In this document: positions 1 through 64,000 of the stretch, in pieces
How the letters are laid out: every line of letters begins with the position of its first letter
Position numbering within the stretch: the first letter of the stretch is position 1
NCBI GenBank assembly: GCA_946546825.1
Contig: CAMNOK010000002.1
Span: 1 to 64,000 of the forward strand
Length of the DNA stretch: 64,000 bases
DNA from: an uncultured bacterium
GTDB taxonomy: Bacteria; Bacteroidota; Bacteroidia; Bacteroidales; Bacteroidaceae
Reading direction: 5' to 3'
Made by a program: the position numbers and the translations under genes
Notes under the pieces: generated by a model
What the model was told of the DNA's origin: nothing
Seen by the model: the letters and a program-made list of their open reading frames with translations, nothing else
The model's database searches: none

Positions 1-2
1 TG

Positions 3-86
3 TATTTTTACGACTCCGGCTATGCGATGCGCTGCTATGGTACCAGCAAAGCAGGTATTAATAATTTAGGTATCGGGACACTTTGA
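3..86 (+). CDS. C-terminal end of a truncated CDS (...YFYDSGYAMRCYGTSKAGINNLGIGTL*), product unknown
   Basis: Open reading frame from the window edge to TGA at 84-86; too short to assign. Confidence 0.4.
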   Translation, partial: YFYDSGYAMRCYGTSKAGINNLGIGTL

Positions 87-198
87 ACAGGTTATTCGGA
101 CAGTGTGTCCGAGGCATCGGGATAGTGTGTCCGAGGCATCGGGACAAAGTGTCCGGGCCATTGGGACAGAGTGTCCGGGCCATCGGGACAAAGTGTCC
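67..198. repeat. 22-bp tandem array, 5 clear units plus one degenerate leading unit; consensus about GGGCCATCGGGACAAAGTGTCC
   Basis: Units at 89-110, 111-132, 133-154, 155-176, 177-198; each ends in the dyad GGACA-N3-TGTCC or a close variant. Confidence 0.9.
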
Positions 199-215
199 GG
201 AGGCCCTCCGGACAC
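193..215. repeat. Perfect inverted repeat GTGTCCGGAGG-C-CCTCCGGACAC
   Basis: 11-bp perfect arms around one base, directly at the end of the 22-bp array. Confidence 0.85.
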
Positions 216-421
216 CTCAGGGACCACAAATAGCTGCCGACGGTCAATAGAAGCCGACGACACTCAGGTAGTGGTCAATCCTGATGGGGTCGTTGTATTC
301 TAATCTGCGGGTGAGGCTTCTGATCCTTCAGCATATTTTTGCACTCACAAAGATACTAAATTTTCGGCCAAAAATCAAGATTTTCGAGCCTTAGAATTGT
401 GTTTTAAGAAATATTAACTCA

Positions 422-499
422 TTTCCTCATAATTTCCTCACACCTCACAAAGCCTTTATTCATCGGCCTTTCAGCTCGTGGAATGAGGAAATGAGGAAA
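422..499. repeat. Imperfect inverted repeat TTTCCTCATAATTTCCTCA ... TGAGGAAATGAGGAAA
   Basis: Left arm 422-440, right arm 484-499. Confidence 0.7.
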
Positions 500-719
500 A
501 AACTGAAAATAAAAATTTCTGGTTCGCGCACGCGCGCGAGAGAACTTTTTTTGCCCGGTAAATATCAACGCATTCACAACGAAGCGGAGGAAGAGCTTCC
601 AAAAACTTTAACAAAATTAATAAGCCCTGACTTTTTGCGGTATATTACACTTTTTTTACTAATCCTTTTTCCACATTGCCACTTTGATTTTTCGGATGCC
701 ATGAACTCCTTTTAGGTGT

Positions 720-739
720 GTTCTATTAATTAATAGAAC
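720..739. repeat. Perfect 20-bp palindrome GTTCTATTAATTAATAGAAC
   Basis: Self-complementary by inspection, upstream of the 819 CDS. Confidence 0.8.
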
Positions 740-785
740 CTACCTTAAATTTAAAGATTTTGTGCTACGAATAAAAATTAATGTG

Positions 786-794
786 TAAATTTGC
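786..794 (+). promoter_or_regulatory. Bacteroidota -7 element TAAATTTGC
   Basis: Match to TAnnTTTGY, 25 nt upstream of ATG 819. Confidence 0.5.
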
Positions 795-818
795 ACTCAG
801 AAACAAACTTCGGTATTT

Positions 819-1889
819 ATGGCGCACAAGGAAATTACGTTTGATACATTTATCAGAGGTTTCATGTTGGTCGTTTTGGTGACAGGCATCGTGATGCTAT
901 TACATCGTTTGAGTAGCGTTTTGTTGCCCTTCTTTTTGGCATGGCTGATTGCCTACCTGTTGTTTCCTATGGTCAGGTTTTTTCAGTATCGTCTCCACAT
1001 GAAGTATCGCATATTGGGGATTCTCAGTGCTTTTGTCGTGGTAGGTGCGACGTTGACGATAGCGTTTATGCTAATCGTGCCGCCAATGGTAGAAGAGGCT
1101 TTCCGGGTGAAGGACCTTTTGGTTGATTATATCGAGAACGACCACATGATGAGCAACATTCCGAGCCGTGTGCAAGAATATCTGCGTGAGAACCTCACCA
1201 GCGAACAGGTGAAGGCCATTGTGACGCAAGATGGCTTTATGAGCAGCTTGAAGGATGCGTTGCCGCATGTGTGGGGATTGGTCACACAGTCGGTCAATGC
1301 CCTCTCGGGTCTGTTCTCCCTGACGATGGTGGTGCTCTACACCTTATTTATATTGTTAGATTATGAGCGCTTGTGCGAGGGGTGGCCCAATCTTTTGCCC
1401 GAGCGAATGCGAAGCTTTGCCGTTCAGTTGGTAGGTGATGTGGAAGAAGGCATGAACAAATATTTTCGTGGTCAGGCATGTGTGGCCTTCTGTGTGGGCG
1501 TGTTGTTCAGCATAGGTTTTCTGATTATAGACTTCCCGATGGCGGTAGGGCTGGGCATGTTCATAGGCTTACTGAACATGGTTCCCTATCTACAGCTGGT
1601 CGGTTTCTTGCCCACCATTCTGTTGGCCATCGTCAAGGCGGCCGATACGGGGCAGAGCTTTTGGGTCATCATGCTGATGGCAGTGGCTGTGTTTGCTGTC
1701 GTCCAACTGATTCAAGATATGTTCCTTACACCGAAGATTATGGGTAAGGTCATGGGGCTGAACTCGGCCATTATACTTCTTTCCCTCTCAATTTGGGGCG
1801 CTTTGCTTGGCATGTTGGGAATGATTATTGCCCTGCCGCTGACAACGCTCCTGTTGACCTACTATCAGAAGTATGTCATCAAGAAGTAA
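819..1889 (+). CDS. AI-2E family transporter / PerM-like permease
   Basis: 356 aa, multiple TM helices, family-typical GLLNMVPYLQ and DMFLTPKIMGKVMGLN motifs. Confidence 0.85.
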   Translation: MAHKEITFDTFIRGFMLVVLVTGIVMLLHRLSSVLLPFFLAWLIAYLLFPMVRFFQYRLHMKYRILGILSAFVVVGATLTIAFMLIVPPMVEEAFRVKDLLVDYIENDHMMSNIPSRVQEYLRENLTSEQVKAIVTQDGFMSSLKDALPHVWGLVTQSVNALSGLFSLTMVVLYTLFILLDYERLCEGWPNLLPERMRSFAVQLVGDVEEGMNKYFRGQACVAFCVGVLFSIGFLIIDFPMAVGLGMFIGLLNMVPYLQLVGFLPTILLAIVKAADTGQSFWVIMLMAVAVFAVVQLIQDMFLTPKIMGKVMGLNSAIILLSLSIWGALLGMLGMIIALPLTTLLLTYYQKYVIKK

Positions 1890-2910
1890 TCTCTCCGGCT
1901 ATACTTTGCTCCATGAGATGGCTGATGGTTTCGTTGTCGCCGGCGTATGTGCCGTGTAGGTGCATGAGTTTGGTGACAGCAGCCTCCACGGTGCTATCAT
2001 AGCCGCTGATGACGCCGGCATCTTTCAGTTGAAACCCAGTGTCATAGCGGTTCATTTCTACAAAACCTGCAATACATTGGCTGATGTTCACGACAGTGAC
2101 ACCCCTTAGCGTGGCATTTCTGAGGAGCCTCAGTAACCATTGACTCTGCGGGGCATTGCCACTGCCGAAGCTTCTCATGACGATGGCCTTGAGACCGGGT
2201 ACATTGAGCATTTGTTCAACGATGTTTTCCTGAATGCCGGGAAAGAGGGAAAAGACGGCCACGTTGGTGTCCATGTTGAGGTGGGGCGTCGGTGGTCTTT
2301 TGTAGTCAGGACAGAGGATGTGGTGGCCGTGGAAGTTGAATGTCACGCCGGCATCGCAAAGATGAGGATAGTTGAATGACTCAAAAGCGTGAAAGCCGTC
2401 AGCGTTAATTTTCGTAGAGCGATTGCCGCGAAGCAACCTTCCGCTAAAGTAGATACATACTTCAGGCACCATGGGCCTGCCGTCTTCGCTATAGGTGGTA
2501 GCCAGTTCGAGACTTGTCACAAGGTTCTCCTTGCCGTCAGTTCGTGGTTGTCCGATTGGCAACTGGCTGCCGGTGAGGATAACAGGTTTTGTCAGGTTGC
2601 CCAACATGAAGGAAAGAGCGGCTGCGGTATAGGCCATCGTGTCGGTTCCGTGCAGGACAACGAAGCCGTCGTAATTGTCAAAACGAGAAATAATCAGTGT
2701 GGCCAGCTGTTTCCATATCTCAGGTGACATGTCACTGGAGTCAATGGGAGTGGCAAATTGTTCTATGTCAATCTGGATCTTGAGATATTTCAATTCGTGA
2801 ACGTCCCTGAGCAAATGGGTGAAGTTCAGGGGCTCGAGAGCGCCTGTGACAGGATTCTTTCCCATACCAATGGTGCCACCCGTATAAATGAGAAGTACTT
2901 TGTTTGTCAT
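1879..2910 (-). CDS. ansA: Type I L-asparaginase
   Basis: 343 aa; LLIYTGGTIGM and VLHGTDTMAYTAAALSFML motifs. Confidence 0.92.
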   Translation of the reverse strand: MTNKVLLIYTGGTIGMGKNPVTGALEPLNFTHLLRDVHELKYLKIQIDIEQFATPIDSSDMSPEIWKQLATLIISRFDNYDGFVVLHGTDTMAYTAAALSFMLGNLTKPVILTGSQLPIGQPRTDGKENLVTSLELATTYSEDGRPMVPEVCIYFSGRLLRGNRSTKINADGFHAFESFNYPHLCDAGVTFNFHGHHILCPDYKRPPTPHLNMDTNVAVFSLFPGIQENIVEQMLNVPGLKAIVMRSFGSGNAPQSQWLLRLLRNATLRGVTVVNISQCIAGFVEMNRYDTGFQLKDAGVISGYDSTVEAAVTKLMHLHGTYAGDNETISHLMEQSIAGEITS

Positions 2911-2949
2911 AGAAATCTGTCAGAAAAAGAGATTTTATGTATAACTTGT

Positions 2950-2981
2950 GCAAATATAGTTTAATTTTCCTGCCATTCAAA
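2950..2981 (-). promoter_or_regulatory. Putative promoter for ansA: TTTG-N19-TATATTTGC (minus strand)
   Basis: Plus-strand GCAAATATA 2950-2958 and CAAA 2978-2981. Confidence 0.6.
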
Positions 2982-2991
2982 AAAAAAACTG

Positions 2992-3000
2992 TATTTTTGC
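2992..3000 (+). promoter_or_regulatory. -7 element TATTTTTGC upstream of uxaC
   Basis: TAnnTTTGC match 32 nt before ATG 3032. Confidence 0.5.
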
Positions 3001-3031
3001 AACAAGAATCTTAAATAAAAAGTCTATTTAC

Positions 3032-4435
3032 ATGAAAGAGTTTATGGATGAAAACTTCCTGCTTGATACACAAACTGCGCAGGAACTCTACCACAACCAC
3101 GCGGCTAAGATGCCGATCATTGACTATCATTGTCACCTCGACCCGAAGATGGTTGCAGAAGACCATCAGTTTAGAAACATCACGGAGCTGTGGCTTGGTG
3201 GCGACCACTACAAGTGGCGTGCTATGCGTACCAATGGGGTGGAAGAGCGCTTCTGCACCGGGAAAGACACCTCCGACTGGGAGAAGTTTGAGAAGTGGGC
3301 AGAGACCGTTCCCTATACCTTTCGCAACCCTCTGTACCACTGGACACATCTGGAGTTGCGGACAGCCTTTGGCATCAAGAAACTACTCTCTCCCAAGACG
3401 GCGCGTGAAATCTATGACGAATGCAACGAGAGACTGAAGGAACCAGAGTTCACTGCCCGTGGCTTGATGCGCAAATATCATGTGGAATGTGTCTGCACAA
3501 CCGACGACCCCGTTGATGATCTTTACTATCATCAGCAGGTGCGTCATGATGGCTTTGAAATCAAGATGATACCCGCATGGCGCCCAGACAAAGCCATGAA
3601 CATCGAGAAACCGGAGTTCGGCAACTATGTGGAGAAGCTGAGCGAAACTGCCAAGATGGACATCAGAACCTTTGCCGACATGATGGATGCGCTTCAGAAG
3701 CGTCATGACTTCTTCCACGAAAACGGTTGCCGGTTAAGCGACCATGGCATAGAGGAATTCTACGACGAGCCTTACACTGATTCTCAAATAGATGTCATCT
3801 TTGAGAAAGCCATGCGTCATCAGAAGCTTTCGGCACTCGAGACGCGTCAATATAAGAACTGCTTCCTGACCCGCATGGCAGAAATGGACAATGATGCCGG
3901 ATGGAGTCAGCAATACCACTATGGTGCTATTCGCGACAACAATGCTGCCATGTATGAGCAGTTGGGGCCCGACACAGGCTTCGATTCTATCGGTGAGTTC
4001 AATACAGCAAGGGCCATGAGTCATTTCCTGGACGGATTGAATCAAAGGGGGAAGCTGACGCGAACCATCATCTACACCCTCAACCCCTGTGCCAACGAGG
4101 TTGTGGCTACCATGTTAGGTAACTTCCAGGACGGCTCCTGCCCCGGAAAAATACAGTTTGGCTCTGGCTGGTGGTTCAACGACCAGCTGGATGGAATGAC
4201 TCGCCAGATGAATGCGTTGTCGGTGCTTGGACTTCTCAGCCGTTTCGTGGGCATGCTTACAGACTCTCGCTCTTTCCTCAGCTATCCGCGACATGAGTAT
4301 TTCCGCCGTCTGCTCTGCAACTTGCTGGGTAACGACGTTGAACGCGGCCTGCTTCCCAACGACAGGGAAACACTCTCCCGCATGGTGGAAGATATCTCCT
4401 ACAACAATGCAAGGAAATATTTTAATTTCTATTAG
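3032..4435 (+). CDS. uxaC: Glucuronate isomerase
   Basis: 467 aa; MPIIDYHCHLDP, CTTDDPVDDL, GSGWWFNDQ motifs. Confidence 0.95.
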   Translation: MKEFMDENFLLDTQTAQELYHNHAAKMPIIDYHCHLDPKMVAEDHQFRNITELWLGGDHYKWRAMRTNGVEERFCTGKDTSDWEKFEKWAETVPYTFRNPLYHWTHLELRTAFGIKKLLSPKTAREIYDECNERLKEPEFTARGLMRKYHVECVCTTDDPVDDLYYHQQVRHDGFEIKMIPAWRPDKAMNIEKPEFGNYVEKLSETAKMDIRTFADMMDALQKRHDFFHENGCRLSDHGIEEFYDEPYTDSQIDVIFEKAMRHQKLSALETRQYKNCFLTRMAEMDNDAGWSQQYHYGAIRDNNAAMYEQLGPDTGFDSIGEFNTARAMSHFLDGLNQRGKLTRTIIYTLNPCANEVVATMLGNFQDGSCPGKIQFGSGWWFNDQLDGMTRQMNALSVLGLLSRFVGMLTDSRSFLSYPRHEYFRRLLCNLLGNDVERGLLPNDRETLSRMVEDISYNNARKYFNFY

Positions 4436-4440
4436 AAATC

Positions 4441-4473
4441 TTTGCCAATATCAAAAAATAGTAGTAATTTTGC
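4441..4473 (+). promoter_or_regulatory. Promoter TTTG-N20-TAATTTTGC
   Basis: TTTG 4441-4444, TAATTTTGC 4465-4473; supports CDS start at 4505 rather than 4442. Confidence 0.65.
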
Positions 4474-4504
4474 GGAGAAAATCACTGAAACGTTAAAGAA
4501 AGAT

Positions 4505-5314
4505 ATGAAAAAGCTATGCAACAAGATGGCAGTCATCATGATGGCTGTTGTGATGGCAGGATGCTCGGGTAGCAAACAAATTGCCTATTTCCAGAACATA
4601 GATAACATTGACTTGTCGCAGTCGAAAGGCCTCTACGACGCCAAGATCATGCCGAAAGACGCCTTAACCATTACGGTCAGCGCCAGCAACCCCGACGCCG
4701 TGCGTATGTTCAACCTCTCGGTGTCAAAGCCACTGAACCCATTGAGTAGCCAGACGTTGAGCTCAAGTGGATATGGTACGCTGCTGCCTTACCTGGTTGA
4801 CAACGAAGGTGACATCAACTTTCCAATGTTGGGACGCCTGCATGTAGCTGGCTTGACCAAGCGCGAATGTGAAACCATGATTGAAGAGAAGGTTCAACCT
4901 TATCTACAGTCGTCTGAGCGGCCGGTCGTTACGGTTAATATGTCGAGCTTCCGCGTGACGGTTATCGGTGAGGTAGGACACTCGGCAGTAATTCCTGTGA
5001 CAACAGAGAAGATGAGCATTATCGAGGCCTTATCTACAGCGGGCGACCTCTCTATCTACGGTAAGCGTCAGAACATCATGCTGATTCGCGAGGATGCCAC
5101 CGGACAGAAGAGTGCCCACCGCATTGACTTGACCGACGGAAATCTGTTCAATTCACCGTATTATTACCTTCAGCAGAACGACATCATCTATGTTGAGCCC
5201 AATACGGTGAAGGCAAAGAACTCCAGCATCGGCCAATCGACAACAATTTGGTTCTCCTTTATCGGTATCGTAACATCAGTAGCTTCACTACTTGTAAACA
5301 TTCTTAGAGACTAA
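4505..5314 (+). CDS. Polysaccharide biosynthesis/export lipoprotein (Wza-like, SLBB)
   Basis: Lipoprotein signal MKKLCNKMAVIMMAVVMAGCSG; PKDALTITVSA... export domain; C-terminal TM. Confidence 0.85.
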   Translation: MKKLCNKMAVIMMAVVMAGCSGSKQIAYFQNIDNIDLSQSKGLYDAKIMPKDALTITVSASNPDAVRMFNLSVSKPLNPLSSQTLSSSGYGTLLPYLVDNEGDINFPMLGRLHVAGLTKRECETMIEEKVQPYLQSSERPVVTVNMSSFRVTVIGEVGHSAVIPVTTEKMSIIEALSTAGDLSIYGKRQNIMLIREDATGQKSAHRIDLTDGNLFNSPYYYLQQNDIIYVEPNTVKAKNSSIGQSTTIWFSFIGIVTSVASLLVNILRD

Positions 5315-5335
5315 ATAAGATAATAAAAAAATATG

Positions 5336-5392
5336 AAGGATGAAGAATTTATAACAACCTCAGCGCTTGTTACCATTCTTCATCCTTTTTTT
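5336..5392 (+). terminator. Intrinsic terminator AAGGATGAAGAAT...ATTCTTCATCCTTTTTTT
   Basis: 13-bp perfect stem, inner TAACAA/TTGTTA stem, T tract. Confidence 0.85.
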
Positions 5393-5474
5393 ATATGATA
5401 GCATTGACAACACATAAAGTATAGACTTTGGCGACATCTAACAAACACAACAACATTTAATACAAATTAATTAT

Positions 5475-7319
5475 ATGTGCGGAATCGTAGGTTACATAGG
5501 TCATCAAGATGCCTATCCCATCTTGATTAAAGGACTAAAAAGATTGGAATACAGAGGCTATGACAGTGCCGGCGTGGCACTCATCAACGACGACAAGTCG
5601 TTGAATGTCTATAAAGCAAAGGGAAAGGTAGCCGACTTAGAAGACTATTGCAAAGACAAGAACGTGAGTGGCAGCATAGGTATAGCTCATACTCGATGGG
5701 CAACCCACGGAGAGCCTTCTTCCGTCAATGCCCATCCACATTATTCTGAGTCAAAGAATCTGGCCATCATTCATAATGGTATCATAGAGAACTATGCTGA
5801 TTTGAAGTCCAATCTCATGGAACGTGGTGTAAACTTCCGCTCTGAAACCGACACCGAGGTACTCGTGCAGTTGGTGGAATACATTATGGTAAAGAAAGAC
5901 CTCGATCTGCTGACAGCTGTTCAGGTGGCTCTCCACCAGGTAATAGGTGCCTATGCTATCGCCATTATTGACAAGCGGGTGCCCAACCAGATTATCGCTG
6001 CTCGCAAGCAAAGTCCCCTTGTGGTAGGTATCGGCGACCAAGAATTCTTCTTGGGTTCCGACGCAAGTCCGATTGTAGAATACACCGATAAAGTCGTCTA
6101 TTTGGAAGATGGCAACATCGCCGTTATGCGTCTTGGAGAAGAACTGAAAGTCGTTGACATCTACAATGACGAACAGATACTCAGCGTCAAGACCGTGGAT
6201 ATCGATCTCGGACAGATTGAGAAGGGCGGCTTCCCTCATTTCATGTTGAAGGAGATTTTTGAACAACCGGAAAGTCTTACGACCTGCATGCGCGGGCGTA
6301 TTAATGCTGAAGCCACTGAGGTGAAACTTTCTGCTGTCATCGACTATAGAGAGCAACTGCTCAACGCCAAGCGTTTCATCATTGTTGCCTGCGGCACCTC
6401 CTGGCATGCCGGGCTCATTGGCAAACAGATGATAGAAACCCTCTGCCGCATACCCGTAGAGGTGGAATATGCATCAGAGTTTCGCTACCGAAACCCTGTC
6501 GTAGGAAAAGGCGATGTCGTGATAGCTGTCTCTCAAAGTGGTGAGACGGCCGACACCCTTGCAGCCGTTGAACTGGCCAAGAAAAACGGCGCCTTCATTT
6601 ACGGCATCTGTAACGCCATAGGCTCCAGCATACCCCGTGCAACAGACACTGGCAGCTACATCCATGTAGGACCTGAAATCGGTGTCGCTTCTACCAAAGC
6701 CTTTACGGGACAGGTGACGGTGCTTACCATGTTGGCTCTCGCCATAGCCAAAGAGAAAGGAAGTTTGACGGAAGAAGAATACCTCGACATTGTCAAAGGC
6801 CTTAATAGGATTCCCGAGCTGATGAAGACAGTACTGGCATTGAATGACCGTATTGCTGATCTGAGTCGAACTTTCACCTACGCCAGAAACTTTCTCTATC
6901 TTGGCCGTGGCTTTAGCTATCCAGTAGCTCTTGAAGGCGCTTTGAAACTGAAGGAAATCAGTTATATCCACGCTGAAGGCTATCCAGCAGCCGAGATGAA
7001 ACATGGCCCCATAGCATTGATTGACTCCGACATGCCCGTTGTTGTCATCGCTACACATAACGCCATGTATGAGAAAGTGCTGAGCAACATACAGGAAATT
7101 AAGGCTCGTAGCGGAAAGGTCATTGCTCTTGTCACCCAAGGAGACGAAACCATCAGCAAGATTGCAGACGAGGTGCTGGAACTCCCGAATGTTCAAGAGT
7201 GCCTCGAGCCGCTGATAGCAACGATACCTCTCCAGATGCTGGCCTATCATGTGGCTGTATGCAAGGGAAAGAATGTCGATCAGCCGAGAAATCTCGCAAA
7301 GTCTGTGACTGTAGAATAA
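5475..7319 (+). CDS. glmS: Glutamine--fructose-6-phosphate aminotransferase (isomerizing)
   Basis: 614 aa; MCGIVGYIGHQDA Ntn domain plus SIS domains, C-terminal PRNLAKSVTVE. Confidence 0.97.
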   Translation: MCGIVGYIGHQDAYPILIKGLKRLEYRGYDSAGVALINDDKSLNVYKAKGKVADLEDYCKDKNVSGSIGIAHTRWATHGEPSSVNAHPHYSESKNLAIIHNGIIENYADLKSNLMERGVNFRSETDTEVLVQLVEYIMVKKDLDLLTAVQVALHQVIGAYAIAIIDKRVPNQIIAARKQSPLVVGIGDQEFFLGSDASPIVEYTDKVVYLEDGNIAVMRLGEELKVVDIYNDEQILSVKTVDIDLGQIEKGGFPHFMLKEIFEQPESLTTCMRGRINAEATEVKLSAVIDYREQLLNAKRFIIVACGTSWHAGLIGKQMIETLCRIPVEVEYASEFRYRNPVVGKGDVVIAVSQSGETADTLAAVELAKKNGAFIYGICNAIGSSIPRATDTGSYIHVGPEIGVASTKAFTGQVTVLTMLALAIAKEKGSLTEEEYLDIVKGLNRIPELMKTVLALNDRIADLSRTFTYARNFLYLGRGFSYPVALEGALKLKEISYIHAEGYPAAEMKHGPIALIDSDMPVVVIATHNAMYEKVLSNIQEIKARSGKVIALVTQGDETISKIADEVLELPNVQECLEPLIATIPLQMLAYHVAVCKGKNVDQPRNLAKSVTVE

Positions 7320-7335
7320 CTATATAATTTAATGT

Positions 7336-9231
7336 ATGGAAACATTAAAGCATGAGTGCGGTGTTGCCATGATCAGGCTTCTGAAGCCATTAGATTACTA
7401 TCAGAAGAAGTATGGAACCTGGATGTACGGGTTGAATAGGCTTTACCTGATGATGGAGAAACAGCACAACCGCGGACAGGAAGGTGCCGGTATGGCCTGT
7501 GTGAAACTGAATGTGGAACCTGGTAATGAATACATGTTTCGTGAGCGTGCTGAAGGTAAAGACGCCATCACGGAAATCTTCGGACATGTGCAGAAGCAGT
7601 TTAAGGGTCTTGCTCCCGAACAGCTTTCTGATGCCGAGTATGCTAAGAAGAACCTTCCGTTTGCCGGTGAGATTTATATGGGACATTTGCGCTATTCCAC
7701 AACGGGAAAGAGCGGATTGACCTATGTGCACCCGTTCTTGAGACGTAACAACTGGCAGGCAAAGAACCTCTGTCTCTGCGGCAATTTCAACATGACGAAC
7801 ATTGACGAGATATTTGAGAAACTGACCCTTCAGGGACAATATCCGAGAATCTACAGCGATAGCAACATCATGCTGGAATACCTGGGACATCGGCTCGACC
7901 GAGAGGTGGAACGCAACTTTGTCAATGCACAAAAGCTGGGCTATGCCAACCTCGACATCACCCGCTATATTGAGGAAAACGTGCAGATGGGCAACGTCTT
8001 GAAAACCTCGATGCCGGATTTCGATGGTGGCTATGTCGTCTGTGGCATGACAGGAAGCGGTGAAATGTTTTCCATGCGTGATCCTTGGGGCATCCGCCCT
8101 GCCTACTATTATCAGGATGAGGAAATGGTGGTGCTGGCCAGTGAGAGACCTGTCCTGCAAACCACTTTCAATATTTCTTGTGACGATATCCTAGAGTTGC
8201 AACCCGGATCAGCGCTGATGGTTAAGCGTGATGGCAGCGTGCATATCGAAACCGTCATTGAACAGAAAACCAAAAGTGCCTGCTCCTTTGAGCGTATTTA
8301 TTTCAGCCGCGGTAACGACCGCGATATCTATCAGGAGCGCAAGCAACTTGGCAAGCAGCTCACCCAGCCGGTCTTGCAAGCCATCGGCGGCGATACCAAC
8401 AACACTGTATTCTCCTATATTCCCAATACAGCAGAGGTTGCTTTCTATGGTTTGCTGGACGGCTTCAAACAGTATGTCAATGAGCAGAAGATACAGCGCA
8501 TAGAACAGTTGAATCATATCCCGACAAGGAAGGAACTGGAAGAAATCCTAAACGACTATGTGCGTAGCGAGAAGGTTGCCTGGAAGGACATCAAGCTACG
8601 CACCTTCATTACGGAAGGCAATTCACGCAACGACCTTGCCTCCCATGTCTATGACATCACCTATGAGAGCGTACGACCATATCTGGACAATCTTGTTGTC
8701 ATTGACGACTCCATCGTCCGTGGTACGACGCTTAGAGAGAGCATCTTCCGCATTCTCGACCGTCTGCACCCCAAGAAGATTATCGTTGTCTCCAGTGCAC
8801 CCCAGATTCGTTATCCCGATTACTACGGCATTGATATGGCTCGTCTGGAAGAGTTCTGCGTATTTCGTGCCACCATCGAGTTGCTGAAACAACGCAACAT
8901 GCACCAGCTGATTATCGACACCTACTATCATTGTAAGGAAGAACTCCGAAAGCCTAAGGAGGAGATGCGCAACTGTGTGAAAGACATCTACAAACCGTTC
9001 TCCGTTGATGTTATCAACCAGAAGATTGTGCAGATGTTGTTGCCTGAGGGCATGCAGACACCCGTAGAGTTGGTGTTCCAGTCAATCGAAGGGCTGCATG
9101 AAGCTTGCCCCGAACATCTTGGTGATTGGTATTTTACGGGCGATTTCCCCACACCTGGAGGTATTAGGCTTTGTAACCAGGCCTATATCAACTATATAGA
9201 GAAATACTACCAGTTTGAACAGAAATTCTAA
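7336..9231 (+). CDS. Amidophosphoribosyltransferase-like class II glutamine amidotransferase (long form)
   Basis: 631 aa; METLKHECGVAM N-terminus, HNRGQEGAGM, PRPP loop VVIDDSIVRGTT. Confidence 0.85.
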   Translation: METLKHECGVAMIRLLKPLDYYQKKYGTWMYGLNRLYLMMEKQHNRGQEGAGMACVKLNVEPGNEYMFRERAEGKDAITEIFGHVQKQFKGLAPEQLSDAEYAKKNLPFAGEIYMGHLRYSTTGKSGLTYVHPFLRRNNWQAKNLCLCGNFNMTNIDEIFEKLTLQGQYPRIYSDSNIMLEYLGHRLDREVERNFVNAQKLGYANLDITRYIEENVQMGNVLKTSMPDFDGGYVVCGMTGSGEMFSMRDPWGIRPAYYYQDEEMVVLASERPVLQTTFNISCDDILELQPGSALMVKRDGSVHIETVIEQKTKSACSFERIYFSRGNDRDIYQERKQLGKQLTQPVLQAIGGDTNNTVFSYIPNTAEVAFYGLLDGFKQYVNEQKIQRIEQLNHIPTRKELEEILNDYVRSEKVAWKDIKLRTFITEGNSRNDLASHVYDITYESVRPYLDNLVVIDDSIVRGTTLRESIFRILDRLHPKKIIVVSSAPQIRYPDYYGIDMARLEEFCVFRATIELLKQRNMHQLIIDTYYHCKEELRKPKEEMRNCVKDIYKPFSVDVINQKIVQMLLPEGMQTPVELVFQSIEGLHEACPEHLGDWYFTGDFPTPGGIRLCNQAYINYIEKYYQFEQKF

Positions 9232-9239
9232 GTGTAAAT

Positions 9240-10349
9240 ATGAAGAAAGTAACTTTGGTCCTCAGTGATGGCACACAGTTTCACGGTGAGTCTTTTGGCT
9301 ACGACATGCCTGTGGCTGGAGAAGTGGTTTTCAACACGGCGATGATGGGCTACCCGGAGAGTCTCACTGACCCTTCCTATGCTGGTCAGCTGATGGTGCT
9401 TACCTATCCGTTGGTGGGCAATTATGGCGTTCCGCCATTCACCTTCCAAGGCACTTCGAAGGCGATGGCGAGTGCTAACCCCATGCGGCATCTTCCCAAC
9501 TTTATGGAGAGCGACCGCATCTATGCCTCTGCCATTATTGTTGCCGATTATAGTGAGACATTCAGTCATTGGAATGCTGTCGAAAGTCTTGGCGACTGGC
9601 TCAAGCGTGAGAAGGTGCCGGGCGTTACAGGCATTGATACCCGTGAGCTCACCAAGGTGCTCCGTGAACACGGTGTGATGATGGGAAAGATACTTTTCGA
9701 TGATATGCCCGACCAGATTCCAGAGGCTCGCTATGAAGGAGTCAACTTCGTTGATATGGTTTCTACTAAGGAAATCATTCGTTATAACGAAGGAGCCGGC
9801 TTGAAGGTTGTGCTGGTTGACTGTGGTGTAAAGGCAAATATCATACGTTGCCTCGTCAACAGGAATGTAGAGGTCATCCGTGTACCTTGGAATTATGACT
9901 ATACTGACATGGATTTCGACGGATTGTTCCTTGCCAACGGACCTGGCGACCCGGATATGTGTGAAGATGCAGTGAATATTCTGCGTAGGCAGATGTCGGC
10001 TTCTGCCAAGCCCATTTGCGGTATTTGCATGGGAAACCAGTTGCTGGCGAAGGCCGGTGGAGCCACCATCTATAAATTGAAATATGGTCATCGTTCCCAC
10101 AATCAACCGGTCAGAATGGTGGGTACAAACCAGTGCTTTGTTACAAGTCAGAATCATGGATATGCTGTTGACGCCCAGACACTTGGAGGTGATTGGGGGG
10201 AGTTGTTTGTTAATATGAATGATGGCTCTAATGAAGGCATTCGTCACAAGCACAACCCTTGGTTCTCCAGCCAGTTCCATCCTGAAGCCTGTTCCGGTCC
10301 AGTTGATACGGAGTTTATATTTGACCGTTTTGTTGAAACCCTCAAATAA
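9240..10349 (+). CDS. carA: Carbamoyl-phosphate synthase small subunit
   Basis: 369 aa; PICGICMGNQLLAKAGGA and YGHRSHNQPV motifs. Confidence 0.95.
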   Translation: MKKVTLVLSDGTQFHGESFGYDMPVAGEVVFNTAMMGYPESLTDPSYAGQLMVLTYPLVGNYGVPPFTFQGTSKAMASANPMRHLPNFMESDRIYASAIIVADYSETFSHWNAVESLGDWLKREKVPGVTGIDTRELTKVLREHGVMMGKILFDDMPDQIPEARYEGVNFVDMVSTKEIIRYNEGAGLKVVLVDCGVKANIIRCLVNRNVEVIRVPWNYDYTDMDFDGLFLANGPGDPDMCEDAVNILRRQMSASAKPICGICMGNQLLAKAGGATIYKLKYGHRSHNQPVRMVGTNQCFVTSQNHGYAVDAQTLGGDWGELFVNMNDGSNEGIRHKHNPWFSSQFHPEACSGPVDTEFIFDRFVETLK

Positions 10350-10358
10350 GACAAAGAT

Positions 10359-13300
10359 ATGAAAGAACAAGATATCAAAAAAGTATTGTTGCTTGGTTCC
10401 GGTGCCTTGAAGATTGGTGAGGCCGGAGAGTTCGACTATTCTGGTAGCCAGGCGCTGAAGGCCCTGCGTGAAGAAGGAGTGGAGACCATTTTGATCAATC
10501 CGAATATTGCGACGGTACAGACGTCAGAGGGTGTTGCCGACCAGATTTACTATCTTCCTGTACAGCCCTATTTTGTGGAGAAGGTCATCGAGAAGGAGCG
10601 CCCCGACGGCATCTTGTTGGCCTTTGGCGGTCAGACAGCCCTCAATTGTGGTGTTGAGCTCTATCAGTCAGGTGTTCTTGAAAAATATGGTGTTAAAGTT
10701 CTGGGTACTCCAGTGCAAGCCATTATCGACACCGAAGACCGAGAACTCTTTGTTAAGAAACTCGATGAGATACAGGTGAAAACCATCAAGAGTGAGGCCT
10801 GTGAGAACATTGAGCAGGCTCGCCGTGCCGCCTCCGAATTAGGATATCCCGTCATCCTTCGTGCTGCCTACGCATTGGGTGGGCTTGGTTCTGGCTTCTG
10901 CGACAATGAGGATGAACTCAATCGCCTTGCGGAGAAAGCCTTTTCGTTTTCGCCCCAGGTGTTGGTGGAGAAAAGCCTGAAGGGTTGGAAGGAAATAGAA
11001 TATGAAGTGGTGCGCGACCGCTATGACAACTGCATCACCGTCTGTAACATGGAGAACTTCGACCCGCTGGGCATACATACCGGTGAGTCTATCGTCATAG
11101 CTCCCTCTCAAACTCTTACCAACAGCGAATATCATAAGCTTCGTGCTCTCGCCATCAAAATTATACGTCACATTGGCATTGTGGGCGAGTGTAATGTGCA
11201 ATATGCCTTCGACCCTCAGTCTGAAGACTACCGTGTCATTGAAGTTAATGCGCGCCTGTCGCGCTCATCAGCCCTGGCGTCTAAAGCCACTGGCTATCCT
11301 TTGGCTTTTGTGGCTGCCAAGCTGGGCATGGGATATGGTCTCTTTGAGTTAAAGAACTCCGTTACCAAGACCACCTCGGCCTTTTTTGAGCCTGCTCTCG
11401 ACTATGTGGTATGTAAGATTCCACGTTGGGACCTCTCAAAGTTCCGCGGTGTTGACAAGGAACTTGGTTCCAGCATGAAGTCCGTAGGCGAGGTAATGGC
11501 CATCGGCCGGACCTTTGAAGAGTCTATCCAAAAGGGTTTGCGCATGATAGGGCAGGGAATGCACGGCTTTGTGGAGAATAAGGAACTCGAGATTCCCGAT
11601 ATCGATGCCGCTCTTCGTGAGCCTACTGATAAGCGAATCTTCGTCATCTCCAAGGCTATGCATAAAGGCTATAGTGTTGACCAGATTCACGAGTTGACAA
11701 AGATAGATCGCTGGTTCCTGGAGAAGCTGAAGCATATCATTGACATCGACGAGTGTCTGAAGGCTACGACACCAGAGACGTTGACCAGAAGTCAGATGCT
11801 GGAGGCCAAGATCTATGGCTTCACCGACTTCCAGATAGCCCGTGCTATAGGGTTGGAGAGTAGTGAGGGTAGCATGCACCGTGCCATGTTGGTGGTGAGA
11901 AACATTCGCAAGCAGATGGGCATCCTTCCATCCGTTAAACAGATAGACACTCTTGCCGCTGAATATCCCGCCATGACCAACTATCTGTATCTAACTTATC
12001 AAGGCAACACAGTGCGTCCGTCCCATGATATTGACTTTGCTGCCGACCAGAAATCATCGGTCATAGTACTCGGCTCAGGAGCCTATCGCATTGGTTCTTC
12101 TGTGGAGTTCGACTGGTGTGGTGTTCAAGCTTTGAACACCATTCGTCAGCAAGGTTACCGTTCAGTGATGATCAACTACAACCCCGAGACGGTTTCCACC
12201 GACTACGACATGTGTGACCGTCTTTACTTCGATGAGCTTACATTTGAGCGTGTGATGGATATTGTTGACTTGGAGACGCCCTATGGCGTCATCGTCTCTA
12301 CGGGCGGTCAGATACCCAACAACCTTGCCATGCGTCTTGACGAGCAGCATGTGCCCATACTTGGTACGTCGGCCGCCGACATCGACAATGCTGAAGACCG
12401 TGCGAAGTTTTCCGCCATGCTCACCCGCAACGGTATCAACCAGCCAGAGTGGAGTGCTTTGACCTCGATGGACGACATTCATCGTTTCATCGACCGAGTA
12501 GGCTTCCCTGTCTTGGTGCGTCCGAGCTATGTGTTGTCTGGTGCTGCCATGAATGTTTGTTCCAACATGGACGAACTGGAGCGTTTTCTCAAGTTGGCTG
12601 CCAACGTCTCGGAAGACCATCCTGTCGTTGTCTCCCGATTCATCGAGAATGCCAAGGAGATAGAGATGGACGCGGTGGCCAAGGATGGAGAGATTCTGGC
12701 ATACGCCATCTCTGAGCACATTGAGTTTGCAGGTGTTCACTCTGGTGATGCCACTATCCAGTTTCCGCCGCAAAAGCTCTATGTGGAGACTGTGCGTCGT
12801 ATCAAGCGTGTGAGTCGTCAGATAGCTTCTGCGCTTCACATCAATGGACCTTTCAATATTCAGTATATGGCGCGTGATAACGAGATACTCGTCATCGAGT
12901 GTAACCTTCGTGCCTCTCGCTCCTTCCCGTTTGTCTCCAAGGTTTTGAAACTGAATCTGATAGACCTTGCCACCAAGGTTATGCTGGGTGTACCTGTAGA
13001 GAAGCCTGGCAAGAATCTCTTTGATCTCGACTATGTGGGCATCAAGGCCTCGCAATTCTCCTTCAACCGTTTACAGAAGGCCGACCCCGTGTTGGGTGTC
13101 GATATGGCATCGACGGGAGAGGTGGGGTGTCTGGGAGACGATACCAACCAAGCCTTGCTCAAGTCGATGCTAAGTGTTGGTCACCGCATTCCGAAGAAGA
13201 CCGTGTTGCTCTCTACTGGTGGTGCCAAGCAAAAGGCCGAGTTGCTCGATGCTGCTCACATGCTCAAGGCCAACGGATACGAGCTCTATGCTACGGGCGG

Positions 13301-13601
13301 TACCAGCAAGTATCTCACTGACAACGGCATCGACAATACGCGTGTCTATTGGCCTTCAGACGAGGGCTGTGAACCGCAGGCCCTCACGTTACTCCACGAA
13401 CATAAAATCGACATGGTGGTGAATATTCCGAAAGACCTCACGCCGCGTGAGTTGACTAATGGTTACAAGATTCGGCGTGCTGCCATCGACCTGAATGTAC
13501 CGCTCATTACTAATAGTCGCTTGGCCAGTGCCTTTATCAATGCTTTCTGTACCCTCAAACTCGAAGATATTGACATCAAGAGCTGGGCGGAGTACAAGTA
13601 G
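10359..13601 (+). CDS. carB: Carbamoyl-phosphate synthase large subunit
   Basis: 1080 aa, duplicated ATP-grasp halves, C-terminal MGS-like domain. Confidence 0.97.
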   Translation: MKEQDIKKVLLLGSGALKIGEAGEFDYSGSQALKALREEGVETILINPNIATVQTSEGVADQIYYLPVQPYFVEKVIEKERPDGILLAFGGQTALNCGVELYQSGVLEKYGVKVLGTPVQAIIDTEDRELFVKKLDEIQVKTIKSEACENIEQARRAASELGYPVILRAAYALGGLGSGFCDNEDELNRLAEKAFSFSPQVLVEKSLKGWKEIEYEVVRDRYDNCITVCNMENFDPLGIHTGESIVIAPSQTLTNSEYHKLRALAIKIIRHIGIVGECNVQYAFDPQSEDYRVIEVNARLSRSSALASKATGYPLAFVAAKLGMGYGLFELKNSVTKTTSAFFEPALDYVVCKIPRWDLSKFRGVDKELGSSMKSVGEVMAIGRTFEESIQKGLRMIGQGMHGFVENKELEIPDIDAALREPTDKRIFVISKAMHKGYSVDQIHELTKIDRWFLEKLKHIIDIDECLKATTPETLTRSQMLEAKIYGFTDFQIARAIGLESSEGSMHRAMLVVRNIRKQMGILPSVKQIDTLAAEYPAMTNYLYLTYQGNTVRPSHDIDFAADQKSSVIVLGSGAYRIGSSVEFDWCGVQALNTIRQQGYRSVMINYNPETVSTDYDMCDRLYFDELTFERVMDIVDLETPYGVIVSTGGQIPNNLAMRLDEQHVPILGTSAADIDNAEDRAKFSAMLTRNGINQPEWSALTSMDDIHRFIDRVGFPVLVRPSYVLSGAAMNVCSNMDELERFLKLAANVSEDHPVVVSRFIENAKEIEMDAVAKDGEILAYAISEHIEFAGVHSGDATIQFPPQKLYVETVRRIKRVSRQIASALHINGPFNIQYMARDNEILVIECNLRASRSFPFVSKVLKLNLIDLATKVMLGVPVEKPGKNLFDLDYVGIKASQFSFNRLQKADPVLGVDMASTGEVGCLGDDTNQALLKSMLSVGHRIPKKTVLLSTGGAKQKAELLDAAHMLKANGYELYATGGTSKYLTDNGIDNTRVYWPSDEGCEPQALTLLHEHKIDMVVNIPKDLTPRELTNGYKIRRAAIDLNVPLITNSRLASAFINAFCTLKLEDIDIKSWAEYK

Positions 13602-13679
13602 AAGTGTAACTTCATTTTCACCCTCGTAAGCTTTAATAAAGTCGGACTTGTGATACTTAGAAAACAAAAATAAGTAAAA

Positions 13680-14333
13680 ATGGATTGCGGAACACGGAAG
13701 GAACGGTATCAGTATATCTTAAACTACTTCAGAGAGAAGATGCCGTTGGTAACCACCGAACTGGAGTTCGGTTCGGCCTTTCAGTTGCTTTGTGCCACTG
13801 TGCTCAGTGCTCAATGTACTGACAAACGGGTGAATATGGTCACACCGTCCCTCTTTCGTGCCTATCCAACATCGCGGGAGATGGCACAAGCCGAACCCGA
13901 TGATGTGCTGACCTATGTGAAAAGTGTTTCCTATCCCAACAGTAAAGCACGACATCTGGTGGAGCTATCGCGTATGATAGAAAGTGAGTTTGGCGGAGAG
14001 GTGCCTGACACGATGGAACTGCTTACCAAACTGCCTGGGGTGGGGCGCAAGACGGCCAATGTCATGCAGGCAGTGTGGTTTGGTCGTTCTGCAATAGCTG
14101 TTGACACCCATGTCTTCCGTGTGAGCCACCGTCTGGGGCTTGTCCCCAAGACTGCCAACACCCCTCGAAAGGTGGAAGACTATCTCCTGAAGCATATTCC
14201 TGCTTCGGATGCCGCCGATGCCCATCACTGGCTTTTGCTTCATGGCCGTTATGTTTGTACCAGCCGCTCACCACATTGTGTCACCTGTCCGTTTACGGCA
14301 TTCTGTCCGAAGAACGATGCCATGAAACCTTAG
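13680..14333 (+). CDS. nth: Endonuclease III
   Basis: 217 aa; LPGVGRKTANVM helix-hairpin-helix and C-terminal Cys cluster CTSRSPHCVTCPFTAFC. Confidence 0.93.
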   Translation: MDCGTRKERYQYILNYFREKMPLVTTELEFGSAFQLLCATVLSAQCTDKRVNMVTPSLFRAYPTSREMAQAEPDDVLTYVKSVSYPNSKARHLVELSRMIESEFGGEVPDTMELLTKLPGVGRKTANVMQAVWFGRSAIAVDTHVFRVSHRLGLVPKTANTPRKVEDYLLKHIPASDAADAHHWLLLHGRYVCTSRSPHCVTCPFTAFCPKNDAMKP

Positions 14334-14338
14334 AAAAC

Positions 14339-15040
14339 ATGCAAACAGAACGAATATTATCTTTTCTGCGTGCTATTGCAGCTAATAACAACCGCCCTTG
14401 GTTCCTTGAACACAAAGACGAGTACACGTCCTGCCGTCAAGATTTTGAGGACGGTGTGTCAATGGCTATCAATCACATAGCCGAGTTTGATCCAGAGATA
14501 GCTCATCTCACGGTGAAGGATTGTGTATATCGTTTCAATCGTGACACCCGTTTCTCGGAGGACAAATCACCCTACAAGCGCCACCTGGGTGCCTATATCT
14601 GTGCCAAAGGCAAGAAGTCGTTGCGTGGCGGTTATTACATTCATCTTGAGCCAGGCAACTGCCTGCTGGCAACAGGCTCCTATTGGCTACCAACCAACAT
14701 CCTCACCTCTACGCGCAATGAGATTATGGGCAACATTGACTTGTGGCGTGAGGCTGTGGAGAACCGTCAATTTATCTCCTTCTTCGGTCGTCCTGGCGGT
14801 GGCAAGTGGGAACATTCGTCCAAGGGCTTTGGCCTGGAAATGCTCAAGACCTGCCCATCTGGATTTCCGCGCGACTATGAGTTCATTGAATATCTGCGTA
14901 TGAAAGACTATTGTTGCTGGAAGCGTGTGCCCGACACTTTCTTCGATGGTGATGCTTGGGTGAAGGAAGCCGTCAGAATTTTCAAGGTTGCTAAGCCCAT
15001 GATGGACATCATCAACAATGTCATTGATGACTACGAATAA
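14339..15040 (+). CDS. DUF2461 family protein
   Basis: Start MQTERILSFLRAIAANNNRPWFLEHKDEY; family-typical RFNRDTRFSEDKSPYKRHLGAYI. Confidence 0.85.
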   Translation: MQTERILSFLRAIAANNNRPWFLEHKDEYTSCRQDFEDGVSMAINHIAEFDPEIAHLTVKDCVYRFNRDTRFSEDKSPYKRHLGAYICAKGKKSLRGGYYIHLEPGNCLLATGSYWLPTNILTSTRNEIMGNIDLWREAVENRQFISFFGRPGGGKWEHSSKGFGLEMLKTCPSGFPRDYEFIEYLRMKDYCCWKRVPDTFFDGDAWVKEAVRIFKVAKPMMDIINNVIDDYE

Positions 15041-15055
15041 TCAACCTTTTGCTTT

Positions 15056-16645
15056 ATGACCAACGAATACCAACTACGCTTGCTGCCACAACAGGCGGCA
15101 TCCGAACAACACATCATAGAATATATCGCCCGTGAGAAAGGTCTTGACGCCCGCACGCTGAAACATGTACGCGTCTTGAAACGAAGCATTGATGCCCGCC
15201 ACCGCACAATCTTTATCAATCTGACGGTACGTGCCTATATCAACGAATTTCCTGCCGATGATGCCTATGAGCACACCGACTACCCTGATGTCAGCGATCG
15301 TTCGCAGGCCATTGTTGTTGGGGCAGGCCCTGGCGGACTCTTTGCTGCCTTGCGACTGATAGAGTTGGGGGTGCGCCCCGTTGTATTGGAACGGGGAAAA
15401 GACGTGCATGAACGTAAGAAAGACCTTGCCTTGATAGCCAAGACTCAGCGTGTCGATGAAGAGAGTAACTATTGCTTTGGCGAGGGCGGTGCCGGAGCCT
15501 ATTCAGATGGTAAGCTCTATACTCGATCTAAGAAGCGTGGCAGTGTGGAGAAGATTCTGAATGTGTTCTGTCAGCATGGAGCGTCCACCGCAATTTTGAG
15601 TGATGCTCATCCGCATATCGGAACCGACAAGCTTCCGCGTGTCATAGAGAACATGCGAAACACCATTCTGCGTTGTGGCGGCGAGGTGCATTTTCAAACG
15701 CGCATGACGCGCTTGTTGACAACGGGCAACCGGGTGACGGGCGTGGTGGCAGAGAAGAGAGAGGGAGAACGACTTCAGCAACAAGTCTTTACAGGTCCTG
15801 TCATTCTTGCCACTGGTCATTCGGCTCGTGATGTCTATCACTATTTGTGGGAAGAGCATATTGCAATCGAAGCCAAGGGCATCGCCGTAGGTGTGCGCCT
15901 GGAGCATCCTGCAGAACTTATCGACCAGATACAGTATCACAACAAGCAGGGCAGGGGACGCTATCTGCCTGCTGCCGAGTATAACTTTGTGACCCAAGTG
16001 GAAGGGCGTGGCGTGTATAGCTTCTGTATGTGTCCGGGTGGTTTTGTCATTCCAGCTGCTACGGGAGCCGAACAGATTGTTGTCAATGGCATGAGTCCTT
16101 CCAATCGAGGCACACGATGGTCGAACAGTGGCATGGTGGTAGAGTTGCATCCCGAGGATATAGAAGCCTCTGGCGATGAGCTTCGTGTGATGCGTTTTCA
16201 GGAAGAGTTGGAGCGCACTTGCTGGCAACAAGGCAACCGTCGGCAAACGGCTCCTGCTCAGCGTATGGCCGATTTTGTAAACAACCGTCTCAGCTACGAC
16301 CTGCCTCAGAGTTCTTATGCTCCCGGTTTGCTCAGCAGTCCTTTGCATTTCTGGCTGCCCCCGTTTGTGAGTAAGCGGCTGCAGGAAGGTTTTAAAAAGT
16401 TTGGCCGGATGAGTCATGGATTTCTGACCAATGAAGCCGTATTGATTGCTGCAGAGACGCGCACAAGCAGCCCTGTGCGAATCCTCAGAGACAAAGAAAC
16501 CCTCCAACATGTTCAGTTGGAGGGCTTGTATCCTTGCGGAGAGGGTGCCGGTTATGCTGGAGGCATTGTTTCGGCAGGCGTTGATGGTGAACGTTGTGCC
16601 GAGATGTGTGCCGGCTATTTAACCACAAATTTCCTGCCTGCTTGA
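15056..16645 (+). CDS. NAD(P)/FAD-dependent oxidoreductase
   Basis: 529 aa; AIVVGAGPGGLFAALRLIELGVRPVVLERG; C-terminal YPCGEGAGYAGGIVSAGVDG. Confidence 0.88.
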   Translation: MTNEYQLRLLPQQAASEQHIIEYIAREKGLDARTLKHVRVLKRSIDARHRTIFINLTVRAYINEFPADDAYEHTDYPDVSDRSQAIVVGAGPGGLFAALRLIELGVRPVVLERGKDVHERKKDLALIAKTQRVDEESNYCFGEGGAGAYSDGKLYTRSKKRGSVEKILNVFCQHGASTAILSDAHPHIGTDKLPRVIENMRNTILRCGGEVHFQTRMTRLLTTGNRVTGVVAEKREGERLQQQVFTGPVILATGHSARDVYHYLWEEHIAIEAKGIAVGVRLEHPAELIDQIQYHNKQGRGRYLPAAEYNFVTQVEGRGVYSFCMCPGGFVIPAATGAEQIVVNGMSPSNRGTRWSNSGMVVELHPEDIEASGDELRVMRFQEELERTCWQQGNRRQTAPAQRMADFVNNRLSYDLPQSSYAPGLLSSPLHFWLPPFVSKRLQEGFKKFGRMSHGFLTNEAVLIAAETRTSSPVRILRDKETLQHVQLEGLYPCGEGAGYAGGIVSAGVDGERCAEMCAGYLTTNFLPA

Positions 16646-18360
16646 ATGTAGAGGCCTTTTTTCAGTGACTTCGGCGAGGTTTCCATGCGGCGTCCATCTA
16701 TGCCATAGATGGGTAGCTTTGTGTTGTTTGTGTTGTCGAGGATAAGGTCTTCAATGCCAGTTCCTAAGTTCTGGTCAAGGAACTTAAATGTGATTATTCC
16801 GTTATCTTCCACGATATCGTAGATGGGCTTTCTGATGGTCGTGGCGTTCATTTTTACACTCAACAGCTGAGTCACATTATTAGCACCTGGGAAGGGGTCG
16901 CCCGCATGGCTTTGCTGGTGCTCAAGCGGTGTGTAAGATTTGTTGTCACCATTAATTAGCAGATTGTCGGCGGCAACGACTGTGATTCCAGGCTTGCCTG
17001 CGGTGTTGTTGGGGTAGTCGGTTATGTTCACGTTGCTGTGATTGTAGTCAATCCTGTAAACCAGCATGCCGTGACCCAGTTGCCGGGATGCCCATCCCGT
17101 AGTCTGCACATTATGGAGAATGAGGTATTCGTCGTTCTCACTATTGGTGATTTTGCGGGCTTCTTGATTGTCCAATGTCACGATGGCGGGTTCAGTCAAC
17201 TCTTGCAGCTCTGTCCACCCCATGACTTCCTTCTCCCAGGGTGTGTAGGGGGTCGGCGTATAACCGTTGTCTGTATATTCTCCGTAATCCATCAGGTCCC
17301 AGTATTCCATGCATTGGTTGTCGATTTTAGCTGAGTTGTCGGTGGCATACATGTCGGGCAATCCGAGCGTGTGAGAGAATTCGTGACAGAATAGTCCTAT
17401 GCCGTTGATGCGTTTATAGGGTGGAGCGCTCAACCTGTAAGACGGAGTGTAGTTCAGTTCGTTGTTCAAGCCATAGCGTGAAATCTTCTTTCCGTCGAAG
17501 GTGCCAAAGTTGGTAGTACCCGATCTTGGCCAGATGGTGTAGGAGGGGCCACCAACGCTCTGACTGTAGCCGGCGAAGATGACGTAGAGGAGGTCAACGA
17601 ATCCGTCGTTGTCAGCATCATACTGGCTGAAGTCGAGCGAGTCATCCATCAGTGTGCAAGCATCTTTGAGCATGGCATTGAAGTTGACGTCTTTGTTATT
17701 TCCCTGATCGTTACCATAGTAGGAGAGCTTTTTGGGCAGCTTCACGGGGCCATAGATGTCGAACTGTGGGGTGAATTGGCCGTTGCTCATGTCCTTGAAG
17801 TATTGGCGCACGCTACCGTAGTTGCGGTCTTCTCGGAAGCCCTCGTTAGTCAGCGGTCCTTCAGCATTCAAGTAGTCGTTGAAGGTTTTTCGCGGGTTGG
17901 GTACACTGAAGGTTGAATCTTGAAACTCTATCAAGATGACCATGCTCTTCGGCGAGCCCGTGTGGGGAAAGTAGGGTGGGTTGGCGTTGCCCACGCCGAT
18001 TCTGCGTGTCAAGTTTCGGTGTTTCAGTTTGTCGGCATTGCCGGCAAAAAGCTCGCGAGACTGATGGTCCACAGCATTAGCTTCCGCCTCTTGTCTAAAA
18101 TCTTTCTCGTGGGCAAGGATTGCGGTAGGGAGCAGGCTTCCGTCTTCCGCAACCTGAGCAACGAAGAAGTGGTCGCCCTCCTGTACCAGTAACACACCGT
18201 CGGTGGTGGTGTACCAGCTGAGGTCTTCATCTCCATGTGCAATGACGGTAAGTTGGGTTCCATCGGGCTGTGTCACTGTCCGGGGGTGCTTATAGGCTCT
18301 GGAGGCCCACATTGACGTTGCCATGATTACCAGGCAGATGGTAAGTAGAATTTTTCTCAT
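16615..18360 (-). CDS. Secreted M6 family metalloprotease with C-terminal tail resembling a T9SS sorting domain
   Basis: Signal peptide; FCHEFSHTLGLPDMY zinc motif; tail LPIYGIDGRRMETSPKSLKKGLYIQAGRKFVVK. Confidence 0.85.
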   Translation of the reverse strand: MRKILLTICLVIMATSMWASRAYKHPRTVTQPDGTQLTVIAHGDEDLSWYTTTDGVLLVQEGDHFFVAQVAEDGSLLPTAILAHEKDFRQEAEANAVDHQSRELFAGNADKLKHRNLTRRIGVGNANPPYFPHTGSPKSMVILIEFQDSTFSVPNPRKTFNDYLNAEGPLTNEGFREDRNYGSVRQYFKDMSNGQFTPQFDIYGPVKLPKKLSYYGNDQGNNKDVNFNAMLKDACTLMDDSLDFSQYDADNDGFVDLLYVIFAGYSQSVGGPSYTIWPRSGTTNFGTFDGKKISRYGLNNELNYTPSYRLSAPPYKRINGIGLFCHEFSHTLGLPDMYATDNSAKIDNQCMEYWDLMDYGEYTDNGYTPTPYTPWEKEVMGWTELQELTEPAIVTLDNQEARKITNSENDEYLILHNVQTTGWASRQLGHGMLVYRIDYNHSNVNITDYPNNTAGKPGITVVAADNLLINGDNKSYTPLEHQQSHAGDPFPGANNVTQLLSVKMNATTIRKPIYDIVEDNGIITFKFLDQNLGTGIEDLILDNTNNTKLPIYGIDGRRMETSPKSLKKGLYIQAGRKFVVK

Positions 18361-18378
18361 AAAATGTTTACTTTTTTT

Positions 18379-19164
18379 TCATTCATTCTTCGGAGGTTGA
18401 AAATAATACTGTCCCTTACCGTCTGTTCGGTGTCCGAAGGCAATGGCATGTTGCGGACAGTGGTGATAGCAGGCGAAGCAGGTGAGGCATTTGCCGTTGT
18501 GCTTCCATTGCGGGTGGCTTTCAGTGTCAAGTACAAGGTCACCACTGGGACAAACTTTCTGGCACATTCCGCAACCTATGCAGGCCGTTTCATCTACTCG
18601 AAAAGGCTTGTCGTTGACCAGTCGGCTCACGAAGTAGGAGCCTATAAGTCGGGTGTTGATGCGTGGCCAGTGGCCGATGACCAGATTGTGGTCGATGGCG
18701 CGTCGGAATAAAACGACATCGATGAATATTTTCAAATCCTTGCTGGCCGTCACAATCTTCTGTCGTTCCTTCTTCGGTTTATCAACGTCCATGAAGGGAA
18801 GTCCGACATAGCTTTCCGGCATAATAAGTGAGCAGTGTGCCTTTATCTGCAAGCCGCTCTCTTTCAGGTCTTCATGGAGCAGGCGCATGGTTTCACCGAT
18901 GTTGTCTCCTGCCGTACAGAGAGCAAAGGCGTAGTGACCCTGAGGGTTGCTAAAGTGTAGCCTTCGGCAGAAGTCTCGCACGTTCTTGGGCGGTCGCCAG
19001 CCGTGGACAGGGAAGCAGAATCCCACTCGCTCGTCTTCCTTGAGCGTAATCTCGGAGGTGGCATTGTTGTCGTCGCCCATCCAGATTAGCCTTTCACCGG
19101 TAGCCTTGGCCAGCTTTTCTGCAGCCCAGCGGGTATTTCCTGTGCAGGAGAAGTAGAAGATCAT
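18379..19164 (-). CDS. EFR1-type flavodoxin/ferredoxin fusion protein
   Basis: N-terminal MIFYFSCTGNTRWAAEKLA; two 4Fe-4S motifs CIGCGMCQKVCP and CLTCFACYHHCP. Confidence 0.85.
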   Translation of the reverse strand: MIFYFSCTGNTRWAAEKLAKATGERLIWMGDDNNATSEITLKEDERVGFCFPVHGWRPPKNVRDFCRRLHFSNPQGHYAFALCTAGDNIGETMRLLHEDLKESGLQIKAHCSLIMPESYVGLPFMDVDKPKKERQKIVTASKDLKIFIDVVLFRRAIDHNLVIGHWPRINTRLIGSYFVSRLVNDKPFRVDETACIGCGMCQKVCPSGDLVLDTESHPQWKHNGKCLTCFACYHHCPQHAIAFGHRTDGKGQYYFQPPKNE

Positions 19165-19172
19165 GGTGGCTG

Positions 19173-19610
19173 CTACTTGGCTTCTTCCATTACACCCTCA
19201 ATGTAGAGACGTGTCATTTCGGGAATGCCGTTGGTGCGTATAGTGATAGTCTTCTTGAAGTGACCGGGGAACTTTCCCTTTCCATTATATGTCACCTTAA
19301 TTTCACCTTTCCCGTTGGGCTGAATAGGTTGCTTGGTGTATTCAGGAACGGTGCAGCCGCAACTGGCCACCGCCTGGTTGATGATGAGCGGAGCTTTGCC
19401 TATGTTGGTGAAGGTGAAGACGCAACTCTGCACCGGGTTGGCCTCAGAGAAGTTTCCAAAGTTGTGAGTTGTCTTGTCAAACTTGATTTGTGCTTGGTTA
19501 GCCTGTGCAACAGTTGTTGTCTGAACAGTCTTGTTGTCTTGCGCCATCGCTCCCGTCAGTATTAGGAAGAAGAGGCTTGTTAGAAGAATCAGTTTTTTCA
19601 TATCTTTCAA
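19173..19610 (-). CDS. DUF1573 domain protein, secreted
   Basis: Signal peptide; THNFGNFSEANPVQSCVFTFTNIGKAPLII...SCGCTVPEY. Confidence 0.85.
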   Translation of the reverse strand: MKDMKKLILLTSLFFLILTGAMAQDNKTVQTTTVAQANQAQIKFDKTTHNFGNFSEANPVQSCVFTFTNIGKAPLIINQAVASCGCTVPEYTKQPIQPNGKGEIKVTYNGKGKFPGHFKKTITIRTNGIPEMTRLYIEGVMEEAK

Positions 19611-20007
19611 AATGTTTTGTTCTTAATGTTTTAGTTCGTTTTTGCTATAGTGGGTAGTTATATTATTGCGTGAATGATATTTAATTCGTTACAAAAGTAC
19701 AAATTTCATGTCGGTCATTGTTGTCTTCTCCTTTTTATTTAGTTTTTTTTATATTGCATGCTTTTTCATTTATATTCTTTAACCCATTTCGTCCATTTTC
19801 TTATTGCGTTGTAATGTTATTCTTTTTGTTTGGCAATGTTATTCTTTTTTAAAAAATTATGCTTCGCTGGTATTATGCATTCAATTAAAACATCAAACAT
19901 TGTATATTTTACGAACGAACAGTTCGAATAGTTGTTGCGTGTGGAAGAGGTTTGATAATACCAATTTTTGTTGACTTTCCTAAGTGAGGGAGGAAAGGCA
20001 TGGAGTA

Positions 20008-20096
20008 AAAAGAAAAAGCGATGACCCTCACGGGCAATCGCTAAATCTTCAATAGGTATTAGTCTCCTTAAGGTAAAAAGATTGTTTTCAGGATAA
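20008..20096 (-). ncRNA. Candidate small RNA of about 88 nt, unassigned family
   Basis: Minus-strand promoter immediately upstream and a terminator hairpin AGCGATTGCCCGTGAGGGTCATCGCT followed by TTTTCTTTT at the end; start inferred from promoter position. Confidence 0.6.
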
Positions 20097-20100
20097 CGAT

Positions 20101-20133
20101 GCAAAGATATGCCATTTTTCTTCTATCTGCAAA
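20101..20133 (-). promoter_or_regulatory. Promoter TTTG-N20-TATCTTTGC (minus) for the candidate small RNA
   Basis: Plus-strand GCAAAGATA 20101-20109 and CAAA 20130-20133. Confidence 0.65.
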
Positions 20134-20245
20134 TTTTTCCTTACCTTTTTTGTGTTTTTTTTGTAAAATATTTGTGTGCGGGCGCACAGATGCACAATAA
20201 GTGACAGAAAAATCTGTTTTGTTATTTATTTATTTGTTTTTTTAT

Positions 20246-20254
20246 TATCTTTGC
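20246..20254 (+). promoter_or_regulatory. -7 element TATCTTTGC upstream of the GH2 gene
   Basis: TAnnTTTGC match 23 nt before ATG 20277. Confidence 0.55.
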
Positions 20255-20276
20255 GGCATCAAATTATTGATATTAT

Positions 20277-22694
20277 ATGAAAAGATTTTTTTTATTTTTT
20301 GTGTTATTGTGTGTGTGCTCATGGTGTTCCGCAGAAGAACGTCACGAGCTGAATTTACGCAACTGGCAGTTTTCTTATGATGAGAAAGTATGGCAACCCG
20401 TCACTGTGCCCCACGACTGGGCCATCAGTGGTCCTTTTGACAAAAAGTGGGATCTCCAGGTAGTGGCCATTGAACAAAATGGGGAGAAGGAGAAGTCAGA
20501 GAAGAGCGGCCGTTCTGGTGCGCTTCCCTGGATAGGCAAAGGTTTTTACCGCACAAAGATATATATAGAGAAGGTAGCACAGCGTGCTGAGTTGGTGTTC
20601 GACGGTGCCATGAGTGAGCCTGTAGTATATGTAAACGGTCAGGAAGCTGGGCGGTGGGCCTATGGATACAATGCGTTTCGTGTTGACGTGACACGTTTCC
20701 TACATGTGGGTGAAAACGAAGTTGGCGTAGCTTTGAGCAATATGGAGGAGAGCAGCCGCTGGTATCCTGGTGGAGGGCTCTATCGCCCAGTGAAGTTAGT
20801 GATGACACAACAGACGGCCATCGACCCTTGGGCCACCAGTTTTGCAACACGTTCTTGTAGTGACAAGGAAGCCTGGGTAAGCCTCGAAACCCAGCTACGC
20901 GGCATCGTGCGTGACAAGGATTTCAAGTTGACGGCTACGCTGACAGATGCCAAAGGTCAGCAGATAACACTTTATGACGGACAACCCACGGCAGGTGGTG
21001 TTGTCAATGCTATTGCGCGCGTGCAGCGCCCGCATCTCTGGTCACCAGAACACCCGTCGCGCTATCGCCTTGAGATGAGTCTTTATCATGGCAAGGAACT
21101 GGTGGATCGCTATGTCCAGATGGTGGGCATTAGGACGGTTTCGGTCGATGCTGAGCATGGTTTTCGACTGAACGGACAGAGTCGCAAACTGAAAGGTGTC
21201 TGTCTGCACCACGACTTGGGACCGCTTGGTGCTGCTGTCAACAAGGCTGCACTGATACGTCAGGTGCACATACTGAAAGACATGGGTTGTGATGCAATTC
21301 GCACCTCTCACAACATGCCTTCGACTCTACAGATGGAGGTCTATGACTCGTTGGGAATGATGGTGATGGCCGAGTCGTTCGACATGTGGATATACCCTAA
21401 ATGTAAGAACGGCTATGCCCGCTTCTTCAAGGAGTGGAGTGGTCGCGATATGGAAAACCTGGTGCGCAACCATCGCAACCACCCGTCACTCGTGATGTGG
21501 TCAATCGGCAACGAGATTCCTGAGCAGTGGAGTCAGGAGGGAGTCTATCATGCCCGCCGCCTACAGGATATCTGTCATCGGCTGGCACCATCCATTCCTG
21601 TCACCCAGGGTATGGATCGTGTGGATGCTGCCTTGAAGTCGGGCTTTGCTCAGTCGATGGATGTGCCAGGCTTCAACTACCGCGTACAAAAATATGATGG
21701 AGCCATCGGCCAGTTGCCACAAGGCTTTCTGCTCGGTTCTGAGACGGCTTCCACTGTCAGTTCACGCGGTGTTTATAAGTTTCCGGTAAAGTATTCCAGT
21801 CACCAGACCTATGCCGATGGCCAATGTTCCAGCTACGACACGGAGTATTGTTCGTGGAGCAACCTGCCCGACGATGACTTTATCCTTCAGGATGATCGCC
21901 CGTGGACTATCGGTCAGTTTGTATGGACGGGTTTCGACTACCTGGGTGAGCCCACGCCCTATGATGGCTACTGGCCGTCGCGCAGTTCCTATTTTGGTAT
22001 TTGCGACTTGGCCGGACTCCCTAAGGACCGTTTCTTCCTTTATCGCTCCCAATGGAACAAGACCGATCATACCATCCATCTTTTGCCTCACTGGACGTGG
22101 CCGGGCAGGGAAGGACAGATCACGCCCGTCTATTGTTACACCGACTATCCCGAGGCAGAGTTGTTCGTGAACGGCAAGTCACAAGGTCGCCGCACTAAGA
22201 ATACAAACATCAAGGCTATTGGAAAGGAAGATAACCTCGACCGCTACCGCCTGCGCTGGAACGAGGTTGTCTATGAACCAGGTGAACTGAAAGTGATTGT
22301 CTATGACGAAGGGGGCATGAAGGTCGGAGAACAAGTGTTACGCACGGCTGGAAAAGCTGCCTGCATAAAGTTGGACAGCGACCGCAAGGAACTGACTGCC
22401 GATGGCGACGACCTGGCGTATGTCACCATATCGCTCACCGACAAGGCTGGCAACGAGCTTCCCGATGCCACCGACCAGTTGGAATTCAGGGTGACGGGAG
22501 CAGGAACATTTCGTGGTGTCTGCAACGGCGACGCAACGTCTTTGGAGCCTTTTACCCAGCCTCGCATGAAGCTTTTTAGTGGAAAACTGGTCGTAACCCT
22601 GCAATCAGGCAACAAGACCGGCATGCTGCGTCTCGACGTCATCGATAAAGATAACAAGCGTCTGCGCGGACACATTGATATTCCAGTAAGATGA
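20277..22694 (+). CDS. Secreted glycoside hydrolase family 2 (beta-galactosidase-like)
   Basis: 805 aa; signal peptide; MWSIGNEIPEQW acid/base region and LLGSETAST nucleophile region. Confidence 0.9.
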   Translation: MKRFFLFFVLLCVCSWCSAEERHELNLRNWQFSYDEKVWQPVTVPHDWAISGPFDKKWDLQVVAIEQNGEKEKSEKSGRSGALPWIGKGFYRTKIYIEKVAQRAELVFDGAMSEPVVYVNGQEAGRWAYGYNAFRVDVTRFLHVGENEVGVALSNMEESSRWYPGGGLYRPVKLVMTQQTAIDPWATSFATRSCSDKEAWVSLETQLRGIVRDKDFKLTATLTDAKGQQITLYDGQPTAGGVVNAIARVQRPHLWSPEHPSRYRLEMSLYHGKELVDRYVQMVGIRTVSVDAEHGFRLNGQSRKLKGVCLHHDLGPLGAAVNKAALIRQVHILKDMGCDAIRTSHNMPSTLQMEVYDSLGMMVMAESFDMWIYPKCKNGYARFFKEWSGRDMENLVRNHRNHPSLVMWSIGNEIPEQWSQEGVYHARRLQDICHRLAPSIPVTQGMDRVDAALKSGFAQSMDVPGFNYRVQKYDGAIGQLPQGFLLGSETASTVSSRGVYKFPVKYSSHQTYADGQCSSYDTEYCSWSNLPDDDFILQDDRPWTIGQFVWTGFDYLGEPTPYDGYWPSRSSYFGICDLAGLPKDRFFLYRSQWNKTDHTIHLLPHWTWPGREGQITPVYCYTDYPEAELFVNGKSQGRRTKNTNIKAIGKEDNLDRYRLRWNEVVYEPGELKVIVYDEGGMKVGEQVLRTAGKAACIKLDSDRKELTADGDDLAYVTISLTDKAGNELPDATDQLEFRVTGAGTFRGVCNGDATSLEPFTQPRMKLFSGKLVVTLQSGNKTGMLRLDVIDKDNKRLRGHIDIPVR

Positions 22695-22731
22695 ACTAAG
22701 CCTCTCTTGTCCAGAGAGAGCCGTAATATGA

Positions 22732-22774
22732 AGAGAGCCATCCGCTTCTGGGAAGGGATGGCTCTCTTTGTTTT
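22732..22774 (+). terminator. Intrinsic terminator AGAGAGCCATCC...GGATGGCTCTCT TTGTTTTG
   Basis: 12-bp perfect stem followed by T-rich tract, downstream of the GH2 gene. Confidence 0.8.
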
Positions 22775-22784
22775 GTAAGGGTGT

Positions 22785-24263
22785 TTAGAGAATGGTTTCT
22801 ACGGCGTGAAGCATGCCCTTCTCCTGAATGAGGTCGAGATAGTGTTTGACCAGTTCTGCCAGTCCTTTCACGCCGTGCAGGTCTTCGCCCCAGATGAAGT
22901 TGGCAGCAAGAACACCGTCGGTGACCTTCTGGGTGTCGCCCGAGGCCCATAGCTCCTTCAAAAGGTCCATGATGCGCTGGTCATCGTTGGGTTGGATGGC
23001 AGCTCCGTCCTGTCGAGTGCCACCCTTGTAGTAGGTGATGATGGCAGCCAAGCCGAAGACAAGGCCTTTGGGTAACTCTCCCTTGCGCTCCAGATAGGTC
23101 TTCACACCGGGCAGGTCGCGAGCTTGGAACTTTGGGAAGGAGTTAAGCATGATGCTTGTCACCTGATGGTCAACATACGGGTTGTTGAAGCGCTCCAGCA
23201 CGTCGGCGGCAAACTGTTGAAGTTCTTCTATCGGGAGGTTCAGCGTTTGCATGAGTTCATCGAACTGTACCTTGTGGATGTAGCGTCCCAGCACAGGATG
23301 GTTGCAAGCATCTCTAACGATGTCAACACCGCTCAGATAGCTGACGGGAGAGAGTACCGTGTGAGGACCGTTGAGGAGTGTAACCTTACGCTCGTGGTAT
23401 GGTTTCTCGCTTTCGGCGATAAGGACGTGCAACCCTGCTTTCTCTGCCGGAAACTCTTGGCGCAGTTCGTCACAGGTCATGTTCTCGGCCTTTTCAATGA
23501 CCCAGAGGTGGAAAATCTCGGCCTGAACGACCAGGTTGTCCTTGTAACCAATCTTTTGCTGGATATCGACAATCTCCTTACGCGGGAAGCCCGGCACGAT
23601 GCGATCAACGAGGGTGGCGCAGACATAGTTATATAGGGTAAACCACTCCTTGAAAGCAGAGTAGTCAGCTCCGAAGTCTTCTTTCCAGAGCTCAATATAT
23701 TTATAGATGCAGTCCTTCAGGTGGTGTCCGTTGAGGAATATCAGTTCGCAAGGCATGATGATGAGTCCTTTCTTCGGATCGCCGTTAAAGGTTTTGAATC
23801 TACGGTAGAGTAACTGCACCAACTTGCCCGGATAGCTGCTGGCGGGAGTGTCGGTAAACTTACAGCTATCATCGAAGGCTATGCCGGCTTCTGTCGTATT
23901 GGAAATGACGAAGCGAATCTCTGGCTGCTCGGCCAGAGCCATGAAGGCAGCGTTCTGACTGTAGGGATTCAGGGCGCGACTGATGACATCGATGCGTTCC
24001 AGCGTGTTCACGGCTTCACCGTTCTGGCGCCCCTGGAGGTTTACATGATAGAGGCAATCCTGACCGTTGAGCCAGTCGGCCATGCCCTTCTCAATGGGCT
24101 GAACAACGACAACCGATCCGTTGAAGTTGGTCTTCTGGTCCATGTTCCACACAATCCAGTCAACAAAGGCCCGAAGGAAGTTTCCTTCGCCAAACTGGAT
24201 GATTCTTTCTGGCATGACACTCTTGGGTGCTGTCAGCTTGTTCAATGATTTCAATTGTTCCAT
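22785..24263 (-). CDS. uxaB: Tagaturonate reductase
   Basis: 492 aa; mannitol dehydrogenase-type fold, IQFGEGNFLRAFVDWIV and LLNGPHTVLSPVSYLSG. Confidence 0.9.
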   Translation of the reverse strand: MEQLKSLNKLTAPKSVMPERIIQFGEGNFLRAFVDWIVWNMDQKTNFNGSVVVVQPIEKGMADWLNGQDCLYHVNLQGRQNGEAVNTLERIDVISRALNPYSQNAAFMALAEQPEIRFVISNTTEAGIAFDDSCKFTDTPASSYPGKLVQLLYRRFKTFNGDPKKGLIIMPCELIFLNGHHLKDCIYKYIELWKEDFGADYSAFKEWFTLYNYVCATLVDRIVPGFPRKEIVDIQQKIGYKDNLVVQAEIFHLWVIEKAENMTCDELRQEFPAEKAGLHVLIAESEKPYHERKVTLLNGPHTVLSPVSYLSGVDIVRDACNHPVLGRYIHKVQFDELMQTLNLPIEELQQFAADVLERFNNPYVDHQVTSIMLNSFPKFQARDLPGVKTYLERKGELPKGLVFGLAAIITYYKGGTRQDGAAIQPNDDQRIMDLLKELWASGDTQKVTDGVLAANFIWGEDLHGVKGLAELVKHYLDLIQEKGMLHAVETIL

Positions 24264-24278
24264 AAATGATATGTATAT

Positions 24279-26639
24279 TTACACGAATAATCTTCCAATC
24301 TGATAGAATAGGGCCGAGACGATCCACGCCAGCAAGGTGGTGTAGCAGGCCGCAAACAATGCCCACCGCCACGAGCCGGTTTCGCCTTTGATGGCGGCAA
24401 TGGTGGCGATGCAGGGAAAGTAGAGTAGCACGAAGAGGAGGAAGCTGTAGGCTGTCAGTGCATCCATGCTCTCGCTCAGGTTGCTGCCATTATAGAGAAC
24501 GCCCATCGTAGAGGCGACAATCTCTTTTGCTCCAACGCCGGAGATGATAGCCACATCCAGTTTCCAGTCGAAGCCCTGTACTTCGAAGATTGGCTCTATT
24601 AGTTTGCCAATCTGTCCGATGTAGCTTTGTTCCATATTGGTGGAAAAATGAGCATCGTCGGTGGAAGGACGGGGAAAATAGCCCAGGGCCCAGACTATGA
24701 TACTTGCCACAAGGATGATGCCTCCCATTTTTTTCAGATACTGCTTGCCTTTTTCCCAGGTGTGGCGGACGATGGCTTTCATCGTTGGAAAGCGGTATGG
24801 TGGAAGCTCCATGACGAAAGGCGTGTCATCGCCTTTCACCAGATAGCGGCTGAAGAGCCGGCTCATCAGCACTGCCATCACCATTCCGATAACATAGAGG
24901 GAGACCATAACCCACGACTGATAGGGGACGGCAAAGAAAATGCCGATTATCATGATATAAATAGGTAGGCGGGCAGAGCAGCTCATCAACGGCAGCACCA
25001 GCATGGTGATGAGTCTCGAGCGGCGGCTCTCGATGGTGCGGGTGGCCATCACTGCCGGCACGTTGCATCCAAAACCCATGATGAGCGGTATGAACGATTT
25101 GCCGTGAAGTCCCATGCGGTGCATCAACTTGTCCATAATGAAGGCGGCACGAGCCATATACCCCGAGTCCTCCATGAAAGAGATGAAGGCGTAGAGAATG
25201 AGAATCTGTGGCAGAAAGACAATGACGGCTCCCACGCCGCCGATGATGCCATCGACCATCATGTCCTTCAGAGGCCCTTCTGCCATGTGGTTGGTAAGTT
25301 CCTCGCCAAGCCACGCTACGCCTTGCTCTATCCAATCCATAGGGTATTGTCCCAGTGTGAAGGTGGACTCAAACATGAGCCAAAGCAGGAATAAGAAGAT
25401 GGGGAATCCCAGGTATCTATTGGTGAACATCCGGTCGAGTATGTGAGTGGTGTGATAGGTATCCTCCTTGTTCCCCGTTTGGTAGCCAGCTTCTTCCAGG
25501 GCACCGCGTATGAAACCATACTTGGCATCCATGATGGCAGTTTCGCTATCGGTGTTTGTCTCCTCTTCTATCTGTGCAGCGGCACGGTCGCGCGCGCTGA
25601 GAATACGTTTAGCATTGGGCAGCGTGTGGATGAGTCCCACAGTGTGGGTGTCGTGTTCCAGCAGCTTGATGGCAAGGTAGCGGGTGGAGTAATGTATCTT
25701 TAGTTCCTCGTTGTCGGTCTTCAGTTCCCGTTGGACGGTGGTAATGCCTTCTTCCACACTGTGTCCGTGGTTTACATGGATGTGGCGGTAGTCGGGTCGC
25801 TCGTCTTCATTGGTTTCTACCATCTCGATGATAGTTTGAAAGAGTTGCTCCACACCGCGGCCGGTGGTGAACACCGTTGGCACCATCGGCACACCGAACA
25901 GGTGACTCAGCGTCTGGTAGTTGGCCTTGTCACCGCGTCGCTCGGCCTCATCGAACATGTTTAGGGCACAAACCATGCGCAGGTGCATATCAATGAGTTG
26001 TGTCGTCAGGTAGAGGTTGCGCTCGAGATTACTACTGTCTATGACATTGATGACTATGTCGGGCATATTCTCGATGAGCTGGTTGCGCACATAAAGTTCT
26101 TCCGGCGAATAGGCCGAGAGACTATAGGTGCCTGGCAAGTCAACGAGGTTGAAGGTATAACCTCCGTATTCGGCATGTCCCACTTTTGCATCTACGGTTA
26201 CCCCCGAATAATTGCCCACATGCTCGTGGGCACCGCTGGCAAAGTTGAATAGCGAGGTCTTTCCGCAATTGGGGTTTCCGACAAGGGCAACGGAGATGGT
26301 CTTCATAGAGGTGTCAATCTGGTGTGGCCGTTCCGTCTCTTCTTCTTGACCCGTGAAGGGCAGCTGATGACCGTCAGCTTTAGAAGTAGCGTTGAGGGCT
26401 CCAGCCTCTTCATCGTCGAGGAGAGCCACCTCAATCATGGAGGCCTCACTGCGTCGAAGCGACACCTCGTAATTCATAATCTTGTATTTGATGGGGTCTT
26501 GTAGCGGGGCGTTGAGCAGCATTTCCACCTGTTGCCCCTTCACAAAGCCCATCTCCACAATGCGTTTTCGGAAACCGCCGTGGCCTGTCACTTTGATGAT
26601 GACGGCATGGTCGCCAGTCTTCAGTTCTGATAATTTCAT
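24279..26639 (-). CDS. feoB: Fused FeoA-FeoB ferrous iron transporter
   Basis: 786 aa; FeoA SH3-like N-terminus then G1 motif VALVGNPNCGKTSLFN and GFGCNVPAVMATRTI. Confidence 0.95.
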   Translation of the reverse strand: MKLSELKTGDHAVIIKVTGHGGFRKRIVEMGFVKGQQVEMLLNAPLQDPIKYKIMNYEVSLRRSEASMIEVALLDDEEAGALNATSKADGHQLPFTGQEEETERPHQIDTSMKTISVALVGNPNCGKTSLFNFASGAHEHVGNYSGVTVDAKVGHAEYGGYTFNLVDLPGTYSLSAYSPEELYVRNQLIENMPDIVINVIDSSNLERNLYLTTQLIDMHLRMVCALNMFDEAERRGDKANYQTLSHLFGVPMVPTVFTTGRGVEQLFQTIIEMVETNEDERPDYRHIHVNHGHSVEEGITTVQRELKTDNEELKIHYSTRYLAIKLLEHDTHTVGLIHTLPNAKRILSARDRAAAQIEEETNTDSETAIMDAKYGFIRGALEEAGYQTGNKEDTYHTTHILDRMFTNRYLGFPIFLFLLWLMFESTFTLGQYPMDWIEQGVAWLGEELTNHMAEGPLKDMMVDGIIGGVGAVIVFLPQILILYAFISFMEDSGYMARAAFIMDKLMHRMGLHGKSFIPLIMGFGCNVPAVMATRTIESRRSRLITMLVLPLMSCSARLPIYIMIIGIFFAVPYQSWVMVSLYVIGMVMAVLMSRLFSRYLVKGDDTPFVMELPPYRFPTMKAIVRHTWEKGKQYLKKMGGIILVASIIVWALGYFPRPSTDDAHFSTNMEQSYIGQIGKLIEPIFEVQGFDWKLDVAIISGVGAKEIVASTMGVLYNGSNLSESMDALTAYSFLLFVLLYFPCIATIAAIKGETGSWRWALFAACYTTLLAWIVSALFYQIGRLFV

Positions 26640-26660
26640 TTTATTACGTTACGTTAAGCA

Positions 26661-28535
26661 TCATTTTTTCTTTCCGCCTTTGTGCTTGCCCGGAGCGAAG
26701 CCGTAGAGCTTGCTGATGAGGTCTGTTCGGCCAATGCGACGGAGTTCGTGTTCAATGTTGCGTCGTTCTTCAGGCTTATACCAGAAGAAGAACATGCGTT
26801 GTGCCAGTTTCTCTCTGGGTGTCTTGGCTGAGAAGATGGGTTCCAGCGTGTAGGGGTCGTATCCGGTGTACCAAGTCTCGGTAGAGATAGTCATTGGAGT
26901 CGGGGTGAAGTCTTGCACTTGTTCCAGCTGGAAGTCCAGTTGCTTGGTGGCGACGGCCAGCTCGGCCATGTCTTCTTCCCGACAGGCGGGGTGTGACGAT
27001 ATGAAGTAGGGTATAATCTGCTGGTGCAGTTGCTCTTCACGATTGATGCGGTCGAAGGCTCGTTTGAACTCTTCAAACAATCGGAACGAAGGTTTTCGCA
27101 TGAAATTCAGCACACGTTCGTTGGTGTGTTCGGGAGCCACCTTCAGTCGGCCACTGACATGTCGGCAGATGAGTTCCCGCATATATTCCCGTGCGGCCAC
27201 ATTGCTCTTTTCGTCTTGGCTGCGATGGAGCAGTAGGTCATAGCGAACACCGCTTCCTATAAAGCTTTTCTTGATGCCTGGCAATGCATCGACAGCATGA
27301 TAGAGGTCGAGGAGCTTGGAATGGTCGGTATTAAGGTTTGGACATATCTGCGGATGTATGCATGACGGGCGCTTGCACTTTTCGCAGGCCTTCTTGTTGC
27401 GCCCCCCCATGCCATACATGTTGGCCGACGGCCCGCCAAGGTCCGACAGGTAACCTTTGAAACCTTCCATCTGGATGACCTTCCTGACTTCGCGTAGAAT
27501 ATTCTCCTTAGAGCGGCAGGTGATGAATTTTCCCTGATGGGCAGAGATGGTGCAGAACGCACAACCGCCGAAGCAGCCTCGATGGATGTTTACGGAGAAC
27601 TTGATCATCTCGTATGCAGGGATACGCTTATTCTTGTATTTAGGGTGGGGCAGACGGGTGTAGGGCAGGTCGAAGGAGGCATCAAGCTCTTCGGTTGTCA
27701 TGGGTGGATAAGGCGGGTTGACCACCACATAGCGGTCGCCAACGGCTTGTAGGATGCGCTGGGCATGCATCTTGTTGGATTCCTCTTCCACATGACGGAA
27801 GTTCTCGGCTTGTGCCCGCTTGTTGCGAAGACATTCTTCGTGGCTATGCAAGACAATGTCCTCGTTACTGATGGAACCTTCCACCCGCGACTTCCGTGCA
27901 AGATAAACGGTTTGAGGTATATCGTGAATATCGGCTACGGGGATGCCGCGTTCCAGTTCTTCGGCAATGCGTATGATGGGTTTCTCGCCCATGCCATAGA
28001 CAATCAGGTCTGCACCGGAGTCGCAGAGTATGCAGGGACGCAGACGGTCTTGCCAATAGTCGTAGTGGGTTACACGACGCATGCTGGCCTCAATGCCGCC
28101 AAGCACAACGGGCACATCGGGATATAGTTTCTTTAGAATTTGGGTATAAACAATGGTGGGATATTCCGGTCGGCAGTCATGACGGCCGTCCGGACTATAG
28201 GCATCTTCACTACGGAGTCGGCGGTTGGCCGTATATTTGTTAACCATAGAGTCCATACAGCCAGGAGCGATGCCGAAGTACAGACGCGGACGACCTAATT
28301 TCTTGAAGTCGCGGAAATCTCCATGCCAGTCTGGCTGTGGTACAATGGCCACGCGATAGCCGGCGGCTTCCAACGTCCTTCCTACAACGGCGGCCCCGAA
28401 CGAGGGGTGATCTACATAAGCATCGCCTGAGAAGAGTATGATGTCCAGCTCATCCCAGCCTCTCAGTTCACATTCTTTCTTTGTTGTAGGTAGAAAGTCT
28501 GTCAGTTGTATCTTCTTTTTTTCTTCCATCTGCAT
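26661..28535 (-). CDS. YgiQ family radical SAM protein
   Basis: 624 aa; HRGCFGGCAFCTISAHQG radical SAM cluster, VVLGGIEASMRR. Confidence 0.92.
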   Translation of the reverse strand: MQMEEKKKIQLTDFLPTTKKECELRGWDELDIILFSGDAYVDHPSFGAAVVGRTLEAAGYRVAIVPQPDWHGDFRDFKKLGRPRLYFGIAPGCMDSMVNKYTANRRLRSEDAYSPDGRHDCRPEYPTIVYTQILKKLYPDVPVVLGGIEASMRRVTHYDYWQDRLRPCILCDSGADLIVYGMGEKPIIRIAEELERGIPVADIHDIPQTVYLARKSRVEGSISNEDIVLHSHEECLRNKRAQAENFRHVEEESNKMHAQRILQAVGDRYVVVNPPYPPMTTEELDASFDLPYTRLPHPKYKNKRIPAYEMIKFSVNIHRGCFGGCAFCTISAHQGKFITCRSKENILREVRKVIQMEGFKGYLSDLGGPSANMYGMGGRNKKACEKCKRPSCIHPQICPNLNTDHSKLLDLYHAVDALPGIKKSFIGSGVRYDLLLHRSQDEKSNVAAREYMRELICRHVSGRLKVAPEHTNERVLNFMRKPSFRLFEEFKRAFDRINREEQLHQQIIPYFISSHPACREEDMAELAVATKQLDFQLEQVQDFTPTPMTISTETWYTGYDPYTLEPIFSAKTPREKLAQRMFFFWYKPEERRNIEHELRRIGRTDLISKLYGFAPGKHKGGKKK

Positions 28536-28566
28536 GTCCTTTTTTGCTTGAATGGTTGTGAAGACT

Positions 28567-31179
28567 TTATTGCATGAGGAAGGCCATGATGCCTCGCATG
28601 ATGGTGTTGCGCAGACGACGGTCTTGTATGCATTCCAAGGGGAAGCCTATGGTGAAAGCATGATAGTCGTTGCCCTTATAGGCCACAGCGGCACTACATC
28701 CGTCGCTATATTGCATTGCACAGAAGGCTCCCGGTACAGGCACCAATATGTCGGGCGAGGTACAGGCATAGTGCTTCTCGTTCAGCTGACGGTAAATCTG
28801 AAACTGCTTGCCAAGGCCGTTGACTTGATTGTTGACATTTTCACGATCGTTGCCTCCGTGACTTATTTTTAAGATGTCGGCCAGAAACTGGCGTTCTTCA
28901 TCGTTGTTCATGTCAGTGCCCACATACGAACCACTGACCAGCAGACGGCCTCCTTGAGCAGCAAAGCGGCGCATTTGAAGACTGAGAGCTTCTGAGATGG
29001 TCTTGTAGTGTTTCAACTGATAGGGCACATCGCGCTCCAATCCGAGAATCAGATCCATACAATCGTAGTCTTCCAGTTTCATCATGCCGTTTTCCACGCA
29101 GCTCTTTGTGCAACTCACGATGTTGTATCGTCCGGCAGAAGCAATGGCTTCCGCATGCTCTTTTACAAACGAGAAGTCGTTACCGGCAATGAAGGTTCCC
29201 GCCAGATTGTTGTTGCAATAACCAAGCCCACCTTCTCCCTCTATGCCAATCATGTTGACATCGAAGCACTCTTGGTAGCCTGCCCATCCTGCCGTCAAGC
29301 CGTAGGATACACCGGGGTCTTCCGCCAAGTCGAAACCTTGTTCTTCCTCATTGTCACGAATAGCAGGACCTGACAGACGCTGGAATCCGTTGACAATAAG
29401 TACGGTCGGGGCTTTTTCATGATGATAAACTACCGAAACGGTTTCTGAGGGGAAACTCTCTCCACCCTTGTTAACGGCCGTCACTCGAAAGTTATACTGA
29501 ATGTCGGGTTTCAAGTTGACCATTACGGCATTGGTTTGCACGTTGATGCCATTATCGAAATCATCGTCACCAATGGCCAAATAGACATTATAGGATGTTG
29601 GCAAGGCAGTCTTTTCTAATGGGTCGCTCACGCCTTGCCAGGTAAGTCTCACCTTGCCTCCCTTTTCAAGTTTGGCATGGATGTTAACAGGTGGCAATGG
29701 CTGGACAACGGCTTGCTCATCGTGATTCTTGCAGATGTATTTGAGAAGGGTCTTATAGATGCATCGCGCAAGGGTGAAACGGAAGTTAGGATCTTGCCCG
29801 TAGCGCATGTCGGGAAAGTTCTGGTGGGACAAAGTTTCCAAAATGGCTGACGGGACCTCGGGGCAGCGTGTCTCTGAATAGTTGCGATCCCAAAGATATC
29901 GACGCGACCAGTTGCCGTAGATGGCCGTCATCTCATTGGTGACATTGCTAAGTAGTGATTCTGCCAAGTCGTAGGACATCGTACGCGGCTTACCAGCATT
30001 TAGCAAACCATCGTGAAAGCCTGTGGTACAAATGGCCAGCGAACCGACGAGATGGGTGCGCTCAGGATCGAAGCCGGCATCGCTATGAACTGCTAAGGAG
30101 AGCTCAAACGGAACCTTCTTGCCCTGTAGGGTGGGCATATATACCGAGCCGCCTCCCAGCCAGTTGGACATGTGGGAGCGGGCGTTGATGTCATCTCCAT
30201 AGTCATCGGCGCCATCCTTGGTGCTATAGACGCTATAGGGTGCTCCCGCCCATTGTGCATAGTAGCGTGAACCTTCCAAGGCGCGGGGGAGCCCACTTAC
30301 AAACCCCTCACGCTCAATATTGCCCATACCGCCTCCAAATCGGACGGCATCGGTCGTCACCACGCCGTCGTGATGACACAAATTGCTGACAATGACGCAA
30401 TTGCGGTCGTTGCATCCGGCATCGAAGTCGAAGGTGCCCAAATAGACCCATGTCCCGCCCCCCATCTGCTGGTTTACATGAAAGACGGTCTTCTGTCCTT
30501 TGTGGACAACGGTATATTGAGCGTCGGGTACGCTCTCCTCTGTTGTCTGATAGCTGACATACACGGCATGTCGGCCAGCTTCTTTCAGAAGAGGACGATA
30601 GATGGTTTCTGTGACATGCTTTTTCTTCTTGGTTGTAGGAATCATGAGAGCCGTTCCCGATTGAAAGGGGGCATCACCGTCCTTTAAATTGCCCTGAGGA
30701 ATGGCGAAGCCAGGCTCATCAGTCGGCGTCCAGTCATATCTTGAGGCGTTTACAATATAATATGGAGTGGCCGACTTCTGGTCGTTGTCAACGATGACCT
30801 CTTCCTTCTGCCAGTCGCGCTCGCGGGGTGTGAATACCACCGCACCTGCATTTTCCAGCATGGGAATGAGATAGGGCACAACGATGGTTTGTGTGAAGAG
30901 ATCTTCTGTGGTACCGAAGAGTAGGGGGCGCTGCCATTTCCAGATACCTTTCTTCAGGTCGAAATAGCGGCCATGGCTTGCCCACAGCGTGATGTGGCGA
31001 TTTTGAAGCCCTTGCTCAATCTTGTTGGGTTTAGATATGTTTTTCACCCACGGTTGTCCGCGGTATTCAATGTTATCCCATCCATTTTCTTTCTGTGCGT
31101 CTGCTGGTATCAATCCTAATATTATTAGCATGGTGAGCAACAGAGCCCTTTTTATCTCGTGTGACATCTTTCTAATCAA
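28567..31179 (-). CDS. Large secreted N-acetylmuramoyl-L-alanine amidase / golvesin-C-like / FN3 protein ('xanthan lyase'-type annotation)
   Basis: 870 aa; ITLWASHGRYFD and SLLSNVTNEMTA amidase-like regions; golvesin-like RHAVYVSYQTT; FN3 PDIQYNFRVTAVNKGGES. Confidence 0.7.
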   Translation of the reverse strand: MIRKMSHEIKRALLLTMLIILGLIPADAQKENGWDNIEYRGQPWVKNISKPNKIEQGLQNRHITLWASHGRYFDLKKGIWKWQRPLLFGTTEDLFTQTIVVPYLIPMLENAGAVVFTPRERDWQKEEVIVDNDQKSATPYYIVNASRYDWTPTDEPGFAIPQGNLKDGDAPFQSGTALMIPTTKKKKHVTETIYRPLLKEAGRHAVYVSYQTTEESVPDAQYTVVHKGQKTVFHVNQQMGGGTWVYLGTFDFDAGCNDRNCVIVSNLCHHDGVVTTDAVRFGGGMGNIEREGFVSGLPRALEGSRYYAQWAGAPYSVYSTKDGADDYGDDINARSHMSNWLGGGSVYMPTLQGKKVPFELSLAVHSDAGFDPERTHLVGSLAICTTGFHDGLLNAGKPRTMSYDLAESLLSNVTNEMTAIYGNWSRRYLWDRNYSETRCPEVPSAILETLSHQNFPDMRYGQDPNFRFTLARCIYKTLLKYICKNHDEQAVVQPLPPVNIHAKLEKGGKVRLTWQGVSDPLEKTALPTSYNVYLAIGDDDFDNGINVQTNAVMVNLKPDIQYNFRVTAVNKGGESFPSETVSVVYHHEKAPTVLIVNGFQRLSGPAIRDNEEEQGFDLAEDPGVSYGLTAGWAGYQECFDVNMIGIEGEGGLGYCNNNLAGTFIAGNDFSFVKEHAEAIASAGRYNIVSCTKSCVENGMMKLEDYDCMDLILGLERDVPYQLKHYKTISEALSLQMRRFAAQGGRLLVSGSYVGTDMNNDEERQFLADILKISHGGNDRENVNNQVNGLGKQFQIYRQLNEKHYACTSPDILVPVPGAFCAMQYSDGCSAAVAYKGNDYHAFTIGFPLECIQDRRLRNTIMRGIMAFLMQ

Positions 31180-31726
31180 TAAGTCCTGTACAGAACTGAT
31201 CGGGGTTCTTTCCTTTGTAATCCTTGAAATATCTTTTGATTTCTTTCATCTCGGCCTCTACGTCGCCAGTTGGACGGAAACTGCGCGTACATTCTATTAC
31301 CTTGCGCTCAAAGTCAAGTCCATAGAGTAATACGGGGATGTCGGCCTTTTGGGCAATGAAGTAAAAACCCTTCTTCCAATCGGTGTTCAGAGAACGGGTT
31401 CCCTCGGGGGTGATGCAGAGACAGAAATGATTTGCCTTTTTAGCCGTTTCTGCCAGGTTGTCGGTCATACTGGTGTGTTTGTCGCGCCACACGGGAATAC
31501 CTCCCATCCGACGGAAAAGAATGCCCAGGGGACCTATAAACCATTCTTTCTTCATCAGAAAGTTTACATGCAGGCCTTCTGCCCGCATGTAAAGTTGCCC
31601 GATGACAAAGTCCCAGTTACTGGTATGCGGTGCCAGGCATATAATGTATTTGTCGGGGTGGTCAACGGTTACGTTTTTCTTCCATCCTAACTTTTGATAC
31701 AAAATCCATTGAAAAAAATTTCTCAT
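31172..31726 (-). CDS. 1-acyl-sn-glycerol-3-phosphate acyltransferase family protein
   Basis: 184 aa; HTSNWD (HX4D) and PEGTRS motifs. Confidence 0.88.
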   Translation of the reverse strand: MRNFFQWILYQKLGWKKNVTVDHPDKYIICLAPHTSNWDFVIGQLYMRAEGLHVNFLMKKEWFIGPLGILFRRMGGIPVWRDKHTSMTDNLAETAKKANHFCLCITPEGTRSLNTDWKKGFYFIAQKADIPVLLYGLDFERKVIECTRSFRPTGDVEAEMKEIKRYFKDYKGKNPDQFCTGLID

Positions 31727-31735
31727 GTACTTTTT

Positions 31736-32008
31736 TTAATGCAGGTTGTTGATGTGGTCAACGATTTCATCCACCTGCTTGTTGAAGTCGTTGATGAGCA
31801 CTTGAAAGTATTTCTTGGCAGGCATCCCCGGCTCAGGATGGGAGACTCTGCATGTAAAGTCATTGTTGATACGAAGTATTGATGCTAAAAGGTTTTCAAC
31901 ATCTTTTTTATCGGCCTTCCCACCATAAAGCGACATAGCGATGCATTCTGCAAAGAGACAGGAGCTTAACTGCGAAATCTCTCTCTTAAGTTTTCTTCTG
32001 TTTGCCAT
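31736..32008 (-). CDS. Small conserved hypothetical protein
   Basis: Likely start MANRRKLKREISQLSS at 32008 within the 31736-32035 ORF. Confidence 0.6.
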   Translation of the reverse strand: MANRRKLKREISQLSSCLFAECIAMSLYGGKADKKDVENLLASILRINNDFTCRVSHPEPGMPAKKYFQVLINDFNKQVDEIVDHINNLH

Positions 32009-32134
32009 AAGTTGAATTTTAATTTGAAAGTCCAAAGTTATGGAAAAAATCTGTAAACACCAAGTTTTTCCATAAAAAATGTTTTAAGAAGTTCAATTCT
32101 TTCGTTTTTCTTTCCATATCTCGTGGAAATATTA

Positions 32135-32143
32135 TAAATTTGC
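32135..32143 (+). promoter_or_regulatory. -7 element TAAATTTGC upstream of pfp
   Basis: TAnnTTTGC match 45 nt before ATG 32188. Confidence 0.5.
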
Positions 32144-32187
32144 AGCTTCATAAAGAATGTTTTTCTCTTTTATTTAATAAGCAAGTT

Positions 32188-33828
32188 ATGGAAATAAGCA
32201 TTTTGCAAAAAGAAAGAGCTGCCTACCAGCCTAAGCTCCCCAAAGGTCTCCAGGGTGCTGTGAAGGTTCAGGAAGGTGCAGCAACACAGAGCGTTGGTGA
32301 TCAGGAGGAAATCAAGAAACTGTTTCCCAACACTTACGGAATGCCTCTCGTAGAGTTTGTTCCCGGCGACGTGGCCAATGCCAAGAAGATGAATGTCGGT
32401 ATCATCCTTAGTGGTGGTCAGGCTCCTGGTGGACACAATGTTATCTGCGGTCTCTTCGATGCCGTCAAGAAGCTCAACCCGGAAAATCGTGTGTTCGGTT
32501 TCCTCATGGGTCCTGGCGGTCTCGTTGACCACAACTACATGGAGCTCACCTCCGACCTGATTGACCAGTATCGCAACACCGGCGGCTTCGACATGATTGG
32601 ATCCGGACGTACCAAGCTGGAGAAGGAAGACCAGTTTGAGAAAGGTCTTGAGATTATTCGTGAACTTGACATCAAGGCTATCGTTATCATTGGTGGCGAT
32701 GACTCCAATACAAACGCATGTGTTTTGGCCGAATACTATGCAGCCAAGAAATATGGCGTTCAGGTCATCGGTTGCCCGAAGACCATTGACGGCGACTTGA
32801 AGAACGACCAGATTGAAACTTCTTTCGGTTTCGATACTGCTACCAAGACCTATGCCGAACTCATTGGTAACATTGAGCGCGACTGTAACTCAGCTCGCAA
32901 ATACTGGCATTTCATAAAGCTGATGGGACGCTCTGCCAGCCACATCGCCCTGGAGTGTGCCCTGCAGGTTCAGCCCAACATCTGTATTGTCAGTGAGGAA
33001 GTAGAGGCTAAAGACCTCTCCCTGAACGATATCGTTGAACAAATCAGTGAGGCTATCTGCTATCGTGCTTCCAAGGGCTGGAACTTCGGTACTGTGCTCA
33101 TTCCAGAGGGACTCATCGAGTTTATTCCCGCCATCGGCCGTCTCATTCAGGAACTCAACGATCTGCTGGCCGCTCATGGAAATGACTACAAAGACCTCGA
33201 CAAACAGGCCCAGCGTGAATATATTCTCGCTCACCTCAGTGCTGAGAACCGTTCCACTTTCGAGACATTGCCCGAAGGCGTTGCTCGCCAGTTGTCTCTC
33301 GACCGTGACCCCCACGGCAACGTACAGGTGTCACTCATCGAAACTGAGAAACTGCTCTCCGAGATGGTTGATGCAAAGCTTGCTCAGTGGAAGAAGGAAG
33401 GCAAATATACAGGTAAGTTCTCGGCCTTGCACCACTTCTTCGGCTACGAAGGACGTTGCGCTGCTCCGTCTAACTTTGATGCTGATTACTGCTATGCTCT
33501 GGGTGTCAGTGCTGCCCAACTCATAGCCAATGGCAAAACGGGCTACATGGCAATTGTGAAGAATACCACGGCTCCCACCGACGAGTGGAAGGCCGGCGGT
33601 GTGCCCATCACGATGATGATGAACATGGAGCGTCGTAATGGTGAAATGAAGCCTGTCATCCGCAAGGCTCTCGTTGAACTTGACGGCAAACCCTTCAAGG
33701 CTTTCGCTGCCAAGCGTGATCAATGGGCTAAGGAGACATGCTTTGTCTATCCCGGCCCGATTCAGTACTGGGGCCCATCTTCAGTCTGCGACCGTACTAC
33801 CTGCACACTGAAACTGGAACAGGAATAA
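32188..33828 (+). CDS. pfp: Diphosphate--fructose-6-phosphate 1-phosphotransferase
   Basis: Start [51 protein letters not shown] motifs. Confidence 0.93.
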
Positions 33829-33842
33829 ATCTGATATTTACC

Positions 33843-33883
33843 AGTAGGGCCGATGACTGTTTCACCGGCCCTACTTTTTCTTT
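33843..33883 (+). terminator. Intrinsic terminator AGTAGGGCCG...CGGCCCTACT TTTTCTTT
   Basis: 10-bp perfect GC-rich stem and T tract after pfp. Confidence 0.85.
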
Positions 33884-33887
33884 ATCT

Positions 33888-34739
33888 ATGAACAAGAAAA
33901 CCAGAAAGTCACGCAAACACCATCGCCATGGGTCTGTCTTCCATCTCCTTCCTCGTTGGACGTGGTGGTTGGGCGGCATCGCTATGGGAGTGTTCTATGT
34001 ATGGGCTTTCTACTATTTCTTTGTCGGGCCGACGGGCTTCCGTTGGCGTGCGCTCTATGGCGATGCCAACTATCCGGAAGGCTATGAGATTCATGGCATA
34101 GACATTTCTCACTATCAAGGCACTATCGACTGGGATGCGCTTCGTGGAGCACAAATCGACGGATGTCCTTTGCGCTTCATTATTATCAAGTCAACGGAAG
34201 GCTCCACCAAGACCGACAGCCGCTTCAAGGTGAACTTTGAAGAAGCGCGTGAACATGGATTCATTCGTGGTGCTTACCACTTCTGGAGCAATCGCTCTTC
34301 TGCACGCTCGCAAGCCTATTATTTCCTGGAGAAAGTGCAACTGGAAGACGGCGACCTGCCACCTGTTCTCGATATTGAACACATGCCGAAGAACAGGTCG
34401 ATAGAAGACTTCCAGCGCGACGTGCTTACCTGGCTTCACATTGTGGAAGACCGCTATCATGTGAAGCCCATCATCTATACTTACTATAAATTTAAGGAAC
34501 TCTACCTGAGTGCGCCAGTCTTCGATGACTATCCTTATTGGATTGCTCACTACTATGTCGATGAAGTCAAGTACAAGGGACCATGGAAGTTCTGGCAACA
34601 CACAGATGCCGGACGTTTGCCCGGCATCAAAGGGTATGTTGACTTCAATATCTATAATGGTTCATACTATGACCTGAAACAGCTCACCATTGGCAGTGAT
34701 GAGGAAGATGAAGACGAAGAGGTTTTTGAAGAACTGTAG
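33888..34739 (+). CDS. Glycoside hydrolase family 25 lysozyme with N-terminal TM anchor
   Basis: IHGIDISHYQGTIDWDAL, FIIIKSTEG, PPVLDIEHMP motifs. Confidence 0.9.
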   Translation: MNKKTRKSRKHHRHGSVFHLLPRWTWWLGGIAMGVFYVWAFYYFFVGPTGFRWRALYGDANYPEGYEIHGIDISHYQGTIDWDALRGAQIDGCPLRFIIIKSTEGSTKTDSRFKVNFEEAREHGFIRGAYHFWSNRSSARSQAYYFLEKVQLEDGDLPPVLDIEHMPKNRSIEDFQRDVLTWLHIVEDRYHVKPIIYTYYKFKELYLSAPVFDDYPYWIAHYYVDEVKYKGPWKFWQHTDAGRLPGIKGYVDFNIYNGSYYDLKQLTIGSDEEDEDEEVFEEL

Positions 34740-34770
34740 CAGTATCCTTTTCTGAAAGATGTAGAAACTT

Positions 34771-35637
34771 TCATTGAAGGGCCAAAATCAGGCAGGCCCA
34801 TTGGTCTTCCACTTTTCTTCCTTTCTCTTGAAGTCCGTACTTGGCAGCTTCTTCAAGCAACAGCGGAATGTCATCTTCATAGAAACCGCTCAGAACAAGT
34901 GTGGCTCCGATGTTCATGACATCCTTAAACTGAGGAAGGTCGGCCAGCAGAATGTTGCGGTTGATGTTGGCCACAACTACATCGAAGACACCGCTGACAT
35001 GGGAAAGTACACTTGCATTACCATGAAAGACGGAGAACCCTTTTACCTTGTTGATATCGGCATTGTGTTTGGCATTCTCCACGGCCCACTCGTCAATATC
35101 GTAGCCTACGGCTTCTACTGCGCCAAGCTTCAATGCCGCAATGCTCAGGATGCCAGTTCCGCAACCGCAGTCGAGCAGACGCTTGTCTTTCAGAGATAGG
35201 TTTGTCAGTGCACTCACTACCATGCGGGTGGTTTGGTGAGTGCCGGTGCCAAAGGCCATGCGTGCCTCTATACCTATTAGAACCTGGTAGCCTTCATGTT
35301 CTTGCGGAAGAGGGCGACGAGCGTCGAAGATGAGCACTCTGCCGTCAACGTCTATCGGCTCAAAACCTTCTTCTTCCCATGTGGTGTTCCAATTTGTTTC
35401 GGGCACTTCTTCCAGTGTATAGCTGATGCAGACTTTCTCAATGGGGAAGTCGGCAATGCCTTCGTCCAACTTACTTCTGTCAAATAGTTCTGTCTGTGCG
35501 TAACCGTCAAGTCCGGCTGGAGTATCTTCAAACGACTCGAAGCCGGCTTCTCCGGCCAAGGCTGCTAAAAGGTCTTTGGCGGCTTCTCTCACATTATCCT
35601 CGCAGGTAATGTTGAATCTTGCGGCTGTATATTTCAT
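34771..35637 (-). CDS. prmA: Ribosomal protein L11 methyltransferase
   Basis: 288 aa; AFGTGTHQTTRM and LLDCGCGTGILSIAA. Confidence 0.93.
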   Translation of the reverse strand: MKYTAARFNITCEDNVREAAKDLLAALAGEAGFESFEDTPAGLDGYAQTELFDRSKLDEGIADFPIEKVCISYTLEEVPETNWNTTWEEEGFEPIDVDGRVLIFDARRPLPQEHEGYQVLIGIEARMAFGTGTHQTTRMVVSALTNLSLKDKRLLDCGCGTGILSIAALKLGAVEAVGYDIDEWAVENAKHNADINKVKGFSVFHGNASVLSHVSGVFDVVVANINRNILLADLPQFKDVMNIGATLVLSGFYEDDIPLLLEEAAKYGLQEKGRKVEDQWACLILALQ

Positions 35638-35661
35638 ACTTTCTATTGTTTAAAAAACACT

Positions 35662-35670
35662 GCAAAATTA
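35662..35670 (-). promoter_or_regulatory. -7 element TAATTTTGC (minus) for prmA
   Basis: Plus-strand GCAAAATTA 25 nt from the prmA start. Confidence 0.5.
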
Positions 35671-35774
35671 TAAAAAATAGGGAAAAACCTATCACTGTTT
35701 AGGGTTTTTCCGTAACTTTGTGTGCATTTTATTCATAATTTTGCGATGACAACAGTAAAAGAAAGGAAATAAAT

Positions 35775-36800
35775 ATGTCTATTCGAGCTTTATTTCTTAC
35801 GGTATCGTTTGTTTTCGTCATGCCTGTCGTGATAATGGCACAGGATGACCTATACTTCGTCCCAAAGACGAAGGCGCAGAAACAAGCGGAACAGGAAGCT
35901 TACGAGAAAGCTTTGTTAAAGCGTCACTATCGTTATGTAAAGAGCCGTCGCGATGTGGATGAGTACAATCGTCGTGCTCCCTTGCAGAGCACGATTGAGA
36001 ATATACAGGAAGATGGTACAGCCGATGATATCATCGACTTCGATGGCGAGACCGGTGTCTATCCCGACTCGTTGGCTGTCGATACGGCCTTTTCCTCTCT
36101 TCCGGAGGCCGGTGCTCCTGATGAAGACTTCACTTACAGCCGTCGGCTCAGTCGCTTTGAAAACTTCATGCCTTGGTACACTGCGACTTATCCGTGGTAC
36201 GACAGCTGGTACGGTTTGTGGGCCGACCCTTGGTATGACCCTTGGTTCTATGGTTACCGTGGCTATCGTTCCTATTGGCGCTCGGCTTATTGGGGATGGT
36301 ATGATCCGTGGTATAACGACTACTATGGTTTTTACAGTCCTTGGTTTAGTAGTTGGTATTATCCTTATTATGGCTGGGCATGGAGAGCTCCTTATTATGG
36401 CTATGCTTATTATGGACATCACGGGGGGCATGGTCACGGTTATGGATATCACGGAGGGGCGATATTGCCCCACTTTGGCACGGGCCGCTCTTCGTTGGCA
36501 GGTCGTACCACAACAGTGCGCGACCGACATCACACTGGTAACCAGAAAAATCCTAACCTCACCTCCGGACGTTCGCGCAATAGTTCATATAATGCCCAAA
36601 GTCGCTTCAACCGCTCTTCTGCCACGCTGACAATTCCGCAACAGTCGGGCACGGTCAATCGTTCTGCAACATCCAGTTGGGGCTCTTCAGGCTCGGGCAG
36701 CTTCTCTCGTTCGGGAGGTTTCGGAGGTTCTCACGGAGGTGGTGGCTCCTTTGGTGGTGGCTCCCGTGGAGGTGGCGGAGGCTTCGGTGGCAGACGCTAA
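35775..36800 (+). CDS. Secreted low-complexity protein: Trp/Tyr-rich middle, Gly/Ser/Arg-rich C-terminus
   Basis: Signal peptide; repeated WYDPWY-type motifs; tail SGSGSFSRSGGFGGSHGGGGSFGGGSRGGGGGFGGRR. Confidence 0.75.
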   Translation: MSIRALFLTVSFVFVMPVVIMAQDDLYFVPKTKAQKQAEQEAYEKALLKRHYRYVKSRRDVDEYNRRAPLQSTIENIQEDGTADDIIDFDGETGVYPDSLAVDTAFSSLPEAGAPDEDFTYSRRLSRFENFMPWYTATYPWYDSWYGLWADPWYDPWFYGYRGYRSYWRSAYWGWYDPWYNDYYGFYSPWFSSWYYPYYGWAWRAPYYGYAYYGHHGGHGHGYGYHGGAILPHFGTGRSSLAGRTTTVRDRHHTGNQKNPNLTSGRSRNSSYNAQSRFNRSSATLTIPQQSGTVNRSATSSWGSSGSGSFSRSGGFGGSHGGGGSFGGGSRGGGGGFGGRR

Positions 36801-36859
36801 ACAGGAGATTTAAAGATCAGCTTGTCATTCAATAAGTAAATAACAATACAAATATTACA

Positions 36860-38476
36860 TTGTATATGAAAAAGATTTTCATAATAGTTATCGGGGGCTT
36901 GGTAACAAGTCTTTCAGCCATAGCACAGGAAACTTATGAGAATGCCCGAATCTCGGACAACGACTTGAATGGTACTGCCCGCTATGTGGGTATGGGAGGA
37001 GCCATGGACGCTCTGGGCGCCGATATCTCTACGATGTCCTCCAATCCGGCAGGAACCGCGCTGTTTCGTCGTTCGGCAGCCAGCGTCTCGGGAGGACTTG
37101 TCATGCAGAGCGGAACAGAAAAATTCACTGAAGGAAAGAAAACGGAGATGAGCTTCGACCAGTTGGGGTTTGTCATTGCCAAGGAGGTGTCGCAAAACGC
37201 CTGGCTCAATTTCGGTATCAATTATCATAAAAGCAAGAATTTCAACCAGATTCTTCGTGCCACCGGACGTATGGCTGACGGGGCATCGCAGGGTAGGGTG
37301 AGCTACGACAAAGGTGCTTATGGCAATGTGGTAGGCTTGAACGACATCCATTCCAATCCCAATCATCCTCTCGGACAAGAGGTTTATAGCAGCAATCCCT
37401 GTTTCAACCAGCTGGATTGGCTCTACTATAATTCTGTGGTCTATAATCCGGTAATCGAGCCAACGGCTCCTTTCGTATATCATGGAGCTGAAGCCTATGA
37501 CTTCGGACGTTCCCAGCGAGGCTTCATTGCCGCTTACGACTTCAATGTGTCAGGTAACTATGACGACCGCTTCTATTTGGGCCTGACTTTTGGAATCAAG
37601 GATGTTCACTACCGCAACTATTCTGAATACGCAGAGCTCTATGGAGCGAACACGCCTCAATTGGGAGGTATTCTGCTGGAAGACCACCGAAAGATTACCG
37701 GCACCGGATATGACTTGACGTTGGGCCTCATCTACCGTCCTATTGATGCGTCTCCCTTCCGTATCGGCTTGTCTGTCAAGACACCAACCTTCTACGACCT
37801 GAAGTCGAAGAACTATACGGCTATGTTTATTGATACAAATGAGGCTAACGATTATTACCAAGGTCCTTCTGGGCTCGACATTGAAAACACTTATGAATAT
37901 AAGATATACACCCCTTGGCAGTTCGGCCTAAGCGTCGGTCATACCATAGGCAGTGAACTGGCACTCGGTGCTTCGGTCGATTATGCTGACTATCGCTTTA
38001 CCAACAGCCGCATAGATGATTTTGGCTATGATGATTATTATTATGATGGTGCTGACGACGGCACTCATTCAGACAGTGAGATGAACCACAACACAAAGGG
38101 CGTTATGAAGGGAACTTTTACTTTCAAGCTTGGCGGTGAGTATAAGTTTACGCCAGAGGTGGCCCTCCGGCTGGGTTATAACTATATCACACCGCGCTAT
38201 AAGAGCAGTGGCTACAAGGACGGCATGCTCTACTCGCCGGGCAACAACTTCATGTCCACATCCGACTATACCAACTGGAAGTCCACCAATCGTATCACTG
38301 CCGGTTTGGGTTATAGTCATAAGAAGCTATCGGTTGATTTGGCTTATCAGTTCAGTCAGACAGACGGCACGTTTCATCCATTCTTTGATGCCCTTGATAT
38401 AACCAACTGTGCCGAGGCGGTCAAGGTAAGCAACAAACGTCACCAACTGCTAATGACTGTTGGTTGCCGATTTTAA
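36860..38476 (+). CDS. OmpP1/FadL/TodX family outer membrane protein
   Basis: 538 aa; RYVGMGGAMDALGADISTMSSNPAGTALFR N-terminus, beta-barrel C-terminus. Confidence 0.85.
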   Translation: MYMKKIFIIVIGGLVTSLSAIAQETYENARISDNDLNGTARYVGMGGAMDALGADISTMSSNPAGTALFRRSAASVSGGLVMQSGTEKFTEGKKTEMSFDQLGFVIAKEVSQNAWLNFGINYHKSKNFNQILRATGRMADGASQGRVSYDKGAYGNVVGLNDIHSNPNHPLGQEVYSSNPCFNQLDWLYYNSVVYNPVIEPTAPFVYHGAEAYDFGRSQRGFIAAYDFNVSGNYDDRFYLGLTFGIKDVHYRNYSEYAELYGANTPQLGGILLEDHRKITGTGYDLTLGLIYRPIDASPFRIGLSVKTPTFYDLKSKNYTAMFIDTNEANDYYQGPSGLDIENTYEYKIYTPWQFGLSVGHTIGSELALGASVDYADYRFTNSRIDDFGYDDYYYDGADDGTHSDSEMNHNTKGVMKGTFTFKLGGEYKFTPEVALRLGYNYITPRYKSSGYKDGMLYSPGNNFMSTSDYTNWKSTNRITAGLGYSHKKLSVDLAYQFSQTDGTFHPFFDALDITNCAEAVKVSNKRHQLLMTVGCRF

Positions 38477-38505
38477 GTTAAAAAACAGAAAGAATTCGAA
38501 AAACA

Positions 38506-38538
38506 TTTGCGAGAGAGGGGAAAAATGATTATTTTTGC
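38506..38538 (+). promoter_or_regulatory. Promoter TTTG-N20-TATTTTTGC with no recognisable gene downstream
   Basis: TTTG 38506-38509, TATTTTTGC 38530-38538. Confidence 0.6.
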
Positions 38539-38606
38539 ATACGGTTAATAAAAACAAAATCATAATTATTTGTTTTTTAGTGGTTAATTTAGTTTTAGTA
38601 AGTATG

Positions 38607-38642
38607 GAAAAAAGGATTTGTCGTGAGACAAGTCCTTTTTTC
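38607..38642. terminator. Bidirectional terminator GAAAAAAGGATTTGTC-GTGA-GACAAGTCCTTTTTTC
   Basis: 16-bp stem with one G.U pair, A tract and T tract on the two sides; between convergent genes. Confidence 0.85.
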
Positions 38643-38697
38643 TTGTTCGTTCAGCACGAACATATTCTAATGGGTGAGAGTCCCCAACGCGCCTCGA

Positions 38698-39771
38698 TTA
38701 CAAGGTTCCTTTTGTAGAAGGTAGCTGAAAGTGTTGGATATCTCGGCGAACTGCCATTCTCAGTGCACGGGCCAAAGCCTTGAAGATACCTTCTATCTTG
38801 TGATGTTCGTTCTCACCAGTGGCTTGTATGTTCAGGTTCATTCTTGCTGCATCGCTCAAGCTCTTGAAGAAGTGGAGAAACATCTCCGTGGGCATCTCGC
38901 CGATACGCTCACGATGGAACTCAGCATTCCATATCAGCCACGGGCGTCCACCGAAGTCGAGAGCCACCTGGCACAGGCAGTCGTCCATGGGCAGCGCAAA
39001 ACCGTAGCGTTCAATGCCGCGCTTGTCACCCAGAGCTTTGTTCAGACATTCGCCCAAGGCCAGAGCCGTGTCTTCTATGGTGTGGTGTTCATCCACATGG
39101 AGGTCGCCTTTAGCGTGGATTGTCAGATCCATCATGCCGTGACGTCCAATCTGTTCCAGCATGTGGTCGAAGAATCCGAGACCGGTGTTGATGTCGCAGT
39201 GTCCATTACCGTCGAGGTTCAGCTTGACCAGAATGTCGGTTTCATGGGTTGTGCGGTGTACCTCTGCCGTACGTTCGCCGGCAAACAACAGTTCTGCAAT
39301 ACGGTGCCAATCCATGCCTTCGTTGTCGAGGATAAGGGCTTTGCACCCAAGGTTTTCGGCCAGTTGTCGGTCGGTGTCACGATCGCCGATGACATAGCTG
39401 TTTTCCAGGTCAAACTCCGGGTTGTCGATGTAGTGGCACAGCATGCCCGTTCCCGGCTTTCTCATGGGTGAGTTGTCTTCGGGGAAGTGCCGGTCAATGA
39501 GTTGTTCGTCGAAGGTGATGCCTTCACTCTCCAGTGTCTGGATGATGAAGTTATGAACAGGCCAGAAGGTATCTTCCGGGAAGGAGTCGGTACCCAGACC
39601 GTCTTGGTTGCTCACCATGACGAAGCGAAAGTCGGTGTGTTGGCGAATGAAGGCCAGGCTGTTGAAGACGCCGCGTGTGAACTTCAGTTTCTCAAAGCTG
39701 TCAATCTGTTCGTCTGCAGGTTCCTCGATGAGTGTACCGTCGCGGTCAATGAAGAGAAGTCGTTGTTTCAT
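38698..39771 (-). CDS. hisB: Bifunctional histidinol-phosphatase / imidazoleglycerol-phosphate dehydratase
   Basis: 357 aa; [15 protein letters not shown] motif and [18 protein letters not shown]. Confidence 0.95.
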
Positions 39772-39779
39772 GTTGTCTG

Positions 39780-40679
39780 TCAGATTTCGGGTTGGTTGTT
39801 GTCAAGAGTCTTTCGTTCTTGTTCTTCACAGCTCACGGCGCCATAGGTGTAGGCTGCCACGAACCACGTCCAGGTGTGAAGGAACATCAGCAACACAGCA
39901 GCCACGGCAAAGGTGACAAGAAAGTTCATGCAGGCCATATAAGAAGGAAGGCCTGTCGGGTCACCATAGGCTTCCCCTTCAAGGGCCATCACCTGTGCAA
40001 AGGTCAAGACGCAGAGGGGTAGGGAGAAGAGCATGCTCACGGCATACCTGATGATGAAGAGGAGCAGAACCACCAGGAAGAGCTTGCCCCAGTGGTGGAA
40101 TCCTTCCCGGTAACCGCTTTTGATGGCAGTGCCAAGTGGTGTGTCGGTGAGCATATATTTCATATATACTACGATGCAGGGGATGAGAGCCATCATAAGA
40201 AGGATAGCCATCACCGCCACAAGTGCCATATAGCCTAAGACGTTGGCTACCATGGTAGGTGCGGCAATATCTTCTGCGCTTTTGCCCATGAACAGGATAG
40301 GTGCTGCAAAGAACGGGATGGCTATGACTATGATGGCTATCATGCAGAGTAGCATGGTGAACTCACGTTTGGCATTGCGTATCGTCGGCAGGTTGTTGAC
40401 CATTGTTGCCGTGGCTGCACGCAGCCAGAAGACACCTGCCATCAGCAGAATGTCGGCTGCTGCCATCACCAGTAGTAATGATATGGGAGGCACACTGAGG
40501 TCGAGTGTTGGGCTGATGCTGCTGATGGCGGCCGTGTAGAGTGTGCCCATGGCGGCAGCTGTCGTCAGCACCGGTGCCCACAACTTGCGCAGTATCTCTT
40601 TGAAGTGGCTGGTGAAAAAGTTCGTTGCTGCAGCAATGCAACTTGCTGCAGAGCGACTCTTGTACAAATCGTTAATCAT
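39780..40679 (-). CDS. Multi-pass integral membrane protein, unassigned
   Basis: 299 aa with several hydrophobic helices; no recognised motif. Confidence 0.6.
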
Positions 40680-40689
40680 ATCTTTGACT

Positions 40690-41484
40690 TTAATTATTAT
40701 TTCCTTTCAATCTTCTTCTGAACTCCGCACATGTTACGGCTGTAGCGATGGCCACGTTCAAACTGTCAGCAGTGGGGCGGCCTGCGGGGAAGTTCGGAAT
40801 GAGCAGCCGGTGGGTCAGGCGGCGAGCCACCTCTTCGGAGATGCCGTTACCCTCATTACCCATGACGAGCAGACCATTGGCTGTCAGCTCGCTTGAGTAG
40901 AGGTCGTCGCCATTGAGCAGGGTGCCATAGACAGGCGTTCCCGCTGGTAGCCCATCTATCACTTTCTGCAGATCGGCATAGACCACTTCTACACGGGCCA
41001 AGCTGCCCATGGTGGCTTGTATGACCTTCGGATTATAGATATCGGCAGTGTCGTGGCTGCAGATGATGAGCTCTATTCCAAACCAGTCGGCAATGCGGAT
41101 GATGGTGCCGAGGTTTCCGGGATCCTGCACCCCATCGAGGGCGATGACCAACTCTTTCTCAGTTCGATGGCACCAATGGGCTGTTGCATGGATGTTGTCG
41201 GCTGTCAATGGAATGGGGAAGAGTCCCAGCACATCCTGAGGATGTTGCAGAAAGCTGACCTTCGACAGCTCTTCGGGACTCACCATGCACAACTCGTCGC
41301 ACAGCCTTGAAAGCTCTGCGTTGTGCTCGGCCCACTGCTGTGTGGCAACCAGCAGACGGGCACGACCCCGTTCCAGCAGGTCGGCCACCACCTTCGGACC
41401 CTCTGCTACAAATAGCTGGTGTTCTCGTCGTCCCTTCTTCTGACCAAGCGAACGAATGAGCTTTATCTTTGTCTTACTGAGCAT
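40690..41484 (-). CDS. TrmH/SpoU family RNA methyltransferase
   Basis: 264 aa; LDGVQDPGNLGTIIRIADWFG and LLVMGNEGNGIS. Confidence 0.92.
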   Translation of the reverse strand: MLSKTKIKLIRSLGQKKGRREHQLFVAEGPKVVADLLERGRARLLVATQQWAEHNAELSRLCDELCMVSPEELSKVSFLQHPQDVLGLFPIPLTADNIHATAHWCHRTEKELVIALDGVQDPGNLGTIIRIADWFGIELIICSHDTADIYNPKVIQATMGSLARVEVVYADLQKVIDGLPAGTPVYGTLLNGDDLYSSELTANGLLVMGNEGNGISEEVARRLTHRLLIPNFPAGRPTADSLNVAIATAVTCAEFRRRLKGNNN

Positions 41485-41531
41485 ATACTTTCTTTTCTAT
41501 AACCTCCTTTGCAACTTTCCCTTTAAGATGC

Positions 41532-41540
41532 AAATATACA
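41532..41540 (-). promoter_or_regulatory. -7 element TATATTTGC (minus) for the TrmH-like gene
   Basis: Plus-strand GCAAATATA upstream of 41484. Confidence 0.5.
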
Positions 41541-41594
41541 ACAAAAATCATAGATAAGACTTCTTTCACCGAAAAATTTCGTAATTTTGCAGTT

Positions 41595-43835
41595 GTGAAA
41601 AGTCTATTGACACTTTTTCGTATAAAGAGTCTGGTTCCGACATCGCTCTCCGCTTTGGCGGTGTGCCTGCTGATGTCAGCTTGTTCGGCCACAAGGTTTG
41701 TGGGCGACGACGGCCTGTTGCTTACCAGTGTGAAGGTAAGCTCAGATACCAAGGATATCAACACGAAATTGTTTGAACCGTATGTCAGACAGAAAGCCAA
41801 CTCTAAATGGTTCTCGCTGTTCAAGATTCCCATGGGTGTCTATGAGCTCTCTGGTCGTGATACTTCACGATGGGTGAACAAAGTCCTGCAGCATATCGGT
41901 GAACAACCGGTGGTCTATGACTCAGTGGCCGCACAACAGTCTTGCCAGAACCTGACCCGGTTGTTGCAGAACATGGGCTATATGAATAGCTCTACAACCA
42001 TCTCGTCGAAGCGTAAGGGTAGGAAGATTCGCCTCAACTACCAGCTACATCCCGGAGAGCCTTATGTCATCAACCTGCTGGAATATGATATACAGGACGA
42101 GGAAATTGGACGGTTGCTGGATGCTAACAACACCAAGAAGACGTCTCGGCTGAAAGAGGGTTCACGCTTCTCTATAGATGCTCTTGATGCAGAGCGAAAA
42201 CGCATAACAAGTGTGCTGCTCGACAATGGCTACTACCGTTTCCACAAAGACTTTATCGCCTTTACGGCCGATTCGTCGGGCGGAGGTAAAGAGGTGAGAC
42301 TGACGCTCCACCTGCTGCCCTATAAGGCTAACAACAACGCGCCGGAAACAGCCCATCCGCGATACAAGGTGCGCCATGTGAACTATCTTCCCGGTAACGA
42401 TGACGGCCACCACCTGCGCCAATCTGTGTTGGAATATAACACCGCCATCCGGCCCGGCGGCTTCTATAGCAGCAGCGACTTGCAGAAGACATACAACAAC
42501 TTTGGACGGCTGCAAGCGGTGAAATACACCAATATCCGCTTTCGTGAAACGGAAGACACGCTCCTCCTGGATGCGAATATACAGCTGACATACAACAAAC
42601 CTTCGACCATCTCGTTTCAACCCGAGGGTACCAACACGTCGGGCGACCTTGGCGCGGCAGCCTCTGTAACCTATGAAAACCGCAACCTCTTCCGCGGCGC
42701 GGAAGTTTTCAGCGTGCAGTTGCGTGGAGCCTTCGAGGCCATCACGGGACTTGAAGGGTATCAGAATGAGGACTACGAAGAATATTCCATAGAGTCGAAG
42801 CTGACGTTCCCGCGCTTTGTGGCTCCGTTTCTGTCATATTCTTTCCGTCGGCGCAGCACGGCCAGGAGTGAGCTCAGCATTGGCTATAACCTGCAAAACC
42901 GGCCAGAGTTCCACCGGAGGGTCTTCTCTACGGCGTGGCGCTACCATTGGTCGGAGCCGAAGCATTATCTCAGCTACCGTTTCGACCTCTTCGACCTGAA
43001 CTACGTCTATATGCCGTGGATCAGTACAACCTTCCGTCATGACTATCTCGACAGCGAACAGAGCCGCAATGCCATCCTGCGCTATAACTATGAAGACATC
43101 TTTATCTTTAAGATTGGTTTTGGCATGGGATATAACGACGGCACACATGTGGCACGACTCAATGTGGAAACGGCAGGCAATGTTCTGCGTGGACTCTCCA
43201 GCCTGATTAAGCCTAAACAGAACAGCGAGGGACAATACACCCTGTTTAATATTGCATACGCGCAATATGTGAGACTGGACCTCGATTTCACCAAGCTCTA
43301 TCGCTTTGACGACCGCAACCTGTTGGCCATGCATGCCGGAATGGGCATTGCCTGTCCCTATGGCAACAGCAAGATTCTGCCGTTTGAGAAACGATACTTC
43401 TCGGGAGGTGCCAACTCTGTCAGGGGATGGAGCGTCAGAGAACTCGGCCCGGGAAAGTTCAAGGGAACGGACGGCCGTATAGACTTCATCAACCAGACAG
43501 GTGACATGAAGCTGGACTTGAACCTGGAGTATCGAACCTTCTTGTTCTGGAAATTCTATGGTGCGGCTTTCATCGATGCAGGTAATATCTGGACCTTGCG
43601 TGAATATAAGGACCAGCCTGGCGGGCTCTTCAAGTTTAATGAATTCTACAAACAGATAGCCGTGGGCTACGGCATGGGGCTCCGCCTGAATTTCGATTAC
43701 TTCATCATCCGTATGGATGCTGGCATGAAGGCTATCAACCCGGCTTATGAGACTCATCGCCAGCATTATCCTATCACCCGTCACAACATGGGGCGCGATT
43801 TTTCTTTCCACTTTGCAGTAGGTCTTCCGTTCTGA
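41595..43835 (+). CDS. BamA/TamA-like outer membrane protein with lipoprotein signal (TamL-type)
   Basis: 746 aa; lipobox LLMSACS; POTRA-like N-terminus; barrel motif RYFSGGANSVRGWSVRELGPG; GTG start. Confidence 0.85.
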   Translation: MKSLLTLFRIKSLVPTSLSALAVCLLMSACSATRFVGDDGLLLTSVKVSSDTKDINTKLFEPYVRQKANSKWFSLFKIPMGVYELSGRDTSRWVNKVLQHIGEQPVVYDSVAAQQSCQNLTRLLQNMGYMNSSTTISSKRKGRKIRLNYQLHPGEPYVINLLEYDIQDEEIGRLLDANNTKKTSRLKEGSRFSIDALDAERKRITSVLLDNGYYRFHKDFIAFTADSSGGGKEVRLTLHLLPYKANNNAPETAHPRYKVRHVNYLPGNDDGHHLRQSVLEYNTAIRPGGFYSSSDLQKTYNNFGRLQAVKYTNIRFRETEDTLLLDANIQLTYNKPSTISFQPEGTNTSGDLGAAASVTYENRNLFRGAEVFSVQLRGAFEAITGLEGYQNEDYEEYSIESKLTFPRFVAPFLSYSFRRRSTARSELSIGYNLQNRPEFHRRVFSTAWRYHWSEPKHYLSYRFDLFDLNYVYMPWISTTFRHDYLDSEQSRNAILRYNYEDIFIFKIGFGMGYNDGTHVARLNVETAGNVLRGLSSLIKPKQNSEGQYTLFNIAYAQYVRLDLDFTKLYRFDDRNLLAMHAGMGIACPYGNSKILPFEKRYFSGGANSVRGWSVRELGPGKFKGTDGRIDFINQTGDMKLDLNLEYRTFLFWKFYGAAFIDAGNIWTLREYKDQPGGLFKFNEFYKQIAVGYGMGLRLNFDYFIIRMDAGMKAINPAYETHRQHYPITRHNMGRDFSFHFAVGLPF

Positions 43836-43861
43836 ATACTTCTCCTGGTCTATGGCTTGCT

Positions 43862-43980
43862 CTGCCTCCCAATGGATATCCTTTCTGTTTCCTAATGGAT
43901 ACTTTCTGCCTCCCAATGGATATCCTTTCTGCCTCCCAATGGATATCCTTTCTGTTTCCTAATGGATATCCTTTCTGCCT
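43862..43980. repeat. 23-bp tandem array, 5 good units, CTGCCTCCCAATGGATATCCTTT and CTGTTTCCTAATGGATATCCTTT variants
   Basis: Units at 43862-43884, 43885-43905 (21 bp), 43906-43928, 43929-43951, 43952-43974. Confidence 0.92.
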
Positions 43981-44208
43981 CCAAGGGCTTCTCTCTTAGA
44001 CTCCAACAGGTCGGTCAATGAGATGCCAAGCGGCCATCGTTTGGCCCCCAAGAGGCCATCGTTTGGACTCCAAGAGGACAGCTTTTGGGAGGCAAACCGA
44101 CCGACAACTCATACCCTAACCAATCGACTGATTGTCCTCTAAAAGACCGAGCGTTCAGACGCTAAGAGATATACCAATGAGACCCCAAGTGGTGGTCACT
44201 TGAGGTCT
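43981..44208. repeat. Degenerate continuation of the array with 22-24-bp period, including three good 22-bp units
   Basis: Phased CCAA/CTAA cores continue at 43981, 44003, 44026, 44048, 44070, 44116, 44139, 44162, 44185; best units 44025-44046, 44047-44068, 44069-44090. Confidence 0.7.
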
Positions 44209-44217
44209 CATCGGTAT
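44171..44217. repeat. Long hairpin ATACCAATGAGACCCCAAGTG-GTGGT-CACTTGAGGTCTCATCGGTAT
   Basis: 21-bp arms with two mismatches, 5-nt loop, between convergent genes. Confidence 0.8.
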
Positions 44218-44249
44218 CTATGTGTCAGTCTTATAGGAGAGCCATCTTG

Positions 44250-45944
44250 TCAGGCTCCACAACAGAACAAGACAATCAGTTGGGCTGTGAAAATGCGGAG
44301 GAACATGCTCAGCGGATATACCGTAGAGTAGCCGATAGCCGGAGCCTCCTTGGTGCAGGATGCGTTGGCGTAGGCCAGTGCGGGCGGGTCGGTATAGGTT
44401 CCAGCCAACATACCCATAATCGTAAAGTAGTTGAACTTATATTTCAGTCGGGCAATGGTTCCGATAATCAGGATGGGGATGATGGTAATGAGGAAACCCG
44501 TATAGACATACTTGATGCCGTCTCCGGCAATCACGGTATCCCAGAATCCGGCACCTGCCTTGATGCCCACGCTGGCCAGGAAGAGCACAAGTCCTATCTC
44601 GCGCAGCATCATGTTGGCCGAAGTCGTGGTGTAGGTAACGAGTTTCATGCGGTAGCCAAAGCGTCCGATGAGGATGGCTATGATGAGCGGACCGCCTGCT
44701 ATACCAAGCTTCAGCGGAACAGGCATGCCGGGAATGGCGATGGGCAGGCTTCCAAACAAGATTCCCACAATGATGCCGATGAAGATGGTGGCGATGTTGG
44801 GAGCATTCAGACGCTTCACCGAGTTGCCCAGCAGCTCGGCCACGCGGTTCACGTTTTCCTCAGCGCCGACCACCATGATCTTGTCTCCTACATGGAAGTG
44901 GTGGTTGCGTGAAGCGAAGAGGTCGATGCCTTGGCGGGTAATACGGGTGATATTTACGCCATAGACACTGGAGAAATGCATCTTGCCCAGCGTCTTTCCG
45001 TTCATGCGGGGGTTGGTCACAACGACACGCTTCGATATCATGGGCTGCTTTTCTTCCTCAATGCCCCAGTCTGTTTCGTCTCTGGGCCCGATGAAAGCCT
45101 GTATGGCGTCGGCATCAGCTTCAGCGCAGACGATGAGTACCTTGTCGTTGAGTGAGAGCACTGTGTCGCGATTGGGGACGAGTACCTGACCATCATGGAG
45201 AATGCGGGTGCACACAATGTCACGGTTCAGGAACTCTGAAATCTGCATCAGTGTGCGACCTGCTATAAATTCGTTGGTCACCATCAGGTGTAGCTGGTAG
45301 GGCTTGGCGTGAGGATTCTGGGCCTCATCCTCTTGCAGTTGCATCTCCTCTTTCTCCAAGCTGACGCGGCAGATATAGCGCACTGCGATAGTGGCACCAA
45401 TGATGCCGACAACTCCCAGTGGGTAGGCACAGGCATAGCCAGAGGCTATCTGTGGCACTTCGCCACTGGTGAAGACGGAGCTCAGGGCTTCGTTGGCAGC
45501 TCCAAGGCCCGGCGTGTTGGTCACGGCGCCATAGAGGGTGCCCACCATCATGGGGAGGTTCACGGGGTTGGTGGTGTCGAAGAACAGGTAGTAGCATCCA
45601 AACATCACGGCGATGTTCAGCAGGATGGCCGACGTAGAGAGCAGGTTCAGCGTGACGCCGCCCTTGCGAAAGCTCTCAAAGAAGCCCGGTCCCACCTGCA
45701 GACCGATGCAGAAAACAAAGAGAATCAATCCGAAGTCCTGTATGAAAGTCAGAATATCGGTTGGTCCGGTAAATCCTACATGTCCTGCCAAGATACCGGC
45801 AAAGAGCACGAAGGTCACACCGAGTGAGATGCCGAAAACCTTGATTTTGCCCAGCAGCACACCGACGGAGATAACGATGGCGTAGAGCAGAACAATGTGG
45901 GCAACCGACTCGTTGTTAGTAAAGAGGTTGATAATCCAATCCAT
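44250..45944 (-). CDS. AspT/YidE/YbjL-type antiporter with two TrkA-C (RCK_C) domains
   Basis: 564 aa; duplicated TM halves and two RCK_C regions. Confidence 0.88.
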
Positions 45945-46020
45945 GTGTTTTTAAAATTAAGAATGTGCAAAGGTACAAATTATTTATGAATCAGATGGCC
46001 TTTACGACAGATTATTTCTG

Positions 46021-48930
46021 TTACAGGCCACATATTTGTCGATAGGGACAGTTCTGGCAGCGCGTGGTGTCAGCCGTGGGAGTGAAGGGTACTGACTTGT
46101 CGAGCATTTCGCTGATGAGGGTTGTCAGTCGTTCCATAAACTCTTTCTCCACAGCGCGTATGTCGCTCAGAAGCAGACGGTTATTGAATGTTCCTATTGT
46201 GAGGATGGGGTTGTAGTCGTCGCCGCCGGCATGTTGGATGAACAGCAGGGCCGGCGCCACGGCCAGCTCATTGGGGTTCAGCTTGGCAGAGTGGCTCACG
46301 ATGCTGGCATAGAGCATGGCTTGCAGGTAGTAGTCGGCATGTTTCTGAGTGATGTTTTCGCCACTGAAGATGTCGGCTACGTCGGCCACGCTTTGTGTGG
46401 CAGTCCGTCCGGTCTTGTAGTCGAGCACGCGGATGAGATCGCCTTGGTCTTGTGTGTGCACCAGGTCGAGACGATCGATGATACCACCGATGGTGAGTTC
46501 TCTCTCTCCGCTCTCCTGCAGGGTTGATTCAGCGTTGCTTGTGGGAATCTTCAGCTTGGTGAAGGCTTTGATTTCAGAACCTATCAGGGTGAAGGGGGCC
46601 AGTTGCTCGTCGAGCTTCAGCAACTGCTGCAGAAAGCCAATGATGACTTCGCGGTTGATGAGTTGAAGCCCATTGTACTCTGGTGAGAATCCTTTGACGG
46701 TTGTCTTGAACAATTCTTCTTTAAAAGCCTGATCGACAATGATTTCCAAGTTGTTGTGATGTTTGGAAAAGTTCTGAATATCTCCCTTCGTGATGATGTT
46801 GCTTTTCTCCGACAGACGCAGGTAGATGAGTTCTGCGGAGCGGTGGAAAATGTTTCCAAAGATGCGGTTGTCGATTTCATCGTCATCGTTTTGGTCGGGT
46901 TCCTTCAGGTCGGCCAGCAGGTGGTAGTAGAATTGTAGCTGGCAGCGCAGGTAGCGATTGATGGCTGTGGGTGACAATGTCTTCATCTCGTTGAGCAAGT
47001 TCATGATGTTGTCATCCTTTACTATGGGGCGGCGCCTGATGGCCGAGGCTGCCAGGCGGGTGCTCAGAATCGACTTTCTGATGGGGTGGTTGCTCTCCAC
47101 GAGAAGCTGCAGCATGAAGCGGCTCATTTGTCCCGATTGTCCGTCTTCAGTAGCGTTGTTGTAGCAGAGGGTGACATCCTGCGCCCTTTGCAGTAGTCGG
47201 TTGAAGTAGTAGGCATAGACGGCCACCTTGTTGTCGATGGTTGTCAGCCCGTAGGCCTTTCGGATAGCATAGGGTATGAACGAAACGTCGTTCACACCTT
47301 TAGGCATGTTTCCCTCGTTGCACGACAACAACAGAACATGGTCGAAGTCCAGATTGCGGGTCTCCAGCACACCCATGATCTGGAGTCCTTCTGCCGGTTC
47401 GCCGTGGAAAGGAATGGAGGTCGAGCCCACGAGCTGGCTGATGAGCCGTTGCAGCGTGACGAGTTCCACCGACAGTTCGCCCGTCCTGACCAGTTCGCAG
47501 AGACGGTTCAGCAACGTGTACATCCGGAAGAGCGACTCCTGGAAGAGAGGGTCTGCCTGTTCATGGGCTGCGTTGGTGCCGATGAGCCGCAGCACCTGAA
47601 GCAAATATTCCAGCAGCTGCAGGTTGCCTTTCGCCCCCTGGGGCTCCACTTGGGAGAACAGCAGCGTGCAGCCCTCGTCCTGAGCCATTAGCGCGCGGGT
47701 AGGGAAGAGCAGGTGCTCGGTGCTCAGTTTGGTAATCAAATCATGATAGTGGGGGGTGATGTAGGGTGCATAAGGGTGGCGCAGGGTGCGCAACACATTG
47801 CGCAGTCGGTACTTGTCGGTACCGTTGACATGACCTGTGGTCTGCAGTTCGGTGAGCAGGCTGACCAGTGAGGCGAAGGGCGACTGTGACAGGGGATATC
47901 CCGTCGTGATGTTCACCTTTTCCACCTCGGTGGGCAGACAATGGATGACAACAGGCAGCAGCGACTCGTCGCAGAGCACGACAGCGGTCTTGCGCCCTGC
48001 CTCGATGCGCCCTTCCTGGCGCAGCCACTGGCTGACGAAGCGCGCCTGGGCATTCTCTGTCTGTGCTGCCAGAAAGGTGATGGCTTGCTTTGGACGGCAG
48101 AATTGGCTGAAGATGGGGTCGTCGTCGGCCAGCTCATTGGGAAATTTGGGTAGGTATTCGCGCAGATAATGGCCGGCTTCGTTGTCGGGATTGTCTTTGA
48201 AATAGTGGTCGTAGTCCCAGTAGAAGACGGCTTTGCCGGCCTTGCGAAGACGGCTGAAGAGTCGTTGCTCCACCTGTTGTAGCACATTGAATCCTACAAA
48301 GACATAGCGTTCGTAGTTGAACTCAATGTTCTCGTCTTCTGCCACGGCCCGATAGAGAGCACCCTCGTAGGCCAGTCCTTCTTCTTTTAGCGTGGCATTG
48401 TAGCGAAGGTATATCTCGTGGAAACGACTCCACAGCGTAAGGAAGCGATGCTTCAATTCGCTCTCGCTGGCTTCGGTGAAGTTGCCGAAGAAGCGGCGTA
48501 GCAGGGCCTTCTGCTCTTCCGTGAGGTAGGATATATCATCCAGTTCGTGCAGGTCGCGCAGGTTGGCAAAGACACGTTCGGCTTGTGCCATATTCTTGTC
48601 CAGATCGTCGAAGTCGGCCAACAGTAGTTGTCCCCATCCGTAGAAATGGTCAAGGGTTTCCTCGGTGCCTGTTACCTGTGTGAAAATGCGGTGTAGTCGG
48701 CAGATGAGCAGTATGGGGTCGGCAACTTGTAGTGACGAATGGCTTCGAAAGAGGTCACTGATCGTGACATAGGCAGGACTCCACATGGGTCTGCCTGCCA
48801 AGCGGGCAAGGTGCTCATTCATGAAGAGGGCGGCACGCTTGTTGGGAAACACCACGGCTGTTTGCGACAGGTCGGTGCTGTATTTGGCCAGAAGGTCTTC
48901 GGCCACGCGCTCGAGAAAGGTCTTATTCAT
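46021..48930 (-). CDS. PD-(D/E)XK nuclease superfamily protein, AddB-like
   Basis: Start MNKTFLERVAEDLLAKYS; RVLDYKTG nuclease motif; Cys set LRCQLQ and RCQNCPYRQIC. Confidence 0.8.
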   Translation of the reverse strand: MNKTFLERVAEDLLAKYSTDLSQTAVVFPNKRAALFMNEHLARLAGRPMWSPAYVTISDLFRSHSSLQVADPILLICRLHRIFTQVTGTEETLDHFYGWGQLLLADFDDLDKNMAQAERVFANLRDLHELDDISYLTEEQKALLRRFFGNFTEASESELKHRFLTLWSRFHEIYLRYNATLKEEGLAYEGALYRAVAEDENIEFNYERYVFVGFNVLQQVEQRLFSRLRKAGKAVFYWDYDHYFKDNPDNEAGHYLREYLPKFPNELADDDPIFSQFCRPKQAITFLAAQTENAQARFVSQWLRQEGRIEAGRKTAVVLCDESLLPVVIHCLPTEVEKVNITTGYPLSQSPFASLVSLLTELQTTGHVNGTDKYRLRNVLRTLRHPYAPYITPHYHDLITKLSTEHLLFPTRALMAQDEGCTLLFSQVEPQGAKGNLQLLEYLLQVLRLIGTNAAHEQADPLFQESLFRMYTLLNRLCELVRTGELSVELVTLQRLISQLVGSTSIPFHGEPAEGLQIMGVLETRNLDFDHVLLLSCNEGNMPKGVNDVSFIPYAIRKAYGLTTIDNKVAVYAYYFNRLLQRAQDVTLCYNNATEDGQSGQMSRFMLQLLVESNHPIRKSILSTRLAASAIRRRPIVKDDNIMNLLNEMKTLSPTAINRYLRCQLQFYYHLLADLKEPDQNDDDEIDNRIFGNIFHRSAELIYLRLSEKSNIITKGDIQNFSKHHNNLEIIVDQAFKEELFKTTVKGFSPEYNGLQLINREVIIGFLQQLLKLDEQLAPFTLIGSEIKAFTKLKIPTSNAESTLQESGERELTIGGIIDRLDLVHTQDQGDLIRVLDYKTGRTATQSVADVADIFSGENITQKHADYYLQAMLYASIVSHSAKLNPNELAVAPALLFIQHAGGDDYNPILTIGTFNNRLLLSDIRAVEKEFMERLTTLISEMLDKSVPFTPTADTTRCQNCPYRQICGL

Positions 48931-51900
48931 GGTTTTCAGTGATGTTGACAGGAATGATTTGGTTGCTATAAACAAACCAGAGGTAGCCGCTGACGTTGTT
49001 GTAGCCCATATCGGTCAGCAGTGAGATGTAGTCAGATACTTGATGGCTATAGTCTGTAAGGTTAGCTTGCGTGGGGGCTCCGAACTTGAAATCTACAACG
49101 ATCATCTCTTGTCCGTTGGTCATCACGCGGTCTGGCCGGCGTTCCTTCACTTTCCCGGTCTCGTCATCGACATGCAGGATGGTGCACTCGTTGAACAGTT
49201 GCCAGCGGTCGGAGAACCAGTCGGCAACCTTCGGCGACTCCAGTCTGCGACGAATCATGTCGGCCAGTCGCTGACGTGATAACGTGTCATCGTAGAGCAC
49301 ACCGTCGCTTTCAAGCTGACGAATGGCAGCGGGAATGTCGGTCACAGTGTGCACGGTGGAAAAGATGTTGTGCAGAACACTGCCCATGCGGATATATTCC
49401 TTCTGTTTTTCTTCAGCTTCCGTGCCTTCGACGAAGTCTTTGCTCTTGTTGCTTTGGCGGAATACGGCTCGCAGTGGGAAGTTCTCCATGGTGAGTGAGA
49501 TGGAGGTGGGGCTGGTGGTGAAGACATTTTGACTCTTGCCTGTAGCAACGCTCTGCGGTTCTTGCTGGCTTTCGGTCGCTGGCAACGGGCGGCTCACGGT
49601 GTTGTCCAGAGAACCGTAGGTGAAAGTCAAGACATCGTTTTTCTCGGCAGAGTTTCCTTCCAGAAGGGAGTCTTCTAACAGATGTTTCAACTCAGGCATA
49701 CTGTCTTCAATGACACGTGAGCGGAGGTTGTTGCCACCTCTTCGGGCCATCACGAAGAGTGATTTCCTGGCTCGCGTGAAGGCCACATAGAGCAGGTTCA
49801 GGTTATCGACAGTGTCTTGGAGGTGCTCTGTCAGATAGTCGGCTTCAAAGATAGAGCCTTTCATCTGTTTCTCGCTGTAATCGACGGGAATGACAGGAAG
49901 TTGGTCGAATGGCGCCTGGCCATGTTCCGGTGTGCACCAGAGAAGTGACCCTTTGTTGAGCGTCCAGTCGCAGTTAGGTATGATGACGTGGTCGAATTCA
50001 AGTCCCTTGCTTTTATGGATGGTGATGAGACGAATACCGTCGGCCTCATCGCTATGAATGGTTTTTTCGTGCAGTGTATCGTCCCATTCGGCCAGAAAAG
50101 CCTCCATATTGGCCACATGCTCGTTGAGCCACTGTGCCATCAGGTCGAAGAATGCGCATAGGTAGGCACTCTGCTCCTGAAGTTTCTTGAGCTGGAAGAT
50201 GTCGAACAACTGTTCTGCCAGGTCGGTCATAGGCATGGCCGCCAGGTCGGCAAAGCTATTGCGGTAGGCCGGGGGCAACTGCTCGTCAAGGTCAACGGTT
50301 CGCAGTAGCAGGCTGCTCTCGGGGGCATCGTTGTGAAGGATGGCGCGTTGGTAGGCTTTGACGAGAGAAGCCTTGATGAGTCTGTCATCAGGTTGAAGTA
50401 GCAGGCGCATGGCATTGACAAGGATGCCGACGGCCAGTGAACTGTCGAGTCGGAAAGCCTCGTCGGACACCATCTTGATGTCTGGACGCTCCTGCATATA
50501 GTGTTCAGCAATGGCCTGTATGGTCTTGTTGGAGCGTACGAGGATGGCCATGTTGCTGTAGGGCACCCCACGCGCCGTCAGGGCATCGATATGTTCGGTC
50601 ATCAGGTGTAGGGCCTCTGTCTGTGCGTCTTTCTGCGGAAGCAGCGTCAGACAAACATAACCTTTGTCTGTGGGCTTGTTTTCCGGATATTGCTGGGCCA
50701 CCAGGTCATAGGCCTTTTTCATCTGAAGGGCCTCATCAGGGTTTTCCATATCCAGACGGTTATATTCCAGTTGTGCTGCTATGGTGAAAAAGGCGTTGTT
50801 GAACTCTATGATGTGCACGTCGGAGCGGCGGTTGTAGCGCATGGGTATAACGTCGAGCTGGCGAGTGTCAAACTCGCTTTCTATCTCGTTGAGCAAGCGC
50901 CAGTCACCAGAACGCCAGCGATAGATGCTCTGCTTGACGTCGCCCACAATGATGTCGTGTGACGATTCGTGACTTAGACATTCCTTCAGCAGTACTTTGA
51001 AATTGTCCCACTGAATGGTGCTGGTATCCTGAAACTCATCGATCATGATGTGTTCGATGCGATTACCAATCTTTTCGAAGATGAAGGGGGAGTCGGTGTC
51101 GCGGATGAGTTCGTTCAGCAAATGCTGTGTGTCGGACAGAAGGAAACGGTTGGCTTCGGCATTCAACTGTCTTACTTTCTCGTCAATGCTGTTTAAGAGA
51201 CGTAATTGGCTGAGGTGTTTGAGGGTGATGTCGGCCGACTTGTAAAGCTTCAGATGACGCGGACGCTCACGCTCGGCGTTCAGCAGCAGTGGAATGAGCG
51301 TCTCTACGACCAGTAGGTAGCGTGGATCGGATGCTGTCAGATCGCTCTTCTTCAGCCAGCCTTCAGCTCCGTTCATGGCGGCTTCTATGCGTTTGCCAAT
51401 GAGTTTGTCGCTGTCGAAGACCCCTTTGCGTAGTTTTACAAAATAGCCGCAGGCGCCATTGGCTCCGTTGGAGAAGTCGCTGACGTTGAGTCCATGCTGC
51501 TCCAGTATATCAAAGAACTGCTCTGCGGGTTGGAGCAGGTTTTTGTGGGCTTTCTCCTTGATGGCGCGAAGCTGACTTGAAAATGTCGTGAAGAAATCTT
51601 TCGTGGCAAGTTGGCGGCTCACTTCGGCCCCACGTTCCTTGTAGATGTCCTTAAAAATGTTTTCACCGAAGCGCTTAATCTGACCGATGACGTTCCAACC
51701 CTTGTCATCATCAATGTTGTCGCGAATGTAGCTCATGATCCACTTCAACTCCAGACTGCTTGCCTGCAGGTCTTCAATGAGCTGGTCAACGGCCTGCTGC
51801 TCCACCTGTTTGTCGTTGAGCCCGATATGGAGGTTGGCAGTAAGGTCGAGCTCACGGGCAAGGTTGCGGAGCACACTTTGGAAGAAGGAGTCGATGGTCT

Positions 51901-52234
51901 CGACGCGGAAGTAGTTGTAATGGTGAATCAGGTTGGTTAGAGCCAGGCGGGCATTGCGGGAAGCAAGGCTTCGACTGACATTCAGTTCGCTGGTCACCGT
52001 CTCAATATAGCTTTCGGAATCGGGGTCGAGCTTCCAAATGCCGTAGAGCTGGCTAAGTATGCGTGTCTTCATTTCCTCGGTGGCCTTGTTGGTAAAGGTC
52101 ACGGCCAGAATGTTGCGGTAGCAGTCAGGATTCTGCACCAATAGCTTGATATACTCTACAGCTAAGCGGTAGGTTTTGCCTGAACCTGCACCGGCTTTAT
52201 AGACAGTCAGTTGTTTGTCGGAGGTTTCTCTCAT
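48923..52234 (-). CDS. UvrD/Rep-type helicase-nuclease, AddA/RecB-like
   Basis: 1103 aa; Walker A AGAGSGKTYRLA; IMIDEFQDTS; VVDFKFG nuclease motif. Confidence 0.88.
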   Translation of the reverse strand: MRETSDKQLTVYKAGAGSGKTYRLAVEYIKLLVQNPDCYRNILAVTFTNKATEEMKTRILSQLYGIWKLDPDSESYIETVTSELNVSRSLASRNARLALTNLIHHYNYFRVETIDSFFQSVLRNLARELDLTANLHIGLNDKQVEQQAVDQLIEDLQASSLELKWIMSYIRDNIDDDKGWNVIGQIKRFGENIFKDIYKERGAEVSRQLATKDFFTTFSSQLRAIKEKAHKNLLQPAEQFFDILEQHGLNVSDFSNGANGACGYFVKLRKGVFDSDKLIGKRIEAAMNGAEGWLKKSDLTASDPRYLLVVETLIPLLLNAERERPRHLKLYKSADITLKHLSQLRLLNSIDEKVRQLNAEANRFLLSDTQHLLNELIRDTDSPFIFEKIGNRIEHIMIDEFQDTSTIQWDNFKVLLKECLSHESSHDIIVGDVKQSIYRWRSGDWRLLNEIESEFDTRQLDVIPMRYNRRSDVHIIEFNNAFFTIAAQLEYNRLDMENPDEALQMKKAYDLVAQQYPENKPTDKGYVCLTLLPQKDAQTEALHLMTEHIDALTARGVPYSNMAILVRSNKTIQAIAEHYMQERPDIKMVSDEAFRLDSSLAVGILVNAMRLLLQPDDRLIKASLVKAYQRAILHNDAPESSLLLRTVDLDEQLPPAYRNSFADLAAMPMTDLAEQLFDIFQLKKLQEQSAYLCAFFDLMAQWLNEHVANMEAFLAEWDDTLHEKTIHSDEADGIRLITIHKSKGLEFDHVIIPNCDWTLNKGSLLWCTPEHGQAPFDQLPVIPVDYSEKQMKGSIFEADYLTEHLQDTVDNLNLLYVAFTRARKSLFVMARRGGNNLRSRVIEDSMPELKHLLEDSLLEGNSAEKNDVLTFTYGSLDNTVSRPLPATESQQEPQSVATGKSQNVFTTSPTSISLTMENFPLRAVFRQSNKSKDFVEGTEAEEKQKEYIRMGSVLHNIFSTVHTVTDIPAAIRQLESDGVLYDDTLSRQRLADMIRRRLESPKVADWFSDRWQLFNECTILHVDDETGKVKERRPDRVMTNGQEMIVVDFKFGAPTQANLTDYSHQVSDYISLLTDMGYNNVSGYLWFVYSNQIIPVNITENHE

Positions 52235-52259
52235 GAGGGTATATAGTTAAGGTGGGGTG

Positions 52260-54320
52260 CTACCAGTTGCGAAAGAGTTCCAATTCGAATTTGCAGCCAA
52301 AGCCTTCATACTTACCTTTCTTGCAGGCTATAAAGGTTCCTACAGACAGGTAGCGGGTGCTGATGCCATAGCCCAGTTCTATATAGGGTGTATAGGCTTT
52401 CACCGAGAGTGCGCTGGCATAGATGCGTTCCATCTCGACAAATCTGCCCAATAGCGGAAGTCTGCTTGCCAGCAGCAGGGGAGACTCGTAGGTGAAGTTT
52501 CCCCGCAGGTAGAACTGGGATGAATTGTACCACTCACTGCGGAGGAGTTCAAACTCGCCGGTCCAGTCGTCTTCCCGTCCAAGGGGAATGTTGTTTTCGT
52601 GGAAGTTGGCGAAGCTGATGAAGTAGCGTCCACTTCCACGTTTTGTGTAGAGACCGGACCCCATTCGTATGAAGTATCGGCGCAGACGGGTGAGACTATG
52701 GACATAGTTGGCATCAAGCTCCCAGCGTTCGAATCCCATGTTGGATTGAAACAATCCCTTGATACTTCGTTCGTATTCGGTCGTAATGTTCAGACCATCT
52801 AACCAAATAGGCTTATAGGTGAGAGAGAACATCGGGGCTACAGAGCGGAAGGTGTTGTCTATGTCGTAATGTATCAGGGCTGCAGAGTGGTGGCTACGTC
52901 GGTGCTGAATGTGTAGTCCACCATCAATGCGCCATTCGGGGGTAATGTCGATGCCGGCATGTAGATGTAGCTGAGTGTTACGAAAGTAGTCGAGTTGTTG
53001 ACGTTCCCAGTTGACGGTGTCTCCCTGTTCTCTGACAATGTCTTTCAGCAGGTTGGAGTCGTAGAGCTTGTCTCCGCAGCGGAAGTCTATGCCCACAAAG
53101 CCATTACGGTCTCGATCGAAGTCGTAACGCAGTGGCACCTCCATGTAGAGGCGTTTCTGCTTGAAGGAGTAACTGGCTTTTATCCGGGCGGTCAGGTCGG
53201 AGTTGCTGCCAAGAAGATATATGCTCTTGACATCAAACTTGTAGATTATGCCCTTAGAGTGGCTGTATCGCAGATAAAGGGGATTGAATATAGGACTTAG
53301 CTGCACATAGCCCCGTTTGCCGTGAAAGTCGGTTCTGATTTTGTTAAGCATGTTCTCACTCACCAGGTCCAAGGTGGTTTCCAATAGGCGGTTGTCTCCC
53401 GATGCAACGGTGTCATTGGCGACAACGGCAGAATCAATTGCTGACTCGGATTGCCTATCGGTCAATGCGAAGTGGCTGTCGAAGAGCTCTTGTTCGAAGG
53501 CTGTGAGGGGTTGAGGACGAATGGCTTTCATGCTTTCCAAAGGATGGGCAACGATGCTGTCTTCGCTGACCTCAATGCCGATATCGAAGAAACTCTTTAT
53601 CTCTGCTCTCAACACGTTTCCCATGAAGGCAAACCGACAATTTGCATAGCAGTAGTCTGGAAAGAGCGATTTTGCTCCTTGTTTGTTCATATTGACAAAA
53701 AGCGTGAAGCGAATCTGGTCGTACTCTCCTTTGAAGGAAGCCTCTATGAGACGACCGGTGAGTGTGTCAATTCTGGCTGTTCCATAAACCAGTTGTGTGT
53801 TGGAATGTGTCGGCGTAAATGTGATGTCGGCCGTACCGTTGTCGAAAGGTTCAATCTTGTATTTGTAGAAACTTCGGTTGTGGCGGTTCAGTGGAGAAAT
53901 GAGGTGATCATCTATGATGGTTTGTGCATAGGGGGTAGGAGTCGTGAATTGACGCAGGGTGCGCATGGTGCGGTGGGAGTGTGGAATCGTGGTCAGCGAG
54001 AGCAGTCGCTGAGTTTTCATGCTCATCTCGCCGTCGTAGGTCAGACAATCAAAAAATTCACCCACGAAGTGACGTTTCCTGGCTCTTGCAAGGTCGTACA
54101 TCGTGGGAAGACTTGCCATCAACACATTGCGTTTGTCGGTGTGCAGGGTAAGTTTGTGATAGTTGTATGATTTAGTGGGCAGGTTGTTCAACGTGTCTGC
54201 CTGTTGTGCATAGGCCCACATGCGTTCAAGCAGATGCGTCTTCAAACGGTCTTTGGCACTGACTTCAGTAGCCGTCAAGAGCCATGCCGTTGCAAAAAGT
54301 ATGCAGACACGCCAGACCAC
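52260..54320 (-). CDS. DUF5686-like outer-membrane-associated protein
   Basis: 686 aa; signal peptide, beta-rich C-terminus; architecture recalled, not searched. Confidence 0.6.
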   Translation of the reverse strand: MVWRVCILFATAWLLTATEVSAKDRLKTHLLERMWAYAQQADTLNNLPTKSYNYHKLTLHTDKRNVLMASLPTMYDLARARKRHFVGEFFDCLTYDGEMSMKTQRLLSLTTIPHSHRTMRTLRQFTTPTPYAQTIIDDHLISPLNRHNRSFYKYKIEPFDNGTADITFTPTHSNTQLVYGTARIDTLTGRLIEASFKGEYDQIRFTLFVNMNKQGAKSLFPDYCYANCRFAFMGNVLRAEIKSFFDIGIEVSEDSIVAHPLESMKAIRPQPLTAFEQELFDSHFALTDRQSESAIDSAVVANDTVASGDNRLLETTLDLVSENMLNKIRTDFHGKRGYVQLSPIFNPLYLRYSHSKGIIYKFDVKSIYLLGSNSDLTARIKASYSFKQKRLYMEVPLRYDFDRDRNGFVGIDFRCGDKLYDSNLLKDIVREQGDTVNWERQQLDYFRNTQLHLHAGIDITPEWRIDGGLHIQHRRSHHSAALIHYDIDNTFRSVAPMFSLTYKPIWLDGLNITTEYERSIKGLFQSNMGFERWELDANYVHSLTRLRRYFIRMGSGLYTKRGSGRYFISFANFHENNIPLGREDDWTGEFELLRSEWYNSSQFYLRGNFTYESPLLLASRLPLLGRFVEMERIYASALSVKAYTPYIELGYGISTRYLSVGTFIACKKGKYEGFGCKFELELFRNW

Positions 54321-54334
54321 CTGGAAAGAAGTGT

Positions 54335-55207
54335 TTATCCGAGGTACTTCATGAGGATGGAGGCATAGCCACTTTCGCGAAGCTTTGTGATGCTTTTCTC
54401 CCTGATTTGGCGAACACGTTCACGGGTGAGGCCGAGCTGGTCGCCAATTTCTTCCAGTCCCTTCTCATGGCAACCGATGCCGAAGCATTCGCGAATGATG
54501 GTAATCTCACGATCCTTGAGCACCTTTGAGAGTACGGAATTAAGTTCCTGCGACATTGATTCGTGGTCCACCTGACGATCGGTGCGGCTATCGTCTCCAG
54601 AAGGCATCACGTCGAGCATACAGTTATCTTCACCATCCTGAAATGGTGCGTCAATGCTGACATGATGACCATCGGCCATCATGCTCTGGCCAATCTTCTC
54701 TTCGTCGAGATTGGTGGCCTCAGAAAGCTCTGAGATAGAGGGGTGACGCTGATTCTCCTGCTCAAACTTGTTGATTTCGTGGTTGATTTTGTTCAATGAA
54801 CCAACCTGATTGAGTGGCAGACGTACGATGCGACTCTGCTCTGCAATGGCTTGCAGAATGCTTTGGCGAATCCACCAAACAGCATAGGAGATGAACTTGA
54901 AGCCACGGGTTTCGTCAAACTTCTGAGCAGCCTTAATCAAGCCAATGTTACCTTCGTCGATAAGGTCGGTGAGCGTAAGGCCTTGGTGCTGATACTGCTT
55001 GGCTACGGATACCACGAAGCGCAGGTTGGCAGTTACCAGCTTGTCTTTTGCACGCTCTCCCTCGGGACCGCCCTTTTTAATCTTCTGTGCCAACTCTATT
55101 TCCTCGTCAATAGTAATGAGAGGGGCACGTCCAATTTCAACAAGATACTTGTCAAGGGCTTCACTCGAACGATTGGTGATACTCTTCTGAATTTTTAACT
55201 GTCTCAT
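54335..55207 (-). CDS. rpoD: RNA polymerase sigma factor RpoD (short Bacteroidota form)
   Basis: 290 aa; regions 2-4 present (FKFISYAVWWIRQSI, LGLTRERVRQIREK). Confidence 0.93.
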   Translation of the reverse strand: MRQLKIQKSITNRSSEALDKYLVEIGRAPLITIDEEIELAQKIKKGGPEGERAKDKLVTANLRFVVSVAKQYQHQGLTLTDLIDEGNIGLIKAAQKFDETRGFKFISYAVWWIRQSILQAIAEQSRIVRLPLNQVGSLNKINHEINKFEQENQRHPSISELSEATNLDEEKIGQSMMADGHHVSIDAPFQDGEDNCMLDVMPSGDDSRTDRQVDHESMSQELNSVLSKVLKDREITIIRECFGIGCHEKGLEEIGDQLGLTRERVRQIREKSITKLRESGYASILMKYLG

Positions 55208-55292
55208 GTTCTGTTTCTCCTAAATGCATCTGCTTGATAATATAAGTGCTTGATTATCAAGTTAATAAACTACAAATCCTTTATAAAGCGGC

Positions 55293-55301
55293 GCAAAGTT
55301 A
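55293..55301 (-). promoter_or_regulatory. -7 element TAACTTTGC (minus) upstream of rpoD
   Basis: Plus-strand GCAAAGTTA. Confidence 0.5.
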
Positions 55302-55350
55302 CTAAAAATTTAGTATCGTTGTGCTTTTTATTTCATAGCTTTTGCATTAT

Positions 55351-56094
55351 TTAACAATTTCTTTTAAGAAACTCTTCGGCGGCAGCGAGGTCGGCTGGGG
55401 TATCTATGCCCACGGTCTCAATATCGGTAAGACCAACTCGGATGCGGTAGCCGTTTTGTAGCCAGCGCAGTTGTTCAAGGCTCTCGGCCAGTTCCAGTGA
55501 CGATTGTGGCAAGCTGGTGATTTCGCGCAGCACCTTTGTGCGGTATGCATACAGGCCAAGATGTTTCAGAAAGGGATAATGGCTCAGCCACTCGCCCTTT
55601 TCTACTCCACGGACGAAGGGAATGATGCTTCTGGAAAAATAAAGTGCAAAGCCACGGTTATCGACAACAATCTTCGGTGAGTTGGTGTTCTCAACAGACT
55701 CCATGTTGGTAAAGGGCTTGCCAAGAGTGGCAATCTGCGTCTCCGGAATATCAAAACACTTGCAGACGGTTTCTATCTGTGTGGCATGGATGAAGGGCTC
55801 GTCACCTTGCACATTGATTACGACATCCCAGCTTCCGCCAATCTTTTCAACGGCTTCCTCGATGCGATCGGTACCACTCTTGTGGTTGGGCGACGTCATA
55901 ATAGCTTTGCCACCAAACTGTTCAACGGCCTGGAAGATGCGGTCGTCATCGGTAGCAACGTAGGCATCTGGAATGACATTGGTAACTTGTTCGTAAACGC
56001 GCTGAATGACAGGCTTGCCACCCAACATGGCTAAAGGCTTGCCTGGAAAACGTGTGGAGGCATAGCGTGCGGGAATGATAGCGATAAATTTCAT
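55351..56094 (-). CDS. kdsB: 3-deoxy-manno-octulosonate cytidylyltransferase
   Basis: Start MKFIAIIPARYASTRFPGKPLA; VINVQGDEPF. Confidence 0.94.
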   Translation of the reverse strand: MKFIAIIPARYASTRFPGKPLAMLGGKPVIQRVYEQVTNVIPDAYVATDDDRIFQAVEQFGGKAIMTSPNHKSGTDRIEEAVEKIGGSWDVVINVQGDEPFIHATQIETVCKCFDIPETQIATLGKPFTNMESVENTNSPKIVVDNRGFALYFSRSIIPFVRGVEKGEWLSHYPFLKHLGLYAYRTKVLREITSLPQSSLELAESLEQLRWLQNGYRIRVGLTDIETVGIDTPADLAAAEEFLKRNC

Positions 56095-56171
56095 TTGTAT
56101 ATATGGTTGTTTTAATTTCAATTGGATATCTTTCTTCTTTTCTCACTTTTCTGAGTGAAAGTCAACAACTT

Positions 56172-57686
56172 TTATCGGGTACTGTGAAGACCTTCCAAAA
56201 TCTCGTATTTGTGAGCCATCATGCGGTTGTAGATATTGCGCAACCAGAGCGATCTGCTGAAGATAAAGGTTAAACCTATGGCCATCATCACCAAATAGGC
56301 AGCAGTGTTACTCATAATAGACTCAAGCATGGTGACAAGTACGAGGGGCAGACCGAAAGCAGTGAGCGTGACAATAAACTGGATATAGTTGTTTTCAATG
56401 CCGTTGGATGAGATGAGCCTTGAGTTGAGTGGAAGGGTCGTGTGGTTATAGACGGCCATCTGGAAGAGCACGAAGAACTGGAATCCTGCTGTGAAGAGTC
56501 CATAGGAGATGAGCATCAGCAGCGACCACTTACCAGAAAAAACTGGGGGAAGCATGAGCGTGAAGGGTAGCAGCAGCAATGCAGAATAAAAGATATACTT
56601 AGCTTCGAGCATGTGGAGGATATTCTCTTTTCTAATCATCAGACAATCAATATAGTTGCCTTCATAACTCATGATTTTCTGTAGCAGAGTTCCTCCGAAT
56701 ATAACATAGTTATAGACACACCAAAAGTTGGTCATGAAGTCGCTGTCATAAACATCTGTGAAAGCGATGGCCAGGCTCATGACGACAACGATAGCGGTGG
56801 AAAAGATGAAGCTTTTGCGTGGGTTTTTATTGCGCAAGATGCTTTTCACCTCCAGCTTGATATATTGGCCAATTATGCCGTAGTGGTCCAGAAAACGGAA
56901 GGCAGTCAAGCGAACATGATGCGAAGAGGTGGAGTGAGAGAGTTCTTTCCAGATATAATAATGTTGCACCTGGCGATTGACGGCCAGCATAACGATGAGT
57001 AAGAATAATTCTGCCAAGAGAGGCCATAAACTGCCTTTGAGCAGAGCGTCGGCCACTTGTTCATAGAAATCAGTGAACTCTACGGCTGGATGGTCGGTCA
57101 CGAGGTAGGCCAGTAGCGGACTATAGACCAATAGGTAAAAACTCAGTGGTAGCAGCCAATAGATGAGACGGTCGTTGATGAGAGTTCGAACGAGTAGATA
57201 CCATTGGCTGTTTACTAATATCATCAGTAAGTAAAGGAGCAACAAGTTGACGGTGATGCCGATGCCATGTGTGAATACTACCGACATCAGGGCATAAGGT
57301 ACGAGAAAGAAAAACCAGGTCAGATTACTCCAGCTGCACAGCGTTGTTATCAAGAATGATTCGATGCAGGCATAGCGAGGTATGTTGATGAGCAGATATG
57401 GTCGTATGAGCTGAGCGGGGGTCTGCTGGGCAATGAAACGAAACAGGAAGTCGATGGTAAGTAGGAAGGGTGCAATGAGAAGAGCCATTTCCACGGAGTC
57501 GAGACTACGGGAACTGTTGACCATAAAAGCAAACATTACAGCAAAGCCCATTAAATAAATTACTGTAATGGTGGCAACAATGGCCATAACCCACTTGGCG
57601 GCCTTGTTGCGGGCAAAGTCCAGACTTCGTTTGTCTGCCAGCAGTCGGTGGCGACGCAGTTCCAGAAAAATCTGTAGCCGATTCAT
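56172..57686 (-). CDS. DUF5687 family multi-pass membrane protein
   Basis: 504 aa; starts MNRLQIFLELRRHRLLADKRS; many TM helices. Confidence 0.7.
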   Translation of the reverse strand: MNRLQIFLELRRHRLLADKRSLDFARNKAAKWVMAIVATITVIYLMGFAVMFAFMVNSSRSLDSVEMALLIAPFLLTIDFLFRFIAQQTPAQLIRPYLLINIPRYACIESFLITTLCSWSNLTWFFFLVPYALMSVVFTHGIGITVNLLLLYLLMILVNSQWYLLVRTLINDRLIYWLLPLSFYLLVYSPLLAYLVTDHPAVEFTDFYEQVADALLKGSLWPLLAELFLLIVMLAVNRQVQHYYIWKELSHSTSSHHVRLTAFRFLDHYGIIGQYIKLEVKSILRNKNPRKSFIFSTAIVVVMSLAIAFTDVYDSDFMTNFWCVYNYVIFGGTLLQKIMSYEGNYIDCLMIRKENILHMLEAKYIFYSALLLLPFTLMLPPVFSGKWSLLMLISYGLFTAGFQFFVLFQMAVYNHTTLPLNSRLISSNGIENNYIQFIVTLTAFGLPLVLVTMLESIMSNTAAYLVMMAIGLTFIFSRSLWLRNIYNRMMAHKYEILEGLHSTR

Positions 57687-57700
57687 CTTGTTCTGTCGAG

Positions 57701-58312
57701 TTATCTCAGGTCGATGACTTCTGCTTTAGGAAAGTCTTTTTGTTGAAACACAAAGACATTGTCCGCCTGGTTTTTGGCTTGGAAATTGGTGATGTTGATA
57801 GTGGTCCAAGTATCTTTTTGCTTCATCTTTACCTGTTGTGGAACATAGCTGGTTTTGTTGATGAGAATATAGATCTCCTGTACACTGCGTTTCTTGTTCT
57901 GTGCGGTGAGATGAACAAGGTAGTTGCTACCAGAGTTGGTCATTGAAAGATCGAAGCCCTTCTTATACATCGTGATAAACAGGTAGGGGTTCATGGCTGC
58001 CTGCTGTGACTCGGTGGGGGTGGTTATATTGACTTCTTCCGTCTGCTTGAGGTAGGTCCACTGGGTCTTACCATTGTACCATACTACGGCCTGTGGGGTA
58101 GTGACATGAAATTTATTAGCCTTGATGGCAATAGTTCCAGTAGTCTTGCCGGTCTTAGGATTGCTTAGTGAAAACGAGGCACTGGCTCCACCTTTACGTC
58201 CGATGACGGAGGCTGTCTTGTCGAGGACTTTTCTGACTTTTTGTACATTTTGTGCTTCTATGCCAGTGACAGCCAGCAATAGCATTGTTAAAAGAATTAT
58301 AGACTTTTTCAT
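57701..58312 (-). CDS. LolA-like outer membrane lipoprotein carrier
   Basis: 203 aa; signal peptide; TGTIAIKANKFHVTTPQAVVWYNGKTQWTYL. Confidence 0.8.
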   Translation of the reverse strand: MKKSIILLTMLLLAVTGIEAQNVQKVRKVLDKTASVIGRKGGASASFSLSNPKTGKTTGTIAIKANKFHVTTPQAVVWYNGKTQWTYLKQTEEVNITTPTESQQAAMNPYLFITMYKKGFDLSMTNSGSNYLVHLTAQNKKRSVQEIYILINKTSYVPQQVKMKQKDTWTTINITNFQAKNQADNVFVFQQKDFPKAEVIDLR

Positions 58313-58447
58313 TTTTTCTTCTTTCTATTTATTAATATGTTATCTACAAGTTTGTGTCTTCTAAATGTTCAAAGTAATGCGGAAAGCGCGATAAGTAGAG
58401 GCGTTCTAAGATCATCGAGAATACTGATGATCCATGAATTGTTGACT

Positions 58448-60928
58448 TTATGCTTGTTCTCTAAACTTGGCCAGAATGTTGTTTAGTGTGTTCTCGTCGG
58501 CAACAAGGACATCGCGTGGCTTGGCACCATTCGACTGTCCGACGATACCTGCGGCTTCCAGCTGATCCATGAGTCGCCCTGCTCGGTTGTAGCCGATAGA
58601 GAAACGGCGCTGTATCATACTGGTTGAACCTTGTTGAGTCGTGACAATGGCGTGAGCGGCTTCCTCAAAGAATGGGTCAAGGGAATGGCTGTCCACGTTA
58701 CCTGTACCACCTGTACCATTTTCTTCTATTGCGGGTTCGGGTAGTTCCATGGGTTCAACCGGTCCGGGCTGCTCTTGGATGAACTTGTTGATGCGTTCTA
58801 CTTCTGGCGTGTCAACAAAAGCACACTGCACACGTACGGGATCATTGCCTACAAGGATGAGCATGTCACCACGACCAACCAACTGGTCTGCACCTTTCTG
58901 GTCGAGAATGGTGCGAGAGTCTATCTGTGAACTTACGCGGAATGCTATACGTCCTGGGAAGTTTGCCTTGATGGTTCCAGTGATGATGTTGGTAGTCGGT
59001 CGTTGAGTGGCAATAATCATGTGAATACCGACGGCACGGGCCAGCTGCGCAATACGGGCAATCGGCAACTCGATTTCCTTGCCTGCTGTCATGATGAGGT
59101 CACCAAACTCATCAATGACAACCACGATGTAAGGCATATAGGCGTGACCGTCTGTCAACTTGAGCTTGCGGTTAATAAACTTCTCGTTATACTCTTTCAC
59201 ATTTCTGGCTCCTGCCAATTTCAACAGATCGTATCGGGTGTCCATAAGCTTGCAGAGAGAATTGAGCGTGCGTACAACCTTTGTTACGTCTGTGATAATG
59301 GGCTCTTCTTCGTTTTCTGGCAATGTCGCCATAAAGTGGTTGACCAAAGGCGAATAGATGCTAAACTCCACTTTCTTTGGGTCAACAAGCACCAGCTTCA
59401 GTTCGTTCGGATGTTTCTTGTAAAGTAGTGAGGTGATAATGGCATTCAAACCGACAGACTTACCTTGACCGGTTGCACCTGCCACCAGCAGATGGGGTAT
59501 CTTAGCCAAGTCAGCCATATACACATCGTTGGTAATGGTCTTTCCCAAGGCGATAGGCAGGTCCATCTTTGTTTCCTGGAATTTCTTTGAGTTCAGAATA
59601 CTCTCCATGGAGACAATGTTTGGCTTCTTGTTTGGGACCTCAATACCGATGGTTCCCTTACCAGGCATGGGTGCAATGATGCGAATACCTAATGCAGCCA
59701 GGTTCAAGGCGATGTCGGCCTCCAGATTCTTTATCCTTGAAATTCGAACACCTTCGGCTGGTGTGATTTCGTAAAGTGTGATAGTAGGGCCAACGGTGGC
59801 TTTGATTTCGCGGATGGCTACGCCGAAACTATTCAGCACTTCAATGATTCGGTTGTTGTTGGAACGCACTTCAACCATATCAACCTCAGGGGTGTCACTG
59901 TTATCATATTTTTTCAATAAATCAAGGGTCGGGAACTTGTATTTAAGGAATGGTTCGCGCGGATTGATGGGACTCTTAAGCAATTCTTCATCACTGACAG
60001 TTTTGCCAGTGGCGGCCTCGTCTGAGGGAGCTATTTCCACGGTTAGTTCTCCTGCGTGAAGATTATTTGTTATAGTGTTGGGCTTTTTTTCAGTCTTCTT
60101 GTTATTTGGCTCAGATTCGGTTTTAAACTCGGTCAAGTCAATGACTGTAGGAGCTTCTTCTTGTTTGGACTTAGGTGTCGGGTCAAAATCGGAGGAATCA
60201 TGGGCACCTGTCAATGTGTCATCTGTTATTTCAGCTTCTTCGTTATAGGGCTCTTCTTTTTTTGCCATGGCATTGGTGATGGTAAATTTTGTCTTGCTCA
60301 TGAGATGCCCCAGTGGGTTAAGAGACTTGCGTATATAGGTAATGGTTTCTGCACTGATAAAGGTGAGAAAACTAAGTGCAATGATAATCAATACAAGCGT
60401 GAGTCCTGGGGCGCCGATGAGATTTTCAAGCTGCTGGACACAGAAAAGTCCGTGGTTACCTCCTGCGTTGAATATCTGTTCACCCATGATGGGTGCGAGA
60501 AACTTTGCAAAGGTTACAGAACACCACAGCATGACGACGGCTAAACTAAAAAACCATTTCCATAAATTTACCGAATAAACCTTCATGAGTTTCAATCCTA
60601 CAAGAATGAAGAAGATGGGAATGAAGAAGGCAGCATAGCCGAAGTTTATGGTAATGAGCGAATAGGAAATGAGTGCTCCGATGGAACCGCAATAGTTGGT
60701 AAACTTGCGGTCAGAGTTTAGCCAGTCACCCGGACGCATGTCTTCAAGTATGCTTTGATCGGCCTGGCCTGTTGTTAGATACGATGACATCGCTATTATC
60801 ACATAGATGGCCATCAACACCAGTAGTGCTCCTAACAGAAAATCAGTGGTTTCATTGCTAAATATATTTTTGAATCCTACGACATCGTTGATACCTTTGG
60901 ACTTCTGTTTCATATTTTTCTTTACCAT
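58448..60928 (-). CDS. ftsK: DNA translocase FtsK
   Basis: 826 aa; N-terminal TMs; LLVAGATGQGKSVGLN; C-terminal gamma domain SMIQRRFSIGYNRAGRLMDQLEAAGIVG. Confidence 0.95.
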   Translation of the reverse strand: MVKKNMKQKSKGINDVVGFKNIFSNETTDFLLGALLVLMAIYVIIAMSSYLTTGQADQSILEDMRPGDWLNSDRKFTNYCGSIGALISYSLITINFGYAAFFIPIFFILVGLKLMKVYSVNLWKWFFSLAVVMLWCSVTFAKFLAPIMGEQIFNAGGNHGLFCVQQLENLIGAPGLTLVLIIIALSFLTFISAETITYIRKSLNPLGHLMSKTKFTITNAMAKKEEPYNEEAEITDDTLTGAHDSSDFDPTPKSKQEEAPTVIDLTEFKTESEPNNKKTEKKPNTITNNLHAGELTVEIAPSDEAATGKTVSDEELLKSPINPREPFLKYKFPTLDLLKKYDNSDTPEVDMVEVRSNNNRIIEVLNSFGVAIREIKATVGPTITLYEITPAEGVRISRIKNLEADIALNLAALGIRIIAPMPGKGTIGIEVPNKKPNIVSMESILNSKKFQETKMDLPIALGKTITNDVYMADLAKIPHLLVAGATGQGKSVGLNAIITSLLYKKHPNELKLVLVDPKKVEFSIYSPLVNHFMATLPENEEEPIITDVTKVVRTLNSLCKLMDTRYDLLKLAGARNVKEYNEKFINRKLKLTDGHAYMPYIVVVIDEFGDLIMTAGKEIELPIARIAQLARAVGIHMIIATQRPTTNIITGTIKANFPGRIAFRVSSQIDSRTILDQKGADQLVGRGDMLILVGNDPVRVQCAFVDTPEVERINKFIQEQPGPVEPMELPEPAIEENGTGGTGNVDSHSLDPFFEEAAHAIVTTQQGSTSMIQRRFSIGYNRAGRLMDQLEAAGIVGQSNGAKPRDVLVADENTLNNILAKFREQA

Positions 60929-60955
60929 AAAAAGTACTTGTTGATGATTTTTAGT

Positions 60956-60964
60956 GCAAAAGTA
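60956..60964 (-). promoter_or_regulatory. -7 element TACTTTTGC (minus) for ftsK
   Basis: Plus-strand GCAAAAGTA. Confidence 0.45.
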
Positions 60965-61007
60965 GTTGAAAAAACTTATATTCGTTCATCTTTTCATACT
61001 TTTTTTC

Positions 61008-61016
61008 TAATTTTGC
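61008..61016 (+). promoter_or_regulatory. -7 element TAATTTTGC upstream of the 3'-5' exonuclease gene
   Basis: TAnnTTTGC match 24 nt before ATG 61040. Confidence 0.55.
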
Positions 61017-61039
61017 ACTTTGATTGCAAAAAATCAGTC

Positions 61040-61717
61040 ATGAAGAAAATTCTTTATAGTCAGTTTGATAAAGCTAAGATAGCAGAAATGCCCGTTGTAT
61101 CATTTCCCGGACGTATTGTGGTTATCCAGTCGGTTGGAGAGGCAGAACGGGCTGTCAGCTATCTGCTCTCGCAACCTATTTTGGGCGTTGATACAGAGAC
61201 TCGACCATCCTTCCGCCGAGGTGAGAGTCACAAGGTGTCACTATTGCAGGTTTCATCGAAAGAAATTTGCTTTCTGTTTCGTCTGAACATGATTGGAATC
61301 ACACCGGCTATCAAACAATTACTTGAAAATACAGAAGTGCCCATGATTGGCATTTCATGGCATGATGACATTTTATCCTTGAAACGGCGCGCTGCTTTTG
61401 TTCCAGGTAGATTTATCGATTTGCAGAACGTGGTTGGTGATATTGGAATCAAAGACATGAGTCTGCAGAAAATCTATGCCAACATTTTTCATAAGAAAAT
61501 AAGTAAGCGCCAGCGGCTAACCAACTGGGATGCCGATGTGCTCAATGATAAACAAAAACAATATGCTGCCATCGATGCATGGAGCTGTATCCAGCTATAT
61601 GAGGAGATTGAAAGACTGAAGCAAAATAATGAATTCGAACTTGTAGTGGTTCATATCCCAGAACCTTTGGTGATGCAAACAGAAACAAAATTGACGAATG
61701 AAAGCAATGATATATAA
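61040..61717 (+). CDS. 3'-5' exonuclease (RNase D-like DEDD)
   Basis: Start MKKILYSQFDKAKIAEM; LGVDTETRPSF, WDADVLNDKQKQYAAIDAW. Confidence 0.88.
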   Translation: MKKILYSQFDKAKIAEMPVVSFPGRIVVIQSVGEAERAVSYLLSQPILGVDTETRPSFRRGESHKVSLLQVSSKEICFLFRLNMIGITPAIKQLLENTEVPMIGISWHDDILSLKRRAAFVPGRFIDLQNVVGDIGIKDMSLQKIYANIFHKKISKRQRLTNWDADVLNDKQKQYAAIDAWSCIQLYEEIERLKQNNEFELVVVHIPEPLVMQTETKLTNESNDI

Positions 61718-62891
61718 AACTGTTTATTTGAAACATGGAAAGGAAGAATCGCTTAAACGCTTCCATCCATGGATTTTTTCAGGTGCCATCCATCACACTG
61801 ACTCTGATATTGAAGAAGGCGAGGTGGTGCGAGTGTTGACGGAAAGTGGCGAATTTATCGCTGTTGGACATTACCAAATAGGCTCTATCAGTGTACGTGT
61901 TCTGTCTTTTCACGACGTTGTTATCAATGACCAATTTTGGGAGAGCCGTCTGCAGTCCGCACTTAACGTACGCCTTTCTCTTGGACTCGCTGATAACGAG
62001 AATAATAACACCTATCGCCTGGTGCATGGTGAAGGCGACAACCTTCCTGGACTCGTTATTGACTGTTATGGTCCAACTGCCGTTATGCAAGCCCATAGTG
62101 TAGGTATGCATGTTGATCGAATGGCTGTCAGCAAGGCTCTGGAGAAGATAATGGGCCAGCGTATCAAACATATCTATTACAAGAGTGAAACGACCTTACC
62201 ATATATGGCAGGGTTAGGACAAGAAAATGCCTTCATCATGGGAGGAACTCAGGAGAATACGGCGATGGAAAATGGTCTGCGTTTCCATGTTGATTGGTTA
62301 CGAGGCCAGAAAACTGGGTTCTTTATCGATCAGCGAGAAAACCGTAGTCTGCTCGAAACTTATGCACATGGACGCAGCGTACTGAACATGTTTTGTTACA
62401 CGGGAGGCTTCTCCGTTTATGCCATGCGAGGTGGGGCAAGACTCGTTCATTCTGTTGATAGCAGTGCAAAGGCCATCGAGCTGACCAATCGTAACATCGA
62501 GATGAATTTCCCCGGCGACAGTCGTCATGAGGCATTCTGCGATGATGCCTTCAAATATCTTGATGCTAACGACCAAAAATATGACCTTATCATTCTCGAT
62601 CCACCTGCTTTTGCAAAGCATCGCGGAGCCTTGCACAACGCTCTGAAAGGGTACATTCGCCTAAATGTCAAAGGCTTTGAACGCATCCGGAAGGGTGGCA
62701 TCTTGTTTACGTTCAGTTGTTCTCAAGTTGTTACGAAAGACAACTTCCGTAATGCAGTGTTCACTGCTGCTGCACAAGCTGGCCGCAAGGTTCGCATCCT
62801 TCATCAGCTACATCAACCAGCAGACCATCCTATTAATATATATCATCCTGAGGGTGAGTATTTGAAAGGATTGGTACTGTATGTGGAGTGA
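61698..62891 (+). CDS. rlmI: Class I SAM-dependent rRNA methyltransferase (RlmI family)
   Basis: 397 aa; PUA-like N-terminus, QKTGFFIDQRENR, LNMFCYTGGFSVYA, LIILDPPAFAK. Confidence 0.9.
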   Translation: MKAMIYKTVYLKHGKEESLKRFHPWIFSGAIHHTDSDIEEGEVVRVLTESGEFIAVGHYQIGSISVRVLSFHDVVINDQFWESRLQSALNVRLSLGLADNENNNTYRLVHGEGDNLPGLVIDCYGPTAVMQAHSVGMHVDRMAVSKALEKIMGQRIKHIYYKSETTLPYMAGLGQENAFIMGGTQENTAMENGLRFHVDWLRGQKTGFFIDQRENRSLLETYAHGRSVLNMFCYTGGFSVYAMRGGARLVHSVDSSAKAIELTNRNIEMNFPGDSRHEAFCDDAFKYLDANDQKYDLIILDPPAFAKHRGALHNALKGYIRLNVKGFERIRKGGILFTFSCSQVVTKDNFRNAVFTAAAQAGRKVRILHQLHQPADHPINIYHPEGEYLKGLVLYVE

Positions 62892-62966
62892 ATTTCTAAT
62901 CCGAGAATACCTTGGAATTAATGGTATTCAGACGTTCTTGACTATAGAGAGATATTGAACTTGTGA

Positions 62967-64000
62967 ATGATGATTAAGAGAACGGACAACTTCGTCGCAA
63001 AAGTTGGTGACTATATTTGTCGTCATAAACTTCTGGAACTTCAGGGCCACTATTTGGTGGGCTTGTCTGGTGGGGCTGATAGTGTCGCTTTGCTTTTGGT
63101 GCTACAACGATTGGGCTATCGGGTAGAGGCTGTTCATTGTAATTTTCATTTGCGTGGCGACGAATCTAAGCGTGACGAAGAGTTTTGTGCATCATTTTGT
63201 GATCGACTCCAAGTTCCGTTTCATCGTGTCCATTTTGATACCCAAGCCTATGCAGAGTTGCACCATGAGAGTATAGAAACGGCAGCACGTAATCTTAGAT
63301 ATCGTTATTTTAATCGACTATGTGATGATATAGGAGCCGATGCCGTTTGTGTTGCTCATCATCGCGATGATCAAGTAGAAACGGTGCTCATGCATCTTGT
63401 CCGCGGCTCAGGTCTTGACGGTCTCATCGGGATGCAGCCTCGCAACGGCAAGATTATTCGACCATTGTTGGGAGTGACTCGGGAAGAAATCGAGAATTTT
63501 CTCGCTTCTCTTTGTGATGCGGTGACGGGTAAACGGGGCCAGCATTATGTTATAGATAGTACCAACCTACTGACAGACGCAGCTTTGCGCAATCGTTTTC
63601 GTTTAGAGGTGCTGCCACTGCTGCGTACCCTCAACCCGGGCGTTGATAAAGTTGTTGCCAACATGGCTGAAAGGTTAAGCGGTGTGAAGAAAATCTATGA
63701 CGTTGCGATAAAACACGAAACAGAGAATGCGAAGTGCAGTGATGGCTACGACATAGAGACTATCTGTCACTCGGAGGCACCGGAATGTTTACTTTATGAG
63801 ATATTGCAGAGATATAATTTCTCCTCTCAGCAGGTTCATCTCGTTTTTCCACAACTTAATGGAGTGTCTGGAAGACATTGGGAAAGTAGTTCTCATGTGG
63901 CAACCGTTAATCGTGGAAAACTGATTGTTTATCCGAAAAACGACCTCATTCAAACCAGCATGCCATCGATTGTTGTGAAGGAGCCCGGGCGATATGTCTT
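62967..64000 (+). CDS. tilS: tRNA(Ile)-lysidine synthase, truncated by window end
   Basis: Manual translation MMIKRTDNFVAKVGDYICRHKLLELQGHYLVGLSGGADSVALLLVLQ..., PP-loop SGGADS; runs off the window so absent from the ORF track. Confidence 0.92.
   Translation, partial: MMIKRTDNFVAKVGDYICRHKLLELQGHYLVGLSGGADSVALLLVLQRLGYRVEAVHCNFHLRGDESKRDEEFCASFCDRLQVPFHRVHFDTQAYAELHHESIETAARNLRYRYFNRLCDDIGADAVCVAHHRDDQVETVLMHLVRGSGLDGLIGMQPRNGKIIRPLLGVTREEIENFLASLCDAVTGKRGQHYVIDSTNLLTDAALRNRFRLEVLPLLRTLNPGVDKVVANMAERLSGVKKIYDVAIKHETENAKCSDGYDIETICHSEAPECLLYEILQRYNFSSQQVHLVFPQLNGVSGRHWESSSHVATVNRGKLIVYPKNDLIQTSMPSIVVKEPGRYV

Follow-up and report, generated by a model that had tools for sequence, protein, structure and literature searches.

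A BTnc060-related small RNA gene in an uncultured member of the Bacteroidaceae and its predicted pairing with the small RNA FopS

The stretch of DNA analysed here, hereafter called the window, comprises 64,000 nucleotides (positions 1 to 64,000 of contig CAMNOK010000002.1 from an uncultured member of the Bacteroidaceae). Its minus strand contains, between positions 20133 and 20008, all promoter and terminator elements of a small RNA (sRNA) unit, and the sequence makes it near certain that the sRNA gene at 20008-20097 is real. A complete sRNA transcription unit on this strand had been proposed in an initial annotation based on the letters alone; both its promoter and its terminator could be located, and both are retained among the homologues of the sRNA. 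The individual features are the following:

20175..20188, no strand assigned: operator-like palindrome TGTGCGCCCGCACA (TGTG-N6-CACA), with its centre at about -84 from the inferred sRNA start
20130..20133, minus strand: -33 promoter element TTTG; about 100 of the 121 homologous loci have a TTG at a distance of 19-21 nt from the -7 box
20102..20109, minus strand: -7 promoter element TATCTTTG; TTTG is present in 121/121 loci
20008..20097, minus strand: sRNA gene of about 90 nt (start inferred, +/- 2 nt), placed by RF04184 homology, alignment A1 and covariance model R1
20069..20097, minus strand: invariant single-stranded block 1, GUUAUCCUGAAAACAAUCUUUUUACCUUA, of which CAAUCUUU and ACCUUA are predicted to pair with FopS
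20048..20062, minus strand: invariant single-stranded block 2, CUAAUACCUAUUGAA, of which CUAAUACC is predicted to pair with GGUAUUAG of FopS
20017..20042, minus strand: intrinsic terminator hairpin AGCGAUUGCCCGUGAGGGUCAUCGCU; 12/12 stem pairs of the family have changed on both sides
20008..20017, minus strand: T-tract of the terminator

The two promoter elements are separated by a spacer of 20 nt, and -33/-7 promoters of this type have been described for B. thetaiotaomicron (PMC7366714). A generic E. coli-type scanner detected neither a promoter nor a terminator at 20008-20133, because the promoter is of the Bacteroidota type and the terminator hairpin contains an internal mismatch. Beyond the -7 box, the minus strand reads GUUAUCCUGAAAACAAUCUUUUUACCUUA-AGGAGA-CUAAUACCUAUUGAAGAUUU, followed by the hairpin AGCGAUUGCCCGUGAGGGUCAUCGCU and the T-tract that extends to 20008. 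The 5' end of the RNA most likely lies near 20097 (GUUAUCCUG...), since sequence conservation begins there and the distance between the -7 box and AAAAC is constant (13-16 nt) across the 121 homologous loci. An RNA of about 88 nt behind a canonical promoter had been foreseen initially; our estimate is about 90 nt, and transcription would start a few nucleotides 5' of the UAUCCUG given earlier; the covariance model R1 locates the sRNA at 20011-20100. The RNA folds better than its shuffled counterparts (z -3.6), and nearly all of this excess stems from the intrinsic terminator, which had been correctly recognized from the outset (hairpin 20042-20017, T-tract 20017-20008). A palindrome that had also been pointed out within the RNA (CCUUAAGG) is a chance feature of the window copy, as other copies read CCUUAAAA at this position; the conserved features of the RNA are UUUUUACCUUA and CUAAUACCUAUUGAA.

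An open reading frame of 95 amino acids (19817-20104) overlaps the sRNA and had already been suspected to be spurious. We reject the coding reading, as its TTG start codon falls within the -7 box and hence upstream of the inferred RNA start. In addition, the frame is not kept among the 121 homologous loci, where it mostly ends after 5-21 codons, and insertions and deletions in the linker are evenly distributed over the three frames. Comparison of the sequences thus describes a free-standing gene that has a promoter and a covarying terminator to itself, is preceded by an operator at a set distance, and contains no conserved reading frame.

Recurrence at non-homologous loci and covariation in the stem had been named at the outset as observations that would support the unit, and both were found. 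Of 60 genomes of the genus, 57 yielded homologues of the sRNA in similarity searches, often with two to three copies each, as did 4 of 40 genomes of other families; the neighbours of the sRNA vary (see below). A pattern representing the exact core matched at least 119 stretches taken from named genomes; the matches listed include Prevotella, Segatella, Xylanibacter, Paraprevotella, Bacteroides, Phocaeicola, Mediterranea and Barnesiella, and Parabacteroides also carries the sRNA. In a sample of about one genome per family across the order, covariance model R1 recovered it from 14 of 118 genomes. The alignment A1 of 49 sequences contains 20 invariant columns, all of them in the unpaired part of the RNA, of which about 40 nt are nearly invariant. 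In the stem of the terminator, each of the 12 pairs has undergone compensatory change with pairing kept, and 94.8% of the stem cells are paired versus 74.4% in shuffles.

The RNA looks like an orphan, as it had been called, because the window yields no match at the gathering thresholds of Rfam. Judged by E-value, however, the RNA is homologous to family RF04184 (BTnc060), whose full model (1-213) matches positions 20144-20013 with 71.3 bits and an E-value of 3e-11 to 5e-11. The core of RF04184 is in register and nearly identical in the window copy, which also possesses the 3' intrinsic terminator with a GUGA-type loop; the 5' part of the model (positions 1 to about 125) is poorly alignable, and the score lies far below the curated cut-off of 228.9. 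Scores for this family fall smoothly outward, from B. finegoldii (239.8) via B. pyogenes (195) and B. gallinarum (168) to Segatella copri (73) and Paraprevotella (66 and 61). Since the cut-off excludes clear orthologues such as those of B. pyogenes and B. gallinarum, we refer to the window copy as a divergent homologue, which it almost certainly is, and not as a curated member. It has the invariant core, the promoter type and the terminator layout in common with the BTnc060 RNAs of Bacteroides, but differs from them in its neighbours, in the replacement of a Cur-like operator by TGTG-N6-CACA, and in its GAUUU and Prevotella-type terminator stem.

The B. finegoldii match, which scores above the cut-off, sits between phoU and ribE (L356 3878-4091), and only its last ~90 nt correspond to the conserved RNA. 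The first ~125 model positions are occupied there by the post-phoU terminator (CTCCTGTAAC...GTTACAGGAGTTTTT), a Cur-like site and the promoter, and this upstream terminator belongs to the pst-phoU operon. In our reading, the RF04184 model is over-long at its 5' end, which would inflate its cut-off, and this mis-bounding would account for the failure to recover the window copy at the curated threshold. BatR, annotated as a 374-nt RNA and later shown to be 154 nt in length, represents a similar case (PMC10861873). The ~125 nt of promoter DNA and upstream terminator in the Rfam entry would thus hide the family beyond close relatives of B. thetaiotaomicron. Directly after the sRNA terminator, the B. 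finegoldii annotation lists a 'hypothetical protein' (L356 4151-4429), which is possibly spurious.

Two types of operator-like palindromes are positioned at fixed distances from the inferred sRNA start. Sites of the AAATATGTTATAAGACATGTTT type match the Cur/BT4338 consensus wwwTATGTTnTAnAACATAwww (PMC3878776, PMC6989115). Such a site, with at least 11/14 of the consensus, is centred exactly at -52/-53 in 49 of the 78 loci devoid of TGTG-N6-CACA, versus about 4 found anywhere in shuffles, and in none of the 60 scored loci that possess TGTG-N6-CACA. Cur-like sites occur at Bacteroides-type loci, at 13/13 loci whose 5' ends diverge (most of these loci belong to other families), and at several second paralogues of Prevotella with UGAAUACAAUC (e.g., L256, linked to glnS). 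The second palindrome, TGTG-N6-CACA, is centred mostly at -74/-75 in 60 to 61 Prevotella-class loci, irrespective of which gene adjoins them. The window copy belongs to this class, which carries TGTG-N6-CACA in place of the Cur consensus site, and its palindrome at -84 is located one helical turn further upstream. Apart from the window site, the strict pattern TGTGYNSSNRCACA has no match in the assembly from which the window comes (1.72 Mb; 62% complete).

Half-sites spaced by N6 are usual for operators of the CRP/FNR family, and since both palindromes are built in this way, a regulator of the CRP type may reasonably be suspected for each of them. Lineage-specific control of the sRNA promoter appears likely. 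Judged by the motif, Cur (BT4338), a regulator responding to carbon limitation, would set transcription in Bacteroides and of the second Prevotella paralogue, while a putative DNA-binding factor that reads TGTG-N6-CACA would do so in the Prevotella class, including the window copy. Spot 42 and CyaR are sRNAs under the control of CRP-type regulators, as is MasB (PMC10994844); in all three, as in the sRNA studied here, a CRP-type operator lies upstream of the gene at a set distance, but control by Cur is deduced here from the motif only. A further palindromic box (CAANCGNTTGC/CAANCGNTTGCNCA; LacI/PurR-like) occupies a fixed position near -135 in 31 of the 121 loci, mostly of the Prevotella class (e.g., L059, L056, L030), and is absent from the window copy.

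An Rfam scan of Bacteroides-type loci revealed a FopS gene (RF04319) at a distance of 2.6 kb from the sRNA in Mediterranea. FopS is a recently described PUL repressor (Ruttiger et al. 2025, PMC11697453). Through pairing at translation starts it represses transporters of the SusC type, and RbpB acts as its antagonist (PMC11697453); that report uses neither the word 'sponge' nor the word 'decoy'. The seed region of the Mediterranea FopS (GUGUUUUUCAUAGUAUUAGAUUUAAGGUUAACAAAGG) is antisense to the invariant blocks of the sRNA, with CUAAUAC facing GUAUUAG and ACCUUA facing UAAGGU, and a further block (CAAUCUU/AAGAUUG) is found with the Prevotella type of FopS. FopS and the sRNA are both multicopy sRNAs of Bacteroidales with a 5' single-stranded region, an intrinsic terminator and a TAnnTTTG promoter, yet the FopS seed is antisense to the BTnc060 core, not similar to it; the FopS model finds no match at the sRNA locus at E<=5.

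Seven pairs of sRNA and FopS encoded at the same locus form predicted duplexes of -21.6 to -31.7 kcal/mol, strengths that are equalled by 0 to 7 of 400 dinucleotide-shuffled cores. When the core of the window copy was compared with 21,552 intergenic windows from 2.4 Mb (72%) of the complete congeneric genome G069, all four FopS copies therein ranked in the top 0.04-0.45%; with the reversed core they took ordinary ranks (48-70%). With the terminators of both RNAs folded, net binding is a modest -10 to -18 kcal/mol, a value matched by 1 to 7 of 60 shuffled cores. Moreover, the first ten nucleotides of the sRNA (GUUAUCCUGA) are invariant without being explained by pairing with FopS. The significance of the FopS complementarity is partly post hoc, as the link was spotted after the fact. 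FopS was not among the blastn hits of the antisense core; the complementarity becomes visible only by gapped RNA duplex scoring. In five species, the two genes lie 995-1096 bp apart on opposite strands. Of 36 genomes of the genus, 34 encode FopS, and the assembly to which the window belongs, one of these, has two copies. FopS is also found in 4/4 non-congeneric genomes that carry the sRNA and in 1/20 others at the cut-off, counts that ignore ancestry; the co-occurrence of the two RNAs could reflect shared ancestry.

Bacterial sRNA sponges and anti-sRNAs are known, with SroC, directed against GcvB, and AgvB as examples. With these, the RNA studied here has in common that it is a separate RNA with a conserved unpaired stretch complementary to the seed of another sRNA; it differs in that the interaction is a predicted one and in that its gene is free-standing with a regulated promoter of its own. 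In our estimation, there is about an even chance that the ~90-nt RNA is a trans-acting sRNA of the BTnc060 lineage that serves as a sponge, or anti-sRNA, of FopS. Its unpaired region would base-pair with the FopS seed (CUAAUACC with GGUAUUAG, ACCUUA with UAAGGU, CAAUCUU with AAGAUUG) and thereby titrate or destroy FopS, and the loss of FopS would relieve the repression of mRNAs for SusC-type transporters. The sRNA would then be a carbon-regulated anti-sRNA and not a direct regulator of mRNAs. More tentative, and somewhat on the doubtful side, is the wider proposal that BTnc060 and FopS are mutually antisense sRNA families across Bacteroidales with BTnc060 as the dedicated sponge of FopS, and that Prevotella has duplicated the sponge, swapped its operator for a nearly private one, and uses it in place of RbpB as the antagonist. 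Prevotella/Segatella and Bacteroides are the dominant bacteria of many guts, and FopS represents a post-transcriptional layer over the polysaccharide-use genes of these bacteria. A conserved antisense partner of FopS under carbon-type promoter control would, if true, add a missing off-switch to this layer and provide BTnc060 with a testable function. Since good pairing with the sRNA is also predicted for other leaders and 3' ends rich in AGGU, the sponge may be broader than FopS. Repeats of UUAGGU/UAAGGU directly before the terminator were noticed in Prevotella leaders and 3' ends (G069 C1 at 27.2 kb, 240.6 kb and 1804.7 kb; L215 at ~1500-1750), and RNAs of this kind may form a wider class of partners predicted to pair with the sRNA.

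It is unlikely, if by no means negligible, that the RNA is instead a classical trans-acting sRNA like GibS, MasB or BatR, which would repress mRNAs at their translation starts through its 5' end (GUUAUCCUGAAAAC) and its ACCU blocks, the complementarity to FopS being secondary. An invariant unpaired 5' end is typical of seeds. Moreover, the fifth-best uninterrupted pairing near G069 start codons is stronger than in 6/6 shuffles, and single strong sites exist, such as that in the leader of a TonB receptor with UUGUUUCAGGAUAA. Yet a whole-duplex scan of 1738 translation starts in 2.4 Mb of G069 gave no excess over the shuffled sRNA. None of the top-ranking sites (TonB receptor, AEC transporter, rpoD) is kept in congeners, and these genes were consequently rejected as mRNA targets; homologues of the HAD and TypA candidate-target genes were found. 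Mimicry of a start-codon target (CUAAUAC-N-AUG) was looked for at the SusC genes of G069 and not found.

We consider it rather improbable that the invariant region is a binding site for an RNA-binding protein, with which the RNA would be stored or which it would sequester, and that the pairing is incidental. The near-invariance of ~40 nt, with two UACCU repeats, does exceed most seeds in length. However, searches for RRM_1 proteins, the RbpB family to which the known FopS partner belongs, found none in the window's assembly and seven congeners (G000-G007), and such a reading would not account for the antisense match between the sRNA and FopS. The window's genus differs in this respect from Bacteroides, as RRM_1 was not found in the eight searched genomes despite the presence of FopS; hence, RbpB would not be required for the sRNA.

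Genes next to the sRNA occur in all four orientations among 145 loci and include GH2 (as in the window), rplU-rpmA, glnS, phoU/ribE and others. The initial annotation had placed the unit divergent from a GH2 gene, which does adjoin it; GH2 is one of several neighbours, found beside the sRNA in 15 of the 145 loci, and since neighbours vary in identity and strand, the sRNA is not part of a GH2 unit. The notion of a cis-acting leader or attenuator of a downstream or divergent gene, for which the adjoining GH2 gene and the location of the palindrome ~76 bp ahead of the start inferred for GH2 might speak, has only the slimmest of chances, as it is largely refuted by this synteny. Moreover, the RNA has a terminator of its own, 400 bp separate the unit from the start of the DUF1573 gene downstream, and the operator goes with the sRNA and not with GH2.

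Dissemination of the sRNA by phages was considered and rejected, as neither viral contigs nor phage records contained a match; the few matching 'plasmid' records are large or secondary replicons. A contig labelled Roseburia (L063; JAMPEL010000036.1) carries the Bacteroidota sRNA and has probably been mis-binned.
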